Below are positions 1 to 64,000 of a DNA stretch of 64,000 nucleotides, one piece after another (positions within the stretch are counted from its first letter, which is position 1; every line of letters begins with the position of its first letter). The stretch covers positions 310,001 through 374,000 of the forward strand of contig NZ_JAKZFR010000001.1 of assembly GCF_022808935.1 (NCBI RefSeq), written 5' to 3'. Below the pieces are notes generated by a model. The model saw only the letters and a program-made list of their open reading frames with translations. It did no database searches and was not told where the DNA came from. The translations under genes were made by a program, and so were the position numbers. Source of the DNA: Geothrix sp. SG200 (GTDB lineage Bacteria; Acidobacteriota; Holophagae; Holophagales; Holophagaceae).

Positions 1-36
1 CATGGGGGCAGTATCCCAGCTTCGCGCGGGAAGGCC

Positions 37-816
37 TCAGAGGCAGAACTCCGCCGCGTGGAGGAAGGCCCTCGGGGCCACGCCCACCGCGGCCACGACC
101 TGGCGGATGAAGTGGGCCTGGTCGTAGTACCCCGCGTCCAGGGCGAGCCGGGTCAGGGGCGTCCCCGGGCGATGGGCGCCGAGGGCCCGGCGCAGGCGGA
201 GGATGGAGGCCACCTGCTTGGGAGAGGCCCCGACGCCGCGGCGGAAGCGCTTCTCCAGCCCGTCCACGCTCAGGCCGAGCTCTCCCGCGAGGGGCGCGAC
301 GCGCAGGGACGGATCGGCCCGGAGGGCCCGGAGCGCGGCACCCACCACCGGATCCCTGCGCCAGTCCCGGCGCGCCCTCTGCGCCAGCAGGAACCGCTCG
401 AGGACGTCCACGCGCGCCCGGTGGTCGCGGGCCGCCCGGATGCCGGCGGAGGCCGCCTCCACCGCCCGGGGATCCGCCAGCTCCTCGAGCGGCAGGGTGG
501 CCCCGAAGAGCTGGTGCAGCGGCGGATCGAAGAAGGCCCCGGCCGCGCCGTCCCGGAACTTCGCCAGGACGATCCCGCTGCCGGCGGCGGTGACCATGCG
601 GCGGGCCGTGGCCCGCAGGCCCGTCACGACGTGGTCCGGGACCGCGAGCCGCGTGGCGCCCTCCACCAGACTCGACGAACCCGCGTAGCGGAAGCCGAGG
701 ATCAGCCCCGTCTCGGGGATGAGCAGCTTCTCCGTGGCGCCGTCCGCCTCGATGATCTCGAAGGCGCGGACGAAGGGGGCGAGCGCTTCGGTCGGGGCGA
801 AGGCGTGGACCTGCAT
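37..816 (-). CDS. AraC family transcriptional regulator
   Basis: This is a 259-residue DNA-binding regulator. The C-terminal third (about 165-255) has the AraC double helix-turn-helix layout, ending in the typical second-helix signature GYYDQAHFIRQ followed by GVAPRAF. The N-terminal part (about 1-150) is the likely ligand-sensing region and shows no motif I can name. The ATG at 816 has an AGGAG about 12 bases upstream. It is transcribed away from the ABM monooxygenase gene at 930, with a 113-base gap, so that gene is a plausible target. The inducer is unknown. Confidence 0.85.
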   Translation of the reverse strand: MQVHAFAPTEALAPFVRAFEIIEADGATEKLLIPETGLILGFRYAGSSSLVEGATRLAVPDHVVTGLRATARRMVTAAGSGIVLAKFRDGAAGAFFDPPLHQLFGATLPLEELADPRAVEAASAGIRAARDHRARVDVLERFLLAQRARRDWRRDPVVGAALRALRADPSLRVAPLAGELGLSVDGLEKRFRRGVGASPKQVASILRLRRALGAHRPGTPLTRLALDAGYYDQAHFIRQVVAAVGVAPRAFLHAAEFCL

Positions 817-929
817 GGGGTGATGCTACTCCTGCCTGGAGTTCCTGAATTCATACAAGTTCCAGATGGCCGTCGCGACAAGCATTCGGGAGGCGGCGCG
901 ATCCGTTCCGCCATCCATCAGGAGCCCCC

Positions 930-1295
930 ATGTCCCCCTTCTCCCTCGACCTCGACCGCGAGCCTGGACTCTACTTCCTGCACGACGCCTTCACGGTGCC
1001 GGAGGCCGACCGGGCCGCGTTCACGGACCGGATGCAGCAGAACCTGGCCTTCATCCGCACCCTGCCCGGCTTCCGGGGCCACCTGGTCCTCGAGCAGCGG
1101 GACGGGGCGTCCGCCTTCAACCTCGTGACCCTCGCCGCCTGGGCCAGCCGCGACGCCTACGAAGCGGCGGGCCGCGAGGTCCGCGCCCACTACCAGCGGC
1201 TCGGGTTCGACCTGCCCGCGGCCCTGAAGGGCTGGGGTGTCGAGATGGTGCGGGGGATCTACCAGGCCGCCGAGGTCAGGACTTCCCGGCCGTGA
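930..1295 (+). CDS. ABM (antibiotic biosynthesis monooxygenase) domain protein
   Basis: This 121-residue protein resembles small dimeric alpha+beta-barrel ABM proteins. It has the characteristic run of a FL-HDAF strand, then NLAFIRTLPGFRGHLVLE, then a W-containing segment and an EVRAHYQRL helix. Family members oxidise quinols or other small aromatics without a cofactor, or act as heme-degrading enzymes; the substrate here cannot be told. The ATG at 930 follows AGGAG at 920-924. The last 20 bases overlap the convergent SDR gene. The divergent AraC gene may regulate it. Confidence 0.7.
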   Translation: MSPFSLDLDREPGLYFLHDAFTVPEADRAAFTDRMQQNLAFIRTLPGFRGHLVLEQRDGASAFNLVTLAAWASRDAYEAAGREVRAHYQRLGFDLPAALKGWGVEMVRGIYQAAEVRTSRP

Positions 1296-2028
1296 AGCCG
1301 CCATCCACCATCAGGAGGGCCCCGGTGGTGAAGCTGGCCTCGTCGCTCAGGAGGAAGGCCACGGCGTGGGCCACCTCCTCCGGGCGGCCCAGGCGACCCA
1401 GAGGGTGCAGCTCGATGAGCGCCCGGCGCACATCGGGGTCCAGGCCCGAGAGCAGGGGCGTGTCGATGTAGCCCGGCCCCACGGCGTTCACGCGCACGCC
1501 CTTGGCGGCGGCCTCCAGCGCCAGCGTGCGGGTGAGGTTCACCACCCCACCCTTGGCCGCCGAGTAGGCCGCCACCATGGTCTGGCCGAACACGCCCAGG
1601 ATGGACGCGCAGTTCACGATGCTGCCGCTGCCCTGCGGGTACATCTGGCGCAGCGCCGCCCGGGCCACGCGGAACACGCCGATGAGGTTGATGTCGATCA
1701 CCCGCAGGAAGTCCTCGTCGCTGGTGGCGTGGGCCAGGCTCATGCCGCCGATGCCGGCATTGTTGAACACACCGTCCAGGCGGCCCAGCTCCTTGACGGT
1801 GTCGGCGATGAGCCGGTCCACCTGATCCGTGGCGGTGACGTCGCAGGGCAGGAACAGGCAGCGGCCCGCGTGGCGGCCGTCCAGGTCCTTGGCGTGGGCC
1901 ACGCCCTGGGAGGTGGGGAGGTCCGCGAGGACGACGCTGGCGCCCTCCTCCAGGCAGCGAACCGCCGTGGCCAGCCCGATGCCGCTGGCGCCGCCGGTGA
2001 TGAGGATGGACTTGCCCTTCAGGCGCAT
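1276..2028 (-). CDS. SDR family oxidoreductase (classical short-chain dehydrogenase)
   Basis: This is a 250-residue NAD(P)-dependent dehydrogenase of the classical short-chain type, with every family landmark. The cofactor-binding TGGASGIG is at 11-18, NNAG at 89-92, catalytic Ser142, and Tyr155-x3-Lys159. The C-terminal segment FLLSDEASFTTGALLMVDGGF is also typical. The acidic residue after strand 2 (LADLP, Asp36) suggests NAD(H) over NADP(H). The ATG at 2028 has a strong GAGGAGG upstream. The substrate is not predictable. Its 3' end overlaps the convergent ABM gene by 20 bases. Confidence 0.92.
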   Translation of the reverse strand: MRLKGKSILITGGASGIGLATAVRCLEEGASVVLADLPTSQGVAHAKDLDGRHAGRCLFLPCDVTATDQVDRLIADTVKELGRLDGVFNNAGIGGMSLAHATSDEDFLRVIDINLIGVFRVARAALRQMYPQGSGSIVNCASILGVFGQTMVAAYSAAKGGVVNLTRTLALEAAAKGVRVNAVGPGYIDTPLLSGLDPDVRRALIELHPLGRLGRPEEVAHAVAFLLSDEASFTTGALLMVDGGFTAGKS

Positions 2029-2089
2029 GGGAACCTCCTCACAGGGCCCGGCGCCGGGCGCCGCCCGGGAAAGGCCGATCTCAGCGGAT

Positions 2090-2545
2090 CTACATGTCCA
2101 CGAGCTTCGGGTGGGTCAGGCGCTCGAAGTCCTTGTAGGCCATGCGGATCAGCTCGGTGTGGGAGCCGGCGTTGAAGGCGATCTCCGGGTCGGCCGCCAG
2201 GTGCGGCTCCACGTAGACGTCCATGCCGTACAGGTTCCCGAAGGGCGGCATGGCGCCGGGCTCGCACTCGGGGAAGTCGCCGATGAACTCGCGCTCGTCG
2301 GCCAGCTCGACGTTGACGGCCCCGGTGGCCTGCCGCAGCCGCTCCAGGTCCACCTTGCGGTCGGCGGGCAGCACCGCCATGGCCAGGTGGCCGTCCAGGT
2401 TCACCATGACGGTCTTGGCCATCTCCTTGCCTTTGATGTGGGCGGCCCCGGCCACCGAGGTGGCCGTGAACGCCAGCGGATGATGGATGATCTGGTGGAC
2501 CACCCCGTTCTGGTTGAGGAATTCCTCCAGCTTCGTCGTGGCCAT
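2090..2545 (-). CDS. YbaK/ProX-type aminoacyl-tRNA deacylase domain protein
   Basis: This 151-residue protein matches the free-standing YbaK/ProX editing domain, which hydrolyses mischarged aminoacyl-tRNA. It starts with the helix KLEEFLNQNGVVHQIIHHP. It then has the conserved segment around KTVMVNLDGHLAMAVLPADRKVDL, and ends with GSHTELIRMAYKDFERL. A reading frame remains open upstream to 2695, but I place the start at the ATG at 2545, preceded by GGAGGC; the upstream extension is low-complexity and runs into repeat DNA. The specific tRNA is unknown. Confidence 0.82.
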   Translation of the reverse strand: MATTKLEEFLNQNGVVHQIIHHPLAFTATSVAGAAHIKGKEMAKTVMVNLDGHLAMAVLPADRKVDLERLRQATGAVNVELADEREFIGDFPECEPGAMPPFGNLYGMDVYVEPHLAADPEIAFNAGSHTELIRMAYKDFERLTHPKLVDM

Positions 2546-2967
2546 GGCAGCCTCCTTCGACACAGCGCACCCCCAAGGATGGGGCCGGCCTGGGGTCGGT
2601 GCCATCGGAGCCTTCGGGCGGGGTGGAGGAAAGGTTTTCTGGAGCCACCGATGAACATCGATGAAAGCGGAACTGCTTTTCGCCACCGATTTCACCGATT
2701 TCAGTGATTACCGCGACCAGGCAGCATGGGCGGAGCCGGGGGCGCCGCCGCCGTGCCTTCTGGGAGCGCGGCCACGGCGCCCCCGGCTCCCTTCCGGCGA
2801 CGCCGGAAGCCGCCTCCGGCGGGCCCATGCGGAGAACTTGCGGCGCGCCATCAGCGTCATCAGCGGAATCGGTGGCGAAAAGATCTTTTCAATCGGTGGC
2901 CATCAGTGGCCCTTTCGCGAGCCCCCGGATCTGGGTAGGCTCTCTCCCCACCCCCACGGAGGACCCC
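2546..2967. repeat. Intergenic inverted-repeat element 1, between divergent genes
   Basis: This 422-base gap holds no convincing gene. It contains a 207-bp segment (2676-2882) bounded by a perfect 16-bp terminal inverted repeat, CTTTTCGCCACCGATT at 2676-2691 and its complement at 2867-2882. A second, outer 9-bp pair lies at 2644-2652 and 2892-2900. The interior is GC-rich and can fold further. A module at 2813-2853 recurs almost identically at 3874-3924. There is no transposase, so the element looks non-autonomous or MITE-like. Confidence 0.75.
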
Positions 2968-3495
2968 ATGGCGAGCACCCCGGATCCGCAGGACGCCACC
3001 GCCGCCTACCGGGCGAGAATCCTGGGGTTCCTGGGGGACCGGGATCCGCTGGAGGTGCTCGGCTCGACGGGCGACGTGCTGGCGGGCCTGGTCCGGGACC
3101 ACGCCGGGAAGCGGCTGCAGACCCGGCCCATCGCCGGGAAGTGGACGCCCTGCGAGGTCATCGGCCACCTCTGCGACTGCGAGTGGGTCTACGGCTACCG
3201 CACCCGGCTCATCCTCTGCGAGGAGAACCCGCCCATGCAGGTCATGGACCAGGATCAGTGGGTGGTGGGGCAGCGCCACAACGCGCGCGACCCCCGGGAG
3301 CTCGTCGAGACGTTCCGCGCCCTGCGCCCCCACAACCTGCGCCTCTGGGGGAGCCTCACGCCCGTGGAGCTGGAACGCGCCGGCCTGCACAGCGAGCGCG
3401 GTCCCGAATCCCTGGGCCAGCTCCTGCCCATGCTCGCCGGCCACGACCTCCTGCACCTGGACCAGCTCCAGCGCCTGCTCATGGCCATCCTATAG
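2968..3495 (+). CDS. DinB family protein
   Basis: This 175-residue protein has the DinB/YfiT four-helix-bundle pattern of metal-binding histidines: VIGHLCDCEWVYGYR near the middle and GHDLLHLDQLQRLL near the C-terminus. Members include thiol-dependent S-transferases and many uncharacterised proteins. The ATG at 2968 has GGAGGA upstream; an open frame back to 2704 lies in repeat DNA and is not part of the gene. It converges with a second DinB-type gene at 3996-4499 across a repeat-filled gap. Confidence 0.8.
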   Translation: MASTPDPQDATAAYRARILGFLGDRDPLEVLGSTGDVLAGLVRDHAGKRLQTRPIAGKWTPCEVIGHLCDCEWVYGYRTRLILCEENPPMQVMDQDQWVVGQRHNARDPRELVETFRALRPHNLRLWGSLTPVELERAGLHSERGPESLGQLLPMLAGHDLLHLDQLQRLLMAIL

Positions 3496-3995
3496 CCATG
3501 GATGAACACGGATGCAGGGCCGGAAGAGCATGGGAACCAGTGATGAACGGTGATGAACAGTGATAGGAATTCTTTCATCACCGTCCATCACTGTTCATCA
3601 CCGGTTCATTCAGCTTTCCTGCTGATCGGCTTGGCTCAGCCATGAAAAGCAAGCAACCGCGAATGACGCGAAAGGGCGCGAAACGCGGCGGGGATGGGCC
3701 GCCTGGGCCTTCGGCCCCCAGTCGCGCGAGGCGCGGCTGGCCACACGCGGGGCGGGAATGCCGGCTCCTGAAGGCCGCCAGACCCGCCCCGCGCGTGGAG
3801 GCGGAAGCAGGATCGTTCGCCATTCGCGCGTCCGCAGGGCGATTCGCGTCATTCGCGGTTCGATCATTCCAGGCCGGAAGCCGCCTCCGGCGGGCCCATG
3901 CGGGAAGCTCGCGGCGCGCCATCACCGTTCATCCCCGTTCATCTCCGGCTGAATGATCTTTCATCGGTCTTCATCCGTGTTCATCCGAGGCTGAT
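3496..3995. repeat. Intergenic inverted-repeat element 2 with three concentric shells
   Basis: The whole 500-base gap between two convergent DinB genes is repeat DNA. Three perfect inverted pairs are nested: GGATGAACACGGATG at 3500-3514 with its complement at 3972-3986; GATGAACGGTGATG at 3542-3555 with 3920-3933; and AACCGCGAATGACGCGAA at 3655-3672 with 3843-3860. The innermost pair bounds a 206-bp core homologous to the one at 27193-27398. An additional local inverted pair lies at 3548-3564 and 3587-3603. The 3874-3924 module is shared with element 1. I see no protein-coding gene. Confidence 0.85.
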
Positions 3996-4499
3996 TCAGC
4001 TTTTCGCTTTGGATGCGGCGGCGAGCTGTTCTTCGGTGAGGCCGAAGCGGGGGGCGACGGGGCGGCCGCGGAGGCTGGCCATGAGGTAGAGCTGGCCGCG
4101 GTGGTGGGCCTCGTGCTCGACCATGGCGCGGAGCCACTTCCATGTGGCCATGGAAGCCCCGGCTGGGTTCACGCAGGGGGCCAGCAGGTCCGTGTCCGCG
4201 AGGGTGCCGAAGATGGCCAGGGACTCGGCGTGGCAGCGGTCCGGGTAGGCGCGCACGCCGTCCAGGCCCGCCGCCAAGACAGCCCCGTGGCCCGGGTAGG
4301 TGCTGGGGCGGCCCTGCACGTTCTCCGCGTACATGAAGCGCTCCAGCCCAGCCAGGTGGCGGAACAGGTCGCCGAAGGTGAAGGCCCCGGTCGCCGGCGC
4401 CCACTCCAGATCCTCGGGTGCCAGCGCCTCCAGCACCCGCACCGTGCGGGAGCGGGCGTTGCGCCAGTAGGCGAGGATGGCCTGGAGATCCTGAAGCAT
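3996..4499 (-). CDS. DinB family protein
   Basis: This is a second DinB/YfiT-fold protein of 167 residues. Candidate metal ligands lie in FGDLFRHLAGLERFMY and in the C-terminal motif MVEHEAHHRGQLYLM, which closely matches the family's last histidine pair. The ATG at 4497-4499 has GGAGCCC upstream. Family roles range from thiol transferases to damage-inducible proteins of unknown activity. The C-terminal tail (AAASKAKS) ends at the edge of repeat element 2. Confidence 0.82.
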   Translation of the reverse strand: MLQDLQAILAYWRNARSRTVRVLEALAPEDLEWAPATGAFTFGDLFRHLAGLERFMYAENVQGRPSTYPGHGAVLAAGLDGVRAYPDRCHAESLAIFGTLADTDLLAPCVNPAGASMATWKWLRAMVEHEAHHRGQLYLMASLRGRPVAPRFGLTEEQLAAASKAKS

Positions 4500-4561
4500 G
4501 GAGAGGGCTCCACTAGGTGGCGAAATGATTTTCTAAGCTGACCTGCATATCTAAATATTTT

Positions 4562-6532
4562 TTAATTGACCAGCCGCGATCTAATGCGACCCGCCTTTAA
4601 GAAAGATTTTCTGAGGCCTGAAAAAGTCCTATGGCTTATCGAGCGAAGAGGCCCTTTGGGGAAGACCCAGGGCTCTAATTTAATATATATAAATAAAAAT
4701 CCGAGAATGTATACAAGTATTTTAATTATTGGGATGAGAACCGGGTATTTAGTTAAATTTAGATGAGTGATGTAGGAAGAAATTGAATAGGAGATTCCGC
4801 ATATGAATATTATGAAACCACAGTTCAGTAGATTTATGATTTGTTTCAATTTTCTTTTTTGACGCTGTCGCCGGGCCCATTTCTGCTGTAATGCCTCTTC
4901 TTTAAGTGTTTGAATGGTTTGTTCTGATTTTTGAAGTTGCTTAGCGATTGGTTCAATTTGCTTCTCTACAAGTGCTTCGAATTTTTGTGTCGTAAACTCA
5001 ATTATTTCTGGAAGTGTTTTTTCGGATAATGCCTTATCATTAGTGAGTGTAAAATCGGCAATTTCTGAGGAGTGAGCTCTCAATTTGTAATAGGTGTCGC
5101 TATCGATCTTTTCTTTCCTTAAAAGATCATCTAATTCATACTGAACTTGTTCGTTACGGATTGTGATTTTTTCGAGGCAAGATATTGAGTGTGCGAGCAA
5201 GGCATTGTCAATTATTCTGCTGTTCTTGCTCGGGGCCAGTAACCACAGACGATTGATTAACCAATAATCGGTCACAATGGGTGGGAATCCATTAAAGTCA
5301 TCCCCTTCTGCGTTTATAAATGTTCTAACGGCTTTAGCCAATGCGGAATTGTGAGTAATAAAAATTGCAGCGTTTTCGCTAATTTTTTTCGTCAATTTCC
5401 CTTCTCTAAATTGGTAAATTGCTGCAATACAATCTATATCATGTCGATTGGCCGCCAAAGGCCGTTCTCGACCATACTCTTGATTTATTAATTCCTCTAG
5501 TTTTCTTTCATCAATTACATAATTGGGGTCCCGTTGCGGTATATCGATTTGGTCAATGCCCTTTGAGTTGAGAGTAGAAACAAACTCGAGTTTAATTTGC
5601 ATAAGGCCAGCAGTAGAGATTTTTTTACTTCTAGCTGCTCTTAATGCCGTTTTGATTGTTTTAATATTGGTATCATTAAGGTTTTTTGCCGTATCCAAAA
5701 TAATACCAACAACTTCATCTTTGGTTCTGTCGAAAAAAGCAATTTTTGCTTTATATGCGAGCAATAAATTTGTAAGTTCCTGAATTGACTTCTCTTCTTC
5801 GGGAGATGATAATCCAATTAAAGCTAAAATTAATCTTGTATCATAAAGAAATAAACAACTAGTGTAATTTGATTTAAAATCGTTGCAGTTTTCTTCATGG
5901 GTTACGGATTGATATAACAAAAACCCTTGAAAAAAGGAAGAGATGATTTCGAACTCAGCTAAATTATTATCATGAAGGTGTTTTATGAATTGAGCAATCG
6001 GCCATAACTTACCAGTGGTTTCTTTTTTCTTGATTGAGAAATCTTTAATTAGTAGATCATAAGAATGAATTTGTAAGAAATTAATTATTTCGGACATAAA
6101 ATTAAAATTTTCATTAATTTTAATTTCTTTGTCACGGCAAAATGTTATAAAATTGTCCTTGATCGTATCAAATCTTTTGTTGTTCCTGTTGATAGTCTCC
6201 ACTATCTCGGCAGTTCTGATTTTATTCTTTACGACAATAACATTCTCATGCTTTGTTAAAATATTTCTGTCAATTAATTTTACGATTAAACGATCTATAA
6301 TATTTATTGGTAATTCTAGTCCACTTGTTTCAAGTAGTGAAACCCTTACTTGTTCAGAAGTAATATTTTGGGATTGAATTTTTGAAATCGCAATTTTAAC
6401 AAACGGTATCAACATGTCGTAGTAGTCCTGATGCTCAATCATGAAGGAGCGTAGGACTGCGATAGATAACAATCTATTTTTCTCGATTTGGCTTGCAGGA
6501 ATCAATGTATCCCCCGCTTTCTGATAGTTCAA
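4562..6532 (-). CDS. PIN-like nuclease candidate with C-terminal membrane anchor (unknown family)
   Basis: This AT-rich gene encodes about 656 residues in an otherwise GC-rich region, which suggests recent acquisition. Residues 35-105 look like a small winged-helix domain. Residues about 225-400 fit a PIN-like nuclease core: an acidic residue at the end of a strand (FLYD, Asp231), an acidic helix (KDEVVGIIL, Glu273), RHDIDCIAAI with Asp365 and Asp367, and strand-turn IFITHN (393-395). The last position is Asn where active PIN enzymes usually have Asp. A coiled coil (about 515-560) leads to two hydrophobic segments (565-588 and 595-617) and a basic tail. The start is uncertain: TTG at 6532, TTG at 6505 with GGGGGA upstream, or ATG at 6442. 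It stands alone; a defence or toxin role is only an inference. Confidence 0.8.
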   Translation of the reverse strand: MNYQKAGDTLIPASQIEKNRLLSIAVLRSFMIEHQDYYDMLIPFVKIAISKIQSQNITSEQVRVSLLETSGLELPINIIDRLIVKLIDRNILTKHENVIVVKNKIRTAEIVETINRNNKRFDTIKDNFITFCRDKEIKINENFNFMSEIINFLQIHSYDLLIKDFSIKKKETTGKLWPIAQFIKHLHDNNLAEFEIISSFFQGFLLYQSVTHEENCNDFKSNYTSCLFLYDTRLILALIGLSSPEEEKSIQELTNLLLAYKAKIAFFDRTKDEVVGIILDTAKNLNDTNIKTIKTALRAARSKKISTAGLMQIKLEFVSTLNSKGIDQIDIPQRDPNYVIDERKLEELINQEYGRERPLAANRHDIDCIAAIYQFREGKLTKKISENAAIFITHNSALAKAVRTFINAEGDDFNGFPPIVTDYWLINRLWLLAPSKNSRIIDNALLAHSISCLEKITIRNEQVQYELDDLLRKEKIDSDTYYKLRAHSSEIADFTLTNDKALSEKTLPEIIEFTTQKFEALVEKQIEPIAKQLQKSEQTIQTLKEEALQQKWARRQRQKRKLKQIINLLNCGFIIFICGISYSISSYITHLNLTKYPVLIPIIKILVYILGFLFIYIKLEPWVFPKGPLRSISHRTFSGLRKSFLKAGRIRSRLVN

Positions 6533-6647
6533 TAGCTATAATCATTCACTTGTGTTGGTAGATTATGTTTGTTGATCTGCGGGTGTGCAATAGCGTTTGT
6601 GGTCGGCAATTCACGAGCCGTAAATTATGACGGCGTCGACGTGAAGC

Positions 6648-9131
6648 CTATCCCATCGGCTCCTCATGCCCGCACTTGGGGCAGAGCAGCACCTGAATCG
6701 GATCCTTCCCCCGCGGCTTGCGGGTCTTCTCGCCCATGGTGGGGTTCTTGCAGGCGGGGCAGGTGACGGGGACGGGCTTGTCCCAGGCGGTGAAGTCGCA
6801 CTTGGGGTAGTTCACGCAGCCGTAGAAGACCTTGCCGAAGCGGGTCTTGCGGGGGCTGAGGCCGCCGCCGCACTTGGGGCAGGGGACGGCCAGGATCTCC
6901 TTCTTCACCGTCTTGCAGGTGGGGTAGTCGATGCAGCAGATGAACTCGCCGTAGCGGCCGTGGCGCTTCACGAAGTCCTTGCCGCAGTTGGGGCACTTCT
7001 CGCCGATGGGCTCGTCCGGCGGCACGGGGATGCCCTTGGGATCGGCCTTCACGATGCCCTTGCACTTGGGGTAGTTGGGGCAGGCCCAGAAGGGGCCCCA
7101 CTGGCCCTTGCGCAGGTTCATGGGCGTGGTGCCGCAGAGCGGGCACTCGGGCGCGTCCTCGGGCTCCTCCATCTTCTCGAGGTCCGCCGTGTAGTCGCAC
7201 TTGTCCTTCTCGGCCTCGGCGCTGTAGTTGGTGCAGCCCACGAAGAGCCCGTTGCGGCCGATGCGCTTGAGCAGCATGCCCGGGTGCTTCTTCCGGTCGC
7301 CGCACTTGGGGCACTTCTCGCCCGTGGGCACGCCGGCCTTGAGGTTCTGCATGTCCTGCCCGGCGGCCTGGAGCGCCTTCTCGAAGGGGCCGTAGAAGTC
7401 CGTCATGGCCTTCTTGAAGGTGAGCTGGCCCTCCTCGATGCGGTCGAGGTTGCCCTCCATGCCCGAGGTGTACTTGCTGTCCAGCAGGCGCGGGAAGCCC
7501 TGGATGAGCAGCTCGGTGACCACCATGCCCAGCTCCGTGGGCTTGAAGCGGCCCTCGTGCTTCTTCACGTAGTCCCGGTCCTGGATGGTGCTGATGATGC
7601 TGGCGTAGGTGGAGGGCCGGCCGATGCCGTCCTCCTCCAGCTCCTTCACCAGCGTGGCTTCGTTGAAGCGCGCCGGGGGCTTGGTGAAGGACTGGTCGGC
7701 GTCGAGCTGCTCCAGCTTCAGGGCCTCGCCCAGCTTCAGGGCCGGGAGCTGCTCCTCGTCCTCGTCCTCCTCGCCATCCCGGGTGCCATCCTTGGTGGCG
7801 TCGGCGATGGACTCGGCGTCGCTCTCCGTCTTGTCGGCGCGGTAGACCGCCAGCCAGCCGGGGAAGCGCTCGATCTCGCCCTTGGCCTCGAAGAGGGCCG
7901 TCTCGTTGCCCACTTCCGCTTCCGTCTGCACCACCGTCTCGTCGAAGCGCGCGGCTTCCATCTGCGAGGCCATGGTCCGCCGCCAGATGAGGGCGTAGAG
8001 GCGGAACTGGTCGGGCTCCAGGTGCCCGCGCAGGCTCTCGGGGGTGCGGGCGACGTCCGTGGGGCGGATGGCCTCGTGGGCGTCCTGCGCCCCGGCCTTG
8101 CCCGTGTAGACGCGGGCCTTGGCGGGCAGGTATTCCTTGCCGTATTTCTTCGCGATGAGCTCGCGGGTGGCCTCCACGGCCTCGGGGGCCATGCGGGGCG
8201 AGTCGGTTCTCATGTAGGTGATGAGGCCCACGGGGCCTTCGCCGAAGTCGACGCCTTCATACAGGCGCTGGGCGTTCTGCATGGTGCGGCTGACGCTCAT
8301 CTTGAGCTTCTGGGCCGACTCCTGCTGGAGCTTGGCGGTGGTGAAGGGGGCGGCGGGGTTCCGCTTCTTCTCCTTCGTCTCCAGGCTGGTCACCTTGTAG
8401 GCGGCCTTCTCCAGCTTCGTCTTCAGGTCCTTGGCCTGGGCGGCGTCGGCCACCCGGCGCTTGGCCTCCTTGTTGCCGAGCTGCAGGGCCTCGCCCCCCA
8501 CCTTCACCAGCTTCATCCAGAAGCTGGGCGGCAGCTTGGCGGCGAACTTGCCCTTGAGCACCCAGTACTCGACGGGGTTGAAGGCCTGGATCTCCTTCTC
8601 GCGGTCCACGATGATGCGCACGGCCACGCTCTGGACGCGCCCGGCGCTGAGGCCGCGGCGCACCTTGTCCCAGAGCACCTGGCTCACCTTGTAGCCCACG
8701 AGCCGGTCCAGCACCCGGCGGGCCCGCTGGGCGTCCACGAGCTTCTTATTAATGGAGGTGGGCGCGGCCATGGCCTTCTGGATGCCCGCCGGGGTGATCT
8801 CGTTGAAGAGGACGCGGCTCACGGGCAGGCTCTTGGGCGGCTTGATGGCCTCCAGCAGGTGCCAGCTGATGGCCTCCCCCTCGCGGTCGGGGTCGGTGGC
8901 GAGCACCAGCTCGTCGGCGGTCTTGGCGGCGGCCTTCAGCTCCTTGACCACCTTCTCCTTGGCCGGGCTGATCTCGTATTCCTCCTGGAAGCCGTTCTCG
9001 ATGTCGACCCCCAGCTTGCGCGGGAGGTCCCGGATGTGGCCCACGGAGGCCATGACCTTGTACCCCTTGCCGAGGTATTTGGTGATGGTCTTCGCCTTCG
9101 ACGGGCTTTCGACGATCACGAGTTTGGTCAC
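6648..9131 (-). CDS. topA: DNA topoisomerase I (type IA)
   Basis: This 827-residue enzyme relaxes negative supercoils through a covalent tyrosine intermediate. The N-terminal Toprim domain starts KLVIVESPSKAKT and contains ATDPDREGEAISWHL. The active-site Tyr306 lies in GLITYMRTDS. The core is followed by a long C-terminal array of about five CxxC...C zinc ribbons (about residues 620-827). An acidic insert (GEEDEDEEQ) separates parts of the core. I choose the GTG at 9131 as start: AAGGAG lies 8 bases upstream and the Toprim domain begins immediately. An in-frame TTG at 9185 is less likely. dprA lies upstream in the same direction. Confidence 0.97.
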   Translation of the reverse strand: MTKLVIVESPSKAKTITKYLGKGYKVMASVGHIRDLPRKLGVDIENGFQEEYEISPAKEKVVKELKAAAKTADELVLATDPDREGEAISWHLLEAIKPPKSLPVSRVLFNEITPAGIQKAMAAPTSINKKLVDAQRARRVLDRLVGYKVSQVLWDKVRRGLSAGRVQSVAVRIIVDREKEIQAFNPVEYWVLKGKFAAKLPPSFWMKLVKVGGEALQLGNKEAKRRVADAAQAKDLKTKLEKAAYKVTSLETKEKKRNPAAPFTTAKLQQESAQKLKMSVSRTMQNAQRLYEGVDFGEGPVGLITYMRTDSPRMAPEAVEATRELIAKKYGKEYLPAKARVYTGKAGAQDAHEAIRPTDVARTPESLRGHLEPDQFRLYALIWRRTMASQMEAARFDETVVQTEAEVGNETALFEAKGEIERFPGWLAVYRADKTESDAESIADATKDGTRDGEEDEDEEQLPALKLGEALKLEQLDADQSFTKPPARFNEATLVKELEEDGIGRPSTYASIISTIQDRDYVKKHEGRFKPTELGMVVTELLIQGFPRLLDSKYTSGMEGNLDRIEEGQLTFKKAMTDFYGPFEKALQAAGQDMQNLKAGVPTGEKCPKCGDRKKHPGMLLKRIGRNGLFVGCTNYSAEAEKDKCDYTADLEKMEEPEDAPECPLCGTTPMNLRKGQWGPFWACPNYPKCKGIVKADPKGIPVPPDEPIGEKCPNCGKDFVKRHGRYGEFICCIDYPTCKTVKKEILAVPCPKCGGGLSPRKTRFGKVFYGCVNYPKCDFTAWDKPVPVTCPACKNPTMGEKTRKPRGKDPIQVLLCPKCGHEEPMG

Positions 9132-9279
9132 GGCACTTCTCCTTGGAGGCCAGGCCTCCCATTCACAGCACTTGGACATTCTCAAAAGCCAGGGGGCGCA
9201 GGGCCCGCCCCGGGGCCGCCCGAAAAACGCTGTCCGCCCCGAACGGCCCCTAAGGATGGATCCTGGCCCTGCCGGTTTG

Positions 9280-10137
9280 TCAAGTGCGGGGGGGGAGGCC
9301 CAGGTCCTGCAACAGGCCCTCCGGGGATAGGCAAACCCGTGCAGCGCCTTCCCTTAGTAAAAAGTTCGGACCTTCGGCGGAAGGGTCCTCCGGAGACCCG
9401 GGGCACACCCAGAGGTCCTTGCCCAGGTCCAGGGCGAGGCGGGCGGTGACCATGGACCCGGACTGCCACCGGGCCTCCACCACCAGGACGCCCTCGGACC
9501 AAGCCGCCAGCAGCCAGTTCCGGCGGGGGAAGTGCCACTTCCGGGGCGGGGCCTCGGGCGGGAAGGGGGTGATGATGCCGCCCCCGGCGGCCACCATGCG
9601 GTCCATGAGGGGGGCGTGCTCCGGCGGGTAGGGATGGTCCAGGCCCGAGCCCAGGACGCCCCAGGTGCCCGCGCCGCCCGGGCCCGCGTCCAGCGCCCCC
9701 AGGTGCGCGGCGACATCGATGCCCCGGGCCAGGCCGGAGATCACCGCCACGCCCGCCTCGGCCAGCACCTTGGCCCAGTTCCGGGCGCGGTCCCGACCGT
9801 GCCGGCTGGCCTGGCGGCTGCCCACGATGGCCAGGCTATGACGCCCGCCGGGCACCGGCGGGGGCAGGTTTCCCCGCACCCACAGGGCCACGGGGTAGGG
9901 CAGGGGCGCCAGCAGGGCGTCGGCGCCCTCGTCGCCCGGCAGCAGCAGGCGGGCGCCGCGGTTGAGAGCCTCCTGCCGCCGCCGGGGCAGGCTGGCCTCC
10001 AGGCGGGCCAGGGCCGCGGCCTGGTCGGGCGCCATCGCGGGCTCCGCCCCCGCTTGGACCGCCGCCCAGGCTTCGGCCTTCTGGCGTTCGGGCCAGTCCA
10101 GAACCGTGAAGGCGAGGGCCCAGAGGGCGAGGTCCAT
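9280..10137 (-). CDS. dprA: DNA-processing protein DprA/Smf
   Basis: The product of about 285 residues has the DprA Rossmann-like core. It includes SLAIVGSRQASRHG, VISGLARGIDVAAHLGAL, GSGLDHPYPPEHAPL, and the C-terminal FPPEAPPRKWHFPRRNWLLAAWSEGVLVVEA and SGSMVTARLALDLGKDLWVCPG. DprA binds single-stranded DNA and loads RecA during natural transformation. The winged-helix domain found in some DprA proteins is absent. The ATG at 10137 matches the family N-terminus but lacks a clear ribosome-binding site; an in-frame ATG at 10206 is the alternative. It precedes topA on the same strand, a common pairing. Confidence 0.93.
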   Translation of the reverse strand: MDLALWALAFTVLDWPERQKAEAWAAVQAGAEPAMAPDQAAALARLEASLPRRRQEALNRGARLLLPGDEGADALLAPLPYPVALWVRGNLPPPVPGGRHSLAIVGSRQASRHGRDRARNWAKVLAEAGVAVISGLARGIDVAAHLGALDAGPGGAGTWGVLGSGLDHPYPPEHAPLMDRMVAAGGGIITPFPPEAPPRKWHFPRRNWLLAAWSEGVLVVEARWQSGSMVTARLALDLGKDLWVCPGSPEDPSAEGPNFLLREGAARVCLSPEGLLQDLGLPPRT

Positions 10138-10269
10138 GGGATTCCAGGTCGTGGAGGCTATCCTGGATGCGGCGGGGCGCGCGGCGCAAGCCCTTTCCCC
10201 TTGCATTTCCCAGACATCCGATTACACTGAGTCTCTTGGCTATTTCCCTTTCTGGCCCGTGAGGTTCCC

Positions 10270-10461
10270 ATGTCCCGTCAGTGCGAAGTCTGTGGCAAGA
10301 AGCCCCAGTTCGGGAACAACGTCTCCCATTCCAACAACGTCACCAAGCGCCGCTGGAATCCGAACATCCAGCGCGTGCGCGCCCTGGTGGGCGGCGCCCC
10401 CAAGCGCCTGCGCGTCTGCACCTCCTGCATCCAGGCCGGCAAGGTCCTGAAGGCGGTCTAG
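10270..10461 (+). CDS. rpmB: 50S ribosomal protein L28
   Basis: This 63-residue large-subunit ribosomal protein has the L28 hallmarks [20 protein letters not shown] and [13 protein letters not shown]. It is the zinc-binding (C+) form, with Cys5/Cys8 paired with Cys50/Cys53. The ATG at 10270 follows GAGG at 10261-10264. It is followed by a strong hairpin at 10471-10514 and is divergent from dprA. Confidence 0.97.
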
Positions 10462-10470
10462 GGCTTTTCT

Positions 10471-10514
10471 CCATACGCGAAGCGGCGGCCGGACGGCCGC
10501 CGCTTCGCGTATGG
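10471..10514 (+). terminator. Long perfect hairpin after rpmB
   Basis: There is a perfect 20-bp stem, CCATACGCGAAGCGGCGGCC with its complement, closed by a GGAC loop. It begins 9 bases after the rpmB stop codon. There is no T-run after the stem, so intrinsic termination is not certain; it could also be an mRNA-stabilising structure between rpmB and tsaB. Confidence 0.65.
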
Positions 10515-10569
10515 GCGCGGCGCGCCGGTTCGAGCGCTTGGGCACGGCGCGCCTGTCAGACTGGATTCC

Positions 10570-11280
10570 ATGCTGCTCGCCCTCGACACCACCACGGAAA
10601 TCCTGCACCTGGCGCTGATCCGGGGGGACCGCGCGTGGACGCGGCGGGTGGTCTCGGGTGTGGGACGGGGGCACAGCGAGCGCCTGATCCCCACGCTGGA
10701 CGAGCTCATGGCCGAGGCCGGCGCCGCCCCGCGCGACCTCACGGGCGTGGCCGCCTGCCTGGGGCCCGGGGGCTTCACCAGCCTGCGCATCGGCGTGGCC
10801 ACGGCCGAGGGCTTCGGCCTCACGGGCCTGCCCACCTGGGGCTTCTCCGCCTTCGCGCTGCGGGCGGAAGCGCTGCGCCAAGCGGGGGAAGTAGCGGGCG
10901 TGGCCGGGCCGGTCTGGATCCTCCTGGACGGCCAGCGGGGCGAAGCCTTCCATCAGCGCTGGGGCGCGGACGGCCCCACGGAACCCGCCGCCAAGCATGC
11001 CCTGGCGGACCTGCCCGGGCGCGTGGGCGAGGAGGCCTGGTGGGCGCCGGAGGCCTTCGCGCCCAAGGTGGCGGCCGTGCTGCCGGACCACCGCATCGCG
11101 CTGGCCGACGAGGGCGCGGCCACGCTGGCGGGCCTGGTGGCGCTGGCGCGGCGGGTGGCCCAGGGCACGCCGGAAGCGCCCCTCAAGCCCTTCTACCTGC
11201 GGGAGACCGACGCGGAGGTCAACTTCCCCCACGCCGCCGCCCACCTGCCGGAGGCCCTGCGGAAGGGCGTGGCGCGATGA
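10570..11280 (+). CDS. tsaB: tRNA threonylcarbamoyladenosine biosynthesis protein TsaB
   Basis: This 236-residue protein is the ASKHA-fold TsaB partner of TsaD/TsaE, needed for the t6A modification at position 37 of ANN-decoding tRNAs. It has the family N-terminus LLALDTTTEILHLAL, a GHSERLIPTLDELM segment, and the conserved GPGGFTSLRIGVATAEGF. The C-terminal end carries the typical PFYLRE motif. The stop codon overlaps the rimI start (ATGA), so the two genes are translationally coupled. Confidence 0.95.
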   Translation: MLLALDTTTEILHLALIRGDRAWTRRVVSGVGRGHSERLIPTLDELMAEAGAAPRDLTGVAACLGPGGFTSLRIGVATAEGFGLTGLPTWGFSAFALRAEALRQAGEVAGVAGPVWILLDGQRGEAFHQRWGADGPTEPAAKHALADLPGRVGEEAWWAPEAFAPKVAAVLPDHRIALADEGAATLAGLVALARRVAQGTPEAPLKPFYLRETDAEVNFPHAAAHLPEALRKGVAR

Positions 11281-11699
11281 CCCGGCCCCACGCGGTCCAC
11301 CGGCTGCTGGAGGGGGCCGCGCTGCCGCCCTGGGTGGTGGCCCTGGACCGCGAGGCCTTCGGGGAGCCCTGGGGCGACCTGGCCGGCCACGAGGCCCTGT
11401 GGACGGTGCCGGAGGTGGGCTTCGCCCTGTGGTCGCGGGCGCCCCGGGCGGGGGAGGCCGAGCTGGTGCGGATCGCGGTGGCCCCGGCGGCCCGGGGCCG
11501 CGGCCTGGGCCGGGCCCTGCTGCTGGCCAGCCAGCGGGAGCTGGCGGCGGACGGGATGGACCGGCTGTACCTGGAGGTGCGCCCCTCGAACGAGGCCGCC
11601 GTGCGGCTTTACGAGGCCTGCGGCTGGTCGCCCTGCGGCCGGCGCCCCCGCTACTACGCCGACGGCGAGGACGCGCTGCTGTACCAGCGCCTGGGCTGA
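11277..11699 (+). CDS. rimI: GNAT N-acetyltransferase, RimI-like
   Basis: This 140-residue GNAT-family acetyltransferase has the acetyl-CoA-binding motif VRIAVAPAARGRGLGRALLLAS and the motif-B segment YLEVRPSNEAAVRLYEACGWSPCGRRPRYY. The latter is diagnostic for RimI, which acetylates the N-terminus of ribosomal protein S18. The start overlaps the tsaB stop by ATGA; tsaB-rimI is a frequent bacterial pair. The protein is slightly short at the N-terminus relative to some homologues. Confidence 0.9.
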   Translation: MTRPHAVHRLLEGAALPPWVVALDREAFGEPWGDLAGHEALWTVPEVGFALWSRAPRAGEAELVRIAVAPAARGRGLGRALLLASQRELAADGMDRLYLEVRPSNEAAVRLYEACGWSPCGRRPRYYADGEDALLYQRLG

Positions 11700-11807
11700 G
11701 CCGGGCCACCGGAACCGCAGGCCGGCGGAATGGGAGGGAACAAAGCGTCCCCTCGTGCATCCCTTCCTGTGAGCCGCCGAATCCGGCGGACTCACCTGGG
11801 AGAAGCC

Positions 11808-12290
11808 ATGAAGATCACTCGAACCCCACTCGCCCTGCTGGCGCTTGCCGCGTTCGCCCCTGCCTTCGCCGGGGGCGCAGGCTCCATGCACTCGATGCAC
11901 TCGATGCACGCCGATGCCCCCTCAGCCTGCCAGATGGCCTCCTGCACCATGAAGATGGATATGGCGCACATGGATATGGCGCACATGCGAATGGCGAAGG
12001 CCGCCCACGACGCGCCCGCCCCGGAGGCGACCGGCTCCTGGTACCTGCCGACCTGGGAGGAGGCGAAGGCCGCGACGAACGGCATGATGGCCTGCGATGA
12101 GGTGCAGAGCCCCGCGGCCCCGGCCGTGACGGCCCCCACCGCCTGGTACCTGCCCACCTGGGAGGATGCCGCCGCCACGGCGGCGAATCCCATGGCCTGC
12201 TGCGAGACAGCCTGCCCCATGAACCAGGCCAGCCACGCCCAGCCCGCTCCGTCCGAGAAGCCCGCCGAGTCCTGGTACTTGCCGTCCTGA
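11808..12290 (+). CDS. Exported Met/His/Cys-rich protein with WYLP repeats (unknown family)
   Basis: I do not recognise this 160-residue protein. Residues 1-21 form a clean signal peptide ending AFA. The next stretch (25-67) is packed with Met and His in short repeats (SMHSMHSMH, then MDMAHMDMAHMRMA), with Cys41 and Cys46. Three copies of a W-Y-L-P motif follow, at 78-81, 113-116 and 156-159; the first two read WYLPTWE. Each of the first two is followed by a Met/Cys cluster (MMAC; MACCETACPM). The composition suggests periplasmic binding of copper or another soft metal, supported by the downstream sigma factor and Cu+ ATPase. The ATG at 11808 has GGGAGA upstream. Confidence 0.8.
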   Translation: MKITRTPLALLALAAFAPAFAGGAGSMHSMHSMHADAPSACQMASCTMKMDMAHMDMAHMRMAKAAHDAPAPEATGSWYLPTWEEAKAATNGMMACDEVQSPAAPAVTAPTAWYLPTWEDAAATAANPMACCETACPMNQASHAQPAPSEKPAESWYLPS

Positions 12291-12408
12291 TCCGTCCTGT
12301 GGTCTGGTGGAGTGGCCCACCGCGCCCCGGTCCCGGCCGGTTCGTCCGGATGCCGCGCGGGGTGGTCGCCACGGTCGGGCGCGTCGAGGACGGCATGCAG
12401 GACATCCA

Positions 12409-12921
12409 TTGGACCTGACATCTGAATCCCTGGTGGAGGGGCATCTTGACGCGGTGTACGCCTACGCCCGGGCGAAGCTCCGCCAGGAGGACCTCGCCCG
12501 GGAGCTCGTCCAGCGGACCTTTCTCAAGGCCTTCGAGAAGCTGGGCCAGCTGCGGGACGCCCTGGCGGCCCGCGGCTGGCTGCTGTCCATCCTCCGCCAC
12601 GAGATCGCCATGGAGTTCAGGGCCAGCGCCCGGTTCGAAGTCTGGGACGACGAGGCCTTCGAGAACCTGCCGGGCCCCGAGGTGGACGAGGCCGTGGATC
12701 CGTCGCTGCTCGCGGCGCTGCCCGGCGCCCTCGACCGGCTTCCCGAGGCGGCCCGCTCCATCCTGCTCCTGCGCTTCCAGCAGGAGCTCTCCTACGAGCA
12801 GATCGGTGGCCTCCTGGACCTTCCCCTGGGCACCGTCCAGAGCCGGATCCACCGGGCCAAGGCGGCCCTGAAGGCCGCCATGGCAGAGGAAGGGCGCCCC
12901 GTGAAAGGAGGTGCGGTATGA
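12409..12921 (+). CDS. ECF-type RNA polymerase sigma factor
   Basis: The roughly 170-residue protein has sigma-70 region 2 (HLDAVYAYARAKLRQEDLARELVQRTFLKAFEKL) and region 4 (LDRLPEAARSILLLRFQQELSYEQIGGLLDLPLGTVQSRIHRAKAALKAAM). These are separated by a short acidic linker, as in extracytoplasmic-function sigma factors. The start is uncertain: I use the TTG at 12409, just after an AGGA, because the frame upstream to 12307 is not protein-like. Its stop overlaps the start of the next gene (ATGA), which has the size and topology of an anti-sigma factor. It probably controls the neighbouring metal-stress genes. Confidence 0.88.
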   Translation: MDLTSESLVEGHLDAVYAYARAKLRQEDLARELVQRTFLKAFEKLGQLRDALAARGWLLSILRHEIAMEFRASARFEVWDDEAFENLPGPEVDEAVDPSLLAALPGALDRLPEAARSILLLRFQQELSYEQIGGLLDLPLGTVQSRIHRAKAALKAAMAEEGRPVKGGAV

Positions 12922-13526
12922 CCCGGAACATGACCTCGACCCCTGGGTTCGACCAGCAGCTCAAGGACACCCTGCGCCCCGGCGCCGCCCCCGACGATCT
13001 TCGGCGCAGCCTGCTGCTCGGGGCCGGAACGCGGCGTTCGCGCTGGACCTGGCCGGCCCTGGGGATCGCCGCCCTGCTGATGGTCCTCCTGGGCGGGGGA
13101 ACCTGGGGGTGGATGGCCCTCGGGCGCGGCCAGGAAGGCTCGCGGCTCGCCCGGGCCTCGATCCAGCAGTACATGGAGGGCCCGCGCATGGAGTTCACCG
13201 CGGGGGCCTCCGGCCCGGATTCCGGGGAGCAGGGCCGGCGATGGTCCGCCCAGGCCGCCGGATTCTCCGCCGCACTGCCGAAGTGCCTGGCCGGGCAGGC
13301 CATGAAGGGGGGCTGCGTGTGCGACATGGAGGCCTGCCGCGCCGTCTGCTACTACCTCCAGGACGGCCGGGCCATCTACGTCTTCGACCGCACCCTCCAG
13401 GGCCTGCCCTTCGATTCGGACCAGCCCCGCCGGATCGCTTCCGAGGGACACCGGGCCCAGGCCTGGAACGAGAACGGCCGGGCCTATGTCCTCGTCGAGC
13501 CGCCGGGATGGGGCGGGCAGAGCTGA
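12918..13526 (+). CDS. Single-pass membrane protein, probable anti-sigma factor with Cys-rich periplasmic domain
   Basis: The protein has 202 residues. An N-terminal cytoplasmic segment (1-42) with DDLRRSLLLGA could bind the sigma factor; a membrane span follows at about 45-68, then a periplasmic domain. That domain carries five cysteines close together (Cys123, 133, 135, 140, 144), a plausible metal or redox sensor. The ATG overlaps the sigma stop codon and has AAAGGAGG upstream. I see no zinc-finger ZAS motif, so the anti-sigma role rests on position and topology. Together with the upstream WYLP-repeat protein and downstream copA, copper sensing is a reasonable inference. Confidence 0.75.
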   Translation: MTRNMTSTPGFDQQLKDTLRPGAAPDDLRRSLLLGAGTRRSRWTWPALGIAALLMVLLGGGTWGWMALGRGQEGSRLARASIQQYMEGPRMEFTAGASGPDSGEQGRRWSAQAAGFSAALPKCLAGQAMKGGCVCDMEACRAVCYYLQDGRAIYVFDRTLQGLPFDSDQPRRIASEGHRAQAWNENGRAYVLVEPPGWGGQS

Positions 13527-13618
13527 GCGGGCCGCGCGAGGGGCTCCCGGAACCGGCGGCGGCTGGGAGTCCTGAAACGGGATAGAGTGCCCTGGATCGC
13601 TTGCCGCGGGAGACACCC

Positions 13619-15907
13619 ATGCCTCACGACCACGGGCACCATCCTTCCGCCCGGCCCGAAGCCGCCCCGGCAGCGCCTTCCGGGCCGTGGTACGTCTGCC
13701 CCATGCATCCCGACATCCGCCGGGACCGGCCCGGCGCTTGCCCCACGTGCGGCATGGCGCTGGAGCCCGAGGCTCCGATGCAGGCCGCGGCAACGGAGTA
13801 CGTCTGTCCCATGCACCCGGAGGTGGTGCGGGACCGGCCCGGCGCCTGCCCGATCTGCGGGATGGCGCTGGAGCCCCGCGCCGCAGCCATGGAGGATGAG
13901 CCGAATCCCGAGCTGGCCGACATGAGCCGGCGCTTCTGGACCGGCGCGGCCCTGACGCTTCCCGTGTTCCTCATGGCCATGTCCGACCTGGTCCCGGGCG
14001 ACCCCTTGCGCGCCCGCCTCGGCGCGGCCGCCTTCACCTGGATCCAGCTGGCGCTGGCGACGCCGGTGGTGCTCTGGGCGGGCTGGCCCTTCTTCGAGCG
14101 CGGCTGGGCCTCGGTCCGGAACCGCTCCCTGAACATGTTCACGCTGATCGCCCTGGGCACGGGCGTGGCCTACGTGTACAGCCTGTTCGCGGCCCTGTTC
14201 CCGGGGGCGCTGCCCCACAGCTTCCGGGGACACGGCGGCACGGTCCCCGTGTACTTCGAAGCCGCCGCGGTCATCGTCACCCTGGTGCTGCTGGGGCAGG
14301 TGCTGGAGCTGAAGGCCCGCAGCGCGACGTCGAGCGCCATCAAGGCGCTGCTGGGGCTCGCCCCCCGGACCGCGCGGCGGGTGGAGGCCGACGGCGCCGA
14401 GCGCGATGTGCTCCTGGCGGAGGTCCAGGTGGGGGACCGCCTGCGGGTGCGCCCCGGCGAGAAGGTGCCCGTGGACGGCGTGGTGCTGGAAGGCGCGAGC
14501 GCCGTGGACGAATCCATGGTCACCGGCGAATCCATCCCCACCGAGAAGGCCCCCGCCTCGAAGGTGATCGGAGGCACCCTCAACGGGACCGGCGGGCTGC
14601 TCATCCGCGCCGAGCGCGTGGGCCGCGACACGCTGCTCGCCCAGATCGTGCAGCAGGTGAGCGAGGCCCAGCGCAGCCGCGCCCCCATCCAGCGCCTGGC
14701 GGACCAGGTGGCCGCCTGGTTCGTCCCCGCCGTGGTGGTCGCCGCCGCGGCGACGGCCCTGGTCTGGGCCCTCCGGGGGCCCGAGCCCCGCCTGGCCTAC
14801 GCCCTGCTCAACGCCGTGGCGGTGCTCATCATCGCCTGCCCCTGCGCCCTGGGGCTCGCCACGCCCATGTCCATCATGGTGGGGGCCGGTGCCGGCGCCC
14901 GCGCGGGGGTGCTGATCCGCGACGCCGAGGCCCTGGAGGCCATGGAGAAGGTGGACACGCTCCTGGTGGACAAAACCGGCACGCTCACCGAAGGCAGGCC
15001 CCGCCTGGCGTCGGTGGCGCCGGTCGAGGGCCAGGACGAAGCCACCCTGCTGCGCCTGGCCGCGGCCCTGGAGCGCGGCAGCGAGCACCCGCTCGCCGCC
15101 GCCATCGTCGCGGGGGCCGAGGCCCGGCAGCTGGTCCTGCCCCCGGCGGACGGCTTCCAGTCCGTCACGGGCCTGGGCGTGACGGGCACCGTCGAAGGCC
15201 GCGCGGTGCTCCTGGGCAATGCGGGGCTGCTCCGCGACCGCGGCATCGCCACCGAAGCCCTGGAGGCGAAAGCCGAGGCGCTGCGGCGCGAGGGCCAGAC
15301 CGTGATGCTCGTGGCCCTGGACGGCCGCCCGGCGGGCCTCATCGGCGTGGCGGACCCCATCAAGGCGAGCACGCCGGAGGCCCTGGCCCAGCTGCGGAAG
15401 GAGGGCCTCCGCATCGTCATGCTGACGGGCGACAGCCGGGCCACGGCGGCGGCCGTGGCGGCGCGCCTCGGGCTTGAGGACTTCGAGGCGGAGATCCTTC
15501 CCCAGGGCAAGGGGGATGTGGTCAGGCGGCTCCAGGCCGAGGGCCGCGTCGTCGCCATGGCGGGCGACGGGGTGAACGATGCGCCGGCGCTGGCGCTGGC
15601 CCAGGTGGGCATCGCCATGGGCACGGGCACGGACATCGCCATGCAGAGCTCCGGCATCACCCTGGTGAAGGGCGACCTGCGCGGCATCCTGCGGGCGATC
15701 CGCCTGAGCCGGGCCACCCTGGGCAACATCCGCCAGAACCTGTTCCTGGCCTTCATCTACAACGTGATCGGAATCCCCCTGGCCGCGGGCGTGCTGTACC
15801 CGGTCTTCGGGCTGCTGCTGAGCCCCATGATCGCCAGCGCCGCCATGAGCCTGTCCTCGGTGTCGGTCATCGGGAACGCGCTGCGGCTGCGGTCGGTGAA
15901 GCTGTAG
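13619..15907 (+). CDS. copA: Copper-translocating P-type ATPase (P1B)
   Basis: This is a 762-residue inner-membrane Cu+ exporter. In place of a classical HMA domain, the N-terminus has a His-rich stretch (PHDHGHH) and two tandem short metal-binding modules, each starting YVCPMHP and ending CPxCGMALEP. The core shows VTGES, the transmembrane metal site Cys407-Pro-Cys409, phosphorylated Asp451 in DKTGTLT, the P1B-specific SEHPLA, and [12 protein letters not shown] choose the ATG at 13619 (GGGAGA upstream) over the in-frame TTG at 13601. Its position after a sigma/anti-sigma pair suggests stress-induced expression. Confidence 0.95.
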
Positions 15908-15982
15908 GGGGGTGCGGAGCCCACGTGCTGGTTGTGCTGAGAAGGGGACTCAGTCATCCGCAAAATTGTTGACCCATGGGTA

Positions 15983-16028
15983 TTGACCAATGTGACTCGT
16001 TCGGTAATGTTAGTGAAATAGTCACATT
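15983..16028 (+). promoter_or_regulatory. Promoter and probable Rrf2 operator
   Basis: TTGACC at 15983-15988 and TAATGT at 16005-16010 form a good sigma-70-type promoter with a 16-base spacer. A perfect 9-bp inverted repeat, AATGTGACT at 15989-15997 and AGTCACATT at 16020-16028, begins in the spacer and brackets the -10 and transcription start region. It lies 10 bases before the Rrf2 start codon, so autorepression is likely. Confidence 0.65.
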
Positions 16029-16038
16029 CCGGGGCCCC

Positions 16039-16518
16039 ATGATCGGCATCTCCAGACAGACGGACTACGCGGCGAGGCTGGTGCTGCACCTGGCCACGCT
16101 CGAGCCCGGCACGCGCGTCTCCATCGGCGAGATCGCCCAGCTCCGCCTCCTGCCGGAGGCCTTCGTGCGGCGCCTGTCCGCCAGCCTCGTGAAGACGGAC
16201 ATCCTCCGCACGGCCCGGGGCACGGGGGGCGGCATCAGCCTGGCGCGGCCCGCCGCGGAGATCTCGCTGCTCGATGTCATCGAGGCGGTGGAGGGCGGCA
16301 TCGTCCTCAACCAGTGCCTCGACGGCAAGCACATCTGCCCCCTGTCGAAGGGCTGCCCCGTGCAGGGCGCCTGGGCGGCCGCCACGCAGGCCCTGCGGGA
16401 CCACCTGGCGGGCGTGCGCTTCGACGCCCTGGCCCACGATTCCGAGGCGCACCTCAGCGCCCACCTCTCCCGCCACGCCGCCGTCCGGACGGCGGCGTCG
16501 GCCTGTACCGTCTCCTAG
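16039..16518 (+). CDS. Rrf2 family transcriptional regulator (Fe-S type)
   Basis: This 159-residue winged-helix protein has the family start ISRQTDYAARLVLHLA, the recognition helix LLPEAFVRRLSASLVKTDIL, and RGTGGGISLARPAAEISLLDVIEAVEG. Three cysteines, Cys93-x6-Cys100-x5-Cys106, sit where IscR and NsrR bind an iron-sulfur cluster, so it probably senses NO, oxygen or redox state. I use the ATG at 16039; a frame open upstream covers the promoter. It lies 37 bases before cydA in the same direction, making the cytochrome bd genes its likely targets. Confidence 0.9.
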   Translation: MIGISRQTDYAARLVLHLATLEPGTRVSIGEIAQLRLLPEAFVRRLSASLVKTDILRTARGTGGGISLARPAAEISLLDVIEAVEGGIVLNQCLDGKHICPLSKGCPVQGAWAAATQALRDHLAGVRFDALAHDSEAHLSAHLSRHAAVRTAASACTVS

Positions 16519-16555
16519 CGCACTCACCCATACCCCCCCCTGAAAGGAGGACACC

Positions 16556-17875
16556 TTGGATGTCCTAGCCCTGTCGCGCCTGCAATTCGCGGTCGCCACC
16601 TACTTCCACTTCCTGTTCGTGCCCCTGACGCTGGGCCTCTCGATGCTCGTCGCCCTCATGGAGACGCAGTACGTGCGCACCGGCGACGAGGACTACAAGC
16701 GCATGGCGAAGTTCTGGGGGAAGCTCTTCCTCATCAACTTCGCCGTGGGCGTGGTGACGGGCCTGACGCTGGAGTTCCAGTTCGGCACGAACTGGTCGCG
16801 CTACTCCGCCTACGTGGGCGACATCTTCGGCTCGCTGCTGGCCATCGAGGCCACGGCGGCCTTCTTCCTGGAGTCCACCTTCATCGCCGTGTGGCACTTC
16901 GGCTGGGAGAAGCTCTCGAAGAAGGCCCACGTCACCGCCATCTGGCTGGTGGCCATCGCCTCGAACCTCTCGGCCTTCTGGATCCTGGTGGCCAACGCCT
17001 GGATGCAGCACCCCACGGGCTTCGTGCTGCGGAACGGCCGCGCCGAGCTGGCGGACTTCGTCGCCGTCATCACCCAGCGCTTCGCCATCCTGGAGTTCAT
17101 CCACACCCTGGGCGGCGCCTACCTCACGGCGGGCTTCTTCGTGCTGGGCATCTCCGCCTGGCACCTGATCCGCAGGCATGAGACGGCCTTCTTCAAGAAG
17201 TCCTTCCGCCTGGCGGCGGCCTGGACGCTGATCTTCGCGCTGTTTGAGATCGCCCAGGGCCACATGAACGCCGAGATCCTCAGCACCGCCCAGCCCACCA
17301 AGCTGGCGGCCATGGAGGCCCACTGGGAGACGGGCCGCCACGTGCCCATGCACCTGCTGGCCTGGCCCGACGCCGCGAACGAGCGCAACACCGTGCAGTC
17401 GCTCTCCGTGCCCAGCGGCCTCAGCCTGCTGGCCACCTACTCCACCGGCGGCGAGGTGAAGGGCCTGAAGGACTACCCCGCCTCGGAGCGCCCGCCCGTG
17501 CTGCCCGTGTTCCTCAGCTTCCGCGCCATGGTGGGCCTGGGCATGCTGTTCCTGGCGCTGGGCCTCTGGGCCTTCCTCAAGCGCCACCGCATCGAAGAGC
17601 AGCCGCGCTTCCTGAAGGTGCTGCCCTGGCTCATCCCGCTGCCCTACCTGGCCAACGAGCTGGGCTGGACCATCGCGGAGCTGGGCCGCCAGCCGTGGAT
17701 CGTCTACGGCCTGATGAAGACCTCCGACGCCGTGTCGCCCCTGGCCACCTCGCAGGTGGGCACCTCGCTCGCGGCGTTCTTCCTCGTCTACGCGCTGCTG
17801 GGCGCGGTGGACTTCTACCTGCTGTTCACGTTCGCCCGCAAGGGCCCTGACGCCGCCGCCGCGGCCGCGAAGTGA
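16556..17875 (+). CDS. cydA: Cytochrome bd ubiquinol oxidase subunit I
   Basis: This 439-residue membrane subunit carries the heme and quinol sites of the high-affinity cytochrome bd oxidase. It begins LALSRLQFAVATYFHFLFVPLTLGLS, with the conserved His near the heme b595 site. It also includes ETQYVRTGDEDYKRMAKFWGKLF, GRQPWIVYGLMKT, and multiple membrane spans. Its length and short loop after the sixth helix suit the short-Q-loop class. The start codon is TTG at 16556, supported by AAAGGAGG six bases upstream. cydB follows 11 bases after the stop. Confidence 0.95.
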   Translation: MDVLALSRLQFAVATYFHFLFVPLTLGLSMLVALMETQYVRTGDEDYKRMAKFWGKLFLINFAVGVVTGLTLEFQFGTNWSRYSAYVGDIFGSLLAIEATAAFFLESTFIAVWHFGWEKLSKKAHVTAIWLVAIASNLSAFWILVANAWMQHPTGFVLRNGRAELADFVAVITQRFAILEFIHTLGGAYLTAGFFVLGISAWHLIRRHETAFFKKSFRLAAAWTLIFALFEIAQGHMNAEILSTAQPTKLAAMEAHWETGRHVPMHLLAWPDAANERNTVQSLSVPSGLSLLATYSTGGEVKGLKDYPASERPPVLPVFLSFRAMVGLGMLFLALGLWAFLKRHRIEEQPRFLKVLPWLIPLPYLANELGWTIAELGRQPWIVYGLMKTSDAVSPLATSQVGTSLAAFFLVYALLGAVDFYLLFTFARKGPDAAAAAAK

Positions 17876-17886
17876 GGGAGGCGACC

Positions 17887-18912
17887 ATGCTGGAATCCAT
17901 CTGGTTCGTGATCTGGGGCGTGGCCTGGGCCGTCTACTTCATGCTCGACGGCTTCGACCTGGGCCTGGGCACGCTGTTCCCCTTCCTGGCGAAGGACGAA
18001 ACCGACAAGCGCATCCTCGTGAACGCCATGGGGCCCTTCTGGGACGGCAACGAGGTGTGGCTCATCACGGCGGGCGGCGTGACCTTCGCGGCCTTCCCAA
18101 GGGCCTACGCCATCATGTTCTCCGGCCTCTACACGCCGCTGATGCTGCTGCTCTTCGCGCTCATCCTGCGGGGCGTGGCCTTCGAGTTCCGGGGCAAGGT
18201 GGACAGCGACCGCTGGCGCGCCACGTGGGACGCCTGCCTGGTGGCGGGCTCCTTCCTGCCCGCGCTGCTGCTGGGCGTGGCCTTCGCCAACATCTTCCAG
18301 GGCCTGCCCCTGGACGCTGCGGGGCTCTTCCACGGCAACCTGCTCACGCTGCTGAACCCCTACGGCCTGCTGGGCGGCGCGCTGTTCGTGCTGATCTTCG
18401 CCGTGCATGGCGCCCTGTGGCTGACCACCCGCACCGAGGGCGACCTGCAGGCGCGGGCCGGCCGCATGGCCACCACCCTGTGGCTGATGGAAGCCGTCGT
18501 GGCCGTGGCCTTCCTCGTCCAGACCTGGTTCAGCACGCGGCTCTGGCAGAACGTGCTGGCGAAGCCCGTCCTCCTCGCGCTGCCCCTGCTGGCCGTGGCG
18601 GGCCTGCTGCTGACGCGGGTCTTCGCAGGGAAGGGCGCCTGGTGGAAGGCCTGGTTCGCCTCGTCGGCCCTCATCCTGGGCGCCGTGCTCTTCGGCGTGG
18701 CGGGCCTCTTCCCCGATCTTCTGCCCTCCAGCCTGGACCCCGCGGCCTCGGTGACGGCGTTCAACGCCGCCTCCAGCCCGCTGACGCTGAAGATCATGCT
18801 GGGCGTGGTGCTCTGCTTCCTGCCCGTGGTCATCGGCTACCAGCTGTGGGTGTACCTGACGTTCCGGGATGCGGTGACCGCCGAGAGCATCGAACGCGGA
18901 CCTTCCTACTGA
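17887..18912 (+). CDS. cydB: Cytochrome bd ubiquinol oxidase subunit II
   Basis: This 341-residue integral membrane subunit pairs with CydA. It has the family N-terminus WFVIWGVAWAVYFMLDGFDLGLGTLFPFL, followed by MGPFWDGNEVWLITAGG and about eight hydrophobic spans. The ATG at 17887 has GGGAGG upstream. A GC-rich hairpin follows the stop. No cydX-like small ORF is apparent, and cydC/cydD are not in this window. Confidence 0.95.
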   Translation: MLESIWFVIWGVAWAVYFMLDGFDLGLGTLFPFLAKDETDKRILVNAMGPFWDGNEVWLITAGGVTFAAFPRAYAIMFSGLYTPLMLLLFALILRGVAFEFRGKVDSDRWRATWDACLVAGSFLPALLLGVAFANIFQGLPLDAAGLFHGNLLTLLNPYGLLGGALFVLIFAVHGALWLTTRTEGDLQARAGRMATTLWLMEAVVAVAFLVQTWFSTRLWQNVLAKPVLLALPLLAVAGLLLTRVFAGKGAWWKAWFASSALILGAVLFGVAGLFPDLLPSSLDPAASVTAFNAASSPLTLKIMLGVVLCFLPVVIGYQLWVYLTFRDAVTAESIERGPSY

Positions 18913-18938
18913 TCTGATCCCTCGCGTGTGAACCGGCT

Positions 18939-18961
18939 CCCCGTCCCATGGCGGGGCGGGG
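18939..18961 (+). terminator. Hairpin after cydB
   Basis: CCCCGTCCC (18939-18947) can pair with GGGGCGGGG (18953-18961) with one mismatch, and is followed by a CCTTTGT stretch. It lies 27 bases after the cydB stop codon. Confidence 0.5.
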
Positions 18962-19012
18962 GGCCTTTGTGTCCCATGCCCCGCTTCTGGGGCGATGCCA
19001 AGGAGATGTCCC

Positions 19013-19624
19013 ATGAAGTCCCTCATCCTGCCGGTGGCTCTGGCCGCCGGGTTGCTGAGCTCTGCCCCGCTCCGGGCCCAGGAAGGGCCATGGATGGTGC
19101 GCCTGCGCGCCGTCTCGCTCCAGCCCGCCGACAAGTCCGACGCGGCCTCCGGCCTCCCCGCCGACGCCATCCACGTCAGCTCGAAGACCATTCCGGAAGT
19201 GGACATCAGCTACTTCTTCACGAAGAACCTCGCCGCGGAGCTGGTGCTCACCGTGCCCCAGGAGCACGACGTCACGCTGTCGGGCGCGAAGATCGGCACC
19301 TTCAAGGAGCTGCCGCCCACCCTCACGGCCCAGTGGCACTTCCTCCCGGACCAGACGATGGATCCCTACGTGGGCCTGGGCCTGAACCTCACCTTGATCT
19401 CCGATGTGAAGCTGGCGGGCGGCGCCCTGGACCTGGACAAGACCAGCGTCGGCCTCGCCGCCCAGGTGGGCGTGGACGTCAAGGTCGCGAAGCGGTGCTT
19501 CATCAACCTGGATGCGAAGTTCGCGCAGATCCGCAGCGACGTGAAGACCGCCGCCGGCGCCAAGGTCACCACGGTGAAGGTGGATCCGTTCCTCTTCGGG
19601 GTGGGTGTCGGCTACCGGTTTTAA
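19013..19624 (+). CDS. OmpW family outer-membrane beta-barrel protein
   Basis: The product has 203 residues. A signal peptide (about 1-22) ends in LRAQ, and the mature protein starts EGPWMVRLRAVSLQP, as OmpW proteins do. Conserved OmpW features include IPEVDISYFFTKNLAAELVLT, PPTLTAQWHF, DPYVGLGLNLT, and a C-terminus FLFGVGVGYRF with the terminal aromatic residue needed for outer-membrane insertion. OmpW proteins are small eight-stranded channels for hydrophobic molecules. The ATG at 19013 follows AAGGAG. A large palindrome follows the stop. Confidence 0.92.
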   Translation: MKSLILPVALAAGLLSSAPLRAQEGPWMVRLRAVSLQPADKSDAASGLPADAIHVSSKTIPEVDISYFFTKNLAAELVLTVPQEHDVTLSGAKIGTFKELPPTLTAQWHFLPDQTMDPYVGLGLNLTLISDVKLAGGALDLDKTSVGLAAQVGVDVKVAKRCFINLDAKFAQIRSDVKTAAGAKVTTVKVDPFLFGVGVGYRF

Positions 19625-19630
19625 TGTTGT

Positions 19631-19672
19631 CCGATGGATCCCTGCCATGCATGCATGGCAGGGATCCATCGG
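19631..19672. terminator. 42-bp perfect palindrome between convergent genes
   Basis: The 42 bases from CCGATGGATCCC to GGGATCCATCGG are perfectly self-complementary, 21 bases per arm with no spacer. It starts 6 bases after the OmpW stop and lies between convergent genes, so it may be a bidirectional terminator. There is no flanking T-run. Confidence 0.6.
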
Positions 19673-19756
19673 CGCGCTGCGCGCATCCCCCCGGGCCCCC
19701 GCGTCCGGGCTTGCTGTCCGAGGACGTTGGCTAATCGCTGACTCCTTGGAATCAGC

Positions 19757-21520
19757 TCAGGAGATGGGGATCGGCGCTTCGCCTGCGATGCGGGCGAGGC
19801 GCTCGTCCAGGCCGGCGCGGAAGGCGGTCACGGCGTCGTCGGCGTAGGCGCGGAAGTCCTGGGGAAGGCGCCGGTACCGGGCCTGCATCTGGGCGAGCAC
19901 CCGGTCGCGGGCGGATCTGAGCTCGGCCAAATGCTGGGGTAGGCGCTGGGGCACGTCCTGCGCGCGGGCGGCCTGGAGGCGCGCCTCGAAGGTCCGCGCC
20001 AGCTCCTGCAGGCTGGCCTTGAACCGCTCGAGCTCGAGGAGGCTGCGGGTGATCTTGAAGTAGTGGTGGCCCTTGACGGCCAGGGTGACGGTCTCGGGCA
20101 CCATGAGGGGCCGCGCGAAGAAGCCCTTCACCAGGAAGCGCCAGTAGGCCCAGCCGTAGCGCGAGAAGGTCTGGACGAGAAGGGACCGGACGAAGGCCCG
20201 GAGCTCCATGGCGTGCAGCTTCCGCCGCGTGGCGCGATGGGGTTTCAGGGTCTTCAGGAGCCGCAGGCAGCGGTCGAAGTAGCGGTCCGGGTGGTAGATC
20301 TCGGCCAGGAGGCGCTTGTAGCCGTCGACGAGCTTGCGGGGCTCCATCTTCGGGAGGAAGTTGAGGCGCAGGTCGTGGGTGTTGTTGCCGCCGCCGGAAT
20401 CGCCCGTGAGGCGCCCCTCCGCCGCCAGACGCCGGTGGAGGCGGGTACGGGGCAGGGCCGTGAGCAGGCCCACCATGGCCGTGGGGATGGCGGCCTCCTG
20501 GATGAAGCGGGCCTGGCGCTCGAAGATGTCGCCGCGGTCGCTATCGAAGCCCACGATGAAGCCGCCGCAGACCTCCATGCCCTTGCGCTGGATCGTCCGG
20601 ACGCTGGCGAGCAGGTCGGCCCGGAGGTTCTGCTGCTTGCCGGCGGCCTTCAGGGCGCAGGGGTCGGGCGTCTCGATGCCCAGGAACACCATGTTGAAGC
20701 CGGCCTGGACCATCTGGTCCATGAGGGATTCGTCGCTGGCCAGGTCCAGGCTGGCCTCGGTGAAGAAGGCGAAGGGGTGGTGGTGGGCGCGCTGCCAGGG
20801 GATCAGCTCGGCGAGCAGGGCCTTCACCTCCCGGCGGTTCCCGATGAAGTTGTCGTCCACCAGGAAGAGGGGACCGCGCCAGCCTTCCCGATGCAGGAGC
20901 TCCAGCTCGTGGAGGAACTGGGCCGGCGTCTTGGTGCGGGGACGGCGGCCGAAGAGCTCGATGATGTCGCAGAACTCGCAATCGAACGGGCAGCCGCGGG
21001 AGAACTGCAGAGCCATCTCGGCGTAGTCCTTCCGCCGAACCAGGTCGAAGCGCGGCGCGGGGCTGCGCGTGAGGTCGGGCTTCTCCGCGCTGGCGTAGAG
21101 GGGCTTGGCTTCCCCCTTGGCGTAGTCCTGGAGGAACAGCGGCAGCGTGACTTCCGCCTCGTTCAGCACGAAGTGGGCCACGCCTTCGATCTGGTCATGG
21201 CAGCTGGTGGGGTAGGGCCCGCCCGCCACCACCGGCTTGCCCAGCGTGTTGCAGCGGCGGACGACCCGCGCCATGGATTCCTTCTGCACGATCATGGCGG
21301 AGATGAAGACGAGGTCTGCCGCGGCGAGGGCGGCATCCGTCAGCGGCGTCACGTTCAGGTCCACCATGGAGACCTCGGTGCCCTCCGGCAGCAGGGCCGC
21401 CACCGTGAGCAGGCCCAGGGGCGGGAAGACCGCCTTCTTGCCGATGAAGGGCAGGGCGTAGCGCATGCTCCAGTAGGTGGGCGGCATTTCCGGATAGACC
21501 AGCAGGACTCTGAGTCCCAA
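19757..21520 (-). CDS. B12-binding radical SAM protein
   Basis: The product has about 587 residues. The N-terminal half (about 1-135) is a cobalamin-binding Rossmann domain, with LRVLLVYPEMPPTYWSM and DLVFISAMIVQKESM. The radical SAM domain has its [4Fe-4S] cluster ligands at Cys177-x3-Cys181-x2-Cys184 (SRGCPFDCEFCDI) and GGFIVGFDSD further on. The remaining C-terminal region resembles DUF4070, found in methyltransferase-type members such as hopanoid methylases. The substrate is not predictable. I choose the TTG at 21520: the Rossmann strand begins four residues in and AAGGGGG lies just upstream. It follows the SAM methyltransferase gene in the same direction. Confidence 0.88.
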   Translation of the reverse strand: MGLRVLLVYPEMPPTYWSMRYALPFIGKKAVFPPLGLLTVAALLPEGTEVSMVDLNVTPLTDAALAAADLVFISAMIVQKESMARVVRRCNTLGKPVVAGGPYPTSCHDQIEGVAHFVLNEAEVTLPLFLQDYAKGEAKPLYASAEKPDLTRSPAPRFDLVRRKDYAEMALQFSRGCPFDCEFCDIIELFGRRPRTKTPAQFLHELELLHREGWRGPLFLVDDNFIGNRREVKALLAELIPWQRAHHHPFAFFTEASLDLASDESLMDQMVQAGFNMVFLGIETPDPCALKAAGKQQNLRADLLASVRTIQRKGMEVCGGFIVGFDSDRGDIFERQARFIQEAAIPTAMVGLLTALPRTRLHRRLAAEGRLTGDSGGGNNTHDLRLNFLPKMEPRKLVDGYKRLLAEIYHPDRYFDRCLRLLKTLKPHRATRRKLHAMELRAFVRSLLVQTFSRYGWAYWRFLVKGFFARPLMVPETVTLAVKGHHYFKITRSLLELERFKASLQELARTFEARLQAARAQDVPQRLPQHLAELRSARDRVLAQMQARYRRLPQDFRAYADDAVTAFRAGLDERLARIAGEAPIPIS

Positions 21521-21585
21521 TCCCGCCCCCTTCCTGGTTCTGAAACCAGGACAAGGGTCGGCCCTTCCGGGTCTGGGGCAAGCCG

Positions 21586-22419
21586 CTATTCCCGGACCGC
21601 CACCACTTCCAGGTACTCGGCCTCGACATCCGTGGTGCCGTCCTGGGCGCGGTTGTGGTCGGCCCAGAGCTGCTCGAGATCCTGGTGCAGGGCCATCTGC
21701 CCGTCGGAATCCAGCGAGGCGAAGGCCCGGTTGAGCGGGCCGTAGTAGGTCTGGAAGAAGTCCACCACGTCCCCTGGCGGGAAGGGATAGCGCATGGGAT
21801 ACAGGTGCTTGCGGGACTCCACCTTCGCCACGCCCTCGCGGAATCGCTCGCGGACCGTGGCCTCGTCCCCCCACTTCACCGGGGGCGCCATGAGCGGGGG
21901 CGGCGGGACATGCTTGCCGATGGCCTTGAACATCTGGCCGACGAAGCCCTCGGGCGTCCAGTTCGCCATGGCGATGCGGCCGCCGGGCCGGCACACGCGC
22001 ACCAGCTCGGCCGCCACCTGCTCGGGCCGAGGCGCGAACATGGCGCCGATGAGGCTCACCACCAGGTCGAACGCCGCATCCTCGTAGGCGATCATTTCCG
22101 CATCGCCTTCCTCGAAGCGGGCCTCCACGCCTTCGGCCCTGGCGCGGGACCGCGCGGCCTCGATGGCGTTGGTGGCGATGTCGATGCCCGTCACGCGCAC
22201 CCCGGCCCGCGCCGCGGGAATCGCGATCTGGCCCGCGCCGCAGGCCACGTCCAGCATCCGCGTGCCGGGCTCGGGGCCGAGGCGGTTCAGGAACTCCAGG
22301 GCCCCCGGTTCCAGGTAGGTGGCGAAATGGCCGTAGTTGCCGGCCATCCACACGGCTTTGAGGCGGGCCTTGAGGGCGGCCATGTCTGGCGTCAGGGGGG
22401 CGGTGGCGGTCGCGGTCAT
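21586..22419 (-). CDS. Class I SAM-dependent methyltransferase
   Basis: This 277-residue methyltransferase has motif [17 protein letters not shown] at about 55-70, [13 protein letters not shown] after strand 2, and a [17 protein letters not shown] segment typical of UbiE/ArsM-like small-molecule methyltransferases. The ATG at 22419 has GGAGG upstream. It lies 65 bases before the B12-radical SAM gene on the same strand and may share its transcript. The methyl acceptor is unknown. Confidence 0.88.
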
Positions 22420-22617
22420 GGTCGCACCTCCGGGTGGCTGGGTCTGGCGGCCCAAGGCATCTGCCCGGGAATGGCTGGGCAGCCAAGGACAGAGCCCCAA
22501 GATGGGATTTATTGAACCTGAGTCAATGAATCAAAACGATTTTTGCATCGGTTTTTAACCATGGCTTCGCCTGAATCCCGGGCTGGGCTCTGGCGAAGGC
22601 CACGGTGGCCCTGACCC

Positions 22618-23841
22618 TCAGACCTTCTCGAACAGCACGATGCGGTTGCTGTTGGTGCCCTTGTCGTTGTTGTCCACGCCCCAGATGTGGGCGGTCTTGG
22701 TGAAGACCTGGGTGTTCACCAGCACCCCGTGGGCGCGGAAGCCCGCCGCCAGGCCCAGGGGCAGGGCGACCTCGTCGAGCTTCAGCCTGCCGCCCCGCAC
22801 CTCGCCCACCTCGAAGGCCACGAAGCCGCCGGACCGGGTGAGGCGGAACAGCTCGGCGAAGACCTCGCCCATGGCCTGGGACCAGGCTTCCACCGTGCGG
22901 TGGGTGCTGAGGCCCCGGCCGATGGCCTGGGCGTCCAGGCCGTTGAACCAGCAGCGCAGCCAGTTGTCGCCCACGTAGTCGACCACATCGAGGAAGGGCG
23001 GCGAGGTGACGGTGAGGGTCACGGAGCCGTCCGCCAGGGCCGGTGTGGACCGGGCCTCGCCGGTGAGGAAGAACGCGTCCTCGGCCGCCATCGCCAGGTT
23101 CCGCAGGGCCAGGGCGTCGAGCCCGGCGAGGAGCTGCCGCGTCTTCTTCAGGACCAGCGCGTGGGTGTCCCGGTAGGGGGGCACCTGCTCGCGCTTGGCG
23201 TTGATCTGGCGCTGCTTGTCGGCGCTGACCGCCTGGTTGGGAGGCAGGGTGTAGACGGAGAAGAAACCGGGGCTGTGGCCCGTGAGGCGGTTGGTGGCCA
23301 CCATGCGGATCCAGGCGTCCAGCGCGTCCAGCTCGCCCGCGGCCTCGCGGCCCAGGAACCAGGCCCGCAGGCCGCGGATCTCGGCTTCGGTGTCGGCGTG
23401 GAAGAACATGGACAGGTCCAGCCCGTCGGAGGCGCCGGCGCGGGGGATGTCCGCCAGGCGCGCGGCCACGGCGGCGGGCTCCGGGGGCGTGAGGCGGGGC
23501 TCCGCCAGCATCCGGGACAGGGGATTGAGATCGTTGGCGGCCACGCGGCGTCCCATGAGGGCCGCCTCCAGCGCGGTGGTGCCCCGGCCGCTGAAGGGAT
23601 CGTAGACCCGCTCGCCGGGCAGGGTGAGGCGCTCGATGAAGTGCCGGGGGAGCTGGGGCTTGTAGCAGGCCCGGTACGAGATCTCGTGGAGGTTGGCGGC
23701 CTGCCGCTGGCGGGAGGTCCAGAACTCGGCCGATAGGCGGGGGCGCCGGCCGGAGGCCGTCTCGACCTCATCCCAGGCCGCGTCCTCCACCGGGGCGAGG
23801 TCGGCCAGGAAGGCCCTGCTCGCGGCTGTCTCCGTATCCAT
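22618..23841 (-). CDS. Solitary DNA methyltransferase (N4/N6, amino-methylating type)
   Basis: This 407-residue protein has the two sequence signatures of the N-4/N-6 amino-methylating DNA methyltransferases: SAM-binding DPFSGRGTT at 81-89, and catalytic TSPPF at 279-283. The motif order is SAM site first, then catalytic, and about 190 residues between them include a probable target-recognition region. No restriction endonuclease or specificity gene lies nearby, so it is orphan here. The ATG at 23841 was chosen because of nearby AAAGGCAGG; the frame remains open to 23901. It is divergent from the NtrY-like kinase. Confidence 0.85.
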   Translation of the reverse strand: MDTETAASRAFLADLAPVEDAAWDEVETASGRRPRLSAEFWTSRQRQAANLHEISYRACYKPQLPRHFIERLTLPGERVYDPFSGRGTTALEAALMGRRVAANDLNPLSRMLAEPRLTPPEPAAVAARLADIPRAGASDGLDLSMFFHADTEAEIRGLRAWFLGREAAGELDALDAWIRMVATNRLTGHSPGFFSVYTLPPNQAVSADKQRQINAKREQVPPYRDTHALVLKKTRQLLAGLDALALRNLAMAAEDAFFLTGEARSTPALADGSVTLTVTSPPFLDVVDYVGDNWLRCWFNGLDAQAIGRGLSTHRTVEAWSQAMGEVFAELFRLTRSGGFVAFEVGEVRGGRLKLDEVALPLGLAAGFRAHGVLVNTQVFTKTAHIWGVDNNDKGTNSNRIVLFEKV

Positions 23842-23881
23842 CGCCCTGCCTTTCGGGGAGCTTCCAGGATAGCCTGCTGGC

Positions 23882-25975
23882 ATGGTCCCCAAGCCGCCCA
23901 AGCGCCACCCCGAGCTGACCCGACTCTACGTGGCGGTGGGGCTGGGCGTTCTGATCGTCATGATCATCCTCAGCTACAAGGCCGTGGGGAACCGCGTGGC
24001 GGAGGGCGGGCTGGACGCGCCCTCGCGCTGGGCCCTCATCGCCCTGGGCCTGGCCAACGTGCTGGCCATCGGGACCCTGCTCTTCATCGTGGCCCGCAGC
24101 CTGGCCAAGCTCTACTTCGAGCGCAAGAGCGGCATCCTGGGCTCCCGGCTGCGCACCCGCATGGTGCTGACCCTCTTCATCGTGGGCATCGTGCCCAGCC
24201 TGATCCTCTTCCTGGTGGGCCGGAACTTCATCAACAAGAACGTGGAGCGCTGGTTCAGCCCCGAGACGGAGGTGGCCATCCGCGACGGGCAGAAGGTGGC
24301 CGGCGATCTCCGCGCCGCCGCCGAGGCCCGCCTGGTCTTCGGCGCGGGCCGCCTGCTGGAGTCCCCCTCGGCAGAGGCGCCCGCCCTCCGCGCGGCGACC
24401 AACCTCGACCTGGTGGCCTTTCTAGGGCCCCGGGCCGGCGAAGGCGTGAAGGGCGGCGAGGGCGGCGTGAAGGCCATGGACCTGCGCGAGGGCCTCGAGC
24501 CGCCGGACCTGGCCGGCCTGGGGGCCGAGGGTGGGCGGGAGACCCGCGAGGGCCTCTGGCTGCTGCGCACCGTACCCCGGGGCGACGGAACCTGGGCCGT
24601 GGGCATCCTGATGCCGCGGGAGACCCTCGAGCGGGTGCTGGCCCTGGAGCAGCGCTACCGGGAGAGCCAGCAGATCCGGGCCGCCCGCGCCACGCTCCAG
24701 ACCCTGCCCCAGAGCACGTTCCTCTTCCTCACCCTGCTCACCCTCTTCTTCGCGGTGTGGTCGGGCCTGGCGCTGGCCAAGTCCCTGAGCGAGCCCATCC
24801 GCGCCCTGGCCAAGGCCGCCCAGCGCGTGGGCAGCGGGGACCTGGAGGTGCAGATCCCGGAGATGGGCGAGGACGAGCTGGCCTTCCTGGCCCGCACCTT
24901 CAACGCCATGATCCGCGACCTCAAGGCCAGCCGAGCCGCCATCGAGGCCCAGGCCAGCCGCCTGGAGCAGCAGCGGGCCTACCTGGGCCAGATCCTGGCG
25001 GCCCTGCCCGTGGGCGTCATGAGCTGGCGGGCGGACGGCGAGCTGCGCACCTTCAACGCCGCGGCCAAGACCTGGATGGGCCTGGAAGCCTTCGATCCCT
25101 CCGAGGAGAGCTGGGGTTCCGTGGCGGCCCTGCCGCGGCTGGGCCGCCTGCCCGAGCTGCTGGCGGCGGTCCGCGAATCCGGCCGCGGCGTGCAGGAGGA
25201 GCTGCGCCTCGGCGGCGAAGGCGAGGGCCGCCCCGTGCGCGCCATCCTCGAGCCGCTGGAGGGCGGCGGCGTCCTGGCCGTGCTGGAGGACCTCTCCCTC
25301 CTGGCCCAGGCCGAGAAGCGCGCGGCCTGGCAGGAGGTGGCCCGGCGCATGGCCCACGAGGTGAAGAACCCGCTCACGCCCATCCAGCTCACGGCCCAGC
25401 GGCTGCTGCGGCGCACCCGCGAAGGGCGCCTGGATCCCGAGGCCGTGCAGGAAGGCGCGGAGACCATCCTGGCGGAGGTCGCCAGCCTCTCGCGCCTGGT
25501 GGACAGCTTCAGCCGCTTCGCCCGCCTGCCCTCGCCCCAGTTCGCGCCCTGCGATCCGGCGGAGCTGCTGCGCCAGGTGCTGGCCCTCTACGAGCCCAAC
25601 CAGCCGGGCATCCGATGGACCCTGACCTTCCCTCAGGGCCCCCGGGAGGCCTTCTGGGACGGGGACATGGTGAAGCGGGCCCTCATCAACCTGGTGGACA
25701 ACGCCGTGGCCGCCGTGGAGGGCCATGGCCACGTCTCCATGTCGCTCACGGATACGGACGGGCGGCTGCGCTTCGACGTGGAGGACGACGGGGCCGGCGT
25801 GGCCGAGGCGGAGCGGGACCGGCTCTTCGAGCCCTACTTCTCCACCAAGTGGAAGGGCACGGGCCTGGGCCTGGCCATCGTGCGCCGCATCGCCCACGAC
25901 CACGGCGGCGACGCCTGGTACGAGCCCCTGGCCCGGGGCAGCCGCTTCAGCCTGGCCCTGCCGCCCCAGCTCTGA
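23882..25975 (+). CDS. NtrY-like sensor histidine kinase
   Basis: This 697-residue inner-membrane kinase has two N-terminal spans (about 12-35 and 48-70) and a third at about 95-117. An extracytoplasmic region follows, then a fourth span (about 277-300), a HAMP domain (SLSEPIRALAKAAQRVGSGDLEVQI) and a PAS-like domain with QQRAYLGQILAALPVGVMSW. The HisKA motif ARRMAHEVKNPLTPIQLTAQRL carries His492. The ATPase domain shows NLVDNAVAAVE, VEDDGAGV and TGLGLAIVRRIAHDHGG. The layout and motifs match NtrY. No response regulator is adjacent; an NtrX-like regulator is at 44607-45986. Confidence 0.9.
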   Translation: MVPKPPKRHPELTRLYVAVGLGVLIVMIILSYKAVGNRVAEGGLDAPSRWALIALGLANVLAIGTLLFIVARSLAKLYFERKSGILGSRLRTRMVLTLFIVGIVPSLILFLVGRNFINKNVERWFSPETEVAIRDGQKVAGDLRAAAEARLVFGAGRLLESPSAEAPALRAATNLDLVAFLGPRAGEGVKGGEGGVKAMDLREGLEPPDLAGLGAEGGRETREGLWLLRTVPRGDGTWAVGILMPRETLERVLALEQRYRESQQIRAARATLQTLPQSTFLFLTLLTLFFAVWSGLALAKSLSEPIRALAKAAQRVGSGDLEVQIPEMGEDELAFLARTFNAMIRDLKASRAAIEAQASRLEQQRAYLGQILAALPVGVMSWRADGELRTFNAAAKTWMGLEAFDPSEESWGSVAALPRLGRLPELLAAVRESGRGVQEELRLGGEGEGRPVRAILEPLEGGGVLAVLEDLSLLAQAEKRAAWQEVARRMAHEVKNPLTPIQLTAQRLLRRTREGRLDPEAVQEGAETILAEVASLSRLVDSFSRFARLPSPQFAPCDPAELLRQVLALYEPNQPGIRWTLTFPQGPREAFWDGDMVKRALINLVDNAVAAVEGHGHVSMSLTDTDGRLRFDVEDDGAGVAEAERDRLFEPYFSTKWKGTGLGLAIVRRIAHDHGGDAWYEPLARGSRFSLALPPQL

Positions 25976-26005
25976 TCCTCCGGCCCTGGAGGCGGTCCCG
26001 CCGGG

Positions 26006-26098
26006 TCAGGTGGTCCGTCGGCGCCGGCGGCGCAGCCAGAGCCCCACGGGGCCGATCACCAGCCAGGCCAGCACGACCATCTTGAACAGGGGGGACAC
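26006..26098 (-). CDS. Possible 30-residue membrane miniprotein
   Basis: A short reading frame with a GTG start at 26098 and GGAG seven bases upstream encodes a peptide with one hydrophobic span (KMVVLAWLVIGPVGLWL) followed by six consecutive arginines. It occupies the gap between two genes on the opposite strand. The span-then-positive-tail layout is typical of real small membrane proteins, but there is no homology support. Confidence 0.3.
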   Translation of the reverse strand: MSPLFKMVVLAWLVIGPVGLWLRRRRRRTT

Positions 26099-26162
26099 CA
26101 AAGGCTCCGAACCGGGGGGAACCCCCCGACCAGCCTCTCACGGCGGGGGCTATGCTGGCTGG

Positions 26163-27113
26163 ATGGCGCATGAACTGGCTGGATCGGCGGGAACCTGCCT
26201 CATCGCGGGCTGCGGCTACACGGGAACACGCCTGGCCCGGCGCCTGTCCGGGCATCTGGTCGGCCAGGGCCCAGTGCTGGCCCTGGTGCGGTCGGCGGCG
26301 GCCGCGGCCGGGCTGGCCCGCGAGGGCATCCGGGCCGTCCCGGCGGATTTCGACGGGACCGCGGCGTTCCCGGTTCCGGAGGACCTCTCGGCCGTGGTCT
26401 ACCTGGCCCCACCGGCCGGACCGGACGGCGAGGACGGGCGGTTCCGGCGCTTCCTGGCGGTCCTTGGCCCGGCCCGGCCCCGGGTGCTCGTGTACGTGAG
26501 CACCACCGGCGTGTACGGAGACACGGGCGGCGCGGCGGTGGACGAGTCCGCCCCGCCGGCGCCTGCGGATGACCGCGCGCGCCAGCGGCTGCACGCGGAA
26601 GGCCAGGCCCGGCGCTGGTGCGAGGCGCGGGAGGCCCGCTGGGTGATCCTGCGCGTGGCGGCCATCTACGGGCCCGATCGCCTGCCCCTGGACCGACTGC
26701 GCCGCGGCGAGCCGGTGCTCCGGGCCGAGGACTCGGGCCCGGGCAACCGCATCCACGTGGACGACCTGGTGGCGGCCTGCCTGGCGGCCCTGGCGCGACC
26801 GGTGGCGGGCGTGGTCAACGTGGCGGACGGCTGCTCCGAGAGCATGGCCGCCTTCACGGCGCGGGTGGCGGTCCTGGCGGGCCTGCCCGCCCCCCGGGAA
26901 GTCACCTGGGCGGAAGCCCAGGGCGCCCTGAGCCCGGGCCTCCTGGCATTCCTGCGGGAGTCCCGGCGGGTGCTCAATCCGCGCCTGGTGCGCGACCTGG
27001 GCGTGACGCCCCGCGGGCCGGAGGCCGGCATCCGGGACAGCCTGGAGGAGATGGGGCTGCTGGGCGGGAGGCCGCGAGGACAAAAGGCAACTGCGGAACG
27101 CGAAGGGCGCTAA
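26163..27113 (+). CDS. NAD-dependent epimerase/dehydratase-like (extended SDR) protein
   Basis: This 316-residue protein belongs to the atypical extended SDR group related to YeeZ. It has an N-terminal Rossmann motif LIAGCGYTGTRLARRL, YVSTTGVYGDTGG, and VNVADGCSESMAAF in the substrate-binding half. There is no clear YxxxK pair at the usual place, so catalytic activity is uncertain. The ATG at 26163 lacks a strong ribosome-binding site. The last residues (GQKATAEREGR) and the stop codon appear to be encoded by the flank of repeat element 3. Confidence 0.8.
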   Translation: MAHELAGSAGTCLIAGCGYTGTRLARRLSGHLVGQGPVLALVRSAAAAAGLAREGIRAVPADFDGTAAFPVPEDLSAVVYLAPPAGPDGEDGRFRRFLAVLGPARPRVLVYVSTTGVYGDTGGAAVDESAPPAPADDRARQRLHAEGQARRWCEAREARWVILRVAAIYGPDRLPLDRLRRGEPVLRAEDSGPGNRIHVDDLVAACLAALARPVAGVVNVADGCSESMAAFTARVAVLAGLPAPREVTWAEAQGALSPGLLAFLRESRRVLNPRLVRDLGVTPRGPEAGIRDSLEEMGLLGGRPRGQKATAEREGR

Positions 27114-27507
27114 GAAAGGCGCGAAGAAAAGCGCGAAGGCTGAAAGGGGTGTCCTTCCTGGTTATCGGCCTGACTCAGCCAAAAGCGCTAGCAACCGCGA
27201 ATGACGCGAAAGGGCGCGAAACGCAACGGAGTTCGGCCGCCTGGGCCTTCGGCCCCCAATCGCGCCATGCGCGATTGGCCACACGCGGGGCGGGATTGCC
27301 GGCTCCTGGAGGCCGCCGGGCCCGCCCCGCGTGTGGAGGCGGAAGCAAGGCCGTGCGCCGTTCGGGCGCCCGCAGGGCGATTCGCGTCTTTCGCGGTTCG
27401 ATCATTCCAGGCGGAAGCAAGCCGATGGCCAGGATGTCCTTTTTTGACTAAGCATCCATTCGCGGTCTTCGCGCGGTTCTTCGCGCGCTTCGCGTTCCGC
27501 CTTTTCT
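27114..27507. repeat. Intergenic inverted-repeat element 3, homologous to element 2
   Basis: This 394-base gap between convergent genes is filled by a repeat. The 206-bp core at 27193-27398 is bounded by AACCGCGAATGACGCGAA (27193-27210) and its complement with one mismatch (27381-27398). It is clearly homologous along its length to the core at 3655-3860. An outer shell of different sequence, built from GCGAAG-type units, pairs GCGCGAAGAA at 27119-27128 with 27477-27486. I see no gene. Confidence 0.85.
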
Positions 27508-28032
27508 TCAGTAGCGAAGCACGCTGAAGACGGGCAGCCCCTCGACCTTCTCGCGGCCGGGCAGGGAGGTCAGTTCGATGAAGACCGTGAGGGCCACGGG
27601 CTGGGCGCCGGTGCGGTTCACGAGGCGCTGGGCGGCGGCGGCGGTGCCGCCCGTGGCCATGACGTCGTCCACGATGAGCACCCGGTCGCCGGGGCCGAAG
27701 GCATCCTTGTGGATCTCCAGGGCATCGCTGCCGTACTCGAGGCCGTAGGCCTCCTTGTGGGTGGGCATGGGCAGCTTGCCGGGCTTGCGGGCGGGCACGA
27801 AGCCCACGCCCAGCTTCTGGGCCAGGGCGCTGCCGAAGATGAAGCCCCGGGATTCCAGGCCCAGCACGTGGGTGGGCTGGAGGGTGAGCACGGGCTGGGA
27901 CATGGCCTCCACGGCCTCGCCGAACGCCTCGGCGTGCGACAGCAGGGGCGTGATGTCCCGGAAGAGGATTCCGGCTTTCGGAAAGTCCGGAACATCGCGG
28001 ACGAAGGCGGTGAGGGGAGTCGTGAGGGTCAT
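27508..28032 (-). CDS. apt: Adenine phosphoribosyltransferase
   Basis: This 174-residue purine-salvage enzyme makes AMP from adenine and PRPP. It has the Apt N-terminus VRDVPDFPKAGILFRDITPLLS, GLESRGFIFGSALAQKLGVGFVPARKPGKLP, and the PRPP-binding loop VLIVDDVMATGGTAAAA. The ATG at 28032 has AGGTAG upstream. The stop codon abuts the outer shell of repeat element 3. It is last in an apparent surE-acylphosphatase-apt operon, with only 2 bases to the preceding gene. Confidence 0.97.
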   Translation of the reverse strand: MTLTTPLTAFVRDVPDFPKAGILFRDITPLLSHAEAFGEAVEAMSQPVLTLQPTHVLGLESRGFIFGSALAQKLGVGFVPARKPGKLPMPTHKEAYGLEYGSDALEIHKDAFGPGDRVLIVDDVMATGGTAAAAQRLVNRTGAQPVALTVFIELTSLPGREKVEGLPVFSVLRY

Positions 28033-28034
28033 GG

Positions 28035-28307
28035 CTACCTGATGATCTGGAAAGGAAGGGGAAGCGAGGATCGCACATCCAGGGCCTCCCAGTCCAGCCG
28101 CCCCACGGCCGCGAAGGCCGGGCCTTCCGCCAGGCGGGCGCGGAAGGCCGCCAGGGCGGTGTCGGGGCCTTCCACTTCGCCGCTCACCGATCCATCCAGC
28201 TCATTGCGCACCCAGCCTGCGAGGTCGAGCGCCCGGGCCTCCCGCTCGGCGAAGCGGCGGTAGCCCACGCCCTGGACGGCGCCATGGACGCGGAAGCGGA
28301 AGGGCAT
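28035..28307 (-). CDS. Acylphosphatase
   Basis: This 90-residue protein hydrolyses acylphosphates. The signature RFRVHGAVQGVGYRRFAEREA contains the catalytic arginine (Arg in GVGYRRF), and GWVRNELDGSVSGEVEGP contains the conserved asparagine. The length equals the family norm. It sits between surE and apt, with 3-base and 2-base gaps, so the three are probably cotranscribed. Confidence 0.95.
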   Translation of the reverse strand: MPFRFRVHGAVQGVGYRRFAEREARALDLAGWVRNELDGSVSGEVEGPDTALAAFRARLAEGPAFAAVGRLDWEALDVRSSLPLPFQIIR

Positions 28308-28310
28308 GGG

Positions 28311-29072
28311 CTACGCTCCCGTTGGCCCGTTGAAGGCCGAGTCGAAGTCGGCCTGCCGCGCCAGGGTCTCGGGGCAGCCCAGGTCGAGCCGCAGGGGCGT
28401 GACGCTGGCGAAGCCCTCGAACACGGCTTCGGCGTCGCTGCCGGGGGCCTTGGCGTAGGTGGGGCCCGCGTCGCCGCCGATCCAGAAGTAGGGGGTGTTC
28501 CGGGGATCCGCCCGGCGCTCCACCAGGTCGTGGTAGGCGCGGCTGTCCTGGCCCGTGAGGCGGAAGCCCTGGGGCTCGCCCTTGGGGAAGTTCACGTTCC
28601 AGATGCGGTTGGCCGGCAGGTCCATGGTTTCCCAGCGCTCGAGGAAGCGGCCGATCCAGGGCTCCGCCTGCTCCAGGGAGCCCCGGGGATCGATGGAGAA
28701 GGCCGCGGCGCGCGCGCCCTGGAGGCGGCCTTCGAAGGCCGCGCCCACGGTGCCGGAATAGAACACGTCCTCGCCCAGGTTGAAGCCGTGGTTGATGCCG
28801 GAGAGCACCCAGTCCGGGCGGCGGTCCAGCACCTCGCAGACGCCCAGCAGCACGCAGTCCACGGGGGTGCCGTCGCAGGCGTGGCGGTCGGGGCCGATCT
28901 CGTGCAGGCGGAGGATGTTGTGCAGGCTCAAGGCCGAGGAGATGGCCGAGCGGTTGCGGTCGGGGGCCACGGTGACCACCCGGCCGAAGCGGGACGCCAC
29001 TCGGGCCAGGACCGCCAGCCCCGGGGCCCAGAGGCCATCGTCGTTGGTGAGCAGGATCAGGCGTTCAGACAT
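28311..29072 (-). CDS. surE: 5'/3'-nucleotidase SurE
   Basis: This 253-residue metal-dependent nucleotidase has the SurE signature ILLTNDDGLWAPGLAVL with the metal-binding Asp pair, VVTVAPDRNRSAISSALSL, GTPVDCVLLGV, and VLSGINHGFNLGEDVFYSGTVGAAFEG. It dephosphorylates nucleoside monophosphates. It is first in the cluster with acylphosphatase and apt, which fits a nucleotide-salvage unit. Confidence 0.96.
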   Translation of the reverse strand: MSERLILLTNDDGLWAPGLAVLARVASRFGRVVTVAPDRNRSAISSALSLHNILRLHEIGPDRHACDGTPVDCVLLGVCEVLDRRPDWVLSGINHGFNLGEDVFYSGTVGAAFEGRLQGARAAAFSIDPRGSLEQAEPWIGRFLERWETMDLPANRIWNVNFPKGEPQGFRLTGQDSRAYHDLVERRADPRNTPYFWIGGDAGPTYAKAPGSDAEAVFEGFASVTPLRLDLGCPETLARQADFDSAFNGPTGA

Positions 29073-29101
29073 GGAACCAGTGTACCCGCCGGGCGGGGGC
29101 G

Positions 29102-30235
29102 TCAGTCCTGGGCCAGGTATTTGTAGAAGTCCCGGTCCGAGCCGAGGATGTGCCCCTTGACCAGGTCGAGGGCCAGGAACCCGAGGATGGCCGGAAGGTC
29201 CGTGCTGTCGCCTCCCATCTGCTGCTGGAGGACCTTGGCCTTGGCGAGGAGGCGGCCGTGCTCCTGGGCGTGGGCGGTGAATTTCGGATACCCCACCCGG
29301 ATCAGGATGGCCTCCTCGTCGTGGAAATGCTGGGCCACGTGGGCGATGAGGAGCTGCATGTGGAGCTTGGTCTCCTCGGGATACCGGCCCTGGTTGATGG
29401 AGGCCAGGAGGGCGTTGGAGAGGCGGTAGAGCTCCTGGTGCTGGTGGTCGATCAGGGCCTCGCCGCAGGCCAGGGCCGGGTCCCAGACGAGGGCCAGGAA
29501 CGATGGCCGGTCTTCCCCGGCGGCCACGCCCACCTCCAGGGAGGCCTCGGTCTGGTTCCGGCCCCGGGCCTTGGCCCGGTAGAGGGCCTCGTCGGCGCGG
29601 CGGATCCAGCCTTCCAGGGGTTCCTTCTCCTGGCGCTGGGCCACGCCCAGGCTGATGGTCACCACGCCGACCTGCGGGGTGACGCGGGCCTCCACGGCCT
29701 GGCGGATCTTCTCGGCCAGGATGGTGGCCCCCGCCAGGGTGGTGGCCGGGCAGAGCGCGATGAACTCCTCGCCGCCCCAGCGGGCCAGCGCGTCCGAGGC
29801 GCGCAGCTGGCCGCGGACGGCCTCCGTGACGGACCTGAGCACCTCATCGCCCACTTCGTGGCCGAAGGAGTCGTTCACGCGCTTGAAGTGGTCCAGGTCG
29901 TACAGGATGAGGCTGATGGGCGCATCGCCGCGGCCGGCCGCGGCGATGAGCTGGGCGGCGCCGTCCTCGAGCCAGCGGCGGTTCCAGGTTCCGGTGAGGC
30001 GATCCGTGGCGGCCGTGCGTTCCAGCTGGTCCAGCGCCCGCCGAAGCTCGGCGTTCGCCCGTTCGCTGGCCTCCCGGGCCCGGGCCAGGGCCTCCAGCTG
30101 GTGCTGGCAGTCGGGATCGACGGGACCCCCCGCCCGGGGCCGCCGCCGGTACCACAGGCCCGCCACCAGGGCGCCCAGCACCCCGGAGAGGAGGGAGGCG
30201 AGGAGGACCAGGAAGATGGACAGTGCCAGGGGCAT
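29102..30235 (-). CDS. Membrane diguanylate cyclase fused to a bacteriohemerythrin domain
   Basis: The protein has 377 residues. An N-terminal span (about 5-29) is followed by a short coiled coil, a GGDEF domain (about 80-235) and a C-terminal hemerythrin domain (about 250-377). The cyclase has the active-site motif WGGEEF and an RASD inhibitory-site motif just upstream, so it should be active and product-inhibited. The hemerythrin diiron ligands are visible: DHQHQE, HFHDE, HAQEH and HILGSD. It probably links oxygen or redox state to c-di-GMP. It is divergent from the sigma-factor gene at 30357. Confidence 0.93.
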   Translation of the reverse strand: MPLALSIFLVLLASLLSGVLGALVAGLWYRRRPRAGGPVDPDCQHQLEALARAREASERANAELRRALDQLERTAATDRLTGTWNRRWLEDGAAQLIAAAGRGDAPISLILYDLDHFKRVNDSFGHEVGDEVLRSVTEAVRGQLRASDALARWGGEEFIALCPATTLAGATILAEKIRQAVEARVTPQVGVVTISLGVAQRQEKEPLEGWIRRADEALYRAKARGRNQTEASLEVGVAAGEDRPSFLALVWDPALACGEALIDHQHQELYRLSNALLASINQGRYPEETKLHMQLLIAHVAQHFHDEEAILIRVGYPKFTAHAQEHGRLLAKAKVLQQQMGGDSTDLPAILGFLALDLVKGHILGSDRDFYKYLAQD

Positions 30236-30356
30236 GGGGTTCTCGGCGTGAGGTGGGACGGGCCATGCTTAGATTAGGACCAGCGCGTATTCTATCTTGC
30301 CGGCCAATCAGTCTTGGCAGTTTTCCTGCCAGGATGGAGCGCGCCCCATCCCCGCC

Positions 30357-30944
30357 ATGGATCCCGACCTCCCGATGACTTCCGCCCTCCCGATCCCCGA
30401 CGGGGAGGCGGGGGACGCGGCGGTGCCGGGGCGGTCTGAGGTCCTGGCCCGCCTCCGTGAAAGGATCGTCGCCTTCGCGGCATCCCGGGGTGCAGGCGCC
30501 CATGCGGAGGACCTGGCGCAGGAGGTGCTGGTGCTCATCCACACGAAGTACGGCCATCTGGAGCGGGCGGAGGACCTGGTCCCCCTGGCCTTCCAGATCC
30601 TGCGCTTCAAGCTGGGGGCCCACTTCCGCAAGGCGGCCCGCCGGGGCGAGTTCGACGCCGTGGACGTGGATACCTTCCCGCCCGCCTCGGACGCGCCGGA
30701 TCCCGCGGCCATGCTGGAGCGGAAGGAGCTGCTCACCCGTCTCATGGGCGGCATCGCCAGCCTCGGCGAGCGCTGCCGCGAGCTGTTCCGGCTGAAGCTG
30801 GAGGGGCGCAGCTTCCCCGAGATTCAGGGCCTGCTGGGCGCCGCCACGCTCAACACCGTCTACACCTGGGACCACCGCTGCCGGAAGCAGCTGCTCGAAG
30901 CCCTGGGCGGCCGGTGGGAAGGGCCGGGAAGGGGGGCGTCATGA
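30357..30944 (+). CDS. Sigma-70 family RNA polymerase sigma factor
   Basis: The product has about 195 residues. Region 2 is recognisable in GAGAHAEDLAQEVLVLIHTKYGHLE and FQILRFKLGAHFRKAARR. Region 4 is in GERCRELFRLKLEGRSFPEIQGLLGAATLNTVYTWDHRCRKQLLEAL. It resembles sigma factors that partner with large, low-complexity anti-sigma proteins. The start is uncertain: ATG at 30357 is preferred, with ATG at 30375 as the alternative. The stop overlaps the next start by ATGA. Confidence 0.85.
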   Translation: MDPDLPMTSALPIPDGEAGDAAVPGRSEVLARLRERIVAFAASRGAGAHAEDLAQEVLVLIHTKYGHLERAEDLVPLAFQILRFKLGAHFRKAARRGEFDAVDVDTFPPASDAPDPAAMLERKELLTRLMGGIASLGERCRELFRLKLEGRSFPEIQGLLGAATLNTVYTWDHRCRKQLLEALGGRWEGPGRGAS

Positions 30945-32116
30945 AGCGCGCCACGGCCGAGAAGCTCCTGGGCGGGTACGCCACCGGCACCCTCACCGCC
31001 GAGGAGCGCCGCACCCTGTTCGAGGCCGCCCTGGCGCACCAGGACCTCTTCGACGCCCTGGCCGACGAGGAGGCCCTGCGGGAGCTGCTGGCGGATCCCG
31101 CCGCGCGGGCCCAGGTGCTCGCCGCCCTCGCGGCCCCGAACCCGGCCCGGAATCCAGCTTCGGCGAAGGTCGTGCCCTTCTGGCGGCGGCCCGGCGTGCT
31201 CGGCACGGCGGCCGGGGTGCTGATGGCCTCCCTGGCGGGCCTGACCTGGCTGCGGAACCCCCAGACCCCACCTCCGGCCCAGCAGGCGCCGACCCCGGCC
31301 CAGCAGGCGCCACCTTCGGTTCGGCAGGCGCCCGCGAGCCCGAAGGCCCTGTCCTTCGAGGCTGCTCCGGAGGCGCCCGCGGAACCGGCCGCTGGATCCA
31401 GGCTCGAGCGACGCGCCCCGGCCCAGACCCCGCCAAACCCCCAGAAAGCTCCCGCGCAGGAGGCCGCGCCCCCGCCGGCCGCCGGCATCTCCGCCGGCAT
31501 CTCCTCCGCCTCCGCCTCCGCGCCCGCGGCCCCGCCGCCCCCACCCGTGCCTGTACCGGTGCCGGTGCCAGTACCAGTGCCGGTAGCCGCACCTGCCCCA
31601 CGGCCGGTCCCGGTGGTCCAGGACCGTGCCCAGGGGGCGGTCGCGGCCCCGCCGGATCGCCTGGCTCCGCAGGATCGCCTTGCTCCGCAGGCGGTGACGG
31701 AGGCCCTGTCCGCCGCGCCCCAGGCTCCGAACCTGGCTCGGGCCAAAGCCGCGAAGCTGGCCAAGGCCGAGGGCTGGTCCAGCGGAGCCACGGCCCTGGC
31801 GGTTCCCACCTGGACCCTCACACCCCAGGCGGACGGTACCACCCTGGTGACCGTGACCGCTCCGCCGCAGACGCAGGTGTGGCTCCTCAGGCGCGGGGGC
31901 GGGGGTGTGGAAGTCCTCCAGGATCGCGCCGTGGCGCTCCAGGAAGTCCGGGAGGCGCAGCGCCGCTACCTGGTGCGCCTGAAGGCGGGGGATGCCCTGG
32001 ACCTCTACGCGCTGGCCCATCCGGTCGCGGACCCCGCGAAGCTGCCGGAAGCCGGCCCCCTGGCGGGTTTCCGGGCGCGGATCTTCCCCTCCGAGAAAAA
32101 AGATCCGGATCGGTGA
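30941..32116 (+). CDS. Probable anti-sigma factor with Pro/Ala-rich linker
   Basis: This 391-residue protein starts with a helical zf-HC2-like anti-sigma region (KRATAEKLLGGYATGTLTAEERRTLFEAALAHQDLFDALADEEALRELL) but lacks its cysteine/histidine ligands. A membrane span lies at about 87-105. A long Pro/Ala/Gln-rich segment follows, including a run of seven PV dipeptides, then a C-terminal folded region with LTPQADGTTLVTVTAPPQTQVWLLRR. The ATG overlaps the sigma stop codon, so the pair is translationally coupled. The anti-sigma role is inferred from that arrangement. Confidence 0.78.
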   Translation: MKRATAEKLLGGYATGTLTAEERRTLFEAALAHQDLFDALADEEALRELLADPAARAQVLAALAAPNPARNPASAKVVPFWRRPGVLGTAAGVLMASLAGLTWLRNPQTPPPAQQAPTPAQQAPPSVRQAPASPKALSFEAAPEAPAEPAAGSRLERRAPAQTPPNPQKAPAQEAAPPPAAGISAGISSASASAPAAPPPPPVPVPVPVPVPVPVAAPAPRPVPVVQDRAQGAVAAPPDRLAPQDRLAPQAVTEALSAAPQAPNLARAKAAKLAKAEGWSSGATALAVPTWTLTPQADGTTLVTVTAPPQTQVWLLRRGGGGVEVLQDRAVALQEVREAQRRYLVRLKAGDALDLYALAHPVADPAKLPEAGPLAGFRARIFPSEKKDPDR

Positions 32117-32182
32117 AAGGGACCTGGGGGCGGCGGCATTCCCTCCTGAACCGCGCCGACGCGCGGTCACCGGGAGGATCCC

Positions 32183-34549
32183 ATGTCGCACCGCGCCACC
32201 GCCCTCATGCTCGCCTGCTGGACCGGGCTGACGCCCCTGGCCTGCGCCCGCAGCCGTCCCATGCACCCCTTGGCCTTCCGGCCCGACCCCCAGGGCGAGG
32301 CCTCCGCGGACCGGACCCTCTCGCCCTACTTCTTCGTGAAGGGTGAGGATGCCGCCCTGGACCAGCTGCCGCTGAAATCCACCTCCGCCAAGGTGGCCAT
32401 CGCCGGTGTCATCGCCGACGTGACGGTGACCCAGGTCTACCGCAACACGGGCACGAAGCCCCTGGAGGCCCTCTACGTGTTTCCGGGCTCCACGCGCTCG
32501 GCGGTCTACGGGATGACCATGCGCATCGGCGAGCGGGTGCTGAAGGCCCAGATCAAGGAGCGCGGCCAGGCCCGGGCCGACTACGAGCGGGCCAAGCAGG
32601 AGGGCCGCAGCGCCTCCCTGCTGGAGCAGCACCGGCCCAACGTCTTCCAGATGAACGTGGCGAACATCCTGCCCGGCGACGAGATCCGCGTGGAGCTCCG
32701 CTACACCGAGCTGCTGGTGCCCACGGACGGCACCTACAGCTTCGTGTATCCCACGGTGGTGGGACCGCGGTATGCCGGGAAGGCCGGTACGGATTCCTCC
32801 ACCGGCGAAGCGTGGGTGGCCAACCCCTACACCCACGCTGGCGAGAAGCCCGCCACCACCTTCGACCTGGAGGTGAAGCTGTCCGCGGGCCTGCCCATCC
32901 AGCGCATGGCCTGCGACACGCACAAGACCTCCATCGCCTACGACGGCAAGGCGGACGCCACGCTGCGGCTGGATCCCTCCGAAGCCCACGGCGGCAACCG
33001 CGACGTCATCGTGAAGTACCAGCTGGCGGGAAATGCCGTGCAATCGGGGCTGCTGCTCAACCAGGGCAAGGACGAGAACACCTTCCTGCTCATGGCCCAG
33101 CCGCCCAAGCGCGTCACGCCGAAGGACCTGCCGCCCCGCGAGTACGTCTTCATCATGGACGTCTCCGGCAGCCAGATGGGCTTCCCCATCGAAGTCTCCA
33201 AGGTGCTCATGAAGGAGATGATCCAGGGCCTGCGGCCCCAGGACCTCTTCAACGTGATGGTCTTCGAGGGCACCTCGGCCTTCTGGTCGCCCAAGGGGTC
33301 GCAGCACGCCACGCCCGAGGCCACCGCGCAGGCCCTCGCCTTCGTGGGCTCCCAGCACGGCGGCGGCGGCACGGAGCTGGGCAGTGCGCTGCGCAAGGCC
33401 CTGGGCCTGCCCCGGGTGCCCGGCATCTCGCGCACCTTCGTGGTCTCCACGGACGGCTACATCAGCGCCGACGGCCAGGTCTTCGACCTCATCCGCAAGA
33501 ACCTGGGCGCCGCCAACCTCTTCGCCTTCGGCATCGGCAGCTCCGTGAACCGCCACCTCATCGAAGGCATGGCCCACGCGGGACAGGGCGAGGCCTTCGT
33601 CATCACCAGGCCCGAGCAGGCCGCGGCCGAGGCGGAGCGCTTCCGCGCCTACGTGTCGTCGCCGGTGCTCACGAACGTGAAGCTCACCACGAACGGGTTC
33701 CGCATCCAGGACCTCGAGCCCCTGCAGCTTCCCGATGTGCTGGCGGACCGGCCTGTCATCTGCCTGGGCAAGTGGGCCGGCGAGGCCAAGGGCACGGTCA
33801 CGCTGTCGGGCATGACCGCCGCCGGCCCCTGGAGCCAGACCTTCGACGTGGGGAAGGTGAAGGACCGCGACCACGGCGCCCTGCGCCAGCTCTGGGCGCG
33901 CCAGCGCATCCAGGCCCTGTCGGACTACGACCAGTTCGGCGCGGACGAAGGTCGCAAGGCCGAGGTGACGCGGCTGGGCCTGGCCTACCACCTGCTGACG
34001 GCCTACACCTCCTTCGTGGCGGTGGACACCCAGGTGCGCAATGCGAACGGCACGTCCACCACCGTCACCCAGCCCCTGCCGCTGCCCGAAGGCGTGTCCG
34101 ACGCGGCCGTGGGCAGCATGGGCGGCGCGGCGACCAAGGCCATGGCCTACGCCCCGGCGCCGCGGATGATGTCCCTGGAGGCGCCTGCCGCCGCGGCGGC
34201 GGGAGTCGTGGCCCAGGATCAGTCCCGGCGCGAGCGGGCCAAGGAGGCCAAGGCCGCGCCCCGGCTCCGGATCCTGGCCTTCTCGGGCCTCACGGGGACC
34301 TCGGATCCTCGGCACCTGAGGGGCGAGCTGGAGGCCCGGCTGATGGACCCGGCCCTGGCGGCGGCGCTGGCGGGACTTCCCTCCGCCACGGACCTGGAGC
34401 TCAAGGTGGACGCCTCCGGGCAGGTGACCGCCGTGACCTTCAGCCAGGCCTTCCCGGGGGCCGCGAAGGCCAAGGCCCTGATCCTGGCCTGGCGCCTGCG
34501 GAGCTGGACCGGCGGCCTGGCCGGGCAGCTCGAGCTCACCCTCGGCTGA
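32183..34549 (+). CDS. VIT and von Willebrand factor A domain protein, exported
   Basis: This 788-residue protein has an N-terminal export signal (about 1-22). A VIT domain (about 45-180, VAIAGVIADVTVTQVYRNTGTKPLEALYVFP) precedes a VWA domain (about 310-480). The latter has an intact metal-ion-dependent adhesion site, DVSGS, in FIMDVSGSQMGFPIEVSK. The C-terminal third contains TRLGLAYHLLTAYTSFVAVD, typical of this family, then a separate Ala-rich segment. No sortase LPxTG motif is present. The ATG at 32183 has GGGAGG upstream; a short GC hairpin sits at about 32150-32168. It follows the sigma/anti-sigma pair. Confidence 0.88.
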   Translation: MSHRATALMLACWTGLTPLACARSRPMHPLAFRPDPQGEASADRTLSPYFFVKGEDAALDQLPLKSTSAKVAIAGVIADVTVTQVYRNTGTKPLEALYVFPGSTRSAVYGMTMRIGERVLKAQIKERGQARADYERAKQEGRSASLLEQHRPNVFQMNVANILPGDEIRVELRYTELLVPTDGTYSFVYPTVVGPRYAGKAGTDSSTGEAWVANPYTHAGEKPATTFDLEVKLSAGLPIQRMACDTHKTSIAYDGKADATLRLDPSEAHGGNRDVIVKYQLAGNAVQSGLLLNQGKDENTFLLMAQPPKRVTPKDLPPREYVFIMDVSGSQMGFPIEVSKVLMKEMIQGLRPQDLFNVMVFEGTSAFWSPKGSQHATPEATAQALAFVGSQHGGGGTELGSALRKALGLPRVPGISRTFVVSTDGYISADGQVFDLIRKNLGAANLFAFGIGSSVNRHLIEGMAHAGQGEAFVITRPEQAAAEAERFRAYVSSPVLTNVKLTTNGFRIQDLEPLQLPDVLADRPVICLGKWAGEAKGTVTLSGMTAAGPWSQTFDVGKVKDRDHGALRQLWARQRIQALSDYDQFGADEGRKAEVTRLGLAYHLLTAYTSFVAVDTQVRNANGTSTTVTQPLPLPEGVSDAAVGSMGGAATKAMAYAPAPRMMSLEAPAAAAAGVVAQDQSRRERAKEAKAAPRLRILAFSGLTGTSDPRHLRGELEARLMDPALAAALAGLPSATDLELKVDASGQVTAVTFSQAFPGAAKAKALILAWRLRSWTGGLAGQLELTLG

Positions 34550-34567
34550 TGCCAAGCTATTGCCCTA

Positions 34568-34597
34568 CGCGCATCCCGGGCCTGCCCGGGATGCGCG
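34568..34597 (+). terminator. GC-rich hairpin after the VIT/VWA gene
   Basis: CGCGCATCCCGGGC (34568-34581) pairs perfectly with 34584-34597 around a 2-base loop, 18 bases after the stop codon. It lacks a T-run, so a terminator role is probable but not proven. Confidence 0.5.
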
Positions 34598-34632
34598 CTG
34601 GCGCAGACCCCCGTACGGGGTACCTTCGAACC

Positions 34633-35352
34633 ATGCGATGGCATCTGGGAGTGACCTTGATGCTGACCCTCGGAGGCTGTGACCCGGAACCCGCCCGGCC
34701 CGCTGCTCCGGTGGCGGATGCGGTGCTCGCGCAGGCCCGGATGCGCATGGTGCGCGAGCAGATCGTGGCCCGGGGCGTGGCCGATCCCCGGGTGCTCGAA
34801 GCCATGGGCCGGGTGCCCCGGCACGAATTCGTCCCGGCCGCCCAGCGCGGCCAGGCCTACGAGGACTGGCCCCTGGCCATCGGCTACGGCCAGACCATCT
34901 CCCAGCCCTACATCGTGGCTTTCATGACGGCGGCGCTGGCGCCGCGGCCCGAAGACCGGGTGCTGGAGATCGGCACAGGGTCGGGGTACCAAGCCGCCGT
35001 GCTGGCGGGCCTGGTGGCCGAGGTCTACACCATGGAGATCGTGGAGCCCCTGGCCCAGCGTGCCGAGGCCGACCTGAAGCGGCTCGGCTACACCAATGTG
35101 AAGGTCCGCGCCGGGGACGGCTACCTTGGCTGGCCCGAGGCGGCGCCCTTCGACGCCATCATCGTCACCTGCGCGCCCGAAGACGTGCCCAGGGCGCTGG
35201 TGGACCAGCTCAAGGTGGGTGGCCGCATGATCATCCCCGTGGGTTCCCAGTGGGGGGCCCAGGAGCTGTACCTGCTGCGGAAGACGGCCACGGGGCTGAG
35301 GCGCCAGGGGGTGCTGCCGGTGCGCTTCGTGCCGATGGTGAGAGGCCATTGA
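34633..35352 (+). CDS. pcm: Lipoprotein-type protein-L-isoaspartate O-methyltransferase
   Basis: This 239-residue enzyme methylates abnormal isoaspartyl residues so that they can be repaired. It has the PCMT signature sequence: EAMGRVPRHEFVPA, YEDWPLAIGYGQTISQPYIVAFMTAAL, VLEIGTGSGYQAAVLA, and GGRMIIPVGSQ. Unusually, it starts with a lipoprotein signal (MRWHLGVTLMLTLGGC, lipid Cys at 16), implying it acts on envelope proteins in the periplasm. The start at 34633 was chosen for this signal. Confidence 0.92.
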   Translation: MRWHLGVTLMLTLGGCDPEPARPAAPVADAVLAQARMRMVREQIVARGVADPRVLEAMGRVPRHEFVPAAQRGQAYEDWPLAIGYGQTISQPYIVAFMTAALAPRPEDRVLEIGTGSGYQAAVLAGLVAEVYTMEIVEPLAQRAEADLKRLGYTNVKVRAGDGYLGWPEAAPFDAIIVTCAPEDVPRALVDQLKVGGRMIIPVGSQWGAQELYLLRKTATGLRRQGVLPVRFVPMVRGH

Positions 35353-35553
35353 CCCGGCCTCCTGCCCCATGATCACCCGCCAGCCCAGCGGGTACGACCA
35401 CGGCGTGGCGGTGCGCCTCGCCAGCTCCGAAGGCACCATCCTCGCGTCTGACTCCAGCCACGCCGCCGCCCAGGCCATCCGCGAGGCGGAGCTGGGCCGC
35501 AGCCAGGCCTGCCCGGAGGGGCCACCGCAGGGCCTGGAACTCGACGCGTCAGG

Positions 35554-37029
35554 TCAGGAGCCTGGCGCTGCGGGGGCCTTCGCAGGCGCGGGCGCGGGTC
35601 GGCCGGGGCGGTCCCAGCCCCCGCCCAGGACCTTGTAGAGGCTGACGAGGTTGCCATACCTGGCCTGCCGGAGGGCGATGAGGCCCTGTTGCGCGGCGTA
35701 GGTGGACCGCTGGGCGTCCAGGACCCCCAGGTAGCCGTCGATGCCCGCGGTGTAGCGGGCCTGGGCGAGGCGATAGGTGCCCTCGAGGGCCTGCGTGAGC
35801 GATTCCTGCGCCGCCAGCTGGTCGTCGAGGGTGCCCCGCTGGGCCAGGGCGTCGGCCACTTCCCGGAAGGCCACCTGGATGGCCTTCTCGTACTGGGCCA
35901 AGGCGATGTCGCGGTCGGCGTTCGCCGCCTTGAGGTTGGCCCGCCGCGCGCCCGTGTCGAAGATCGGGAGGACGATCTGGGGCGAGAAGGTCCAGGCGTC
36001 GGAGCCGGACTGGAACAGCCCGGAGAGCTGGCGGTCCATGGTGCCGAGGTTCGTGGTGAGGGAGATCCGGGGGAAGAAGGCCGCCCGGGCCGCGCCGATG
36101 TTGGCATTGGCGGCCTTGAGCTGGTTCTCGGCCATGAGGATGTCCGGCCGGCGGGCCAGCACCTCGGAGGGCAGGTCCGGGGCGACGTCGGTCAGGGCGG
36201 TCACGCTGCTCAGGGCGTCGGGCAGCCATTCCGCGGGCACCGACGAGCCCACCAGGAGCTGCAGCGCGTTCTGGTCCATGGCCACGGTGCGGGTGTACCG
36301 GGCCATGTCGCCCCGCGCGGTCTCCACGCTCACCTGGGCACGGTACGAGTCGATCTCGGAGACGACGCCCACCTCGTACTGCCGGCGGACGATCCGGTAG
36401 GCCGCCTCCTGGTTCGCGAGGGTCTCCTGGGCGAGCTTCAGGCTCTCGCGATCCGCGGCGAGGGCGAGGTAGACGTTGGCCACTTCCGCCAGCAGGGAGA
36501 CCTGGGCGCTGTTGCGGGCCTGCTCCGTGGCGAGGTACTGCTCCAGGGCCCGGTTCTTGAGGCTTCGGACACGCCCGAAGAAATCCAGTTCCCAGGCGCT
36601 GATGCCCACGTTGGCGGCGTACTGCTCGGCCACGATGCGCTGGCCGGTGCCGGAGACGCTGGCGGGCAGCCGCTGGCGGGTGCCGTAGCCGACCGCGTTG
36701 ACCGTGGGGAGCAGCTCGGCCCGCTGGATCCGGTAGTAGGCCCGCGCCTTCTCGGTGCTCAGGGCCGCGATCCGGAGGTCCCGGTTGTTGCGCAGGGCGA
36801 GGTCGAGCACCTTCCGCAGCCGCTCGTCCGCGAAGAAGGCCTGCCAGGGGAGGTCCGCGGCCGGCTGGCCCGGGGCAGTGGCGCCCTTGTAGGCGGGGCC
36901 CTCCGGCCAGGCTTTCGGCACGGGCGGCTCGGGCGTCCGGTACCTCGGGGCCATGGAGACGCAGCCGGACATGGCCAAGGCGAGGGCCAGAGCGGTGGGA
37001 AGGCTGGGCCAGGCTTTGGGCGACATCAT
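35554..37029 (-). CDS. RND efflux outer-membrane lipoprotein, NodT/TolC type
   Basis: This 491-residue outer-membrane factor starts with a lipoprotein signal ([10 protein letters not shown]). It has two OEP repeats, with [20 protein letters not shown] and [38 protein letters not shown], and long periplasmic coiled coils. It forms the exit duct of the tripartite pump. The ATG at 37029 overlaps the AcrB stop by ATGA and has GAGGAGG upstream. It is the last gene of the acrA-acrB-tolC operon. Confidence 0.94.
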
Positions 37030-40000
37030 GGCTGCCCCTCCTCGGAAACCGCGGCCTGGGCCGGGGCGGGCTCCTGGCCCTTCTTCCTGAACAGCTGACT
37101 CACCAGGAGGAAGGACAGGGGGATGTAGAAGATGGCGATGAAGGTGGCCGACAGCATGCCGCCGACCACACCGGTCCCGATGGCGTTCTGGGCCGCCGCG
37201 CCCGCGCCCCGGGTGAGGGCCATGGGCAGCACGCCGAAAGTGAAGGCCAGGGAGGTCATCAGGATGGGCCGGAGCCGCAGGCGGGAGGCTTCCATGGCCG
37301 CCTCGAAGAGGCCGGCGCCCTGGGCGATCTGCTCCTCGGCGAACTGCACGATGAGGATGGCGTTCTTGGCGGTGAGGCCCAGGGTGGTCAGCAGGCCGAT
37401 CTGGAAGTAGACGTCGCTGGACATGCCCCGCGACCAGGTGGCCAGGACGGCGCCGAAGATCCCCAGGGGCAGGATCAGCAGGATCGAGAAGGGGATCGTC
37501 CAGCTCTCGTAGAGGGCCGCGAGGCACAGGAAGATCACTAGGATCGAGACCGCGTAGAGGGCCGGAGCCTGGGCGCCCGCCTGCCGTTCCTGGTAGGAGA
37601 GGCCCGTCCACTCGAAGCCGATGCCGGCGGGGAGCTTCTTGGCGAGCGATTCCATGGCCAGCATGGCGTCGCCGGTGCTCTTGCCCGCCGCGGGCTCGCC
37701 CTGGATGTTCACGGATGGGAAGCTGTTGTAGCGCTGGAGGTTGGGGGATCCGTAGCTCCATTCCCCGGCGGAGAAGGCCGAGAACGGGACCATCGCGCCG
37801 GCGGTGTTCCTGACGTAGAGCTTGTTCAGGTCCTCCAGCTGCATGCGGAAGGGCGCGTCGGCCTGCATGTAGACGCGCTTGACCCGGCCGCGGTTGATGA
37901 AGTCGTTCACGTAGGAGCCGCCCCAGGCGCTGGCGAGGGTATCGCTGATGACCGGCAGGGGAACGCCCAGCGCGCCGGCCCGGTCCTGGTTGAGCTTGAC
38001 GTTGTACTCGGGCTGGTCGTCCAGCCCGTTGGGGCGCACGGCCTTGAGGTTGGGATCCTGCGCCGTCAGGCCCAGCAGCTGGTTGCGGGCCTCCATGAGC
38101 TTGGCGTGGCCGACGCCCGCGCGGTCCTGCAGCTGGAAGTCGAAGCCCGTGGCGTTGCCGAGCTCCAGGATGGCGGGAGGCGCCACGGCGAAGACCATGG
38201 AGTCCCGGCGCGAGGAGAAGGTGCGCATGGCCCGTCGGATGACGGCCTCCGCCTTCAGCTCGGAGCGGTCCCGGAGGTGCCAGTCCTTGAGCTTGACGAA
38301 GGCCATGCCGTTGTTCTGGCCGCGGCCGGCCACGCTGAACCCGCCCACGGTCAGGCAGGAGGCGACCGCCTCCTTCTCATCGTCCTGGAAGTAGTGCTGG
38401 ACCTCGGACAAGACCTTCTGGGTCTGCTCCAGCGTGGATCCGGCGGGGAGCTGGACGAGGGTCATGATGATGCCCTGGTCCTCCTCGGGCAGGAAGGCGG
38501 TGGGCAGGCGCATGAAGAGGACCCCCATGCCGGCCACGATCACGCCGTAGATGACGACGTAGCGGCCCCACTTGGAGAGCACGCGCTCCAGCTGGCCCAC
38601 GAAGATGTGGTTCAGCTTGTAGTAGGCCCGGTCGAACCAGAGGAAGAAGGGGCGCGTGACCTTCCACCCCTTCTCGGCGGCCTCGTGGCCCTTCTCGACA
38701 GGCTTCAGGAAGGTGACGCAGAGGGAGGGCGTGAGGACCAGGGCCACCACCACGGAGAGCATCATGGCGGTGATGAGGGTGAAGGAGAACTGGCGGAAGA
38801 TGATGCCCGTGGACCCGCCGAAGAAGGCCATGGGGCCGAACACGGCGGACAGCACCAGGCCGATGCCCACCAGGGCGCTGGTGATCTGGCCCATGGACTT
38901 CCGGGTGGCCGCCAGGGGCGGCAGGCCCTCCTCGTGCATGATGCGCTCGACGTTCTCCACCACGACGATGGCGTCGTCCACCAGCAGGCCGATGGCCAGC
39001 ACCATGGCGAACATGGTGAGCATGTTGATGGACATGCCCACGTACTGGAGGATGGCGAAGGTGCCCAGGAGCACCACGGGGACGGCGATGGTGGGGATCA
39101 GGGTGGCGCGGAAGTTCCCCAGGAAGAGCAGCATCACCAGGAAGACGAGGATCACGGCCTCGATGAGGGTCTTCACGACTTCGTTGATGGCCACGGACAC
39201 GAAGGGGGTGGTCTCGTAGGGGTAGTCGACCTTCACGCCCGGCGGGAAATAGGGGGAGAGCTCGTTGAGCTTGGCCTTGATGAGCTTCGAGGTGTCCAGC
39301 GCGTTGGCGCCGGAGGCGAGGCGGATGAGCATGCCGGCGGCGGGCTGGCCGTTGAGCCGCGTGTCGCTCTCGTAGGATTCGGTGCCCAGCTCCGTTCGGG
39401 CCACGTCCCGCAGGCGGATGGTGGAGCCGTCGGGGTTGATGCGCAGGGGGATGGCCGCGAACTGCTCGGGTGTCTGGAGGAGCTCCTGCACGTTCACGGT
39501 CACGTTCAGGCGCTGGCCCTTGACGGCCGGCAGGCCGCCCGCCTGGCCGGCGGAGATCTGGGCGTTGTAGGCCTTCACGGCCTGCCGGATGTCGTCGGGG
39601 GTGATGTGGTAGCCGACCATCTTGTCCGGGTTCAGCCAGATGCGCATGGCGTACTGGGTGCCGAAGGACAGCACCTCGCCGACGCCCTCCACACGGCTGA
39701 TGACGTTCTCCACGTTGGAGGCCAGGTAGTCGCGCAGGTCCTCGGCGTTCATGCTGCCGTCCGTCGAGGTGATGGACAGGATCATGAAGATGTTCTTGGT
39801 GGATTTCGTGACGGCGATGCCCATCTGCTGGACGACCTGGGGCATCAGGGGCTTGGCCAGCTCCAGCTTGTTCTGCACCTTGGCCCAGGCGGCGTCGGGA
39901 TCGGTGCCGGGCTGGAAGGTGAGCGTGACGCTGCCGTGGCCCGCCGAGTCGCTGGAGGCGGACATGTAGAGCAGGCGGTCCAGGCCCGTCATCTTCTGCT

Positions 40001-40196
40001 CGATGATCTGGGTGACGGTGTTCTCCACGGTCTTCGCGGAGGCGCCGGGGTAGAAGGCATCCACGGAGATGGAGGGCGGAGCCACGGGCGGGTACTGGGA
40101 GATGGGCAGGGTCTTGATGGCCAGCAGGCCCGCCAGCATCATGACGATGGCCACCACCCAGGCGAAGATCGGCCGGTCGATGAAGAAATTGACCAT
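37026..40196 (-). CDS. RND multidrug efflux transporter, AcrB/MexB type
   Basis: This 1056-residue inner-membrane pump drives drug export by proton antiport. It has the HAE-1 family start [25 protein letters not shown], the transmembrane 4 proton-relay pair in [18 protein letters not shown], and the helix 10 lysine in [16 protein letters not shown]. Porter-domain signatures ([31 protein letters not shown]) are intact. Gaps to the adaptor and overlap with the outer-membrane gene show a single operon. Confidence 0.97.
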
Positions 40197-40207
40197 GGAC
40201 GGCTCCT

Positions 40208-41374
40208 CTACTTGCCAGCCGCGGGAGCGGGGGCCGAGGTGGAGGTCGGCGCTGGCACGACCTTCACGGCCGTGCCCGGGCGGATCTTCTGCAGGCCTTC
40301 CACGACCACGCGGTCCCCGGCGGCGAGCCCTTCAAGGACCAGCCACTTCGAGCCGATGGCGCGGTCCACCTTGAGGGTCCGCTGCTCGATCTTGTCGGAC
40401 GGGCCCACCACCATGGCGATGGCGTTCCCCTTGGGATCGCGGGTAACGCCCTGCTGGGGCACCAGGATGGCCTGTTCGGCCACGCCCTCCTCGACGATGG
40501 CGCGCACGTACATGCCCGGCAGCAGGATGTGGCGAGGATTCGGGAAGACCATGCGCAGGAGCTGCGAGCCCGTGCTGGGATCCACGGTCACATCCGAGAA
40601 CTTCAGGATCCCCGCCTGGGGATAGGGCGTGCCGTCCTCCAGCAGCAGCTTCACGCGGGCGGAATCCGCGCTGCCCTTGATGCGGTTGGCGGCCAGGTTC
40701 CGCTGGATGCCGAGCAGGATGGCGCTGGACTGGGGCGAATCCACGTAGACCTGGTCCAGCTGCTGGATGGTGGTGAAGGCCGGGCCCTGGTAGGCCGCGG
40801 CCAGGGCGCCGGGCGTCACGCTGGACTTGCCCGTCCGCCCCGAGATCGGCGCGATGATGCGGGTGTAGCCGAGGTTGATGCGGGCGGACTCGACGCCCGC
40901 CTTCAGCGACTGGACCTCGGCCTCGGACTGCTTGAGGGCCGCGGCCGCGTCATCGTAGTCCTGCTGGCCCACGGCGTGGACCGCGAGCAGTTCCTTGAAC
41001 CGCTCGGCGCGCTTCCGGATGGCGGGCAGGTTGGCCTCGGCCCGGGCGAGCGCGGCGGCGGCCGTGTCGTAGGCGGCCTGGTAGGGCCTGGGGTCGATCT
41101 GGTAGAGCACGTCGCCCTGCTTCACGTCGGCCCCCTCGGTGAAGAGCCGCTGCTGGACGATGCCGTTCACCTGGGGGTGGACCTCGGCCACGAGGAACGC
41201 GGACGTCCGTCCCGGCAGCTCGGAGGTGATCGCGACCTTTTCCGGCTGCAGGGTCACCACGGAGACCTCGGGTGTGGCCTTCGCCTGTTCCTTCTTGCCG
41301 CAACCGATGGTCAGCGCACCTGCCATCAGGGCGCCGGCGACGACGATCATTCCGCCTCGATAGGGAGTCTGCAT
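40208..41374 (-). CDS. RND efflux periplasmic adaptor, AcrA/MexA type
   Basis: This 388-residue membrane-fusion protein starts with a probable lipoprotein signal ([14 protein letters not shown]). The lipoyl/hairpin region is clear ([41 protein letters not shown], then [23 protein letters not shown]), followed by the beta-barrel and membrane-proximal domains. It bridges the AcrB pump and outer-membrane duct. The ATG at 41374 has GGAG upstream. The upstream neighbour on the same strand is a TetR regulator. Confidence 0.95.
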
Positions 41375-41444
41375 GGGGGTGCTCCAGGAAGGGCTGAGAA
41401 AAATCTGGTCGCGGTGGCCGGGCAACGGTTCGGGACCGCCAGTA

Positions 41445-42092
41445 TCAGCAGGATTGAAGACCGTGGTAAGCAAAATCCGCCAGGCGGTCGGCCATGGCTT
41501 CGAGGGAAGGGGATGGGTCGACCGAGTCCCAGGCCATGTGGTGGACCTCTGACATCAGCGCGTGGTGCACGCAGGCGCCGTGGAGGGTGATCCCCCAGAA
41601 GTCCACGTCCGCAGGCGGCAGATCGGGGCGCAGGGCCTGGATGCAGGCGCGGCCTTCGCGCACGAAGGGTTCCAGGTGGGCCTGGAGGAGGTCCTTGACC
41701 TCGTGGCGAGGCGACTGGATCTCACTCAGCAGCAGCCGCGAGGCCGGTTCCCGCAGGGGATCCGAGGCGTCCCGGTGGGCGTCCACCTCGCGGAGGACCC
41801 AGAGGATGTGGGCACGGAGCCGGCTCCGCCCGTCCGGGAAGGCGGCCCCATCCTCCGGGCCGAGATCGGGGGACTTGGCGGCGAAGTGGGCGAGGAGGTA
41901 CCGGAAGACCTCCCGGTACATCCCCTCCTTGCCCTTGAAGTAGTAGGAGATGAGGGAGGCGTTCTTCCCGGCCATGGAGGCCACGAGGCGGATGGAGGTG
42001 GCCTCGTAGCCGTACCTGGCGAAGCAGGCCAGGGCCGCCTCGAGGAGGGCCTCGCGGGTGTCGGCGGGAACAGCGGTGTCGGATGGGGTCAT
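41445..42092 (-). CDS. TetR family regulator of the RND operon
   Basis: This 215-residue repressor has an N-terminal TetR helix-turn-helix (TREALLEAALACFARYGYEATSIRLVASMAGKNASLISYYFKGKEGMY). Its C-terminal domain resembles the CerR-type sensor. It lies 70 bases upstream of the adaptor gene in the same direction, so it probably autoregulates and controls the pump. A second member of the same subfamily is at 42969-43622. Confidence 0.92.
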   Translation of the reverse strand: MTPSDTAVPADTREALLEAALACFARYGYEATSIRLVASMAGKNASLISYYFKGKEGMYREVFRYLLAHFAAKSPDLGPEDGAAFPDGRSRLRAHILWVLREVDAHRDASDPLREPASRLLLSEIQSPRHEVKDLLQAHLEPFVREGRACIQALRPDLPPADVDFWGITLHGACVHHALMSEVHHMAWDSVDPSPSLEAMADRLADFAYHGLQSC

Positions 42093-42362
42093 GGGGTTGG
42101 GCCTGAGTCGTTCGACCGAACAGTAGAATTGATCAAGCGAACAAGAAAGGCAAGTGATTTGAATTAATTTTTATTATTTGATCAATATTGGTTAAATCAA
42201 GTATATATTCAATCATTTTCGTTTTACAAAAGAATATTCAAATTGGTCAATCGACCTATCAATTTAAATTTGTTCGCCGGTCCTTGGACCGATGAACACC
42301 GCCTGGCCTCGCCCGGCTGGTTCCCGAGACCCGCCCCACATCGGGGCGGCAAGGAGATTCCC
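42093..42362. promoter_or_regulatory. AT-rich divergent regulatory region with repeated palindromes
   Basis: This 270-base region between the TetR gene and the beta-barrel gene is distinctly AT-rich. It holds GTTCGACCGAAC at 42108-42119 and two copies of the palindrome TTGATCAA, at 42129-42136 and 42178-42185, 49 bases apart. An imperfect inverted repeat with AAATTGGTC and GACC...CAATTT arms lies at about 42240-42266. These are candidate TetR operators serving both directions. Confidence 0.5.
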
Positions 42363-42917
42363 ATGAGATCGAGCCTTCCCCTGGCGCTCTGCCTGACCGC
42401 CGCCGCGTTGGCCAGCGCCCCGCTCGCAGCCCAGGACCTGACGAACGGCCTCCAAGCCACCCTGACCCATCCCACCGGCGACCTCTGCGACAAGGACCTG
42501 CTGGACAAGTCCCTTGGCTACGGCCTGGGCGCACTCATGCAGATCGCCTTCTCCGGCGGGCACGCCATCGTTCCTCGCCTGGACTACACCTCCTTCGACA
42601 GGAGCGGGCGCACGGTCCAGATGCTCCAGCTCGGGGCCGACCACCACCACTTCTTCTCCGGGAAGGTCGACCAGGGAGCCTACCTCAGGGCCGGGCTCGG
42701 CCTCGGCATGGCCAAATTCGAGGTGGATCTCCCGGGCATGGGCGACAGCGACACTCCGAATGCAGTCCACGGCGCTGCTGCCGTGGGCTACAGGTTCACC
42801 CCCCACCTCGGGGCCGAGCTCAGGTACGTCTAGGGGAAGTACAAGCCCGAGCTGCTCGGCGCCAAGCCTGAGGTGACTTCTCCCACGGTGAACGCCAGCT
42901 TCCTCTACCGATTCTGA
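42363..42917 (+). pseudogene. Outer-membrane beta-barrel gene interrupted by an in-frame TAG
   Basis: The frame begins MRSSLPLALCLTAAALASAPLAAQ, a signal peptide, with AAGGAG upstream, and continues as an eight-strand-type barrel for 156 codons to TAG at 42831-42833 after RYV. The same frame then resumes without a break for 27 codons (GKYKPELLGAKPEV...), ending NASFLYRF, a perfect outer-membrane C-terminus, and TGA at 42915-42917. One substitution therefore explains the truncation. The alternatives are sequencing error or TAG readthrough. It is related in design to the OmpW-like protein at 19013. Confidence 0.8.
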
Positions 42918-42968
42918 GGTCCCTGCGCCAGCTGGAGGCCGGGAGACGAGTTCCCCGGCCTTCCTGTT

Positions 42969-43622
42969 TCACCGTGGGGGGACGGTCTGCAGCCCATGGA
43001 GGCAGAACTCCACGAGCAGCTCGGCCTCCTGGAAGGGGCTCCCGAACGGGGGGTGGTCGCCCCACAGCACCCGGTTGATGCCGGACATGGACCGGTGCCC
43101 GACGACCTGGCCGATGATCGTGATGCCGAGGAAGGCGACCTGGGCCGGGTTCAGGTCGGGCCGCAGGATGCGGAGACAGGTTGCGATGGCCTCGGCAGTC
43201 GGCCCGATGTACTGGCGGAACAGGGGGTGGAGGCTGGGCCGGGGTGACCGGAACTCCTGCACCCACAGCCGGGCCCCCCACTCCTCCATGGGCTGCCGTG
43301 CGGGCGAGGCCGGTGCGCCCTGCTCGTACATGAGGTGGATCTGCTCCCGCAGCAGGCGGATGGCCCCGGCCCGGTCCTGCGGATCCAGGGTCACGGGCGG
43401 AGTGGCGGGTCCCGCCTGGCGGCCCGTGCTTTCCAGGAGGAGCTTGAACACCTCCAGGTACAGCCCCTCCTTGTTGCCGAAGTAGTGGGAGAGCAGAGAC
43501 AGGGGACGCCCCGCCCGCTCCGCGATCATGCGCATGCTCGTGCCGTCGAACCCGTGATCGGCGAAGCAGGCCAGGGCGGCCAGAAGCAGGGCGGTGCGGG
43601 TGTCGGGGGTTGAGGTGTCCAT
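42969..43622 (-). CDS. TetR family regulator
   Basis: This protein of about 217 residues has an N-terminal TetR helix-turn-helix, TRTALLLAALACFADHGFDGTSMRMIAERAGRPLSLLSHYFGNKEGLY, and a C-terminal domain resembling that of the regulator at 41445, so they are probably paralogues. I use the ATG at 43622; tandem ATGs at 43637 and 43634 are in frame and possible. It converges with the broken beta-barrel gene; its targets are not evident. Confidence 0.88.
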   Translation of the reverse strand: MDTSTPDTRTALLLAALACFADHGFDGTSMRMIAERAGRPLSLLSHYFGNKEGLYLEVFKLLLESTGRQAGPATPPVTLDPQDRAGAIRLLREQIHLMYEQGAPASPARQPMEEWGARLWVQEFRSPRPSLHPLFRQYIGPTAEAIATCLRILRPDLNPAQVAFLGITIIGQVVGHRSMSGINRVLWGDHPPFGSPFQEAELLVEFCLHGLQTVPPR

Positions 43623-43637
43623 GCTGGACCCCATCAT

Positions 43638-43964
43638 ATCCAGCCGTGGGTTCGGCTCCTGACCGCATCCCGCACTGTCTCCGCGATCCTACTCGGAGGT
43701 GGGCCGTGCTCCGCATTTGGGATCGACCCATCGAGGCCGGATTCGAACTGCGCCTGGCCGCGCCAGCCGCCGGTCTCGCTCCGGCGCCACAGAGGCTCCA
43801 CCTCCGCGAGGAACGAGCGGGAGCGCCCTCCGGGGGAGGGTGCGTCAGGTGGAGAGTGGCGCCTGCCGAACCGGGCACCCCCGGCCTGAGGTTCGAATCC
43901 TCTCGATCTGAAGGATCGAGACACCAGAAAAAGGGGCCCGATTGGGCCCCATTTTCTGGTGTTT
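43638..43964. other. Intergenic region with a tRNA-like arm and bidirectional hairpin
   Basis: I see no protein-coding gene in this 327-base gap. Near its end is GAGGTTCGAATCCTCTCG (43888-43905), identical to the T-arm region of tRNA-Pro but in the opposite orientation; the tRNA copy is at 43974-43991. A local hairpin (TCTCGATC/GATCGAGA) follows it. I could not fold a complete second tRNA here, so it may be a remnant. Confidence 0.5.
43922..43961. terminator. Bidirectional intrinsic terminator of tRNA-Pro
   Basis: The inner stem GGGGCCC/GGGCCCC (43933-43939 and 43944-43950, loop GATT) is extended by CACCAGAAAA/TTTTCTGGTG on the outside. Read on the minus strand after tRNA-Pro, the inner stem is followed by a run of T. 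Read on the plus strand, it is followed by ATTTTC. It begins 3 bases past the tRNA CCA end. Confidence 0.8.
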
Positions 43965-44041
<77 letters not shown>

Positions 44042-44076
44042 TGAACCATTGACTCTAGACCGGGTGGGGCCTCAGG

Positions 44077-44478
44077 TCAAGGTTTGACTGGATGGGACAG
44101 CCGTTCGTACAGGGCGCGCACGGACTTGAGGATGGGCTGGAGGTCGGAGCTCGTCCGCAGAAGCCGGGGGATCGTGGGCTTGGGCTTCACGGCGGGGGCC
44201 GCGGGAAGCTCCTCCGCGTCGAGGCCGAGATCGAGGCGCTGTACGAGGTGGCCATGGGCCAGAAGCTCCGCGCAGTCGGCCACGGTGAGGCCTTCGGCCA
44301 GCCAGGCCTTGATGCGCCTCAGGCGGGGCAGTTCGTCCACATGGTAGTAGCGGAGGTTGCCCTTGCTGCGCCGGGGCTTGATGTCGGGGATGACGTCTTC
44401 CCAGTACCGCAGGTCCTTGGGACCGACGCCGATGAGCAGGGCGGCTTCACCGATCTTGAACCACTTCTTGTCACTCAC
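44077..44478 (-). CDS. MerR family transcriptional regulator
   Basis: This is a 133-residue protein with an N-terminal MerR-type winged helix, [70 protein letters not shown]. The C-terminal part is short and has no metal-binding cysteine signature. The start is GTG at 44478 with GGAGGCGGG upstream; an open frame to 44559 extends into hairpin DNA. It lies downstream of the NtrX-like gene, separated by two hairpins. Confidence 0.88.
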
Positions 44479-44526
44479 GGCCCGCCTCCGACCGTCGTGA
44501 TTCACTCCCTGTGGGGACCCCGCTCC

Positions 44527-44568
44527 GCAGGCTCCCCCGGAGCCTGCTCCGCGACCCACATGGTCGCG
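44527..44568 (-). terminator. Tandem hairpins after the NtrX-like gene
   Basis: Two adjacent perfect stem-loops occur: GCAGGCTCC/GGAGCCTGC (44527-44547, loop CCC) and CGCGACC/GGTCGCG (44550-44568, loop CACAT). They lie 38 bases downstream of the response-regulator stop codon. They lack a T-run. Confidence 0.5.
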
Positions 44569-44606
44569 AGTTCTTGAACCACGTCTTCTCGGCCATGGCG
44601 CGCTGC

Positions 44607-45986
44607 CTAGCTCTCCCTGGGCTCGATGCCCAGGGCCTTGAGGCGCTTGTAGAGGTTGGAGCGGTCCACGCCCACGCGCTCGGCCACGCGGGTCATGTTG
44701 CCGCTCTGGAGCTTCATTTCCCGCTGCAGGTACTGGGCCTCGAACCAGTCGCGGGCCTCCTTGAGGCTGGGGAACTCCGGGAACGAGAAGGGATCGGGCT
44801 CGGCCAGATGCCGGGCGGCCAGGGCGCCCAGGTCGCGGGGGCCGATCTCGGCGCCGCGCCCCAGGATGACGGCGCGCTCCATGAGGTTCTTCAGCTCGCG
44901 CACGTTGCCCGGCCAGTCGTGGCGCAGGAGGGTGTCCTTGGCCTCGGGGCCCAGGTGCCTGGGCGGACGCCCGTACTGGCGGCCGATGCGGCTGATGAAC
45001 GCCTCCGCCAGCGGCAGGATGTCCTCGGGCCGCTCGCGCAGGGGGGGGATGCGCAGGGGTACGACGGCCAGACGGAAATACAGGTCCTCGCGGAAGCGAC
45101 CCTTGGTGATCTCGCCGGCCAGGTCCTTGTTGGTGGCGGCGATGACGCGCACGTCCACGCCCACGGCCCCGCCCCCACCCACGGGCTCCACGCGGCCCTC
45201 CTGGAGGGCGCGCAGGACCTTCGCCTGGGTCTTGAGCGACATGTCGCCGACTTCGTCGAGGAACAGCGTCCCGCCGTCGGCCTCGCGGAACTTGCCCTTC
45301 TGGTCGCGGACGGCGCCCGTGAAGGCGCCCTTCTGGTGGCCGAACAGTTCGCTCTCGATGAGCTCCTCGGGGATGGCGGCGCAGTTCACCTCCACGAAGG
45401 GCGCGTCCTTGCGGGGGCTCTGCTGGTGGATGAGGCGCGCCACCTCCTCCTTGCCGCTGCCGTTCTCGCCGGTGAGCAGCACGCGGCCTTCCGTGGGGGC
45501 CACGAGAGCCACGTCGGCCATGAGCCGCTTCATGGCGGGGCTGTCCGCCAGGAAGAAGCGCCCGCCCTCCACCGCGGCGTGCAGCCTCTGGTTCTCCTGC
45601 TCCAGCCGGGACTGCCGCAGGGCGTTGCCGGTCACCAGCAGCAGGCGGTCCAGGTCGATGGGCTTCTCAAGGAAGTCGAAGGCGCCCAGCTTGGTGGCCT
45701 GGAGGGCCGTGTCGATGCTGGCGTGGCCGGAGATCATCACCACGGGCAGGTCGGAGCGGATCTGCTTGGCCTGCTTCAGGGTCTCCAGGCCGTCCTGGCC
45801 CGGCAGCCAGACATCGAGCAGCATGAGCTGGATGCCCTCGCCATCCGGGTTGTGGAGCAGGTCGATGGCCTGCTCGCCCCGCTCGGCCTTCACCACGTGG
45901 TAGCCCTCATCCTTGAGGGCTTCGCCCAGGGACCGCCGGATGCCCGGCTCGTCATCCACCAGGAGGATGGTCGTGGGGACAGTCAT
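44607..45986 (-). CDS. NtrX-like sigma-54 dependent response regulator
   Basis: This 459-residue protein has three domains. A receiver (1-120, phosphoacceptor Asp58 in LLDVWLP) precedes an AAA+ domain (about 140-370, Walker A TGENGSGK, sigma-54 contact loop GAFTGA, LFLDEVGDM), and a Fis-type helix-turn-helix (NMTRVAERVGVDRSNLYKRLKALGIE) follows. The architecture and sequence match NtrX. No kinase is adjacent; the NtrY-like kinase at 23882 is a candidate partner. It comes after torD, suggesting coregulation with the molybdoenzyme operon. Confidence 0.93.
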   Translation of the reverse strand: MTVPTTILLVDDEPGIRRSLGEALKDEGYHVVKAERGEQAIDLLHNPDGEGIQLMLLDVWLPGQDGLETLKQAKQIRSDLPVVMISGHASIDTALQATKLGAFDFLEKPIDLDRLLLVTGNALRQSRLEQENQRLHAAVEGGRFFLADSPAMKRLMADVALVAPTEGRVLLTGENGSGKEEVARLIHQQSPRKDAPFVEVNCAAIPEELIESELFGHQKGAFTGAVRDQKGKFREADGGTLFLDEVGDMSLKTQAKVLRALQEGRVEPVGGGGAVGVDVRVIAATNKDLAGEITKGRFREDLYFRLAVVPLRIPPLRERPEDILPLAEAFISRIGRQYGRPPRHLGPEAKDTLLRHDWPGNVRELKNLMERAVILGRGAEIGPRDLGALAARHLAEPDPFSFPEFPSLKEARDWFEAQYLQREMKLQSGNMTRVAERVGVDRSNLYKRLKALGIEPRES

Positions 45987-46033
45987 GGCTCCATGCTGGA
46001 CGCGGGGCAAGCCTTTGTCCAGCAGGGGGTTGG

Positions 46034-46621
46034 CTAGATTTCCGCCAGCGCCTTCTCGGCTTCCGGCAGCAGGGCCGCGGCCAGTTCCGAAGCGGCCAGG
46101 TAGTAGGGATGGGCCTGCACCTGGGGCAGCTGTTCGGCCACCACCGCCGTGAAGGGGCGCAGGTGCTTCTGAATCAGGCGTTGGGCCAGTTCCACGTACC
46201 GGTCGCGCTCCGCCAGGTCGCCTTCGATCACCTGGGCCAGGAGGTAGCTGAGGCAGGAAAGCTCCAGGCCCAGGTGGTCGGGCGGGATGCCGAGATCCTC
46301 CTGGAGGCTGATGTCGGCCTCGTCGTAGATGGCCTTGAGGGGCTCCAGCACCTCGGGGGCCATGTGGTGGCCCCGGGCCTGGACGGACTCGAAGAGGTGG
46401 ACCGTGTCCGAGTCCTTGGCGTGGAGGAACAGCCGGGCGTATTCCACGGGCTGGTCCTCCGCGGAGAGGGCGGACTCCGCCATCCGGCCGAGGGGAGACG
46501 CCAGGGAGGGGCTGGAGCAGCCGTCCAGCAGCTGCTTCAGCCCCTCCTTGAGGTCGGCGTCGGGCTCCAGGAAGGCTTCGGCGAGGATCTGGGCGAGGTC
46601 TGCCTGGAGCGCGAGCGACAT
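46034..46621 (-). CDS. TorD/DmsD family molybdoenzyme chaperone
   Basis: This 195-residue helical cytoplasmic protein matches the TorD/DmsD/NarJ chaperones that guide cofactor insertion and Tat export of complex iron-sulfur molybdoenzymes. Diagnostic parts are VEYARLFLHAKDSDTVHLFESVQ and DHLGLELSCLSYLLAQ. It follows the NrfD-type membrane subunit by 12 bases and should be dedicated to the PsrA-type enzyme of this operon. Confidence 0.88.
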   Translation of the reverse strand: MSLALQADLAQILAEAFLEPDADLKEGLKQLLDGCSSPSLASPLGRMAESALSAEDQPVEYARLFLHAKDSDTVHLFESVQARGHHMAPEVLEPLKAIYDEADISLQEDLGIPPDHLGLELSCLSYLLAQVIEGDLAERDRYVELAQRLIQKHLRPFTAVVAEQLPQVQAHPYYLAASELAAALLPEAEKALAEI

Positions 46622-46633
46622 GGGTGATCCTTC

Positions 46634-47614
46634 CTAGCGCAGCATTCCCATCCGGTGGAAGCTGCTCACCTGGCCAGCGTAGACGAAGATGTAGCGGAGC
46701 AGGAAGCCTCCGAAGAGCACGAGGCCCGCGGCGGTCAGGGCCATGCGGCGGCTGCCGTGGAATTCGTGGCCCTTGAAGATGCTGGGGAAGAGTTCGTAGA
46801 CCTCGATGGCCAGGGGCACCAGGAGGCCCAGGAAGAGGAAGAACACCCAGAAGACCACGGTGTAGGGACCGCCGAGGATGAGGGTCAGGGCGTCCTTCAC
46901 GGCCTGGGACGAGAGCTGCCCGTGGATGATGTAGGGCAGGATGATGAACAGCTCCAGGGAGATGAACACCACATCCAGGGTTACCAGGAACTTGGTCTCG
47001 TGCTTCTCGATGGGGTTCTTCCGGTCCAGCAGCATGGCGAGCAGCAGGGCCGCGGAGCCGCTGGAGAGGGCGGAGAACAGGAACATCTGGGCCACCAGGT
47101 TGGTGTTCCAGAACGGCCGGGCCGAGACGGCGCCCAGCAGCACGCCGGTGTAGATGCCCACGCCGATGGAGAAGGGGAAGCCCACCATGGCGATCTTCTC
47201 GCGCCAGGAGGAGATGTCCACGTTCAGACGATGCACCTGCTTCCAGGTCGCGGGGATCTTGCTGAAGATCCACTTGCGCTCATCCTCCTTCAGCCAGGCG
47301 AAGAGGTAGACGAAGGCGATGAGGGTGAAGATGGTCAGCAGGTAGGAGCCGATGGACATCGGGCTCTGCCAGCGGAAGTGCAGGAACAGCTTGTAGAAGC
47401 GGTACCAGTTCCCCAGGTCGAGGATGAGCAGGCCGGAGCCAATGGCCACGGGCCAGGGGGCCAGGAGGGCGCCCATGCGGGCGACCTTGGCGTAGACGGG
47501 CTTGTCGTCGACGGTCAGGTAGTTCGCCAGGCCCGCGGCGAAGAACAGCCCCGCGGAAAGGCCACCCAGGAACAGGTAGACGACGATGAGGAGACCCCAA
47601 TTGAACTCGTGCAT
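46634..47614 (-). CDS. NrfD/PsrC family membrane quinol-binding subunit
   Basis: This 326-residue membrane subunit has about eight hydrophobic spans and the NrfD family N-terminus EFNWGLLIVVYLFLGGLSAGLFFAAGLANYL. It also has the family segment PFSIGVGIYTGVLLGAVSARPFWNTNLV. It takes electrons from menaquinol and passes them to the ferredoxin subunit, or the reverse. It follows the ferredoxin subunit by 9 bases. Confidence 0.93.
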   Translation of the reverse strand: MHEFNWGLLIVVYLFLGGLSAGLFFAAGLANYLTVDDKPVYAKVARMGALLAPWPVAIGSGLLILDLGNWYRFYKLFLHFRWQSPMSIGSYLLTIFTLIAFVYLFAWLKEDERKWIFSKIPATWKQVHRLNVDISSWREKIAMVGFPFSIGVGIYTGVLLGAVSARPFWNTNLVAQMFLFSALSSGSAALLLAMLLDRKNPIEKHETKFLVTLDVVFISLELFIILPYIIHGQLSSQAVKDALTLILGGPYTVVFWVFFLFLGLLVPLAIEVYELFPSIFKGHEFHGSRRMALTAAGLVLFGGFLLRYIFVYAGQVSSFHRMGMLR

Positions 47615-47623
47615 GGCTTCCTC

Positions 47624-48175
47624 CTAGAGCAGGTAATAGAGTTGGGGGCCGTTGCCCGTCTGGGGTTCCTTCACGCGGTAGCGCCGCGTGGAGAGCAGCT
47701 CGTGGATCCGGGCGGTGGGATCCTCCAGATCGCCGAAGACGCGCACCTTGGAGGGGCAGGTCTCGACGCAGGCCGGGATGTCGCCCTTGTCCACGCGGTG
47801 GCTGCAGAAGGTGCACTTGTCCACCACGCCCTCTTCCTCGTTGAAGTAGCGGGCGTCGTAGGGGCAGGCGACCATGCAGTAGCGGCAGCCGATGCATTCG
47901 TCGTAGTTCACGAGGACGATGCCGTCCTTGCGCTGCCAGGAGGCCCCGGTGGGGCACACGCGGACGCAGGAGGGATCCGCGCAGTGGTGGCACTGCTCAG
48001 GCTCGAAGTTGATGCTCAGCTTGGGGTACTCGCCCTTCCGCTCCTCGTTGATGCGGTTCCGGAAGTTGCCCACGGGAACCTTGTTCTCGGCCTTGCAAGC
48101 CACGACGCAGGCCTTGCAGTTGATGCATTTCCTGGAGTCGATGACGAGGGCGTAGCGCTTCTTCTTGATGGCCAT
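47624..48175 (-). CDS. 4Fe-4S ferredoxin-type electron transfer subunit (PsrB/DmsB-like)
   Basis: This 183-residue protein has four cysteine groups: CINCKACVVACK, CHHCADPSCVRVCP, CIGCRYCMVACPYDARYF, and CTFCSHRVDKGDIPACVETCP. Sixteen cysteines imply four [4Fe-4S] clusters. It has no Tat signal, so it is probably co-exported with the catalytic subunit. It links the membrane quinol subunit to the molybdoenzyme. It lies 12 bases after the catalytic gene's stop. Confidence 0.95.
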   Translation of the reverse strand: MAIKKKRYALVIDSRKCINCKACVVACKAENKVPVGNFRNRINEERKGEYPKLSINFEPEQCHHCADPSCVRVCPTGASWQRKDGIVLVNYDECIGCRYCMVACPYDARYFNEEEGVVDKCTFCSHRVDKGDIPACVETCPSKVRVFGDLEDPTARIHELLSTRRYRVKEPQTGNGPQLYYLL

Positions 48176-48187
48176 GGTTCACCCTCC

Positions 48188-50374
48188 TCAGGCGTTCGCG
48201 ACTTTGACGAAGGTTTCGTGGAAGGCCGCGTTCCCGGAGACCTTGTCCCAGGCGGTCTCGAGGATCACGGCATCGCTGGCGCCCACGTTGTAGACGAGGC
48301 TCTGCATCTTCGACTTTTTGCCGAAGCCGTGGAGCATGAACACGCAGTCCGGGCGGATCTCCTCGGTGACGCGGGCCTTGAGCTTCACGCTGCCCACGCT
48401 GCTGGTGACCGTGATGTAGCTGCCATCCTTGATCCCGAGCCGCTCAGCGGGCTTGGGATTGATCCAGAGGTCGTTCTCCTTCATGAACTCGTGCAGCCAG
48501 ACGTTGTTGGACTGGTTGGCGTGGGTGAAGTAGCCCACGCGGCCCAGGATGAGTCGGAACTGGTCGTTCCGGGGCTGGGGCTGGGCCGTGTAGACAGGCA
48601 GGGGGTCGTGGCCGGCCTCCTGGAGGCGCTCCGAGAAGAGCTCGATCTTGCCGCTCTTGGTGACGAAGCGGTGCTCCGGGTTCAGGGTCTTGCCATAGCT
48701 GGGCTGGCCGCTGGCGGCCCAGACGCCGTGCTTCTTCATGTGCTCGGCGGCCATGGGGATGGGCAGGTCCTTGAACTCCGCCTCGACCCACTGGTCGATG
48801 GTGTAGTCGAAGTAGTCGCTGAGGCCCAGTCGCTTGGCGAGGCCCTGGACGATCTCGAGGTTCGGCTTCGTGTCGTGGATGGGCTTGACCACCTGCTGGC
48901 GGTAGACCACGGCGGGCCAGATGCCGGGCATCACCTCCACGGGATCCGTGCGCTCCAGGTAGGCGCTCTCGGGGAAGACCACGTCCGCATACCAGGCCAT
49001 GTCGCTCATCTGCAGGTCGATGACGCCGATGAAGTCCATCTGCTCGATCATCTTCATGGTCTTGGCCTGGTCGGGCAGGGAGTTCATGGGGTCCTGCTTG
49101 TAGACCATCCAGCCCTTCACGGGGTAGGGCTTCCCGCTGAGGACGTTCTCGCGGAGCTTGAGGTAGACGCCGTCGCCCTTGGCGGCGAGAGGGAAGGCGG
49201 TCTCGATCTCGTCCACCCGGGCGGCCTTGGGCTCGTCCCAGGGCATGAACAGGAACTCGCCCTTCGGCAGCTTGGCGTTGGGCACCATGCCGCCCATCTG
49301 GTCCCAGTTGCCGACGATGGCGTTGAGGATGGCCTGGGCGCGGCGCATCTGGAAGTCGTTCTGGTACCACGAGGACCGGCGGCCCGCGTAGTAGAGGGCC
49401 CGGGCGCCCGCATCAGCGAACTCGCGGGCGATGCGGACGATGTCCGCGGCGGGGATCTCGGTCTCCTTCTCGGCCCACTCCGGCGTGTACTGCTTCACGT
49501 GCTCGGCGAGCTGGTCGAAGCCGGTGGTGTAGGTGGCGACGAAGTCCTTGCTGTGGCGGCCCTCCTTGATGATCACGTGGATCATGGCGAGGATGAAGGC
49601 CAGGTCGGAGCCGGGCTTGATGGGGTACCACTCGTCAGCCTTGGCGGCGGTGACGGTGAAGCGGGGGTCGAGGTAGACCAGCTTGGCCTTGCGCTCCATC
49701 ACGCCGCCGATGAGGTCCATCGTGTCGGGCGTGATGATGCTCTCGAAGCGGTTGGCGCCGGACATGATGACGAACTTGCTGTTCAGCAGGTCGAAGCTCG
49801 GGACCGTGCCGAAGGTGGCGCTGTAGGCCAGGTTCACCGAGGCGAGGCACAGCGTCGGATGGCGCACGATGTTGGGAGAGCCGAAGGCCAGGCCCAGGTT
49901 CTTGAAGAAGACCTCCTGGAAGCCCTCGGTGGAGGACCAGAGAGTGCCCTGCGGACCGTACTTGTCCTTCACCTCGGACAGCTTCTTGGCCGCGAAGTCG
50001 AAGGCCTCGTCCCAGCTCACGGGCTTCCACTTGCCCTCGCCCCGGGCGCCCACGCGGATCATGGGCTGCTTGATGCGGTCGGGATCGTAGACCTGCTTGA
50101 TGGCCGCGTTGCCGCGGGCGCACAGCATGTCGCGGGACTTGGGGTTCTCGGGGTTGGGGTTCAGCTTCTTGACGAAGCCGCCCTCGACCACGGCAATGGC
50201 CGAACACTTGTTCGGGCACAACTCGCAGGTCGTCGGGATCTCCTTCGTTTCTGCGGCGGAGCTGCGCCCCTTCTTGAAGTATCTGAGGCATCCCACCTGT
50301 GTGGCGGCGACGGCCCCCGCGGTGGCGCCCGCGCTTTTCAGGAACAGCCGGCGATCCATGCGAATCGTTCCCAT
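48188..50374 (-). CDS. Tat-exported molybdopterin oxidoreductase, PsrA/PhsA-like catalytic subunit
   Basis: This 728-residue enzyme starts with a Tat signal (DRRLFLKSAG, Arg8-Arg9). A [4Fe-4S] cluster is held by Cys50, Cys53, Cys57 and Cys85. The molybdenum ligand is probably Cys176 in RHPTLCLAS, as in polysulfide, thiosulfate and arsenate reductases of the DMSO reductase family; nitrate reductases of the NarG type have Asp. GQPSYGKTLNPEHRFVTKSGKIELFSERL and the C-terminal FMLHGFGKK are also typical. The true substrate is not clear; polysulfide or thiosulfate are the best guesses. The porin and cytochrome c upstream are unusual partners. Confidence 0.92.
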   Translation of the reverse strand: MGTIRMDRRLFLKSAGATAGAVAATQVGCLRYFKKGRSSAAETKEIPTTCELCPNKCSAIAVVEGGFVKKLNPNPENPKSRDMLCARGNAAIKQVYDPDRIKQPMIRVGARGEGKWKPVSWDEAFDFAAKKLSEVKDKYGPQGTLWSSTEGFQEVFFKNLGLAFGSPNIVRHPTLCLASVNLAYSATFGTVPSFDLLNSKFVIMSGANRFESIITPDTMDLIGGVMERKAKLVYLDPRFTVTAAKADEWYPIKPGSDLAFILAMIHVIIKEGRHSKDFVATYTTGFDQLAEHVKQYTPEWAEKETEIPAADIVRIAREFADAGARALYYAGRRSSWYQNDFQMRRAQAILNAIVGNWDQMGGMVPNAKLPKGEFLFMPWDEPKAARVDEIETAFPLAAKGDGVYLKLRENVLSGKPYPVKGWMVYKQDPMNSLPDQAKTMKMIEQMDFIGVIDLQMSDMAWYADVVFPESAYLERTDPVEVMPGIWPAVVYRQQVVKPIHDTKPNLEIVQGLAKRLGLSDYFDYTIDQWVEAEFKDLPIPMAAEHMKKHGVWAASGQPSYGKTLNPEHRFVTKSGKIELFSERLQEAGHDPLPVYTAQPQPRNDQFRLILGRVGYFTHANQSNNVWLHEFMKENDLWINPKPAERLGIKDGSYITVTSSVGSVKLKARVTEEIRPDCVFMLHGFGKKSKMQSLVYNVGASDAVILETAWDKVSGNAAFHETFVKVANA

Positions 50375-50454
50375 CGTGGTCTCCCTGGTGATGCGAGGAA
50401 GGGTGGTGGAGGACGGGCCGGAGGGTCGCCCCTCCGGCCCGCGGTTTCAGGTCT

Positions 50455-52176
50455 CTAGAACGTCACTTCGATGGCGGCGTAGGTGTTCTTCACCCGGGCC
50501 GGGAAGCTGTACTGGAGCATGGGGTTCTTGCTCAGGTCGTAGGCGTCTTCCCAGCTCTGGCCAGGCATGGCGCCGGGGCCGATCTGCCAGCCGCTGAAGG
50601 CGTGGCTGTACTTGTAGTCCAGGTAGCCCAGGCGGAGGGCGGCGTTCTTGGCGAAGCGCCAGTGGATGTAGCCTTCCCACACGTCGCCGCGCGTGCCCAG
50701 CTTCTCGCTGTACTCGCCGGTGGCGGGGTTGTAGGTGAACCAGCGCGGCGAACCGTGGTTGAACTCGACGCCGATCCCGAGCTTCTCGGTGGGATCCCAG
50801 CGCATGCCGGCGTAGTAGGCCGTGGCGGTGTGGCTGTGATCGGGATCGCCCATGAGGCCGCCGAAGCCGGCGAGCTGCTGGGTGCCGGTGGGGTATCCGG
50901 GAGGCATCACGGCCGGGAAGTCCCAGTAGGCGCCGTACTGCGACACCTTGCCGTTCGGATGGCTCTTGATGTAGCCGCCGCTCAGGAAGTAGGTGAACTG
51001 GTCGCCCACCTTGTGCTTCCAGGTCATGGTCCACTGGTCCATGTCGCCGAGGTTGTTGGTGGCGGTCACGTACTGGCTGGCGGGCATGCCGCCGATCCCG
51101 GGCATGGCGGGGATCGGGAAGTTGTTCAGGCTGCCGTACGGGATGTCCATCATGTTCCCGAAGCGGTTGTAGCCCAGGTAGAAGTTGGCGCTCTGGACGC
51201 TCTCGCCGATCTGGAACAGCAGGGGCATGTCGAACATGGCGCCGAGGACGGTGGTGTCCTTCAGGGGGCCGATGCTGGCGACCTGCATGGAGGCGTTCTG
51301 CATGTTCGGCTGGCCGGTGGTGGTGTTGATGTCCACGTTGGTGAAGTTGAAGCCCACGGGGGCCGCGTTGGTCTTCACCAGGCCGCCGCCGCCGAAGCCG
51401 GACTCGTAGCCCACGCCGTAGCAGATGCCGAGCAGGGTGCCTTCGGGCAGGCCGAGCTTCTCGAGCTGGAACTTCCAGCCGAGACCGTCGATGGTGGCAT
51501 TCACGGCCAGGGCCTGGGGCGTGGCCTGGCGCTCACCGCCCTCGCGGACTTCGAACGGCGGGCCATCCGTGGTGTTCTGGCGACCGATGGACAGGATGCT
51601 GGCGAGCGAGTTGAAGTGGTAGACCAGGCTGGCGCGCTCGACGCGCAGCACGTCGGTGCTGGGGATCTTGCCGGAGTTGAAGGAGTTCGCGACGGTGTTC
51701 GGCGAGCCGTTGAAGGTCGGCACGTCGGCGCCGCCATGGACCTTGTACATCACGAGGCGGCCCATGATCTTGGCGTTCTCGTTGATGGTGATGCCCATCT
51801 TCAGGCGCAGACGGGTGGACCACTGGACGGAGTTGCTCCAGTCCTGATCGGGGACCTGCTGCGTCAGCGGCATGGGCATGCCCGTCGCCGGGTTCTGGGC
51901 GAAGCCCATGAAGGCCTGGTAGGGCTTGAAGTGCCAGGTGGTGCTGTCGAAGCGGGTGCGAAGATCGCCGCCCCACTGGATGTTGTCGCCGGCGACCTTG
52001 GTCTCGACCTTGGTCAGGCGGGTGTCCACTTCCTGTGCGGCGGCGGCCTTCTCTTCGACGGCCTTGAGCTGGACCTTCAACTGCTCGATCTGCTTCTGCA
52101 GGTCCTGGGCGGACTGGGCGCTGAGGGCCGCGGGCGCCAGCATGGCGACCAGGGCGAGCGCGATTCTGGAATTCAT
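50455..52176 (-). CDS. Outer-membrane porin, DUF3373-like
   Basis: This 573-residue protein has a signal peptide (about 1-20, ending SAQ). A short coiled coil (QDLQKQIEQLKVQLKAVEEKAAAAQEVDTRLTKVETKV) follows, then a long beta-rich barrel that ends KNTYAAIEVTF with the terminal Phe of outer-membrane proteins. Its overall design matches DUF3373-type porins. It lies between the molybdoenzyme and a small cytochrome c gene in one operon, suggesting that it admits the respiratory substrate or its product. The ATG is at 52176. Confidence 0.85.
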   Translation of the reverse strand: MNSRIALALVAMLAPAALSAQSAQDLQKQIEQLKVQLKAVEEKAAAAQEVDTRLTKVETKVAGDNIQWGGDLRTRFDSTTWHFKPYQAFMGFAQNPATGMPMPLTQQVPDQDWSNSVQWSTRLRLKMGITINENAKIMGRLVMYKVHGGADVPTFNGSPNTVANSFNSGKIPSTDVLRVERASLVYHFNSLASILSIGRQNTTDGPPFEVREGGERQATPQALAVNATIDGLGWKFQLEKLGLPEGTLLGICYGVGYESGFGGGGLVKTNAAPVGFNFTNVDINTTTGQPNMQNASMQVASIGPLKDTTVLGAMFDMPLLFQIGESVQSANFYLGYNRFGNMMDIPYGSLNNFPIPAMPGIGGMPASQYVTATNNLGDMDQWTMTWKHKVGDQFTYFLSGGYIKSHPNGKVSQYGAYWDFPAVMPPGYPTGTQQLAGFGGLMGDPDHSHTATAYYAGMRWDPTEKLGIGVEFNHGSPRWFTYNPATGEYSEKLGTRGDVWEGYIHWRFAKNAALRLGYLDYKYSHAFSGWQIGPGAMPGQSWEDAYDLSKNPMLQYSFPARVKNTYAAIEVTF

Positions 52177-52233
52177 GACGTATGCCTCCGGGGTGAGGGG
52201 TTCAAGGGCAGGGGTTCGGATGCGAGGCTGGGA

Positions 52234-52554
52234 TCAGCCGCCGCAGGTTTCGGGCTGAGGGGAATCGGAGGCGTGGTTCACGAGGAAGGTCTGGATGTCC
52301 TTGACCTGCTCGGGCTTCACGACGGAGTCGATCTTCTCGGCGCCCTTCTTGTGCTTGCCGGCGGCGAAGTAGGCCTTCCACTGGGCCTGGGTCTTGGAGA
52401 GGGGGGTGATCTCCTTGGCGGCGCTTCCGGGGGTGTGGCAGGACTTGCAGGTCTTCTTGAAGAAGAATTTGCCCTTGGTGTCGCTGCCGCCCTGAGCGGC
52501 GAGGGGCACCGTGAGTGCCGCGAGCACGGCGAGGAGCTTCAGGGTGTTCCGCAT
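52234..52554 (-). CDS. Periplasmic monoheme cytochrome c
   Basis: This 106-residue protein has a signal peptide (1-20, ending LAAQ) and a single heme-binding site, Cys36-Lys-Ser-Cys39-His40. No methionine occurs after residue 1, so the usual Met axial ligand is missing; a histidine (such as in GKHKKG or VNHASD) or an open site must serve. The ATG at 52554 has AAAGGA upstream. It is the first gene of the operon with the porin and molybdoenzyme and is likely to be its electron partner. Confidence 0.9.
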   Translation of the reverse strand: MRNTLKLLAVLAALTVPLAAQGGSDTKGKFFFKKTCKSCHTPGSAAKEITPLSKTQAQWKAYFAAGKHKKGAEKIDSVVKPEQVKDIQTFLVNHASDSPQPETCGG

Positions 52555-52713
52555 GGAGCACGTCCTTTCTGGGGTGGGTGAGGAAGGGATGGCGCCCGGC
52601 CAGGCAGGCCGAAGGCACTGGATCCCGGGGATCCTGTGGGAGCTTGTTACGGGCGCGGATGAGAGCGCCGCTGAATAGAGGATGAATGGGTGGATAACGA
52701 GGTCAAGTTGTTC

Positions 52714-52755
52714 GTGACCATGGTCACCAATAATTAAATAACCACCAAGTAATTT
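52714..52755 (+). promoter_or_regulatory. CRP/FNR-like palindrome and -10 in the divergent promoter region
   Basis: GTGACCATGGTCAC at 52714-52727 is a perfect 14-bp palindrome with GTGA-N6-TCAC half-sites, like CRP-family sites. Its centre (52720.5) is 41.5 bases before the position expected for a transcript start if TAATTT at 52750-52755 is the -10 of the plus-strand ferredoxin gene. That is class II activator geometry. It could serve the minus-strand operon too. Confidence 0.5.
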
Positions 52756-52841
52756 GAACGAAAACCTTCGATTGGCATGGATCTGGAACCTGGCCATAGA
52801 CGCTGGAATGGACTGTTATCTTGAGGGTTGCGAGGTTCTCC

Positions 52842-53219
52842 ATGGATGCACCCCGATCCATCCCCACCCCCGAGCAGGACGCCGCGGTGACCCCGGTGAT
52901 GGGGCCCGCACTGAAGCGGCAGGTGCTGGTCTGCACCGCCAAGAGCTGCACAGCCAATGGTTCCGAGGCGGTCCTGGAGGCCTTCAAGGCCCACCTCATC
53001 GAGGAGAAGCTGCTGTTCTACAAGGGGAACCGTGAAGGTGAGGTGCAGTGCATCCACTGCGGCTCTGTGGGCTTTTGCGCCATCGGTCCGGCGGTGCTGG
53101 TCTACCCCGACGGCATCTGGTACGCCCACGTCACGCCCGAGGACGTGCCCGAGATCATCGAGAGCCACCTCAAGGGCGGCGTGCCCGTGGAGCGTCTGGT
53201 GCGCAAGCGCCTGGGCTGA
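52842..53219 (+). CDS. Thioredoxin-like [2Fe-2S] ferredoxin
   Basis: This 125-residue protein resembles the thioredoxin-fold [2Fe-2S] ferredoxins related to NuoE. It carries VCTAKSC (Cys31, Cys36) and CIHCGSVGFCAIGPAVLVYPDGIWYAHVTPEDVPEIIESHL (Cys70, Cys73, Cys79), matching the family's C-terminal cluster region. The ATG at 52842 has GAGG upstream. It diverges from the molybdoenzyme operon, sharing a CRP-like palindrome in the promoter region, so it probably takes part in the same respiratory system. Confidence 0.85.
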   Translation: MDAPRSIPTPEQDAAVTPVMGPALKRQVLVCTAKSCTANGSEAVLEAFKAHLIEEKLLFYKGNREGEVQCIHCGSVGFCAIGPAVLVYPDGIWYAHVTPEDVPEIIESHLKGGVPVERLVRKRLG

Positions 53220-53246
53220 GCTTTCCTCGGTCACCAGCCACCAGCC

Positions 53247-53834
53247 TTAGCCCTGGTCCTGGCCCTCATCCTCGAAGGCGCGCCGCTCTTCCGGCGTATC
53301 CACGTCCAGCCACTCGGGGCCCTCGGCGGGCAGGACCAAGTGCGGCAGGGACTCCGCCAGGGCCATGAGCGAGCGGGAGGTCGCGGCGGCGAGGGCCGGG
53401 CGAAGCGCGGTGGCGATCCAGCCGCCCAGGGGCTGGAGGTGGCCCCGGTGGCGCGCCATCACCCAGTGGAGGGCCTGGGGATCGGCGGCCTCGGCGCGGT
53501 GGGCCCAGTCCTCCAGGCGCTCCGGCGTCCAGCGCACCTGGTCGCAGGCCAGCACCCACCAGCGGCGGGCAGCGGGCGCCTCGAGGGCCGCCCAGGTCTG
53601 CAGCGCCCGGGCAGGTCCCTCCCGGGGATCGTCGATCACCGGCAACCCGGGACGGTCCGGCAGGGGCTCTCCCAGCACCTGGACGGGCGCCCCCGGGAAC
53701 ACGGCCTCGAAGACCTGGACGAGGCGCGCCCCCCAGGAGCCGCCGGCCGGGTGCGCCAGGGTGTGCTTGGCCTCGCCCATCCTGCGTCCCTGGCCGCCGC
53801 TCAGAAGCAGCAGGCCGGCGCGCGGGGAGCTCAT
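53247..53834 (-). CDS. mobA: MobA-like molybdenum cofactor guanylyltransferase
   Basis: This 195-residue nucleotidyltransferase has the MobA N-terminal loop LLLLSGGQGRRMGEAKHTLAHP, though the usual AGGxSxRMGxDK is slightly changed. VIDDPREGPARALQTWAAL, VLACDQVRW and a C-terminal WLDVDTPEE also match the family. It would attach GMP to molybdopterin for DMSO-reductase-family enzymes such as the one at 48188. The ATG at 53834 overlaps the moaA stop by ATGA. Confidence 0.85.
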   Translation of the reverse strand: MSSPRAGLLLLSGGQGRRMGEAKHTLAHPAGGSWGARLVQVFEAVFPGAPVQVLGEPLPDRPGLPVIDDPREGPARALQTWAALEAPAARRWWVLACDQVRWTPERLEDWAHRAEAADPQALHWVMARHRGHLQPLGGWIATALRPALAAATSRSLMALAESLPHLVLPAEGPEWLDVDTPEERRAFEDEGQDQG

Positions 53835-54859
53835 CCACCCACCTGCCACATGCCACTCGAGAGGACCGGGGCCTCCCCGCGGCGCATGGGGTGGCAATCC
53901 AGCTTCTCGGTGAGGGCCTGGCGGACGAGGCGTGCGAGATCCTCGTGCGAGGCGTGGTTCCGCAGGGGCTCCAGGAGATCCACCGGCTTGTTCCCGAAGA
54001 GGCAGGCCTTCAGTTCGCCGCGGCTGGTGAGCCGAACGCGGTTGCAGCGGTCGCAGAAGTCCGCGCTGAGGGTCGAGATGACGCCGACCTTGCCTTCACT
54101 CCCCGCCAGCTTGAAGATCCGCGCAGGACCTTCCTCCAGGCCCACCACCGGCTCTTCCTCCAGGGAGATCCCGAGGCCTTCCTGGGCGATGCGCAAGATC
54201 TCGCCGGCGGGCATGAACTGGTCGCGCCCCCAGCCATTGCCCTGGTAGGGCATGAACTCGATGAAGCGCACCTGGATGCCCTCCGTCTGGGCCAGCCGGG
54301 CTAGGGGGACGATCTGGTCTTCGTTCCAGCCCTTCAGGACCACCGCGTTCAGCTTGGTCTTGAGGCCGGCGGACCGGGCCGCCTCGATCCCCGCCAGCAC
54401 GCGGGACAGGCCATCCTTGCGGGTGAGGCGCTCGAAGGAGCCGCGCTCCGCGGCGTCCAGGCTCACGTTCACCCCGCAAAGACCGGCGTCCCGCAGGCCC
54501 CTGGCCCGGCGGGCCAGGTGGATGCCGTTGGTGGTGAGGTGCACCCGGCCCTCCACCTCGGGGCTGATGCCCGCGACGATGGTCTCCAGATCCCGGCGCA
54601 TCAGGGGCTCGCCGCCCGTGAGGCGCACCTTCCGGATGCCCAGGCTGGTGAAGACCTGGGCGATCTGCACCAGCTCGTTCCGGCTCATGGCCGGGGGTTC
54701 GGCGCGCTCCTGGGCTCCGGTTCTCGGCTTGCAGTAGACGCAGGCCAGGTTGCACTGCTCAGTCACCGAGATCCGAAGGTAGGTGATGGCCCTGCCGAGG
54801 CCGTCCTTGAGGCCGTCCTTCAGCCTGAGCATCCGGGGGGGCTGGCTGTTCATCGGCAT
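53831..54859 (-). CDS. moaA: GTP 3',8-cyclase (molybdenum cofactor biosynthesis MoaA)
   Basis: This 342-residue radical SAM enzyme does the first step of molybdopterin synthesis. The N-terminal cluster is in ISVTEQCNLACVYCK (Cys-x3-Cys-x2-Cys). The second, GTP-binding cluster is in CDRCNRVRLTSRGELKACLF. RLTGGEPLMRRDLE and NVSLDA are also typical. The start could be the ATG at 54859 or the one at 54853; neither has a clear ribosome-binding site. It is coupled to mobA. Confidence 0.95.
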   Translation of the reverse strand: MPMNSQPPRMLRLKDGLKDGLGRAITYLRISVTEQCNLACVYCKPRTGAQERAEPPAMSRNELVQIAQVFTSLGIRKVRLTGGEPLMRRDLETIVAGISPEVEGRVHLTTNGIHLARRARGLRDAGLCGVNVSLDAAERGSFERLTRKDGLSRVLAGIEAARSAGLKTKLNAVVLKGWNEDQIVPLARLAQTEGIQVRFIEFMPYQGNGWGRDQFMPAGEILRIAQEGLGISLEEEPVVGLEEGPARIFKLAGSEGKVGVISTLSADFCDRCNRVRLTSRGELKACLFGNKPVDLLEPLRNHASHEDLARLVRQALTEKLDCHPMRRGEAPVLSSGMWQVGG

Positions 54860-54951
54860 GGGGAAAGAGGGGGGCACAAAGTCTCCGGGTCCACCCAGGA
54901 TGCTCGGAACGGCCCGGACGTGCCTGGGGTTTATGCCCTCGGTCACAGGGA

Positions 54952-57900
54952 TCAGGCTTCCTGCAGCGGGAGCTCCACCATGAAGCGGGCGCCCCGGCCG
55001 GGTTCGCTGTCGATCTTCATCTCCCCCTGGTGCGCGTCGATGAGGCTGCGGCAGATGAAGAGGCCGAGCCCCCATCCATGGGCGGCATCGCCGGCCTGGG
55101 TCTGCCGGAAGGGCATGAGCAGCTCCTCGACCTTCGAGACATCCAGCCCGCGCCCGGTGTCCCAGACCTCGAGGCGCCAGATCCGGGCCTCCCAGTCCAC
55201 CGAGGACCTGACGCCCACCTCGCCTCCGGACGGCGTGAACTTGAGGGCGTTCTCGAAGAGGTTCAGGAGGATCTGGTGGAGGGTGGCCGTATCAGCGAGG
55301 ATGTGCGCCCGCCCTGCGTCCGGGGAGACCTCGAGGTGGAAGGCGAGGCCCCTGGCCTCGGCCTTCAGCCGAAGCACGTCCTCGAAACCCTCGGTGACCT
55401 CGGCGGGGACGGTGGGCACCAGCTTGAGGCTCTGCAGCAGCGCCTCCGAGCGGCTCTGATCCAGGAGGTTCCGCAGGAGCGTCTCGATGCGGTTCGCCTC
55501 CCGCTCCATCACGTCGAGCAGGTTCAGGTTGGCGCGGGGAATCAGCTCGCGCAGGCGGTCCAGGGTGAGGAGGATGGTGGTGAGGGGCGAGCGGAGGTCG
55601 TGCGTGACCATGTCCAGCAGCTTCAGCCGGCTTTCGAGGCTGCGCTTGATCTGCTGGTGGGCGTGCTCCAGGGCGCGGTTCTGCCGGTCCAGCATGAGAG
55701 TCCGGTTCTCGATGGTCTCTTCGAGCTCGCGGGAACGCATGGCGAGGCTGTGGCCGCGCCACCAGAGCACCCAGGCGAGCAGGCCGATCAGGGCCAGGGC
55801 GATCAGCCCGCGCATCAGCCAGCGCTCGTACCAGGCGGGACGGACTTCGATGGAGACGGGTGCCGCCTCGGCCCAGGTCACGCCATCGCTGGAGGCGCGC
55901 AGGTAGAACTCGTAGTGGCCCGCCCGGAGGTTCCGGTACTGGAGCGTGAGGCCCTGGTTCACGGGCTGCCATCCGTCGTCCACGCCCTGGAGGCAGGCCT
56001 GGTAGTGGAGCTGGGAGGGCACCAGCGGGTCGCCGGTGTCGAAGCTGAGGTCCAGGTAGTCCGGGCGCGGCGGAACGGTCGCCTTGTCGGGAAGCGCCTG
56101 GGAACCTCCGGGCCACCGCACATCGAGAAGGGTGGGCGGCCGCAGGGGCGTGTTGTGGAACGACAGGGCGTCCTGCAGGATGCAGACGCCCCCGATCATG
56201 CCGATCCACAGGCGGCCCTTGGAATCCAGCAGGAAGCCGTCGTGGTTGGTCTCCTCGGAGATCAGGCCCTGGCTGCGGCTCAGGTGGTGGAGGTTCCGGC
56301 CCTCCAGCAGCGTTACGCCCTTGTTGTGGCCGAAGGCCATGTGACCGCGCCCCACGTCGGCGATGAAATTGATCCCTTCGTCCGGCAGGCCTTCGTTGAG
56401 CCCGAAGGTCGTCCACTGGTCGTCCCGCCACAGGTGGAGGCCTTTCATGGTTCCGATCCAGAGCCGCCCCCGGGAATCGACGGCCATGGCCGTCACGGTG
56501 GAACTGGCGAAGGGCGCGTACGGGAAGGCCCGCTGGAGCTTCCCGCCGACCAGTTCCCACAGCCCGTAGCCCGTGGCCAGAAGGAGGCGGCCCTGGTAGC
56601 GCAGGATGTTCGAGACGGTCTCGTTGCCGGCCTCGGGGGGCAGGCGGTGGTGGGACAGCAGGCGCCCTTGGCCATCCAGCTCGAACAGGCCCTGATCGGT
56701 GCCCGCCAGGATGCCGGTGCCGCTCCGCACCAGGGTCAGCACCGCCGCCTTGGACATCTGCGCCGGGCCGGCGGGCGACACCTGGCCGTTCTTCCAGCGG
56801 GCGAGGCCGCGATCCGTTCCCACCCAGGCGCCGCCCGAGCCATCGGCGAGCATGCCCCAGGTCTCGGTGGCGGGCAGGCCGTCGCGCTGGGTCCAGTGGG
56901 CGGTGATGTTGCGGCCGTCCTCGACCAGGTAGACGCCAGTGCTGGCGGCGAGGAGGTACCTCTGGGGATCGAGCTCGAGGATGCCCGAGACCGCGGCCAG
57001 ATCCTTGCCCAGGATCACGCCGGAACTGTCGATGGTCAGCAGCTCCGGCAGCGCCTGGGCCGCCAGCCCGTCGCCATCGGAACCGACCCAGAGCACGCCC
57101 CGGTGATCGCGCATGGCGACGAAGATCCGGTCCCGGGGAAGGCCGCTGTCGGAGGTGAGGATGCGGCTGCGCCCATCGGGTTCCCGCACCAGCACGCCAT
57201 CGCCGCCCAGGGAGATCTGGAATCCCTCGCCCTGGGCATTGAACCGGAGGCTGACCATCCGCGGAACGCGGGGAAGACCGGACAGCGGCTCGTTCACCCA
57301 CCGGCCACGGTCCATGCGGAGCAGCGCGCCGTCGAGCAGCACCCAGGCCTGTCCGCGAGCATCCACCTGGAGGTCTCGAACCCGACCGCCCGGATGCTTG
57401 GGGGACAGGGAATACATGCGGAGGCCCTGCGGATCCCAGCGGGCCACGGCGCCATCCTTGCCAAGGATCCAGATGCCCTTGGCGCGGTCCCGGACCAGGC
57501 GCCGGATCGGGCCGCCGGGCCAGGGTGCGGGCAGCCGGATCGGAAGGAACTTCCCCTCCTCCAGCCGGAACAGCCCCTGGCGATTGCCCACGAGGACGCG
57601 ATCCTGGTCATCCAGGCCGAGGGCCAGGCCCTCGAAGACCCCTTCTCCTTCGGCGAGGCCGTAGTTCAGGACCGTGTCGCCGCGGATCTCGGAGACCCCT
57701 TCCTGGCTGCCCACCCAGATGCTTCCGGAGGGGGATTCCATGAGGGCGTAGACGAAGAGGGCCTTGAGTCCCTGCGGGGCCGCGAAAGTCCGGAAGCCGG
57801 AGGCGCCCAGCCGGGCGACGCCGCCGGTGTTGGTGCCCACCCACAGGAACCCGTGCTGGTCCTCGATCAGCGCCGTCACCTGGCTCTGCGGAAGGCCATC

Positions 57901-58008
57901 CCGCAGCCCGAAACGCCGGAACGCGGGCTGCTGTCCCGCCAGGGGCAGGATGGCTCCGACCAGTCCCAGCCAGAGCCAGGCGAAGAATACGAGGGATGTT
58001 GAGCGCAT
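54952..58008 (-). CDS. Reg-prop (two-component propeller) sensor histidine kinase
   Basis: This 1018-residue hybrid-type sensor starts with a signal or anchor (RSTSLVFFAWLWLGLVGAIL). Two periplasmic seven-bladed propellers follow, built from repeats such as GFLWVGTNTGGVARL, GSIWVGSQEGVSEI, GVLWVGSDGDGLA and GRLWIGTMKGLHLW. Then come a Y_Y_Y domain (YEFYLRASSDGVTWAEA), one membrane span (about 765-785), a HisKA domain with His803 (MVTHDLRSPLTTIL), and an ATPase domain (NLFENALKFTP, GWGLGLFICRSLIDAHQGEM). No receiver or DNA-binding domain is present. The ATG at 58008 is preferred because the in-frame ATG at 58068 would overlap tatD's region. It is divergent from tatD. Confidence 0.92.
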   Translation of the reverse strand: MRSTSLVFFAWLWLGLVGAILPLAGQQPAFRRFGLRDGLPQSQVTALIEDQHGFLWVGTNTGGVARLGASGFRTFAAPQGLKALFVYALMESPSGSIWVGSQEGVSEIRGDTVLNYGLAEGEGVFEGLALGLDDQDRVLVGNRQGLFRLEEGKFLPIRLPAPWPGGPIRRLVRDRAKGIWILGKDGAVARWDPQGLRMYSLSPKHPGGRVRDLQVDARGQAWVLLDGALLRMDRGRWVNEPLSGLPRVPRMVSLRFNAQGEGFQISLGGDGVLVREPDGRSRILTSDSGLPRDRIFVAMRDHRGVLWVGSDGDGLAAQALPELLTIDSSGVILGKDLAAVSGILELDPQRYLLAASTGVYLVEDGRNITAHWTQRDGLPATETWGMLADGSGGAWVGTDRGLARWKNGQVSPAGPAQMSKAAVLTLVRSGTGILAGTDQGLFELDGQGRLLSHHRLPPEAGNETVSNILRYQGRLLLATGYGLWELVGGKLQRAFPYAPFASSTVTAMAVDSRGRLWIGTMKGLHLWRDDQWTTFGLNEGLPDEGINFIADVGRGHMAFGHNKGVTLLEGRNLHHLSRSQGLISEETNHDGFLLDSKGRLWIGMIGGVCILQDALSFHNTPLRPPTLLDVRWPGGSQALPDKATVPPRPDYLDLSFDTGDPLVPSQLHYQACLQGVDDGWQPVNQGLTLQYRNLRAGHYEFYLRASSDGVTWAEAAPVSIEVRPAWYERWLMRGLIALALIGLLAWVLWWRGHSLAMRSRELEETIENRTLMLDRQNRALEHAHQQIKRSLESRLKLLDMVTHDLRSPLTTILLTLDRLRELIPRANLNLLDVMEREANRIETLLRNLLDQSRSEALLQSLKLVPTVPAEVTEGFEDVLRLKAEARGLAFHLEVSPDAGRAHILADTATLHQILLNLFENALKFTPSGGEVGVRSSVDWEARIWRLEVWDTGRGLDVSKVEELLMPFRQTQAGDAAHGWGLGLFICRSLIDAHQGEMKIDSEPGRGARFMVELPLQEA

Positions 58009-58082
58009 GAAACCGAGGTCAATGGAATCATCGGCGCGGAAGCGCGCAACGTGATTCTTGGATGGCATGGGACTATGAAAGC

Positions 58083-58862
58083 ATGCTTGTGGACGCCCAC
58101 TGCCATCTCACGGGAACCTACCTGGCTGAGGGCCAGGTGGAGGCCACGCTGGCACGAGCACGCGCAGAAGGGGTGACTGGCTTCATCGCCGTTGGCACCG
58201 ATTTGGAGGATTCCCGCGCGGTGCTTGACCTTGCGCGGCGCATTCCAGGCGTCCAGGCCAGCCTGGGCGTGCATCCCCACGAGGCCAAGACGTGGTCTCA
58301 GGATACGGAACCCGCCCTGAAGGCCCTGGCGGCTGACCCCGCCGTGCGCTTCGTGGGCGAGACAGGTCTGGACTGGCATTACGATCTGAGTCCGAGGGAC
58401 GAGCAGGAGGCGGTGTTCCGCGCCCAGATCCGCCTGGCGAAGGCGCTTCGGAAACCCCTCATGATCCACACCCGCTCCGCCCCCGAAGCCACGCTGAGGA
58501 TCCTGGAAGAGGAGGGCGCCGACGCCGTCCGGGGCATCATCCACTGCTTCAGCGAGGACCGGCCCTTCGCCGCGAAGGCCCTGGACCTGGGCTTCTACCT
58601 GAGCTTTTCAGGCATCGCCACGTTCAAGAAGGCCGAGGCGGTGCGGGACGTGGCGGCCTGGGCCCCCGCGGATCGCATCCTGGTGGAGACGGACGCGCCC
58701 TTCCTGGCGCCGGTCCCCTACCGGGGCAAGCCGAACGAACCGGGCTTCGTGCGGTACACCGCCGAGGCCGTGGCCGGCCTGCGGGGGATCTCCTCCCTGA
58801 AGCTGGCTGAACTGACCACCCGAAACCTGGAGGCCCTGTGCGGCTGGGCGCCCTCTTCCTGA
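58083..58862 (+). CDS. tatD: TatD family metal-dependent deoxyribonuclease
   Basis: This 259-residue TIM-barrel hydrolase has the TatD metal ligands in order: DAHCH (His6, His8), VGETGLDWHYD (Glu), LMIHTR (His), IIHCFSE (His), and VETDAPFLAP (Asp), then YRGKPNEP. It acts as a 3'-5' exonuclease in DNA repair. The ATG at 58083 is preferred over a TTG or ATG at 58062. The C-terminus overlaps the next gene by 25 bases. Confidence 0.93.
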   Translation: MLVDAHCHLTGTYLAEGQVEATLARARAEGVTGFIAVGTDLEDSRAVLDLARRIPGVQASLGVHPHEAKTWSQDTEPALKALAADPAVRFVGETGLDWHYDLSPRDEQEAVFRAQIRLAKALRKPLMIHTRSAPEATLRILEEEGADAVRGIIHCFSEDRPFAAKALDLGFYLSFSGIATFKKAEAVRDVAAWAPADRILVETDAPFLAPVPYRGKPNEPGFVRYTAEAVAGLRGISSLKLAELTTRNLEALCGWAPSS

Positions 58863-59533
58863 CCGGGGCGGCGCTGGCCGCCGCCACCCCCCAGCTTCCC
58901 CCCGCTGCCGCCCAGGGAGCGCAGGGCCGCCCGCGCCTGCCCTGGGAGCAGGCCTCCCCCCTCGCCTGGCAGGCGGAACGCTGGGCGCCGCCGGCGGACG
59001 TGCCGGGCGTTCCTGCGGCTTCGCAGGGGCCCATGACCGTGCACCTGAGCGGAGATGGCACCCTGCGGGTCAGCGACGCCCGGGGCCTGATCCTTCTGCA
59101 GGCGGGGCTGCCGGGGCGGCCCCTGCGGGCCTGGCGTGACGGCGGCGTGCCGCTCGCCTCGGCCTGGGGCGTCTGGAGTTTCCCCACGGATTCGCCGCTC
59201 ACACAGGGGCTGGGCGGGCTCCGCTGGGCCGCCGATGATTTCCGCCCCTTCCTGCGGGGCCTGCTCTGGGTGCTGGAGGATGGCGAAGGCTTCCTGACCG
59301 TGGTGCATCCCGCCACGGCCCGGGTGGTCCATCTGCCCCTGCCGCCGGGCCGCGACCTGCGGATCCGCTTCCTCCCGGATCGCCTCGAAGTGGCCGCTGG
59401 AGATGTGGAAAAGGGCGCACCCCGCCAGTGGTCCATCCCCTGGATGGGCCTGCTGCCGAGGCTGGCCGCCCTGGGCCCCCATGCCGAAGCCCCCAAGCTG
59501 GGCACGGCCCTCGCCCCTTTCCCCAAGGACTGA
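58838..59533 (+). CDS. Exported protein of unknown function
   Basis: I do not recognise this 231-residue protein. Residues 1-17 look like a signal peptide (LGALFLTGAALAAATP), and a Pro/Ala-rich stretch follows. The rest reads as beta-rich segments, with MTVHLSGDGTLRVSDARGLILLQ and GLLWVLEDGEGFLTVVHPATARVVHLPLPPG. The start is GTG at 58838, with GGAGG five bases upstream, inside tatD. The coupled overlap suggests cotranslation with tatD but no shared function is evident. Confidence 0.7.
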   Translation: MRLGALFLTGAALAAATPQLPPAAAQGAQGRPRLPWEQASPLAWQAERWAPPADVPGVPAASQGPMTVHLSGDGTLRVSDARGLILLQAGLPGRPLRAWRDGGVPLASAWGVWSFPTDSPLTQGLGGLRWAADDFRPFLRGLLWVLEDGEGFLTVVHPATARVVHLPLPPGRDLRIRFLPDRLEVAAGDVEKGAPRQWSIPWMGLLPRLAALGPHAEAPKLGTALAPFPKD

Positions 59534-59634
59534 AAGAATGGAAGGGCCTAGGGTTTCCAAACTGGCACGACCCTGGCTCAGTAGCCCCCGGAACCGACCC
59601 TATGGGCGTCGGCATCCAATCCAGCGGAGGTCCC

Positions 59635-61641
59635 ATGAACGCGTCCTTCACCCATTCACGTTACGCCGCGGCCCTGTTGCTTCCCGCTGCCCTCCTCAGC
59701 GCCGCTCCCCAGGCCGCCAATCAGAACCCGGCGGACGATGAAACCTACCAGGGCGAGGCTCCAGAACGCTATGCCATGGTTCGGGCCCTGGAGGGCGAAG
59801 TCCGCATCCGCAAGGGCGACGTGGACGAGACCCTGAGCCGCGGCACACCCGTCGGAGAGGGCGATGTCGTGGAAAGCCGCGGTCGTGGCGTTCTGCAACT
59901 GGGCGATGGCACCCGGATCGCCTTCGGCGGCGCCACCCGGTTCACCGTCGCGGCCCTCTTCACCGACCGGAAGGGCGAGAAGCAAGTCCTGCTGCGCCTG
60001 GACTACGGCCGGATGAGGGTGCTGCTGGGCGGCCATTCCGATGCGCGATTCCGGGTGGACACGCCTTCGGGCACGGCCACCTGCTTCGACAGCGGATCCT
60101 TCACCATCGAGGCCGAGCGTGACAAGGTGGTGCGGCTCAAGGTCCACAGCGGCCGCGTCTCCTTCGCCAACGAGCGGGACGAGAACCGGATCGCCGCCGG
60201 CGAGCGCCTCACCGTCTACAGCCCCCAGGACCGCCTGGACCGCATTCGCGACTTCAACACCTACGATGGCGACGACTTCGACCGCTGGAGCGAGCGGGCC
60301 GTGGTCATCCGGCGCGGCGAAAGCTGGGACCGGGTGCCCCCGGAGATCCGCTACTACGCAGACGAGCTGGACGACCATGGCCGCTGGGTCCACTCCGACG
60401 AGTTCGGCTGGGTCTGGCAGCCGGCCGGCGTGGCCGAAGACTGGCGTCCCTACTACGATGGCCGCTGGGCGCCCTACTCCGGCGGCATGACCTGGGTCTC
60501 CGACGAGCCCTGGGCCTATGTGGCCTATCACCACGGCCGCTGGCACTGGAGCCTCGGCGTGGGCTGGTTCTGGATCCCCGGCATCTACTACAGCCCCGCC
60601 TGGGTGGCCTGGAACTACACGCCCGGCTACTACGGCTGGGCGCCCCTGGGCTACTACAACACCCCCTGCCACTGGGGTTATGGCGCCTGGGGCGGCGGCT
60701 ACGCGTGGAACGTGGTGTCCGTGAACTACATCAATGTCGTGAACGTCCGCGGGCGCATCTACTCCGACGCCAATGTCCTCCGGACCTTCAACGGTCCCAC
60801 CGGCAGCACCACCTGGACCGGCGGCGGCCGCGACCTGACCCCTCCCTGGCGCCGCTCTCCGCTGGTGGTCTCGCCGACCGAGTTCCGCAACCCGTCCCAG
60901 ATCCAGCCGGTCTTCCAGCGCGACGTGAACCGCCAGCGCCTCGCGGCCTATGAGCGCCAGGCCCAGGCCGCCACCGGCCGGACCATCATCCGCCGGGAAC
61001 TCCCCCCCGCCGCGGCCGGAGCCAGGCCCGGCACCCCGGGGACGCCGGGAGCAGCCGTCACCCGCGTGCCCTTCGAGGATCGCGGCCGGAGGGTCCAGCA
61101 GGGGGCCGATCGTCCCGCCGCCTCCCCCCGCGGACGGGGCTTCGAGGACCGGCCGAGGGACCGCGCACGCGAGCTGCCCGCGACCCAGGACCGCAAGGCT
61201 GAACCCGCTCCCCGGGAACGCGGCGCGGATCCCCGCGGACGCATCGAGGATCGGCGCCAGGAGTCCGTCACGCGGGAACGCCCCGTGGAGCCCCGGTCCC
61301 GCGTGGAGGATCGGCGCCAGGAACCCCAGCCCCGGGAGTCCCAGCCTCGGGAGTCCCAGCCCCGGGAACGCGGCTACGAGTCCCGGCCTTCCGCCCCGGA
61401 CCGACGCCTGGAAGCCGCCCCCCGGGAGCGCCCCGTGGAGCCGCGGCAGCGGATCGAGCGCGAAGAGCGCCGCCCGGACCCTTCGCCTCGGCCCGCAGAG
61501 CGGGAATACCGCCCCGCGCCGCGGGTCGATCCGCCCCGCGAAGAGCGCCGAGAGTCGGCTCCCGAGTCCCGACCCACCCAGGCGCCCTCCCGGCCCTCCG
61601 GCGGTGAAGGACGGGGCGGCGGCCGCGAGATCCGGCGCTGA
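59635..61641 (+). CDS. FecR-domain exported protein with a charged, disordered C-terminal tail
   Basis: This 668-residue protein begins with a signal peptide (about 1-24). A FecR-like domain follows (about 45-190; YAMVRALEGEVRIRKGD, VVESRGRGVLQLGDGTRIAFGG, GRMRVLLGGHSDARFRVDTPSG), then a Trp/Tyr-rich DUF6600-like domain (about 210-380; EIRYYADELDDHGRWVHSDEFGWVWQP). The final 280 residues are Arg/Pro/Glu-rich repeats (for example, RERPVEPRSRVEDRRQE, PRESQPRESQPRERG) and are probably disordered. The ATG at 59635 has GGAGG upstream. Related proteins occur in sigma-factor or polysaccharide loci, but its role here is unknown. Confidence 0.82.
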   Translation: MNASFTHSRYAAALLLPAALLSAAPQAANQNPADDETYQGEAPERYAMVRALEGEVRIRKGDVDETLSRGTPVGEGDVVESRGRGVLQLGDGTRIAFGGATRFTVAALFTDRKGEKQVLLRLDYGRMRVLLGGHSDARFRVDTPSGTATCFDSGSFTIEAERDKVVRLKVHSGRVSFANERDENRIAAGERLTVYSPQDRLDRIRDFNTYDGDDFDRWSERAVVIRRGESWDRVPPEIRYYADELDDHGRWVHSDEFGWVWQPAGVAEDWRPYYDGRWAPYSGGMTWVSDEPWAYVAYHHGRWHWSLGVGWFWIPGIYYSPAWVAWNYTPGYYGWAPLGYYNTPCHWGYGAWGGGYAWNVVSVNYINVVNVRGRIYSDANVLRTFNGPTGSTTWTGGGRDLTPPWRRSPLVVSPTEFRNPSQIQPVFQRDVNRQRLAAYERQAQAATGRTIIRRELPPAAAGARPGTPGTPGAAVTRVPFEDRGRRVQQGADRPAASPRGRGFEDRPRDRARELPATQDRKAEPAPRERGADPRGRIEDRRQESVTRERPVEPRSRVEDRRQEPQPRESQPRESQPRERGYESRPSAPDRRLEAAPRERPVEPRQRIEREERRPDPSPRPAEREYRPAPRVDPPREERRESAPESRPTQAPSRPSGGEGRGGGREIRR

Positions 61642-61659
61642 ACTGATTCCCTGAATGCA

Positions 61660-61684
61660 GAATGGGCCCCGTCGGGGCCCATTC
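61660..61684. terminator. Bidirectional hairpin between convergent genes
   Basis: GAATGGGCCCC (61660-61670) pairs perfectly with GGGGCCCATTC (61674-61684) around a GTC loop. It lies 18 bases past the FecR-type gene's stop and 21 bases past the acyl-CoA dehydrogenase stop on the other strand. Confidence 0.7.
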
Positions 61685-61705
61685 CGTGTCTGCCGTCACG
61701 CAGAA

Positions 61706-63490
61706 TCAGATCACTTCGACGGGGTAGCAGCCCTTCTGGATCAGTTCCGAGGCGATGCGGCCGCGCAGGCGGGCGCTGCTGGTGGGGTGGAACTCGGTGA
61801 AGGCCTTCACGCCGGCCAGGGCGTGGCGAAGGGCCTCGCCCTCGACCACGTCCGCGCAGAGCATGCGGGCGTCGCCGTGGACCTTGTGCCAGCTCTCGTT
61901 CACGTAGAGCTCGGTCATGTCGCGGGCGATCTGGGCCCAGCGGTGGCCGGACTCCACCATGCGCTCGGCGCGCACCACGGCGCTCTCCATGGCGTAGATC
62001 TCCATGAGCATGTTGCTCATGCGGGCCATGACCTCCTGGTTGTCCACGAGCTTCTGGCCCAGCACCTGCACCGCCAGGCCCGCGGCCAGCATGCACTGGC
62101 GCTTGCTGAGCTCCACGCCGTGCTTCAGGCGGGCGAGGGGGCCCGTGAAGCTCTCGGCCTTGATCGGGTTGGAGATCTCCTTGGCCACCTGCTGGCCGAA
62201 CTGCATGAGCGGCAGCTCACCCTTCATGGCGCGCTTGAGCAGCGTGCCGGCGATGAGGAGGCGGTTGATCTCGTTGGTGCCCTCGAAGATGCGGTTGATG
62301 CGGCAGTCGCGCTGGGCCTTCTCGGGCGGGTACTCGGCGCTGAAGCCGTAGCCGCCGAAGGCCTGCACGGCCTCGTCCGCCACGTTGAACAGGGCCTCGC
62401 TGGCCCACACCTTCGAGATGCTGCACTCGATGGCGTACTCGTCGATGGCGGCCATCTTGTCGGCGCCGGCCGTGGGGCTGTCCCAGCTGGTGGCGTGGAG
62501 GGCGTCGTCGAGGTAGCCGATGGTGCGGAAGTTCAGGGCCTCGGCCACGAAGATCTTGGTGGCCATATCCGCGAGCTTCTGCTGGATGAGCCCGAAGGAG
62601 TTGATGGGCTTGCCGAACTGCTGGCGCTCGCCGGTGTACTTGATCGTGTATTCCAGGATGCGCTTCATGCCGCCCTGGCTGCCCACGCCCAGCTTGAACC
62701 GGCCGATGTTCAGGATGCCGAAGGCGATCTTGTGGCCCTTGCCGATCTCGCCCAGCAGGCGGTCCTTGGGGATGCGGCAGTTCTCCAGGATGACGGTGCG
62801 GGTGGAGCTGCCCTTGATGCCCATCTTCTTCTCTTCGGCGCCCGTGCTCACGCCGGGGTCCGTCTTCTCGACGATGAAGGCGCTGAAGTCCTTGCCGTCC
62901 ACCTTGGCGAAGATCACGAAGACATCCGCGAAGCCGGCGTTGGTGATCCACATCTTGGTGCCGTTCAGCACCCAGGTGTCCCCGTCCAGCACGGCCGTGG
63001 CCTTCGCGCCGAGCGCGTCGGAGCCGCTGCCGGCTTCCGTCAGCGCGTAGGCGGCCAGCCACTCACCCGTGGCCAGCTTGGGCAGGTAAGCCTTCTTCTG
63101 GGCCTCGGTGCCGAAGTAGACGATGGGCAGGGTGCCGATGCCGGTGTTGGCGCTGTAGCTCACGGCGAAGCTGCCCTGCTTGCTCATCTCCTCGAGCACG
63201 AGCATGGCCGTGCGCTTGTCCACGTCCATGCCTTCGTAGGCCTCGGGGATCTCCAGGCCCAGGAGGCCCAGCTCGCCGGCCTTCTTCATGAGCTCGATGG
63301 TGAGGGGGAGGTCGAGCTTGTCGATGGCCTCGTCCTTGGGGATGACCTCGCCTTCGATGAAGTCCCGGGCGGCCCGGGCGAACTCCTTGGCGTCATCGCC
63401 GAACTCCTCGGCGGTGAACTGGGGCAGCGCCCCGATGGGGGTCAGCAGGAAACTGCCTCCCTTGACCTGCTCTGCAGCGGCGGTGCTCAT
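61706..63490 (-). CDS. Acyl-CoA dehydrogenase
   Basis: This 594-residue flavoenzyme oxidises acyl-CoA to enoyl-CoA. It has the ACAD signatures AAYALTEAGSGSDALGAKATA and WVLNGTKMWITNAGFADVFVIFAK, plus QFGGYGF-like VQAFGGYGFSAEYPPEKAQRDCRINRIFEGTNEINRLLI. A C-terminal extension of about 180 residues beyond the core makes it like the longer VLCAD/ACAD9 class. The ATG at 63490 has GGAGG upstream. It stands alone and is divergent from ubiE/menG. Confidence 0.95.
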   Translation of the reverse strand: MSTAAAEQVKGGSFLLTPIGALPQFTAEEFGDDAKEFARAARDFIEGEVIPKDEAIDKLDLPLTIELMKKAGELGLLGLEIPEAYEGMDVDKRTAMLVLEEMSKQGSFAVSYSANTGIGTLPIVYFGTEAQKKAYLPKLATGEWLAAYALTEAGSGSDALGAKATAVLDGDTWVLNGTKMWITNAGFADVFVIFAKVDGKDFSAFIVEKTDPGVSTGAEEKKMGIKGSSTRTVILENCRIPKDRLLGEIGKGHKIAFGILNIGRFKLGVGSQGGMKRILEYTIKYTGERQQFGKPINSFGLIQQKLADMATKIFVAEALNFRTIGYLDDALHATSWDSPTAGADKMAAIDEYAIECSISKVWASEALFNVADEAVQAFGGYGFSAEYPPEKAQRDCRINRIFEGTNEINRLLIAGTLLKRAMKGELPLMQFGQQVAKEISNPIKAESFTGPLARLKHGVELSKRQCMLAAGLAVQVLGQKLVDNQEVMARMSNMLMEIYAMESAVVRAERMVESGHRWAQIARDMTELYVNESWHKVHGDARMLCADVVEGEALRHALAGVKAFTEFHPTSSARLRGRIASELIQKGCYPVEVI

Positions 63491-63713
63491 CTCTGTCCTC
63501 CAGATTGGGTAGGGATCACGATGGGGGTCCCCGTGGCTCTTGGCTAGCCTCTACCTTCGGTCAACGCCCTCTGGGGGGACCGCCTGCTCGCTCTGCTCGC
63601 GAGTCCTCCCGGACCCCTCGTGCCGACGCCAGGCTGGGCCTGACGCCGGTACCACGGGATATACCTCCGGTAGGTCTCCTCTCTGGTTCAATGGAATGAC
63701 CCCTGGAGGTTGA

Positions 63714-64000
63714 ATGCCGGAAGGCCGTCACGTGCAGCAGATGTTTTCGGCCATCGCCGGGAAGTACGACCTCCTGAACCATGTGCTCTCGGGCGGCGTG
63801 GACTTCTGGTGGTGGTGGCGCATGGCCCGCCGCGCCGGGGCCGCGCCCGGGAAGCGCTTCTTGGACGTGGCCGCGGGCACCGGGGATTCCAGCGTGGCCC
63901 TGGCCCGCCGCGGCGCCGAGGTGGTGAGCACGGACTTCACCCACGCCATGCTGCGCCTGGGGCCCGCCAAGTTCCAGCGCAAGGGCCTGGCGGACCGCAT
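63714..64000 (+). CDS. ubiE: Demethylmenaquinone/ubiquinone methyltransferase, partial at window end
   Basis: The first 95 codons of a UbiE/MenG-type methyltransferase are present. They begin MPEGRHVQQMFSAIAGKYDLLNHVLSGGVDFWW, the characteristic UbiE N-terminus, and continue through the SAM-binding motif FLDVAAGTGDSSVALARRGA. The ATG at 63714 has GGAGGT five bases upstream. The reading frame is cut by the window edge at 64000. In a menaquinone-using organism it would do the last step of quinone synthesis, serving cydAB and the NrfD-type subunit. Confidence 0.93.
   Translation, partial: MPEGRHVQQMFSAIAGKYDLLNHVLSGGVDFWWWWRMARRAGAAPGKRFLDVAAGTGDSSVALARRGAEVVSTDFTHAMLRLGPAKFQRKGLADR

Follow-up and report, generated by a model that had tools for sequence, protein, structure and literature searches.

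Nested non-autonomous mobile elements as the probable content of a concentric inverted repeat between two convergent Geothrix genes

The ~500 bases at positions 3496-3995 of the window (the whole 64,000-nucleotide stretch of DNA that was analysed), which lie between a convergent pair of DinB-family genes, from stop codon to stop codon, in a genome of the soil bacterium Geothrix, are best explained as a composite of nested non-autonomous mobile elements that include an IS1595-type MITE, a reading to which we assign a probability of about 0.9. The full account, in which nested insertions of this MITE and of word elements derived from a GxxExxY-bearing element were followed by a deletion that fused the middle shell, appears likely as well, if with somewhat lower confidence. 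In the likeliest general view, the composite represents mobile DNA that is tolerated in intergenic slots and turns over fast between sister species; any effect of it on transcription would be secondary.

Layout of the gap and the IS1595-type layer

The closest named species to the genome under study are G. paludis, G. terrae, G. campi and G. fuzhouensis. Because the stop codons of the convergent genes bound 3496-3995, the composite occupies the whole gap, as a previous sequence-only reading had noted. The three perfect inverted pairs listed in that reading were all recovered, namely 3500-3514/3972-3986 (15 nt), 3542-3555/3920-3933 (14 nt) and 3655-3672/3843-3860 (18 nt), and a fourth, absent from its list, lies at 3548-3564/3587-3603 (17 nt), within the hairpin at 3534-3607. 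The four perfect pairs of at least 14 nt in positions 3400-4099 compare with a mean of 0.008 and a maximum of 1 in 500 dinucleotide shuffles; given these values and the copies found elsewhere in the genome, the pairs are not confined to this locus and are far more frequent than expected by chance. The features of the locus, with a second MITE of the window for comparison, are as follows.

2670-2892, + strand: intact family C element, its word arms made of CACCGATTTC, upstream of the left DinB_2 gene
2968-3495, + strand: DinB_2-family gene, left convergent neighbour (open reading frame; PF12867, E 1.3e-15)
3500-3514, + strand: left outer word arm, GGATGAACACGGATG (inverted-pair search; genome copies of the outer word)
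3534-3607, no strand: self-contained word hairpin B, AACCAGTGATGAACGGTGATGAACAGTGAT and its inverse (also at the orthologous G. paludis site, without the MITE)
3618-3641, + strand: left terminal inverted repeat of family A, IS1595-type, CCTGCTGATCGGCTTGGCTCAGCC (2 mismatches to the consensus; same end in autonomous copies)
3655-3672, + strand: left word arm of family A, AACCGCGAATGACGCGAA (comparison of copies)
3699-3804, no strand: family A core, P1 (3699-3703/3800-3804) around hairpins at ~3705-3717, 3718-3740 and 3741-3798 (covariation)
3843-3860, - strand: right word arm of family A, TTCGCGTCATTCGCGGTT (comparison of copies)
3865-3883, no strand: fusion junction of family A to family C, CATTCCAGGC followed by CGGAAGC, with GGAAGC homology (comparison with intact A copies and with the intact C at 2670-2892)
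3875-3943, + strand: right half of family C, core end and word arm CATCACCGTTCATCCCCGTTCATC (90% identical to the intact window copy)
3957-3990, - strand: right outer word arm, TTTCATCGGTCTTCATCCGTGTTCATCCGAGG (alignable to one arm of this genome's GxxExxY element)
3996-4499, - strand: DinB_2-family gene, right convergent neighbour (PF12867, E 5.3e-17)
27157-27433, + strand: second family A MITE of the window, with both ends and the target duplication GTGTCCTT/ATGTCCTT, within CGCGAAGG word arms

The block at 3610-3881, which we denote family A, has five more near-full-length copies in this genome with 87-89% identity, along with many copies that are decayed or have lost the core; among the 31 relatives searched, the family is restricted to the genus Geothrix. 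The aligned copies have common ends, CCTGGTTATCGG(CCTGACTCAGCC), and of the 47 Geothrix genomes, 38 contain this end pattern, whereas the reversed control gave almost no matches. The left end of the window copy agrees with the consensus at 22 of 24 positions. One pair of such ends, 1,765 bases apart, surrounds an intact transposase (PF12762, E 4e-32; NCBIfam IS1595, E 1e-58), and a PF12762 search combined with an end scan located four complete autonomous copies that possess family A ends, a DDE_Tnp_IS1595 gene and perfect 8-bp duplications (AAAAGCTT, TATCTTTA, AAAATGGT and TAGTTCTT). IS1595 elements usually generate target duplications of this length (PMC8101967). Among 19 gene-less family A MITEs fetched from relatives, the 8-bp flanks were identical in 12 and matched at 7 positions in 2, with the chance of a match of 7/8 or better being 0.00035; three copies in the present genome (L003, L006 and L008) also show target duplications matching at 7/8. 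These MITEs are ~250-350 bp long and lack a transposase gene, the open reading frames within them being only mechanical, on hairpin sequence. Taken together, these observations suggest that family A has been moved by an IS1595 transposase. Accordingly, the earlier statement that the element is not a simple MITE is valid for the whole composite, with the amendment that one of its layers is an IS1595-family MITE.

The search for a PF12762 transposase came up empty in the present genome, which is 98% complete, and found one in 14 of the 47 congeners. The MITE layer here therefore looks like a relic, and the missing transposase looks like a property of relic copies, not a disproof of IS1595 origin. 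The window copy (3618-3874) retains its left end at 3618-3641 and lacks the right terminal repeat, so that its own target duplication is unreadable.

Several other observations pertain to the neighbourhood. An AT-rich open reading frame of 656 aa (4562-6532), which had no match in Pfam and PADLOC searches, adjoins the right DinB gene, and the flanking DNA has ~35% GC against 70% for the genome. The same flank of this gene is AT-rich (35-42% GC) in several other Geothrix species too, with a different sequence, which suggests an insertion hot spot. The coding sequence of the right DinB gene contains a ~65-base insertion (GGAGGCTCCGACTCCGCG...CAGGCGGAGG), another small palindromic repeat, in G. 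fuzhouensis (L098) and in L105. Elsewhere in the window, an 18-nt perfect inverted pair (43888-43905/43974-43991) adjoins and overlaps a tRNA gene (43968-44041). Searches of plasmids yielded no match to the composite and a single weak match to a word, in a gammaproteobacterial plasmid; literature searches by word sequence returned nothing relevant, and those on Geothrix with repetitive and intergenic found none.

Nested insertions and the middle shell

We compared orthologous sites across six species, including G. paludis, G. terrae, G. campi and G. fuzhouensis. One such site (L002) is empty in G. terrae and G. campi, contains the ACAGGATTAAC word hairpin alone in G. paludis, and in the present genome has family A inside that hairpin. 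At another (L003), G. paludis retains the outer two shells around a different inner module. At a third (L006), the genes abut at CTAG in three species, and four different inserts are found in this genome, G. paludis, G. campi and G014. The insert of G014 in this slot (L145, contig C1) is 273 bases long, has AGTGCCTAACAAAACCCC at its ends, shows a TTAG duplication and is related to none of families A-D. At the DinB locus itself, hairpin B is present and family A absent in G. paludis, and GATGAACACCG arms enclose an intact family C element in G. campi.

The same arrangement recurs at other positions. By an unbiased count, 10 of 23 family A copies are enclosed by a larger inverted repeat (each P<0.01), and in genome G007, seven of nine MITEs reside in AATCCTGTTAATCC words, and the word itself contains the duplication (TAACAGGA or TCCTGTTA). 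Because MITEs of relatives are found inside word hairpins, where the word often contains the target duplication, we conclude that concentric shells arise by insertion into insertions. Successive insertion, which had been offered earlier as one possible origin of the shells, is thus borne out by sites that are empty, outer-only or outer-plus-inner and by related MITEs with 8-bp target duplications inside word hairpins. Some composite insertions, such as L007, exceed the difference from the empty site that is expected from the element alone; turnover therefore also involves deletions and recombination.

The middle shell has a different history. Positions 3873-3933 are part of a separate repeat, family C, which has an intact copy at 2670-2892, and a junction at ~3874 joins the right-truncated family A to this segment, with GGAAGC in common. 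We interpret the junction as probably the result of a deletion by microhomology between GGAAGC sequences. The perfect middle pair does exist; however, because its left arm is that of hairpin B and the right one that of a half-deleted family C element, it was not one original pair and is in part coincidental.

The core of family C is flipped between intact arms in G. paludis (L323) relative to this genome (L128), and recombination therefore acts on these repeats, as expected between arms. In one region (L166, G000:C6:240000-254000), family C copies in a single orientation occur approximately every 2 kb over 10 kb, and a GxxExxY gene sits in one of the intervals between two copies. In four loci (L121, L123, L126 and L323), long runs of G and C occupy the place of the strong family C hairpin, which probably reflects an error of sequencing or assembly there.

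Word arms and GxxExxY genes

The outer arms (GGATGAACAC) and hairpin B, with arms at 3534-3564/3577-3607 (31 nt, 87%), represent a second class of element, in which 9-10-nt words form inverted arrays. In this genome, the outer word GATGAACACGGATG occurs 16 times at no more than one mismatch, and it was found in 12 of the 167 sampled Acidobacteriota genera; the reversed control gave 0 matches in both searches. At C1:769.6-770.1 kb of this genome (L168), the outer-shell word forms inverted arms round a lone GxxExxY gene (TIGR04256, E 1.6e-40; PF13366, E 6.6e-40), the start of which (ATGAACACGGAT...) lies within an arm, and in G. paludis (L379), the hairpin B word forms the arms of another GxxExxY gene. 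Inverted word arms were detected at 10 of the 17 GxxExxY genes tested (8/15 and 2/2), or at 9 of 16 when L168 and L381, which are orthologous, are taken as one.

The association extends across Acidobacteriota, Alphaproteobacteria, Bacteroidota and viral contigs, with different arm words (GATGAACACGG, GTGATGAACGG, CGCGAAGG and CACAGAGG). The GxxExxY gene is flanked by CGCGAAGG arms between fabD and fabG in Sphingomonas, by CACAGAG arms in Bernardetia and, after radA, in Bacteroides, by CACACGGATTCG arms in Treponema, and by CACGAAGG or GATGAACACGG arms in two viral contigs. Each arm pair from outside the phylum scores above all 1000 null intervals drawn from its own locus, and the insert is absent from the matching sites in Sphingomonas paeninsulae and Parabacteroides distasonis. 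The GxxExxY proteins keep the D, the E-x-K and other invariant residues. In viral contigs, single queries retrieved 0 GxxExxY genes and a profile retrieved two; the search of phages found none.

On balance, these sequence comparisons favour a GxxExxY (PD-(D/E)XK) mobile element as the source of the word hairpins, which would be its gene-less derivatives. As there is no GxxExxY gene in 3496-3995, the word elements of the window are at most such gene-less derivatives. No target duplication was seen for word elements, and a word scan found pairs with spacings of 200-320 bases that have no GxxExxY gene between them (L354 and L355), so that not every wide word pair encloses one. Comparison of GxxExxY with solved structures gave one weak match (2f8l, E 0.006), the AlphaFold model computed from two sequences was unusable (pLDDT 34.6), and literature searches by the GxxExxY name and Pfam accession found no function for the protein family. 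The GxxExxY-bearing word element is seemingly an undescribed small mobile gene in several bacterial phyla. Many word elements can fold into a four-way junction, and, more tentatively, the 9-10-nt word hairpins of distant bacteria could be the non-autonomous form of an element class that encodes GxxExxY as a predicted mobility nuclease, perhaps one acting on an extruded hairpin or four-way junction.

Alternatively, the word arms might be served in trans by another transposase, with GxxExxY being hitchhiking cargo. Such a role would agree with the 7 of 17 GxxExxY genes that have no word arms, with the many gene-free word hairpins and with the fact that GxxExxY is no known transposase. However, the lone gene is tightly enclosed, with arms that sometimes overlap the start or stop codon, and this configuration recurs in several phyla with different words, so we consider the cargo explanation unlikely.

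Structured cores, insertion history and known systems

Families A, C and D (the last at L018 and L148) have a common core architecture despite their differing sequences, with P1 closing one long and two short hairpins. In 22 copies of the family A core, 97.4% of the cells pair, and 13 pairs are changed on both sides, compared to 4.8 +/- 1.3 in shuffles (0/500) and 0-4 in slid controls. This covariation and the very stable predicted RNA fold would be compatible with a structured RNA, or an mRNA 3' element such as a bidirectional terminator or stabiliser, selected between the convergent genes and with the shells as RNA helices. However, stems that are retained as DNA hairpins or repaired as palindromes also predict covariation, and the strand test for RNA gave a weak asymmetry between G-U and A-C in stems (23 versus 15); six copies of family C had too few changes. 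Furthermore, the site in close relatives is empty or has unrelated content, copies are found in both orientations, and no promoter or terminator consensus was detected in 3400-4100. In Rfam 15, only a tRNA, and nothing in the composite, scored above the gathering threshold; the matches below it were to eukaryotic miRNA and snoRNA models, matched by hairpins. Of the modular structured RNA proposed in the sequence-only reading, the covariation supports the structure of the core, which may be one of RNA or of DNA, and selection for an RNA element appears improbable.

Still less probable is the generation of the shells by replication template switching and palindrome repair with no insertion. The imperfect, quasi-tandem word arms would fit such a process, and the inverted family C core of G. 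paludis indicates that recombination acts; however, the 8-bp duplications of family A, its common transposase-bearing parent and the clean empty sites all point to insertion. The chance that these are REP/BIME elements moved by a REP-associated tyrosine transposase (RAYT), which the BIME-like mosaic clusters of intergenic palindromes might bring to mind, is slight, as Y1_Tnp (PF01797) is unmatched in this genome (5 of 14 control genomes match), and a RAYT origin of family A is refuted by its ends and duplications, which fit IS1595 instead.

Under the nested-insertion model that we favour, the outer arms and hairpin B would be gene-less word arrays from a GxxExxY-only mobile element. Family A would be an IS1595-family MITE, with its characteristic ends, 8-bp duplications, own word arms and four-stem core; in relatives, such MITEs are often found in word hairpins, which produces concentric shells. 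In the present genome, a deletion, probably at GGAAGC, would have removed the right end of family A and fused it to the right half of the neighbouring family C, with the middle shell as an accidental outcome. An odd-looking repeat thus becomes a legible insertion history, which offers two leads: IS1595 MITEs with exchangeable structured cores that land in word hairpins, and a function that GxxExxY, a family present across phyla, may have. If word elements are indeed moved by GxxExxY, this would give a source to a broad class of intergenic palindromes in bacteria.

It is already known that small repeats inserted into one another form clusters, and IS1595 elements are known too; what is new is that they are combined here with word hairpins and with cores that are structured and exchangeable, and the link between GxxExxY and word elements would be new, if confirmed. 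Family A resembles IS1595-family MITEs (ISXO2-like; prokaryotic Merlin relatives) in its short terminal inverted repeats common to a transposase-bearing copy, its 8-bp target duplication in the copies of relatives and its gene-free interior. It differs in that this interior, made up of word arms and a four-stem core, bears no relation to the transposase gene, in that the same ends hold different interiors here, and in that the window copy is without its right end. With REP/BIME elements and their RAYT, the composite has in common the intergenic palindromes and mosaic arrangement; the ends and size differ, and RAYT was not found in this genome. The outer-shell and hairpin B words are the inverted arms of genes for GxxExxY proteins (TIGR04256; PF13366, PDDEXK_3) in this genome and in G. 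paludis, whereas the word elements of the window are gene-less. The BOX, RUP and SPRITE clusters of Streptococcus pneumoniae are similar in being small intergenic repeats that insert into each other and form composite clusters (PMC10969869); their sequences are different, and the Geothrix layers combine an IS1595-type class with a GxxExxY-associated class.

Follow-up and report, generated by a model that had tools for sequence, protein, structure and literature searches.

The window, a stretch of 64,000 nucleotides from Geothrix sp. SG200, contains at positions 11808-12290 of the forward strand an open reading frame for a protein of 160 amino acids, the first gene of a small cassette. A ribosome binding site, GGGAGA, lies six bases 5' of the ATG, and residues 1-21 form a Sec-type signal peptide (MKITRTPLALLALAAFAPAFA followed by GGAG, assigned by eye and by hydropathy; mean hydropathy of the best 12 residues 2.27). 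The mature part of 139 residues holds 15 Met, 7 His and six Cys, the latter at positions 41, 46, 96, 131, 132 and 136 with two CxxxxC spacings, as well as three WYLP motifs beginning at W78, W113 and W156. A Met/His stretch covers approximately residues 27-62 and is species-specific to the copy in the window. When the mature sequence was shuffled 20,000 times, no shuffle gave two or more WYLP motifs, and the codon bias of the gene is evident from a GC3 of 0.89 versus a GC1+2 of 0.60. Together with the orthologues described below, these features confirm the original prediction of an exported protein combining three WYLP motifs with Cys and Met/His residues. The statement that it belongs to no known family likewise held: no match was obtained in Pfam, NCBIfam or among the solved structures of the PDB, and a plasmid search returned none either. 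We consider the WYLP protein a lineage-restricted, new protein family. No description of the protein or of its cassette was found in the open-licence PMC literature, with WYLP papers judged by titles and abstracts, and both appear to be undescribed.

Downstream, an ECF sigma factor is encoded at 12409-12921 on the forward strand (Sigma70_r2, 1.6e-9; Sigma70_r4_2, 8.3e-15). Its frame is open from a GTG at 12307, but the start is probably the TTG at 12409, as this is where the relatives start. The sigma factor comprises Sigma70 regions 2 and 4 only and is co-encoded with a membrane protein at 12918-13526 (forward strand, overlapping sigma by 4 nt), the arrangement of an ECF unit. From its position and topology, this protein is the likely anti-sigma factor. 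The alignment suggests a short cytoplasmic part, one transmembrane helix (residues ~46-66) and a periplasmic domain with CLAGQAMKGGCVCDMEACRAVC; the window copy has five periplasmic Cys, copies elsewhere fewer. The AlphaFold model (two sequences) has a mean pLDDT of 45, and a search with the alignment against solved structures gave weak matches only, the best to designed proteins (E 0.008) and one to CopK (E 0.28). No Pfam family matched. The predicted Cys-rich anti-sigma candidate stands as a membrane protein with periplasmic Cys, but its sole profile match, NF052375, lies far under the cut-off (E=1e-4). A copper-type P1B ATPase with two HMBD domains follows at 13601-15907 (forward strand; TIGR01511, 590 bits, cut-off 397); this gene and the ECF sigma factor, the neighbours named in the prediction, were both recovered by Pfam and NCBIfam profiles. 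Beyond it, positions 15976-18912 encode an Rrf2 regulator with CLDGKHICPLSKGCPV, then cydA and cydB type oxidase genes.

With the anti-sigma factor as tracer, the module was detected in 11 of 77 family genomes at E ≤ 2.3e-11. One more match, in genome G014, is a fragment (locus L045, 6682-7233), a decayed remnant with neither the sigma gene nor its upstream partner found on the contig. Distant acidobacterial matches were rejected as module members and regarded as ordinary anti-sigma factors; several of them lie, by eye, beside TlpA/AcrB-like genes. Immediately 5' of sigma, a position that we call the slot, a small exported Cys-rich ORF is present in 11/11 loci with upstream sequence. This count comprises ten anti-sigma genomes and G026, where the contig stops short of the anti-sigma gene, and omits G056, whose contig starts inside sigma, and G014, with its anti-sigma fragment and no sigma found. 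An automated slot screen recovered 10/10 test loci. Applied to 18 paralogous ECF loci, the weak anti-sigma matches L018-L035 (a subset of the weak matches), it returned six ORFs from five loci, all of them lacking a hydrophobic core; their best hydropathy was at most 0.39, compared to 1.83-2.74 for the slot proteins.

The content of the slot differs widely. Four loci carry a WYLP protein and G020 a 189-aa relative with three WYLQT motifs. G059 has a CxxCxxC protein of 80 aa, G052 a protein of 81 aa with Met/His and Cys, and G053 a peptide of 57 aa; in G060, G062 and G063 the slot peptides are metallothionein-like and 68-71 aa long. The exported, Lys/Cys-rich metallothionein-like peptides of loci L042, L043 and L044 (68-71 aa) come from a different genus and have the same kind of promoter; those of L042 and L044 gave no family match. 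Bacterial metallothioneins such as MymT and SmtA are small, Cys-rich and of low complexity, and the slot peptides of genus g7 resemble them. The WYLP protein, unlike metallothioneins, is exported, has only six Cys in 139 residues and shows no sequence match to them. Across the loci, the slot peptide changes almost wholly between genera while the promoter-sigma-anti-sigma unit stays.

An ECF-type promoter is located at 11737-11762 on the forward strand (GGAACAAA-N13-CATCC, that is GGAAC-N16-CATCC), with its -10 element ending 45 nt 5' of the ATG. In all 11 module loci, GGAAY-N16-CATCC/CGTCT is found 36-46 nt 5' of the slot ATG. GGAAC/GGAAT-N16-CATCC/CGTCT is the form of an autoregulated ECF promoter, and judged by sequence the module is probably autoregulated. 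The 5' leader at 11763-11807 (forward strand) may form a hairpin, GAGCCGCC...GGCGGACTC, before the ribosome binding site; the consensus fold reaches -8.4 kcal/mol, with two-sided compensatory changes in 0/14 pairs among eight sequences. The target is nearly unique: with at most one mismatch, the window's genome has a single GGAACAAA-N12-GCATCC site, that at 11737, and across eight module genomes a search at this tolerance gave 10 matches, 8 of them at the slot gene; a backward control pattern gave three. One of the two other matches, in G053, is unrelated. The second lies in G059, 5' of a second small exported gene (L037, 11045-11356, reverse strand) which encodes two RWFAGKYRP repeats and no Cys, has a heavy-metal-type sensor kinase and a transposase gene in its vicinity, and has only two other matches in 77 genomes, both weak (E 0.003 and 0.006). 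The regulon thus looks limited to the operon. A looser pattern with spacings of 12-14 matched in 31/77 genomes, many of the matches being N12-spaced sites in Geothrix genomes that lack the module. At 113023-113047 of contig C4 of the window's genome and at similar Geothrix sites, a near-identical element, GGAACAAAAGGACTTGGATCCATCC, recurs with a spacing one base shorter, in genomes both with and without the module. A promoter match in G073 was discarded, the frame downstream being unrelated.

The relatives of the WYLP protein are 53-71% identical and restricted to Geothrix-type genomes, one of them Geothrix fermentans DSM 14018. A single-protein search of the 77 family genomes found it in four (G000, the genome of the window, G026, G012 and G006). 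A five-row profile run on 396 genomes of the phylum matched strongly in G000, G006, G012 and G020 and weakly in G059, G052 and G267. The G059 and G052 matches span only the first 36-37 positions, the signal peptide region, and the G267 match, for which only the flanking DNA was looked at, was rejected as a WYLP homologue. NG86 omega values of 0.54-0.73 for all six pairs of the four orthologues indicate that the constraint on the gene is real but weak overall; in the alignment it is concentrated in WYLP and Cys islands. The gene evolves fast. All six Cys and all three WYLP motifs are invariant in the four orthologues. Met and His vary: against 15 and 7 in the window copy, there are 3 and 0 in the closest relative (G026), 5 and 3 in G012, and 6 and 3 in G. 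fermentans. The Met/His clusters named in the original prediction are thus missing or diminished in the three closest relatives, and we rejected them as a family-wide binding site. The candidates for binding are instead the six invariant Cys as putative ligands. The G020 relative retains Cys but without the CC-x3-C spacing, which counts against a role in thiol sequestration.

The copper ATPase, which had been read as a pointer to copper, does not serve as one across the family. It lies 3' of the anti-sigma gene in only two of the ten modules inspected, G000 and G012 (G026, where the contig ends, and G060, where the downstream region was not displayed, are omitted from this count). We therefore rejected it as a constant partner and regard it as an optional passenger added to the cassette in these two genomes. 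CopS/CzcS-like sensor kinases are located near the G020 and G059 modules, scoring 256-263 bits at a cut-off of 292.55. Homologues thus do not occur only away from metal genes, yet most modules have no obvious metal gene adjoining. The conserved core consists of the six Cys, the three WYLP motifs and the promoter-sigma-anti-sigma unit, and includes neither Met/His nor the copper ATPase.

To evaluate insertion, 17 loci were compared with rrf2 as anchor. In 12 of them, rrf2 comes at most 200 nt after rimI, and in G010 and G020 approximately 1.2 kb of other sequence separates the two genes. The module or its copper ATPase lies between rimI and rrf2 in three loci (G000, G012 and G006), with a gap of 4.3 kb in the window; the G020 module is located on a different contig from its rrf2 locus. 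The fact that relatives without the module have an empty rimI-rrf2 site identifies the module as an inserted cassette. Some Geothrix genomes carry tandem rrf2 copies at this locus. Elsewhere in the window, a 656-aa ORF on the reverse strand (4562-6532) matches no Pfam family above cut-off and nothing in PADLOC; it lies in an AT-rich stretch (GC 0.45 at 4001-6000 versus ~0.70 around it) that is probably foreign DNA.

Our best explanation, held with moderate confidence, is an autoregulated, inserted ECF cassette for envelope stress that makes a thiol-rich peptide for sequestration in the periplasm, with Cu(I) or other soft metals as the most likely targets. The cassette runs from the promoter through the exported Cys-rich peptide, sigma and anti-sigma, here with the copper ATPase added. 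At rest, sigma would be held at the membrane by the anti-sigma factor. Contact of the latter's periplasmic Cys cluster with a soft metal (most likely Cu(I)) or with thiol-reactive stress of another kind would release sigma, which would then read the promoter at 11737 and give more peptide, sigma and anti-sigma. The peptide, exported via Sec and presumably a largely disordered thiol ligand, would sequester the metal in the periplasm and so close the loop by negative feedback. An exported thiol-rich peptide appears to be the sole widely conserved output of the cassette. Copper is favoured, and we infer it to be the metal, on account of the ATPase in the window and of the CopS/CzcS-like kinases close to two of the other modules. 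The proposed metal-binding role thus survives in part: the setting is a stress unit with an ECF sigma factor and a Cys-bearing anti-sigma factor, but the case for copper specifically is weakened, since the Met/His clusters are not kept and the ATPase is present in 2/10 modules. As a guess, Trp and Tyr of WYLP may take part in the putative binding site. The Cys-free W/Y-repeat protein that is the second target in G059 is not accounted for by a pure metal-thiol role and speaks against it.

Among known peptide-plus-ECF stress systems, which the cassette resembles, the bufferins and Caulobacter sigma-F/NrsF are the nearest. According to the reports, sigma-F/NrsF regulates exported Cys proteins in response to chromium and cadmium stress (PMC3511200) and bufferins bind copper via MNIO-modified Cys (PMC12452194, PMC13097082). 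As described there, BufA1/BufA2 and sigma-F/NrsF share with our cassette a Sec-exported Cys peptide under an ECF sigma factor and a Cys-bearing membrane anti-sigma factor; metal response and periplasmic copper sequestration, reported for those systems (PMC3511200, PMC12452194), are proposed here. Unlike them, the module lacks DUF2282, MNIO, DUF2063 and NrsF, has WYLP repeats, and its anti-sigma factor falls outside Pfam. Copper ECF factors of the CorE type are also known (PMC10141476). SigAb-AabA-AabB of Acinetobacter is a lineage-specific, copper-responsive ECF system with a tiny direct regulon (PMC12153292); our sigma factor is similarly lineage-specific with an apparently narrow regulon, and the abstract on SigAb mentions no exported Cys-rich peptide.

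The main rival to sequestration is that the Met/Cys-rich peptide is a sacrificial scavenger of HOCl, peroxide or reactive sulfur, oxidised in place of envelope proteins, a role proposed for MrpX/BcrX, with the anti-sigma factor sensing thiol oxidation; we consider this unlikely. The gene logic is that of Brucella bcrX next to ECF16 bcrS-abcS, where BcrS-AbcS is reported to control the methionine-rich peptide BcrX, linked to HOCl resistance (PMC8315932), and distant acidobacterial anti-sigma relatives lie, by eye, beside thioredoxin/TlpA-like genes. For BcrX/MrpX with BcrS-AbcS or SigF-NrsF, the same source places a small exported peptide gene next to the sigma/anti-sigma pair and under control of that sigma. 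However, bcrX is there a separate operon with msrPQ-like genes, while the WYLP gene is the first of the sigma operon; here it is Cys that is conserved and not Met, the number of which varies from 3 to 15 in the orthologues. These have no conserved Met-rich repeat, the window neighbourhood shows no msrPQ and, by annotation and Pfam, no methionine sulfoxide reductase, and the CxxxxC and CC settings of the Cys resemble ligands more.

A doubtful extension is that one dedicated sigma factor serves a single slot whose contents are swapped between lineages and which provides two functions that can be separated, one residing in the Cys and the other in aromatic repeats (WYLP, WYLQT, RWFAGKYRP). A single protein would combine both in Geothrix, and G059 would have a gene for each, both behind the same promoter. 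The repeats would then be a second element, with Trp and Tyr acting, for instance, as cation-pi or redox ligands alongside the thiolates; if this is true, such proteins would make up a new class of metal or redox buffers in the periplasm.

It is rather improbable that the peptide is a RiPP precursor, modified in trans by the MNIO enzyme of the genome in the manner of bufferins or oxazolins. A search of 11 module genomes found MNIO (PF05114) in 7. One report places bufferin precursors away from MNIO genes and names a CxxxxC pattern, of which the WYLP protein has two spacings, for one MNIO precursor family (PMC12452194). The G053 slot peptide matches BufA2 weakly (E 0.0019, 18.3 of 60 bits), and a Sec signal peptide on a Cys-containing precursor was found by eye and hydropathy. 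Against this, MNIO and DUF2063 partners are absent from the module, the WYLP protein matched none of the BufA1/DUF2282, BufA2 and HvfA profiles of Pfam and NCBIfam at E up to 1, and the module also occurs in G063, a 93% complete genome in which MNIO gave no match. In the window's genome, MNIO lies on another contig with a precursor of its own bearing GSCGKGSCG (HvfA-like, E 0.001, below cut-off). We thus rejected membership among bufferin/MNIO precursors. That other locus (L112, 1971-3950; contig C9, 165470-167449) encodes MNIO, a small exported precursor with GSCGKGSCGSK repeats and a partner-like ORF, and is probably a bufferin/oxazolin-type cluster.

Equally hard to credit is a peptide that acts not as effector but as regulator or signal for the anti-sigma factor, a periplasmic co-anti-sigma or ligand with WYLP as docking motif. 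Strict linkage to sigma/anti-sigma (11/11) and a regulon seemingly confined to the operon would fit, but other genera retain the anti-sigma domain although their peptide has lost WYLP and is mostly different in sequence, which is odd for a dedicated docking partner. A copper chaperone serving only the adjacent P-type ATPase, with which it likely shares an operon in the window and in G012, is very improbable given that 8/10 inspected modules, including that of the WYLP-bearing G. fermentans, have no adjoining ATPase.

The cassette provides Acidobacteriota with an ECF stress system that is compact and movable and that has a precise promoter, an apparently operon-limited regulon and a fast-changing exported peptide. 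It makes directly testable what a sigma factor devoted to one peptide protects against, and whether different Cys-rich peptides are interchangeable for one stress. The rule of the slot before sigma, rather than sequence similarity, may reveal many orphan Cys-rich exported peptides.
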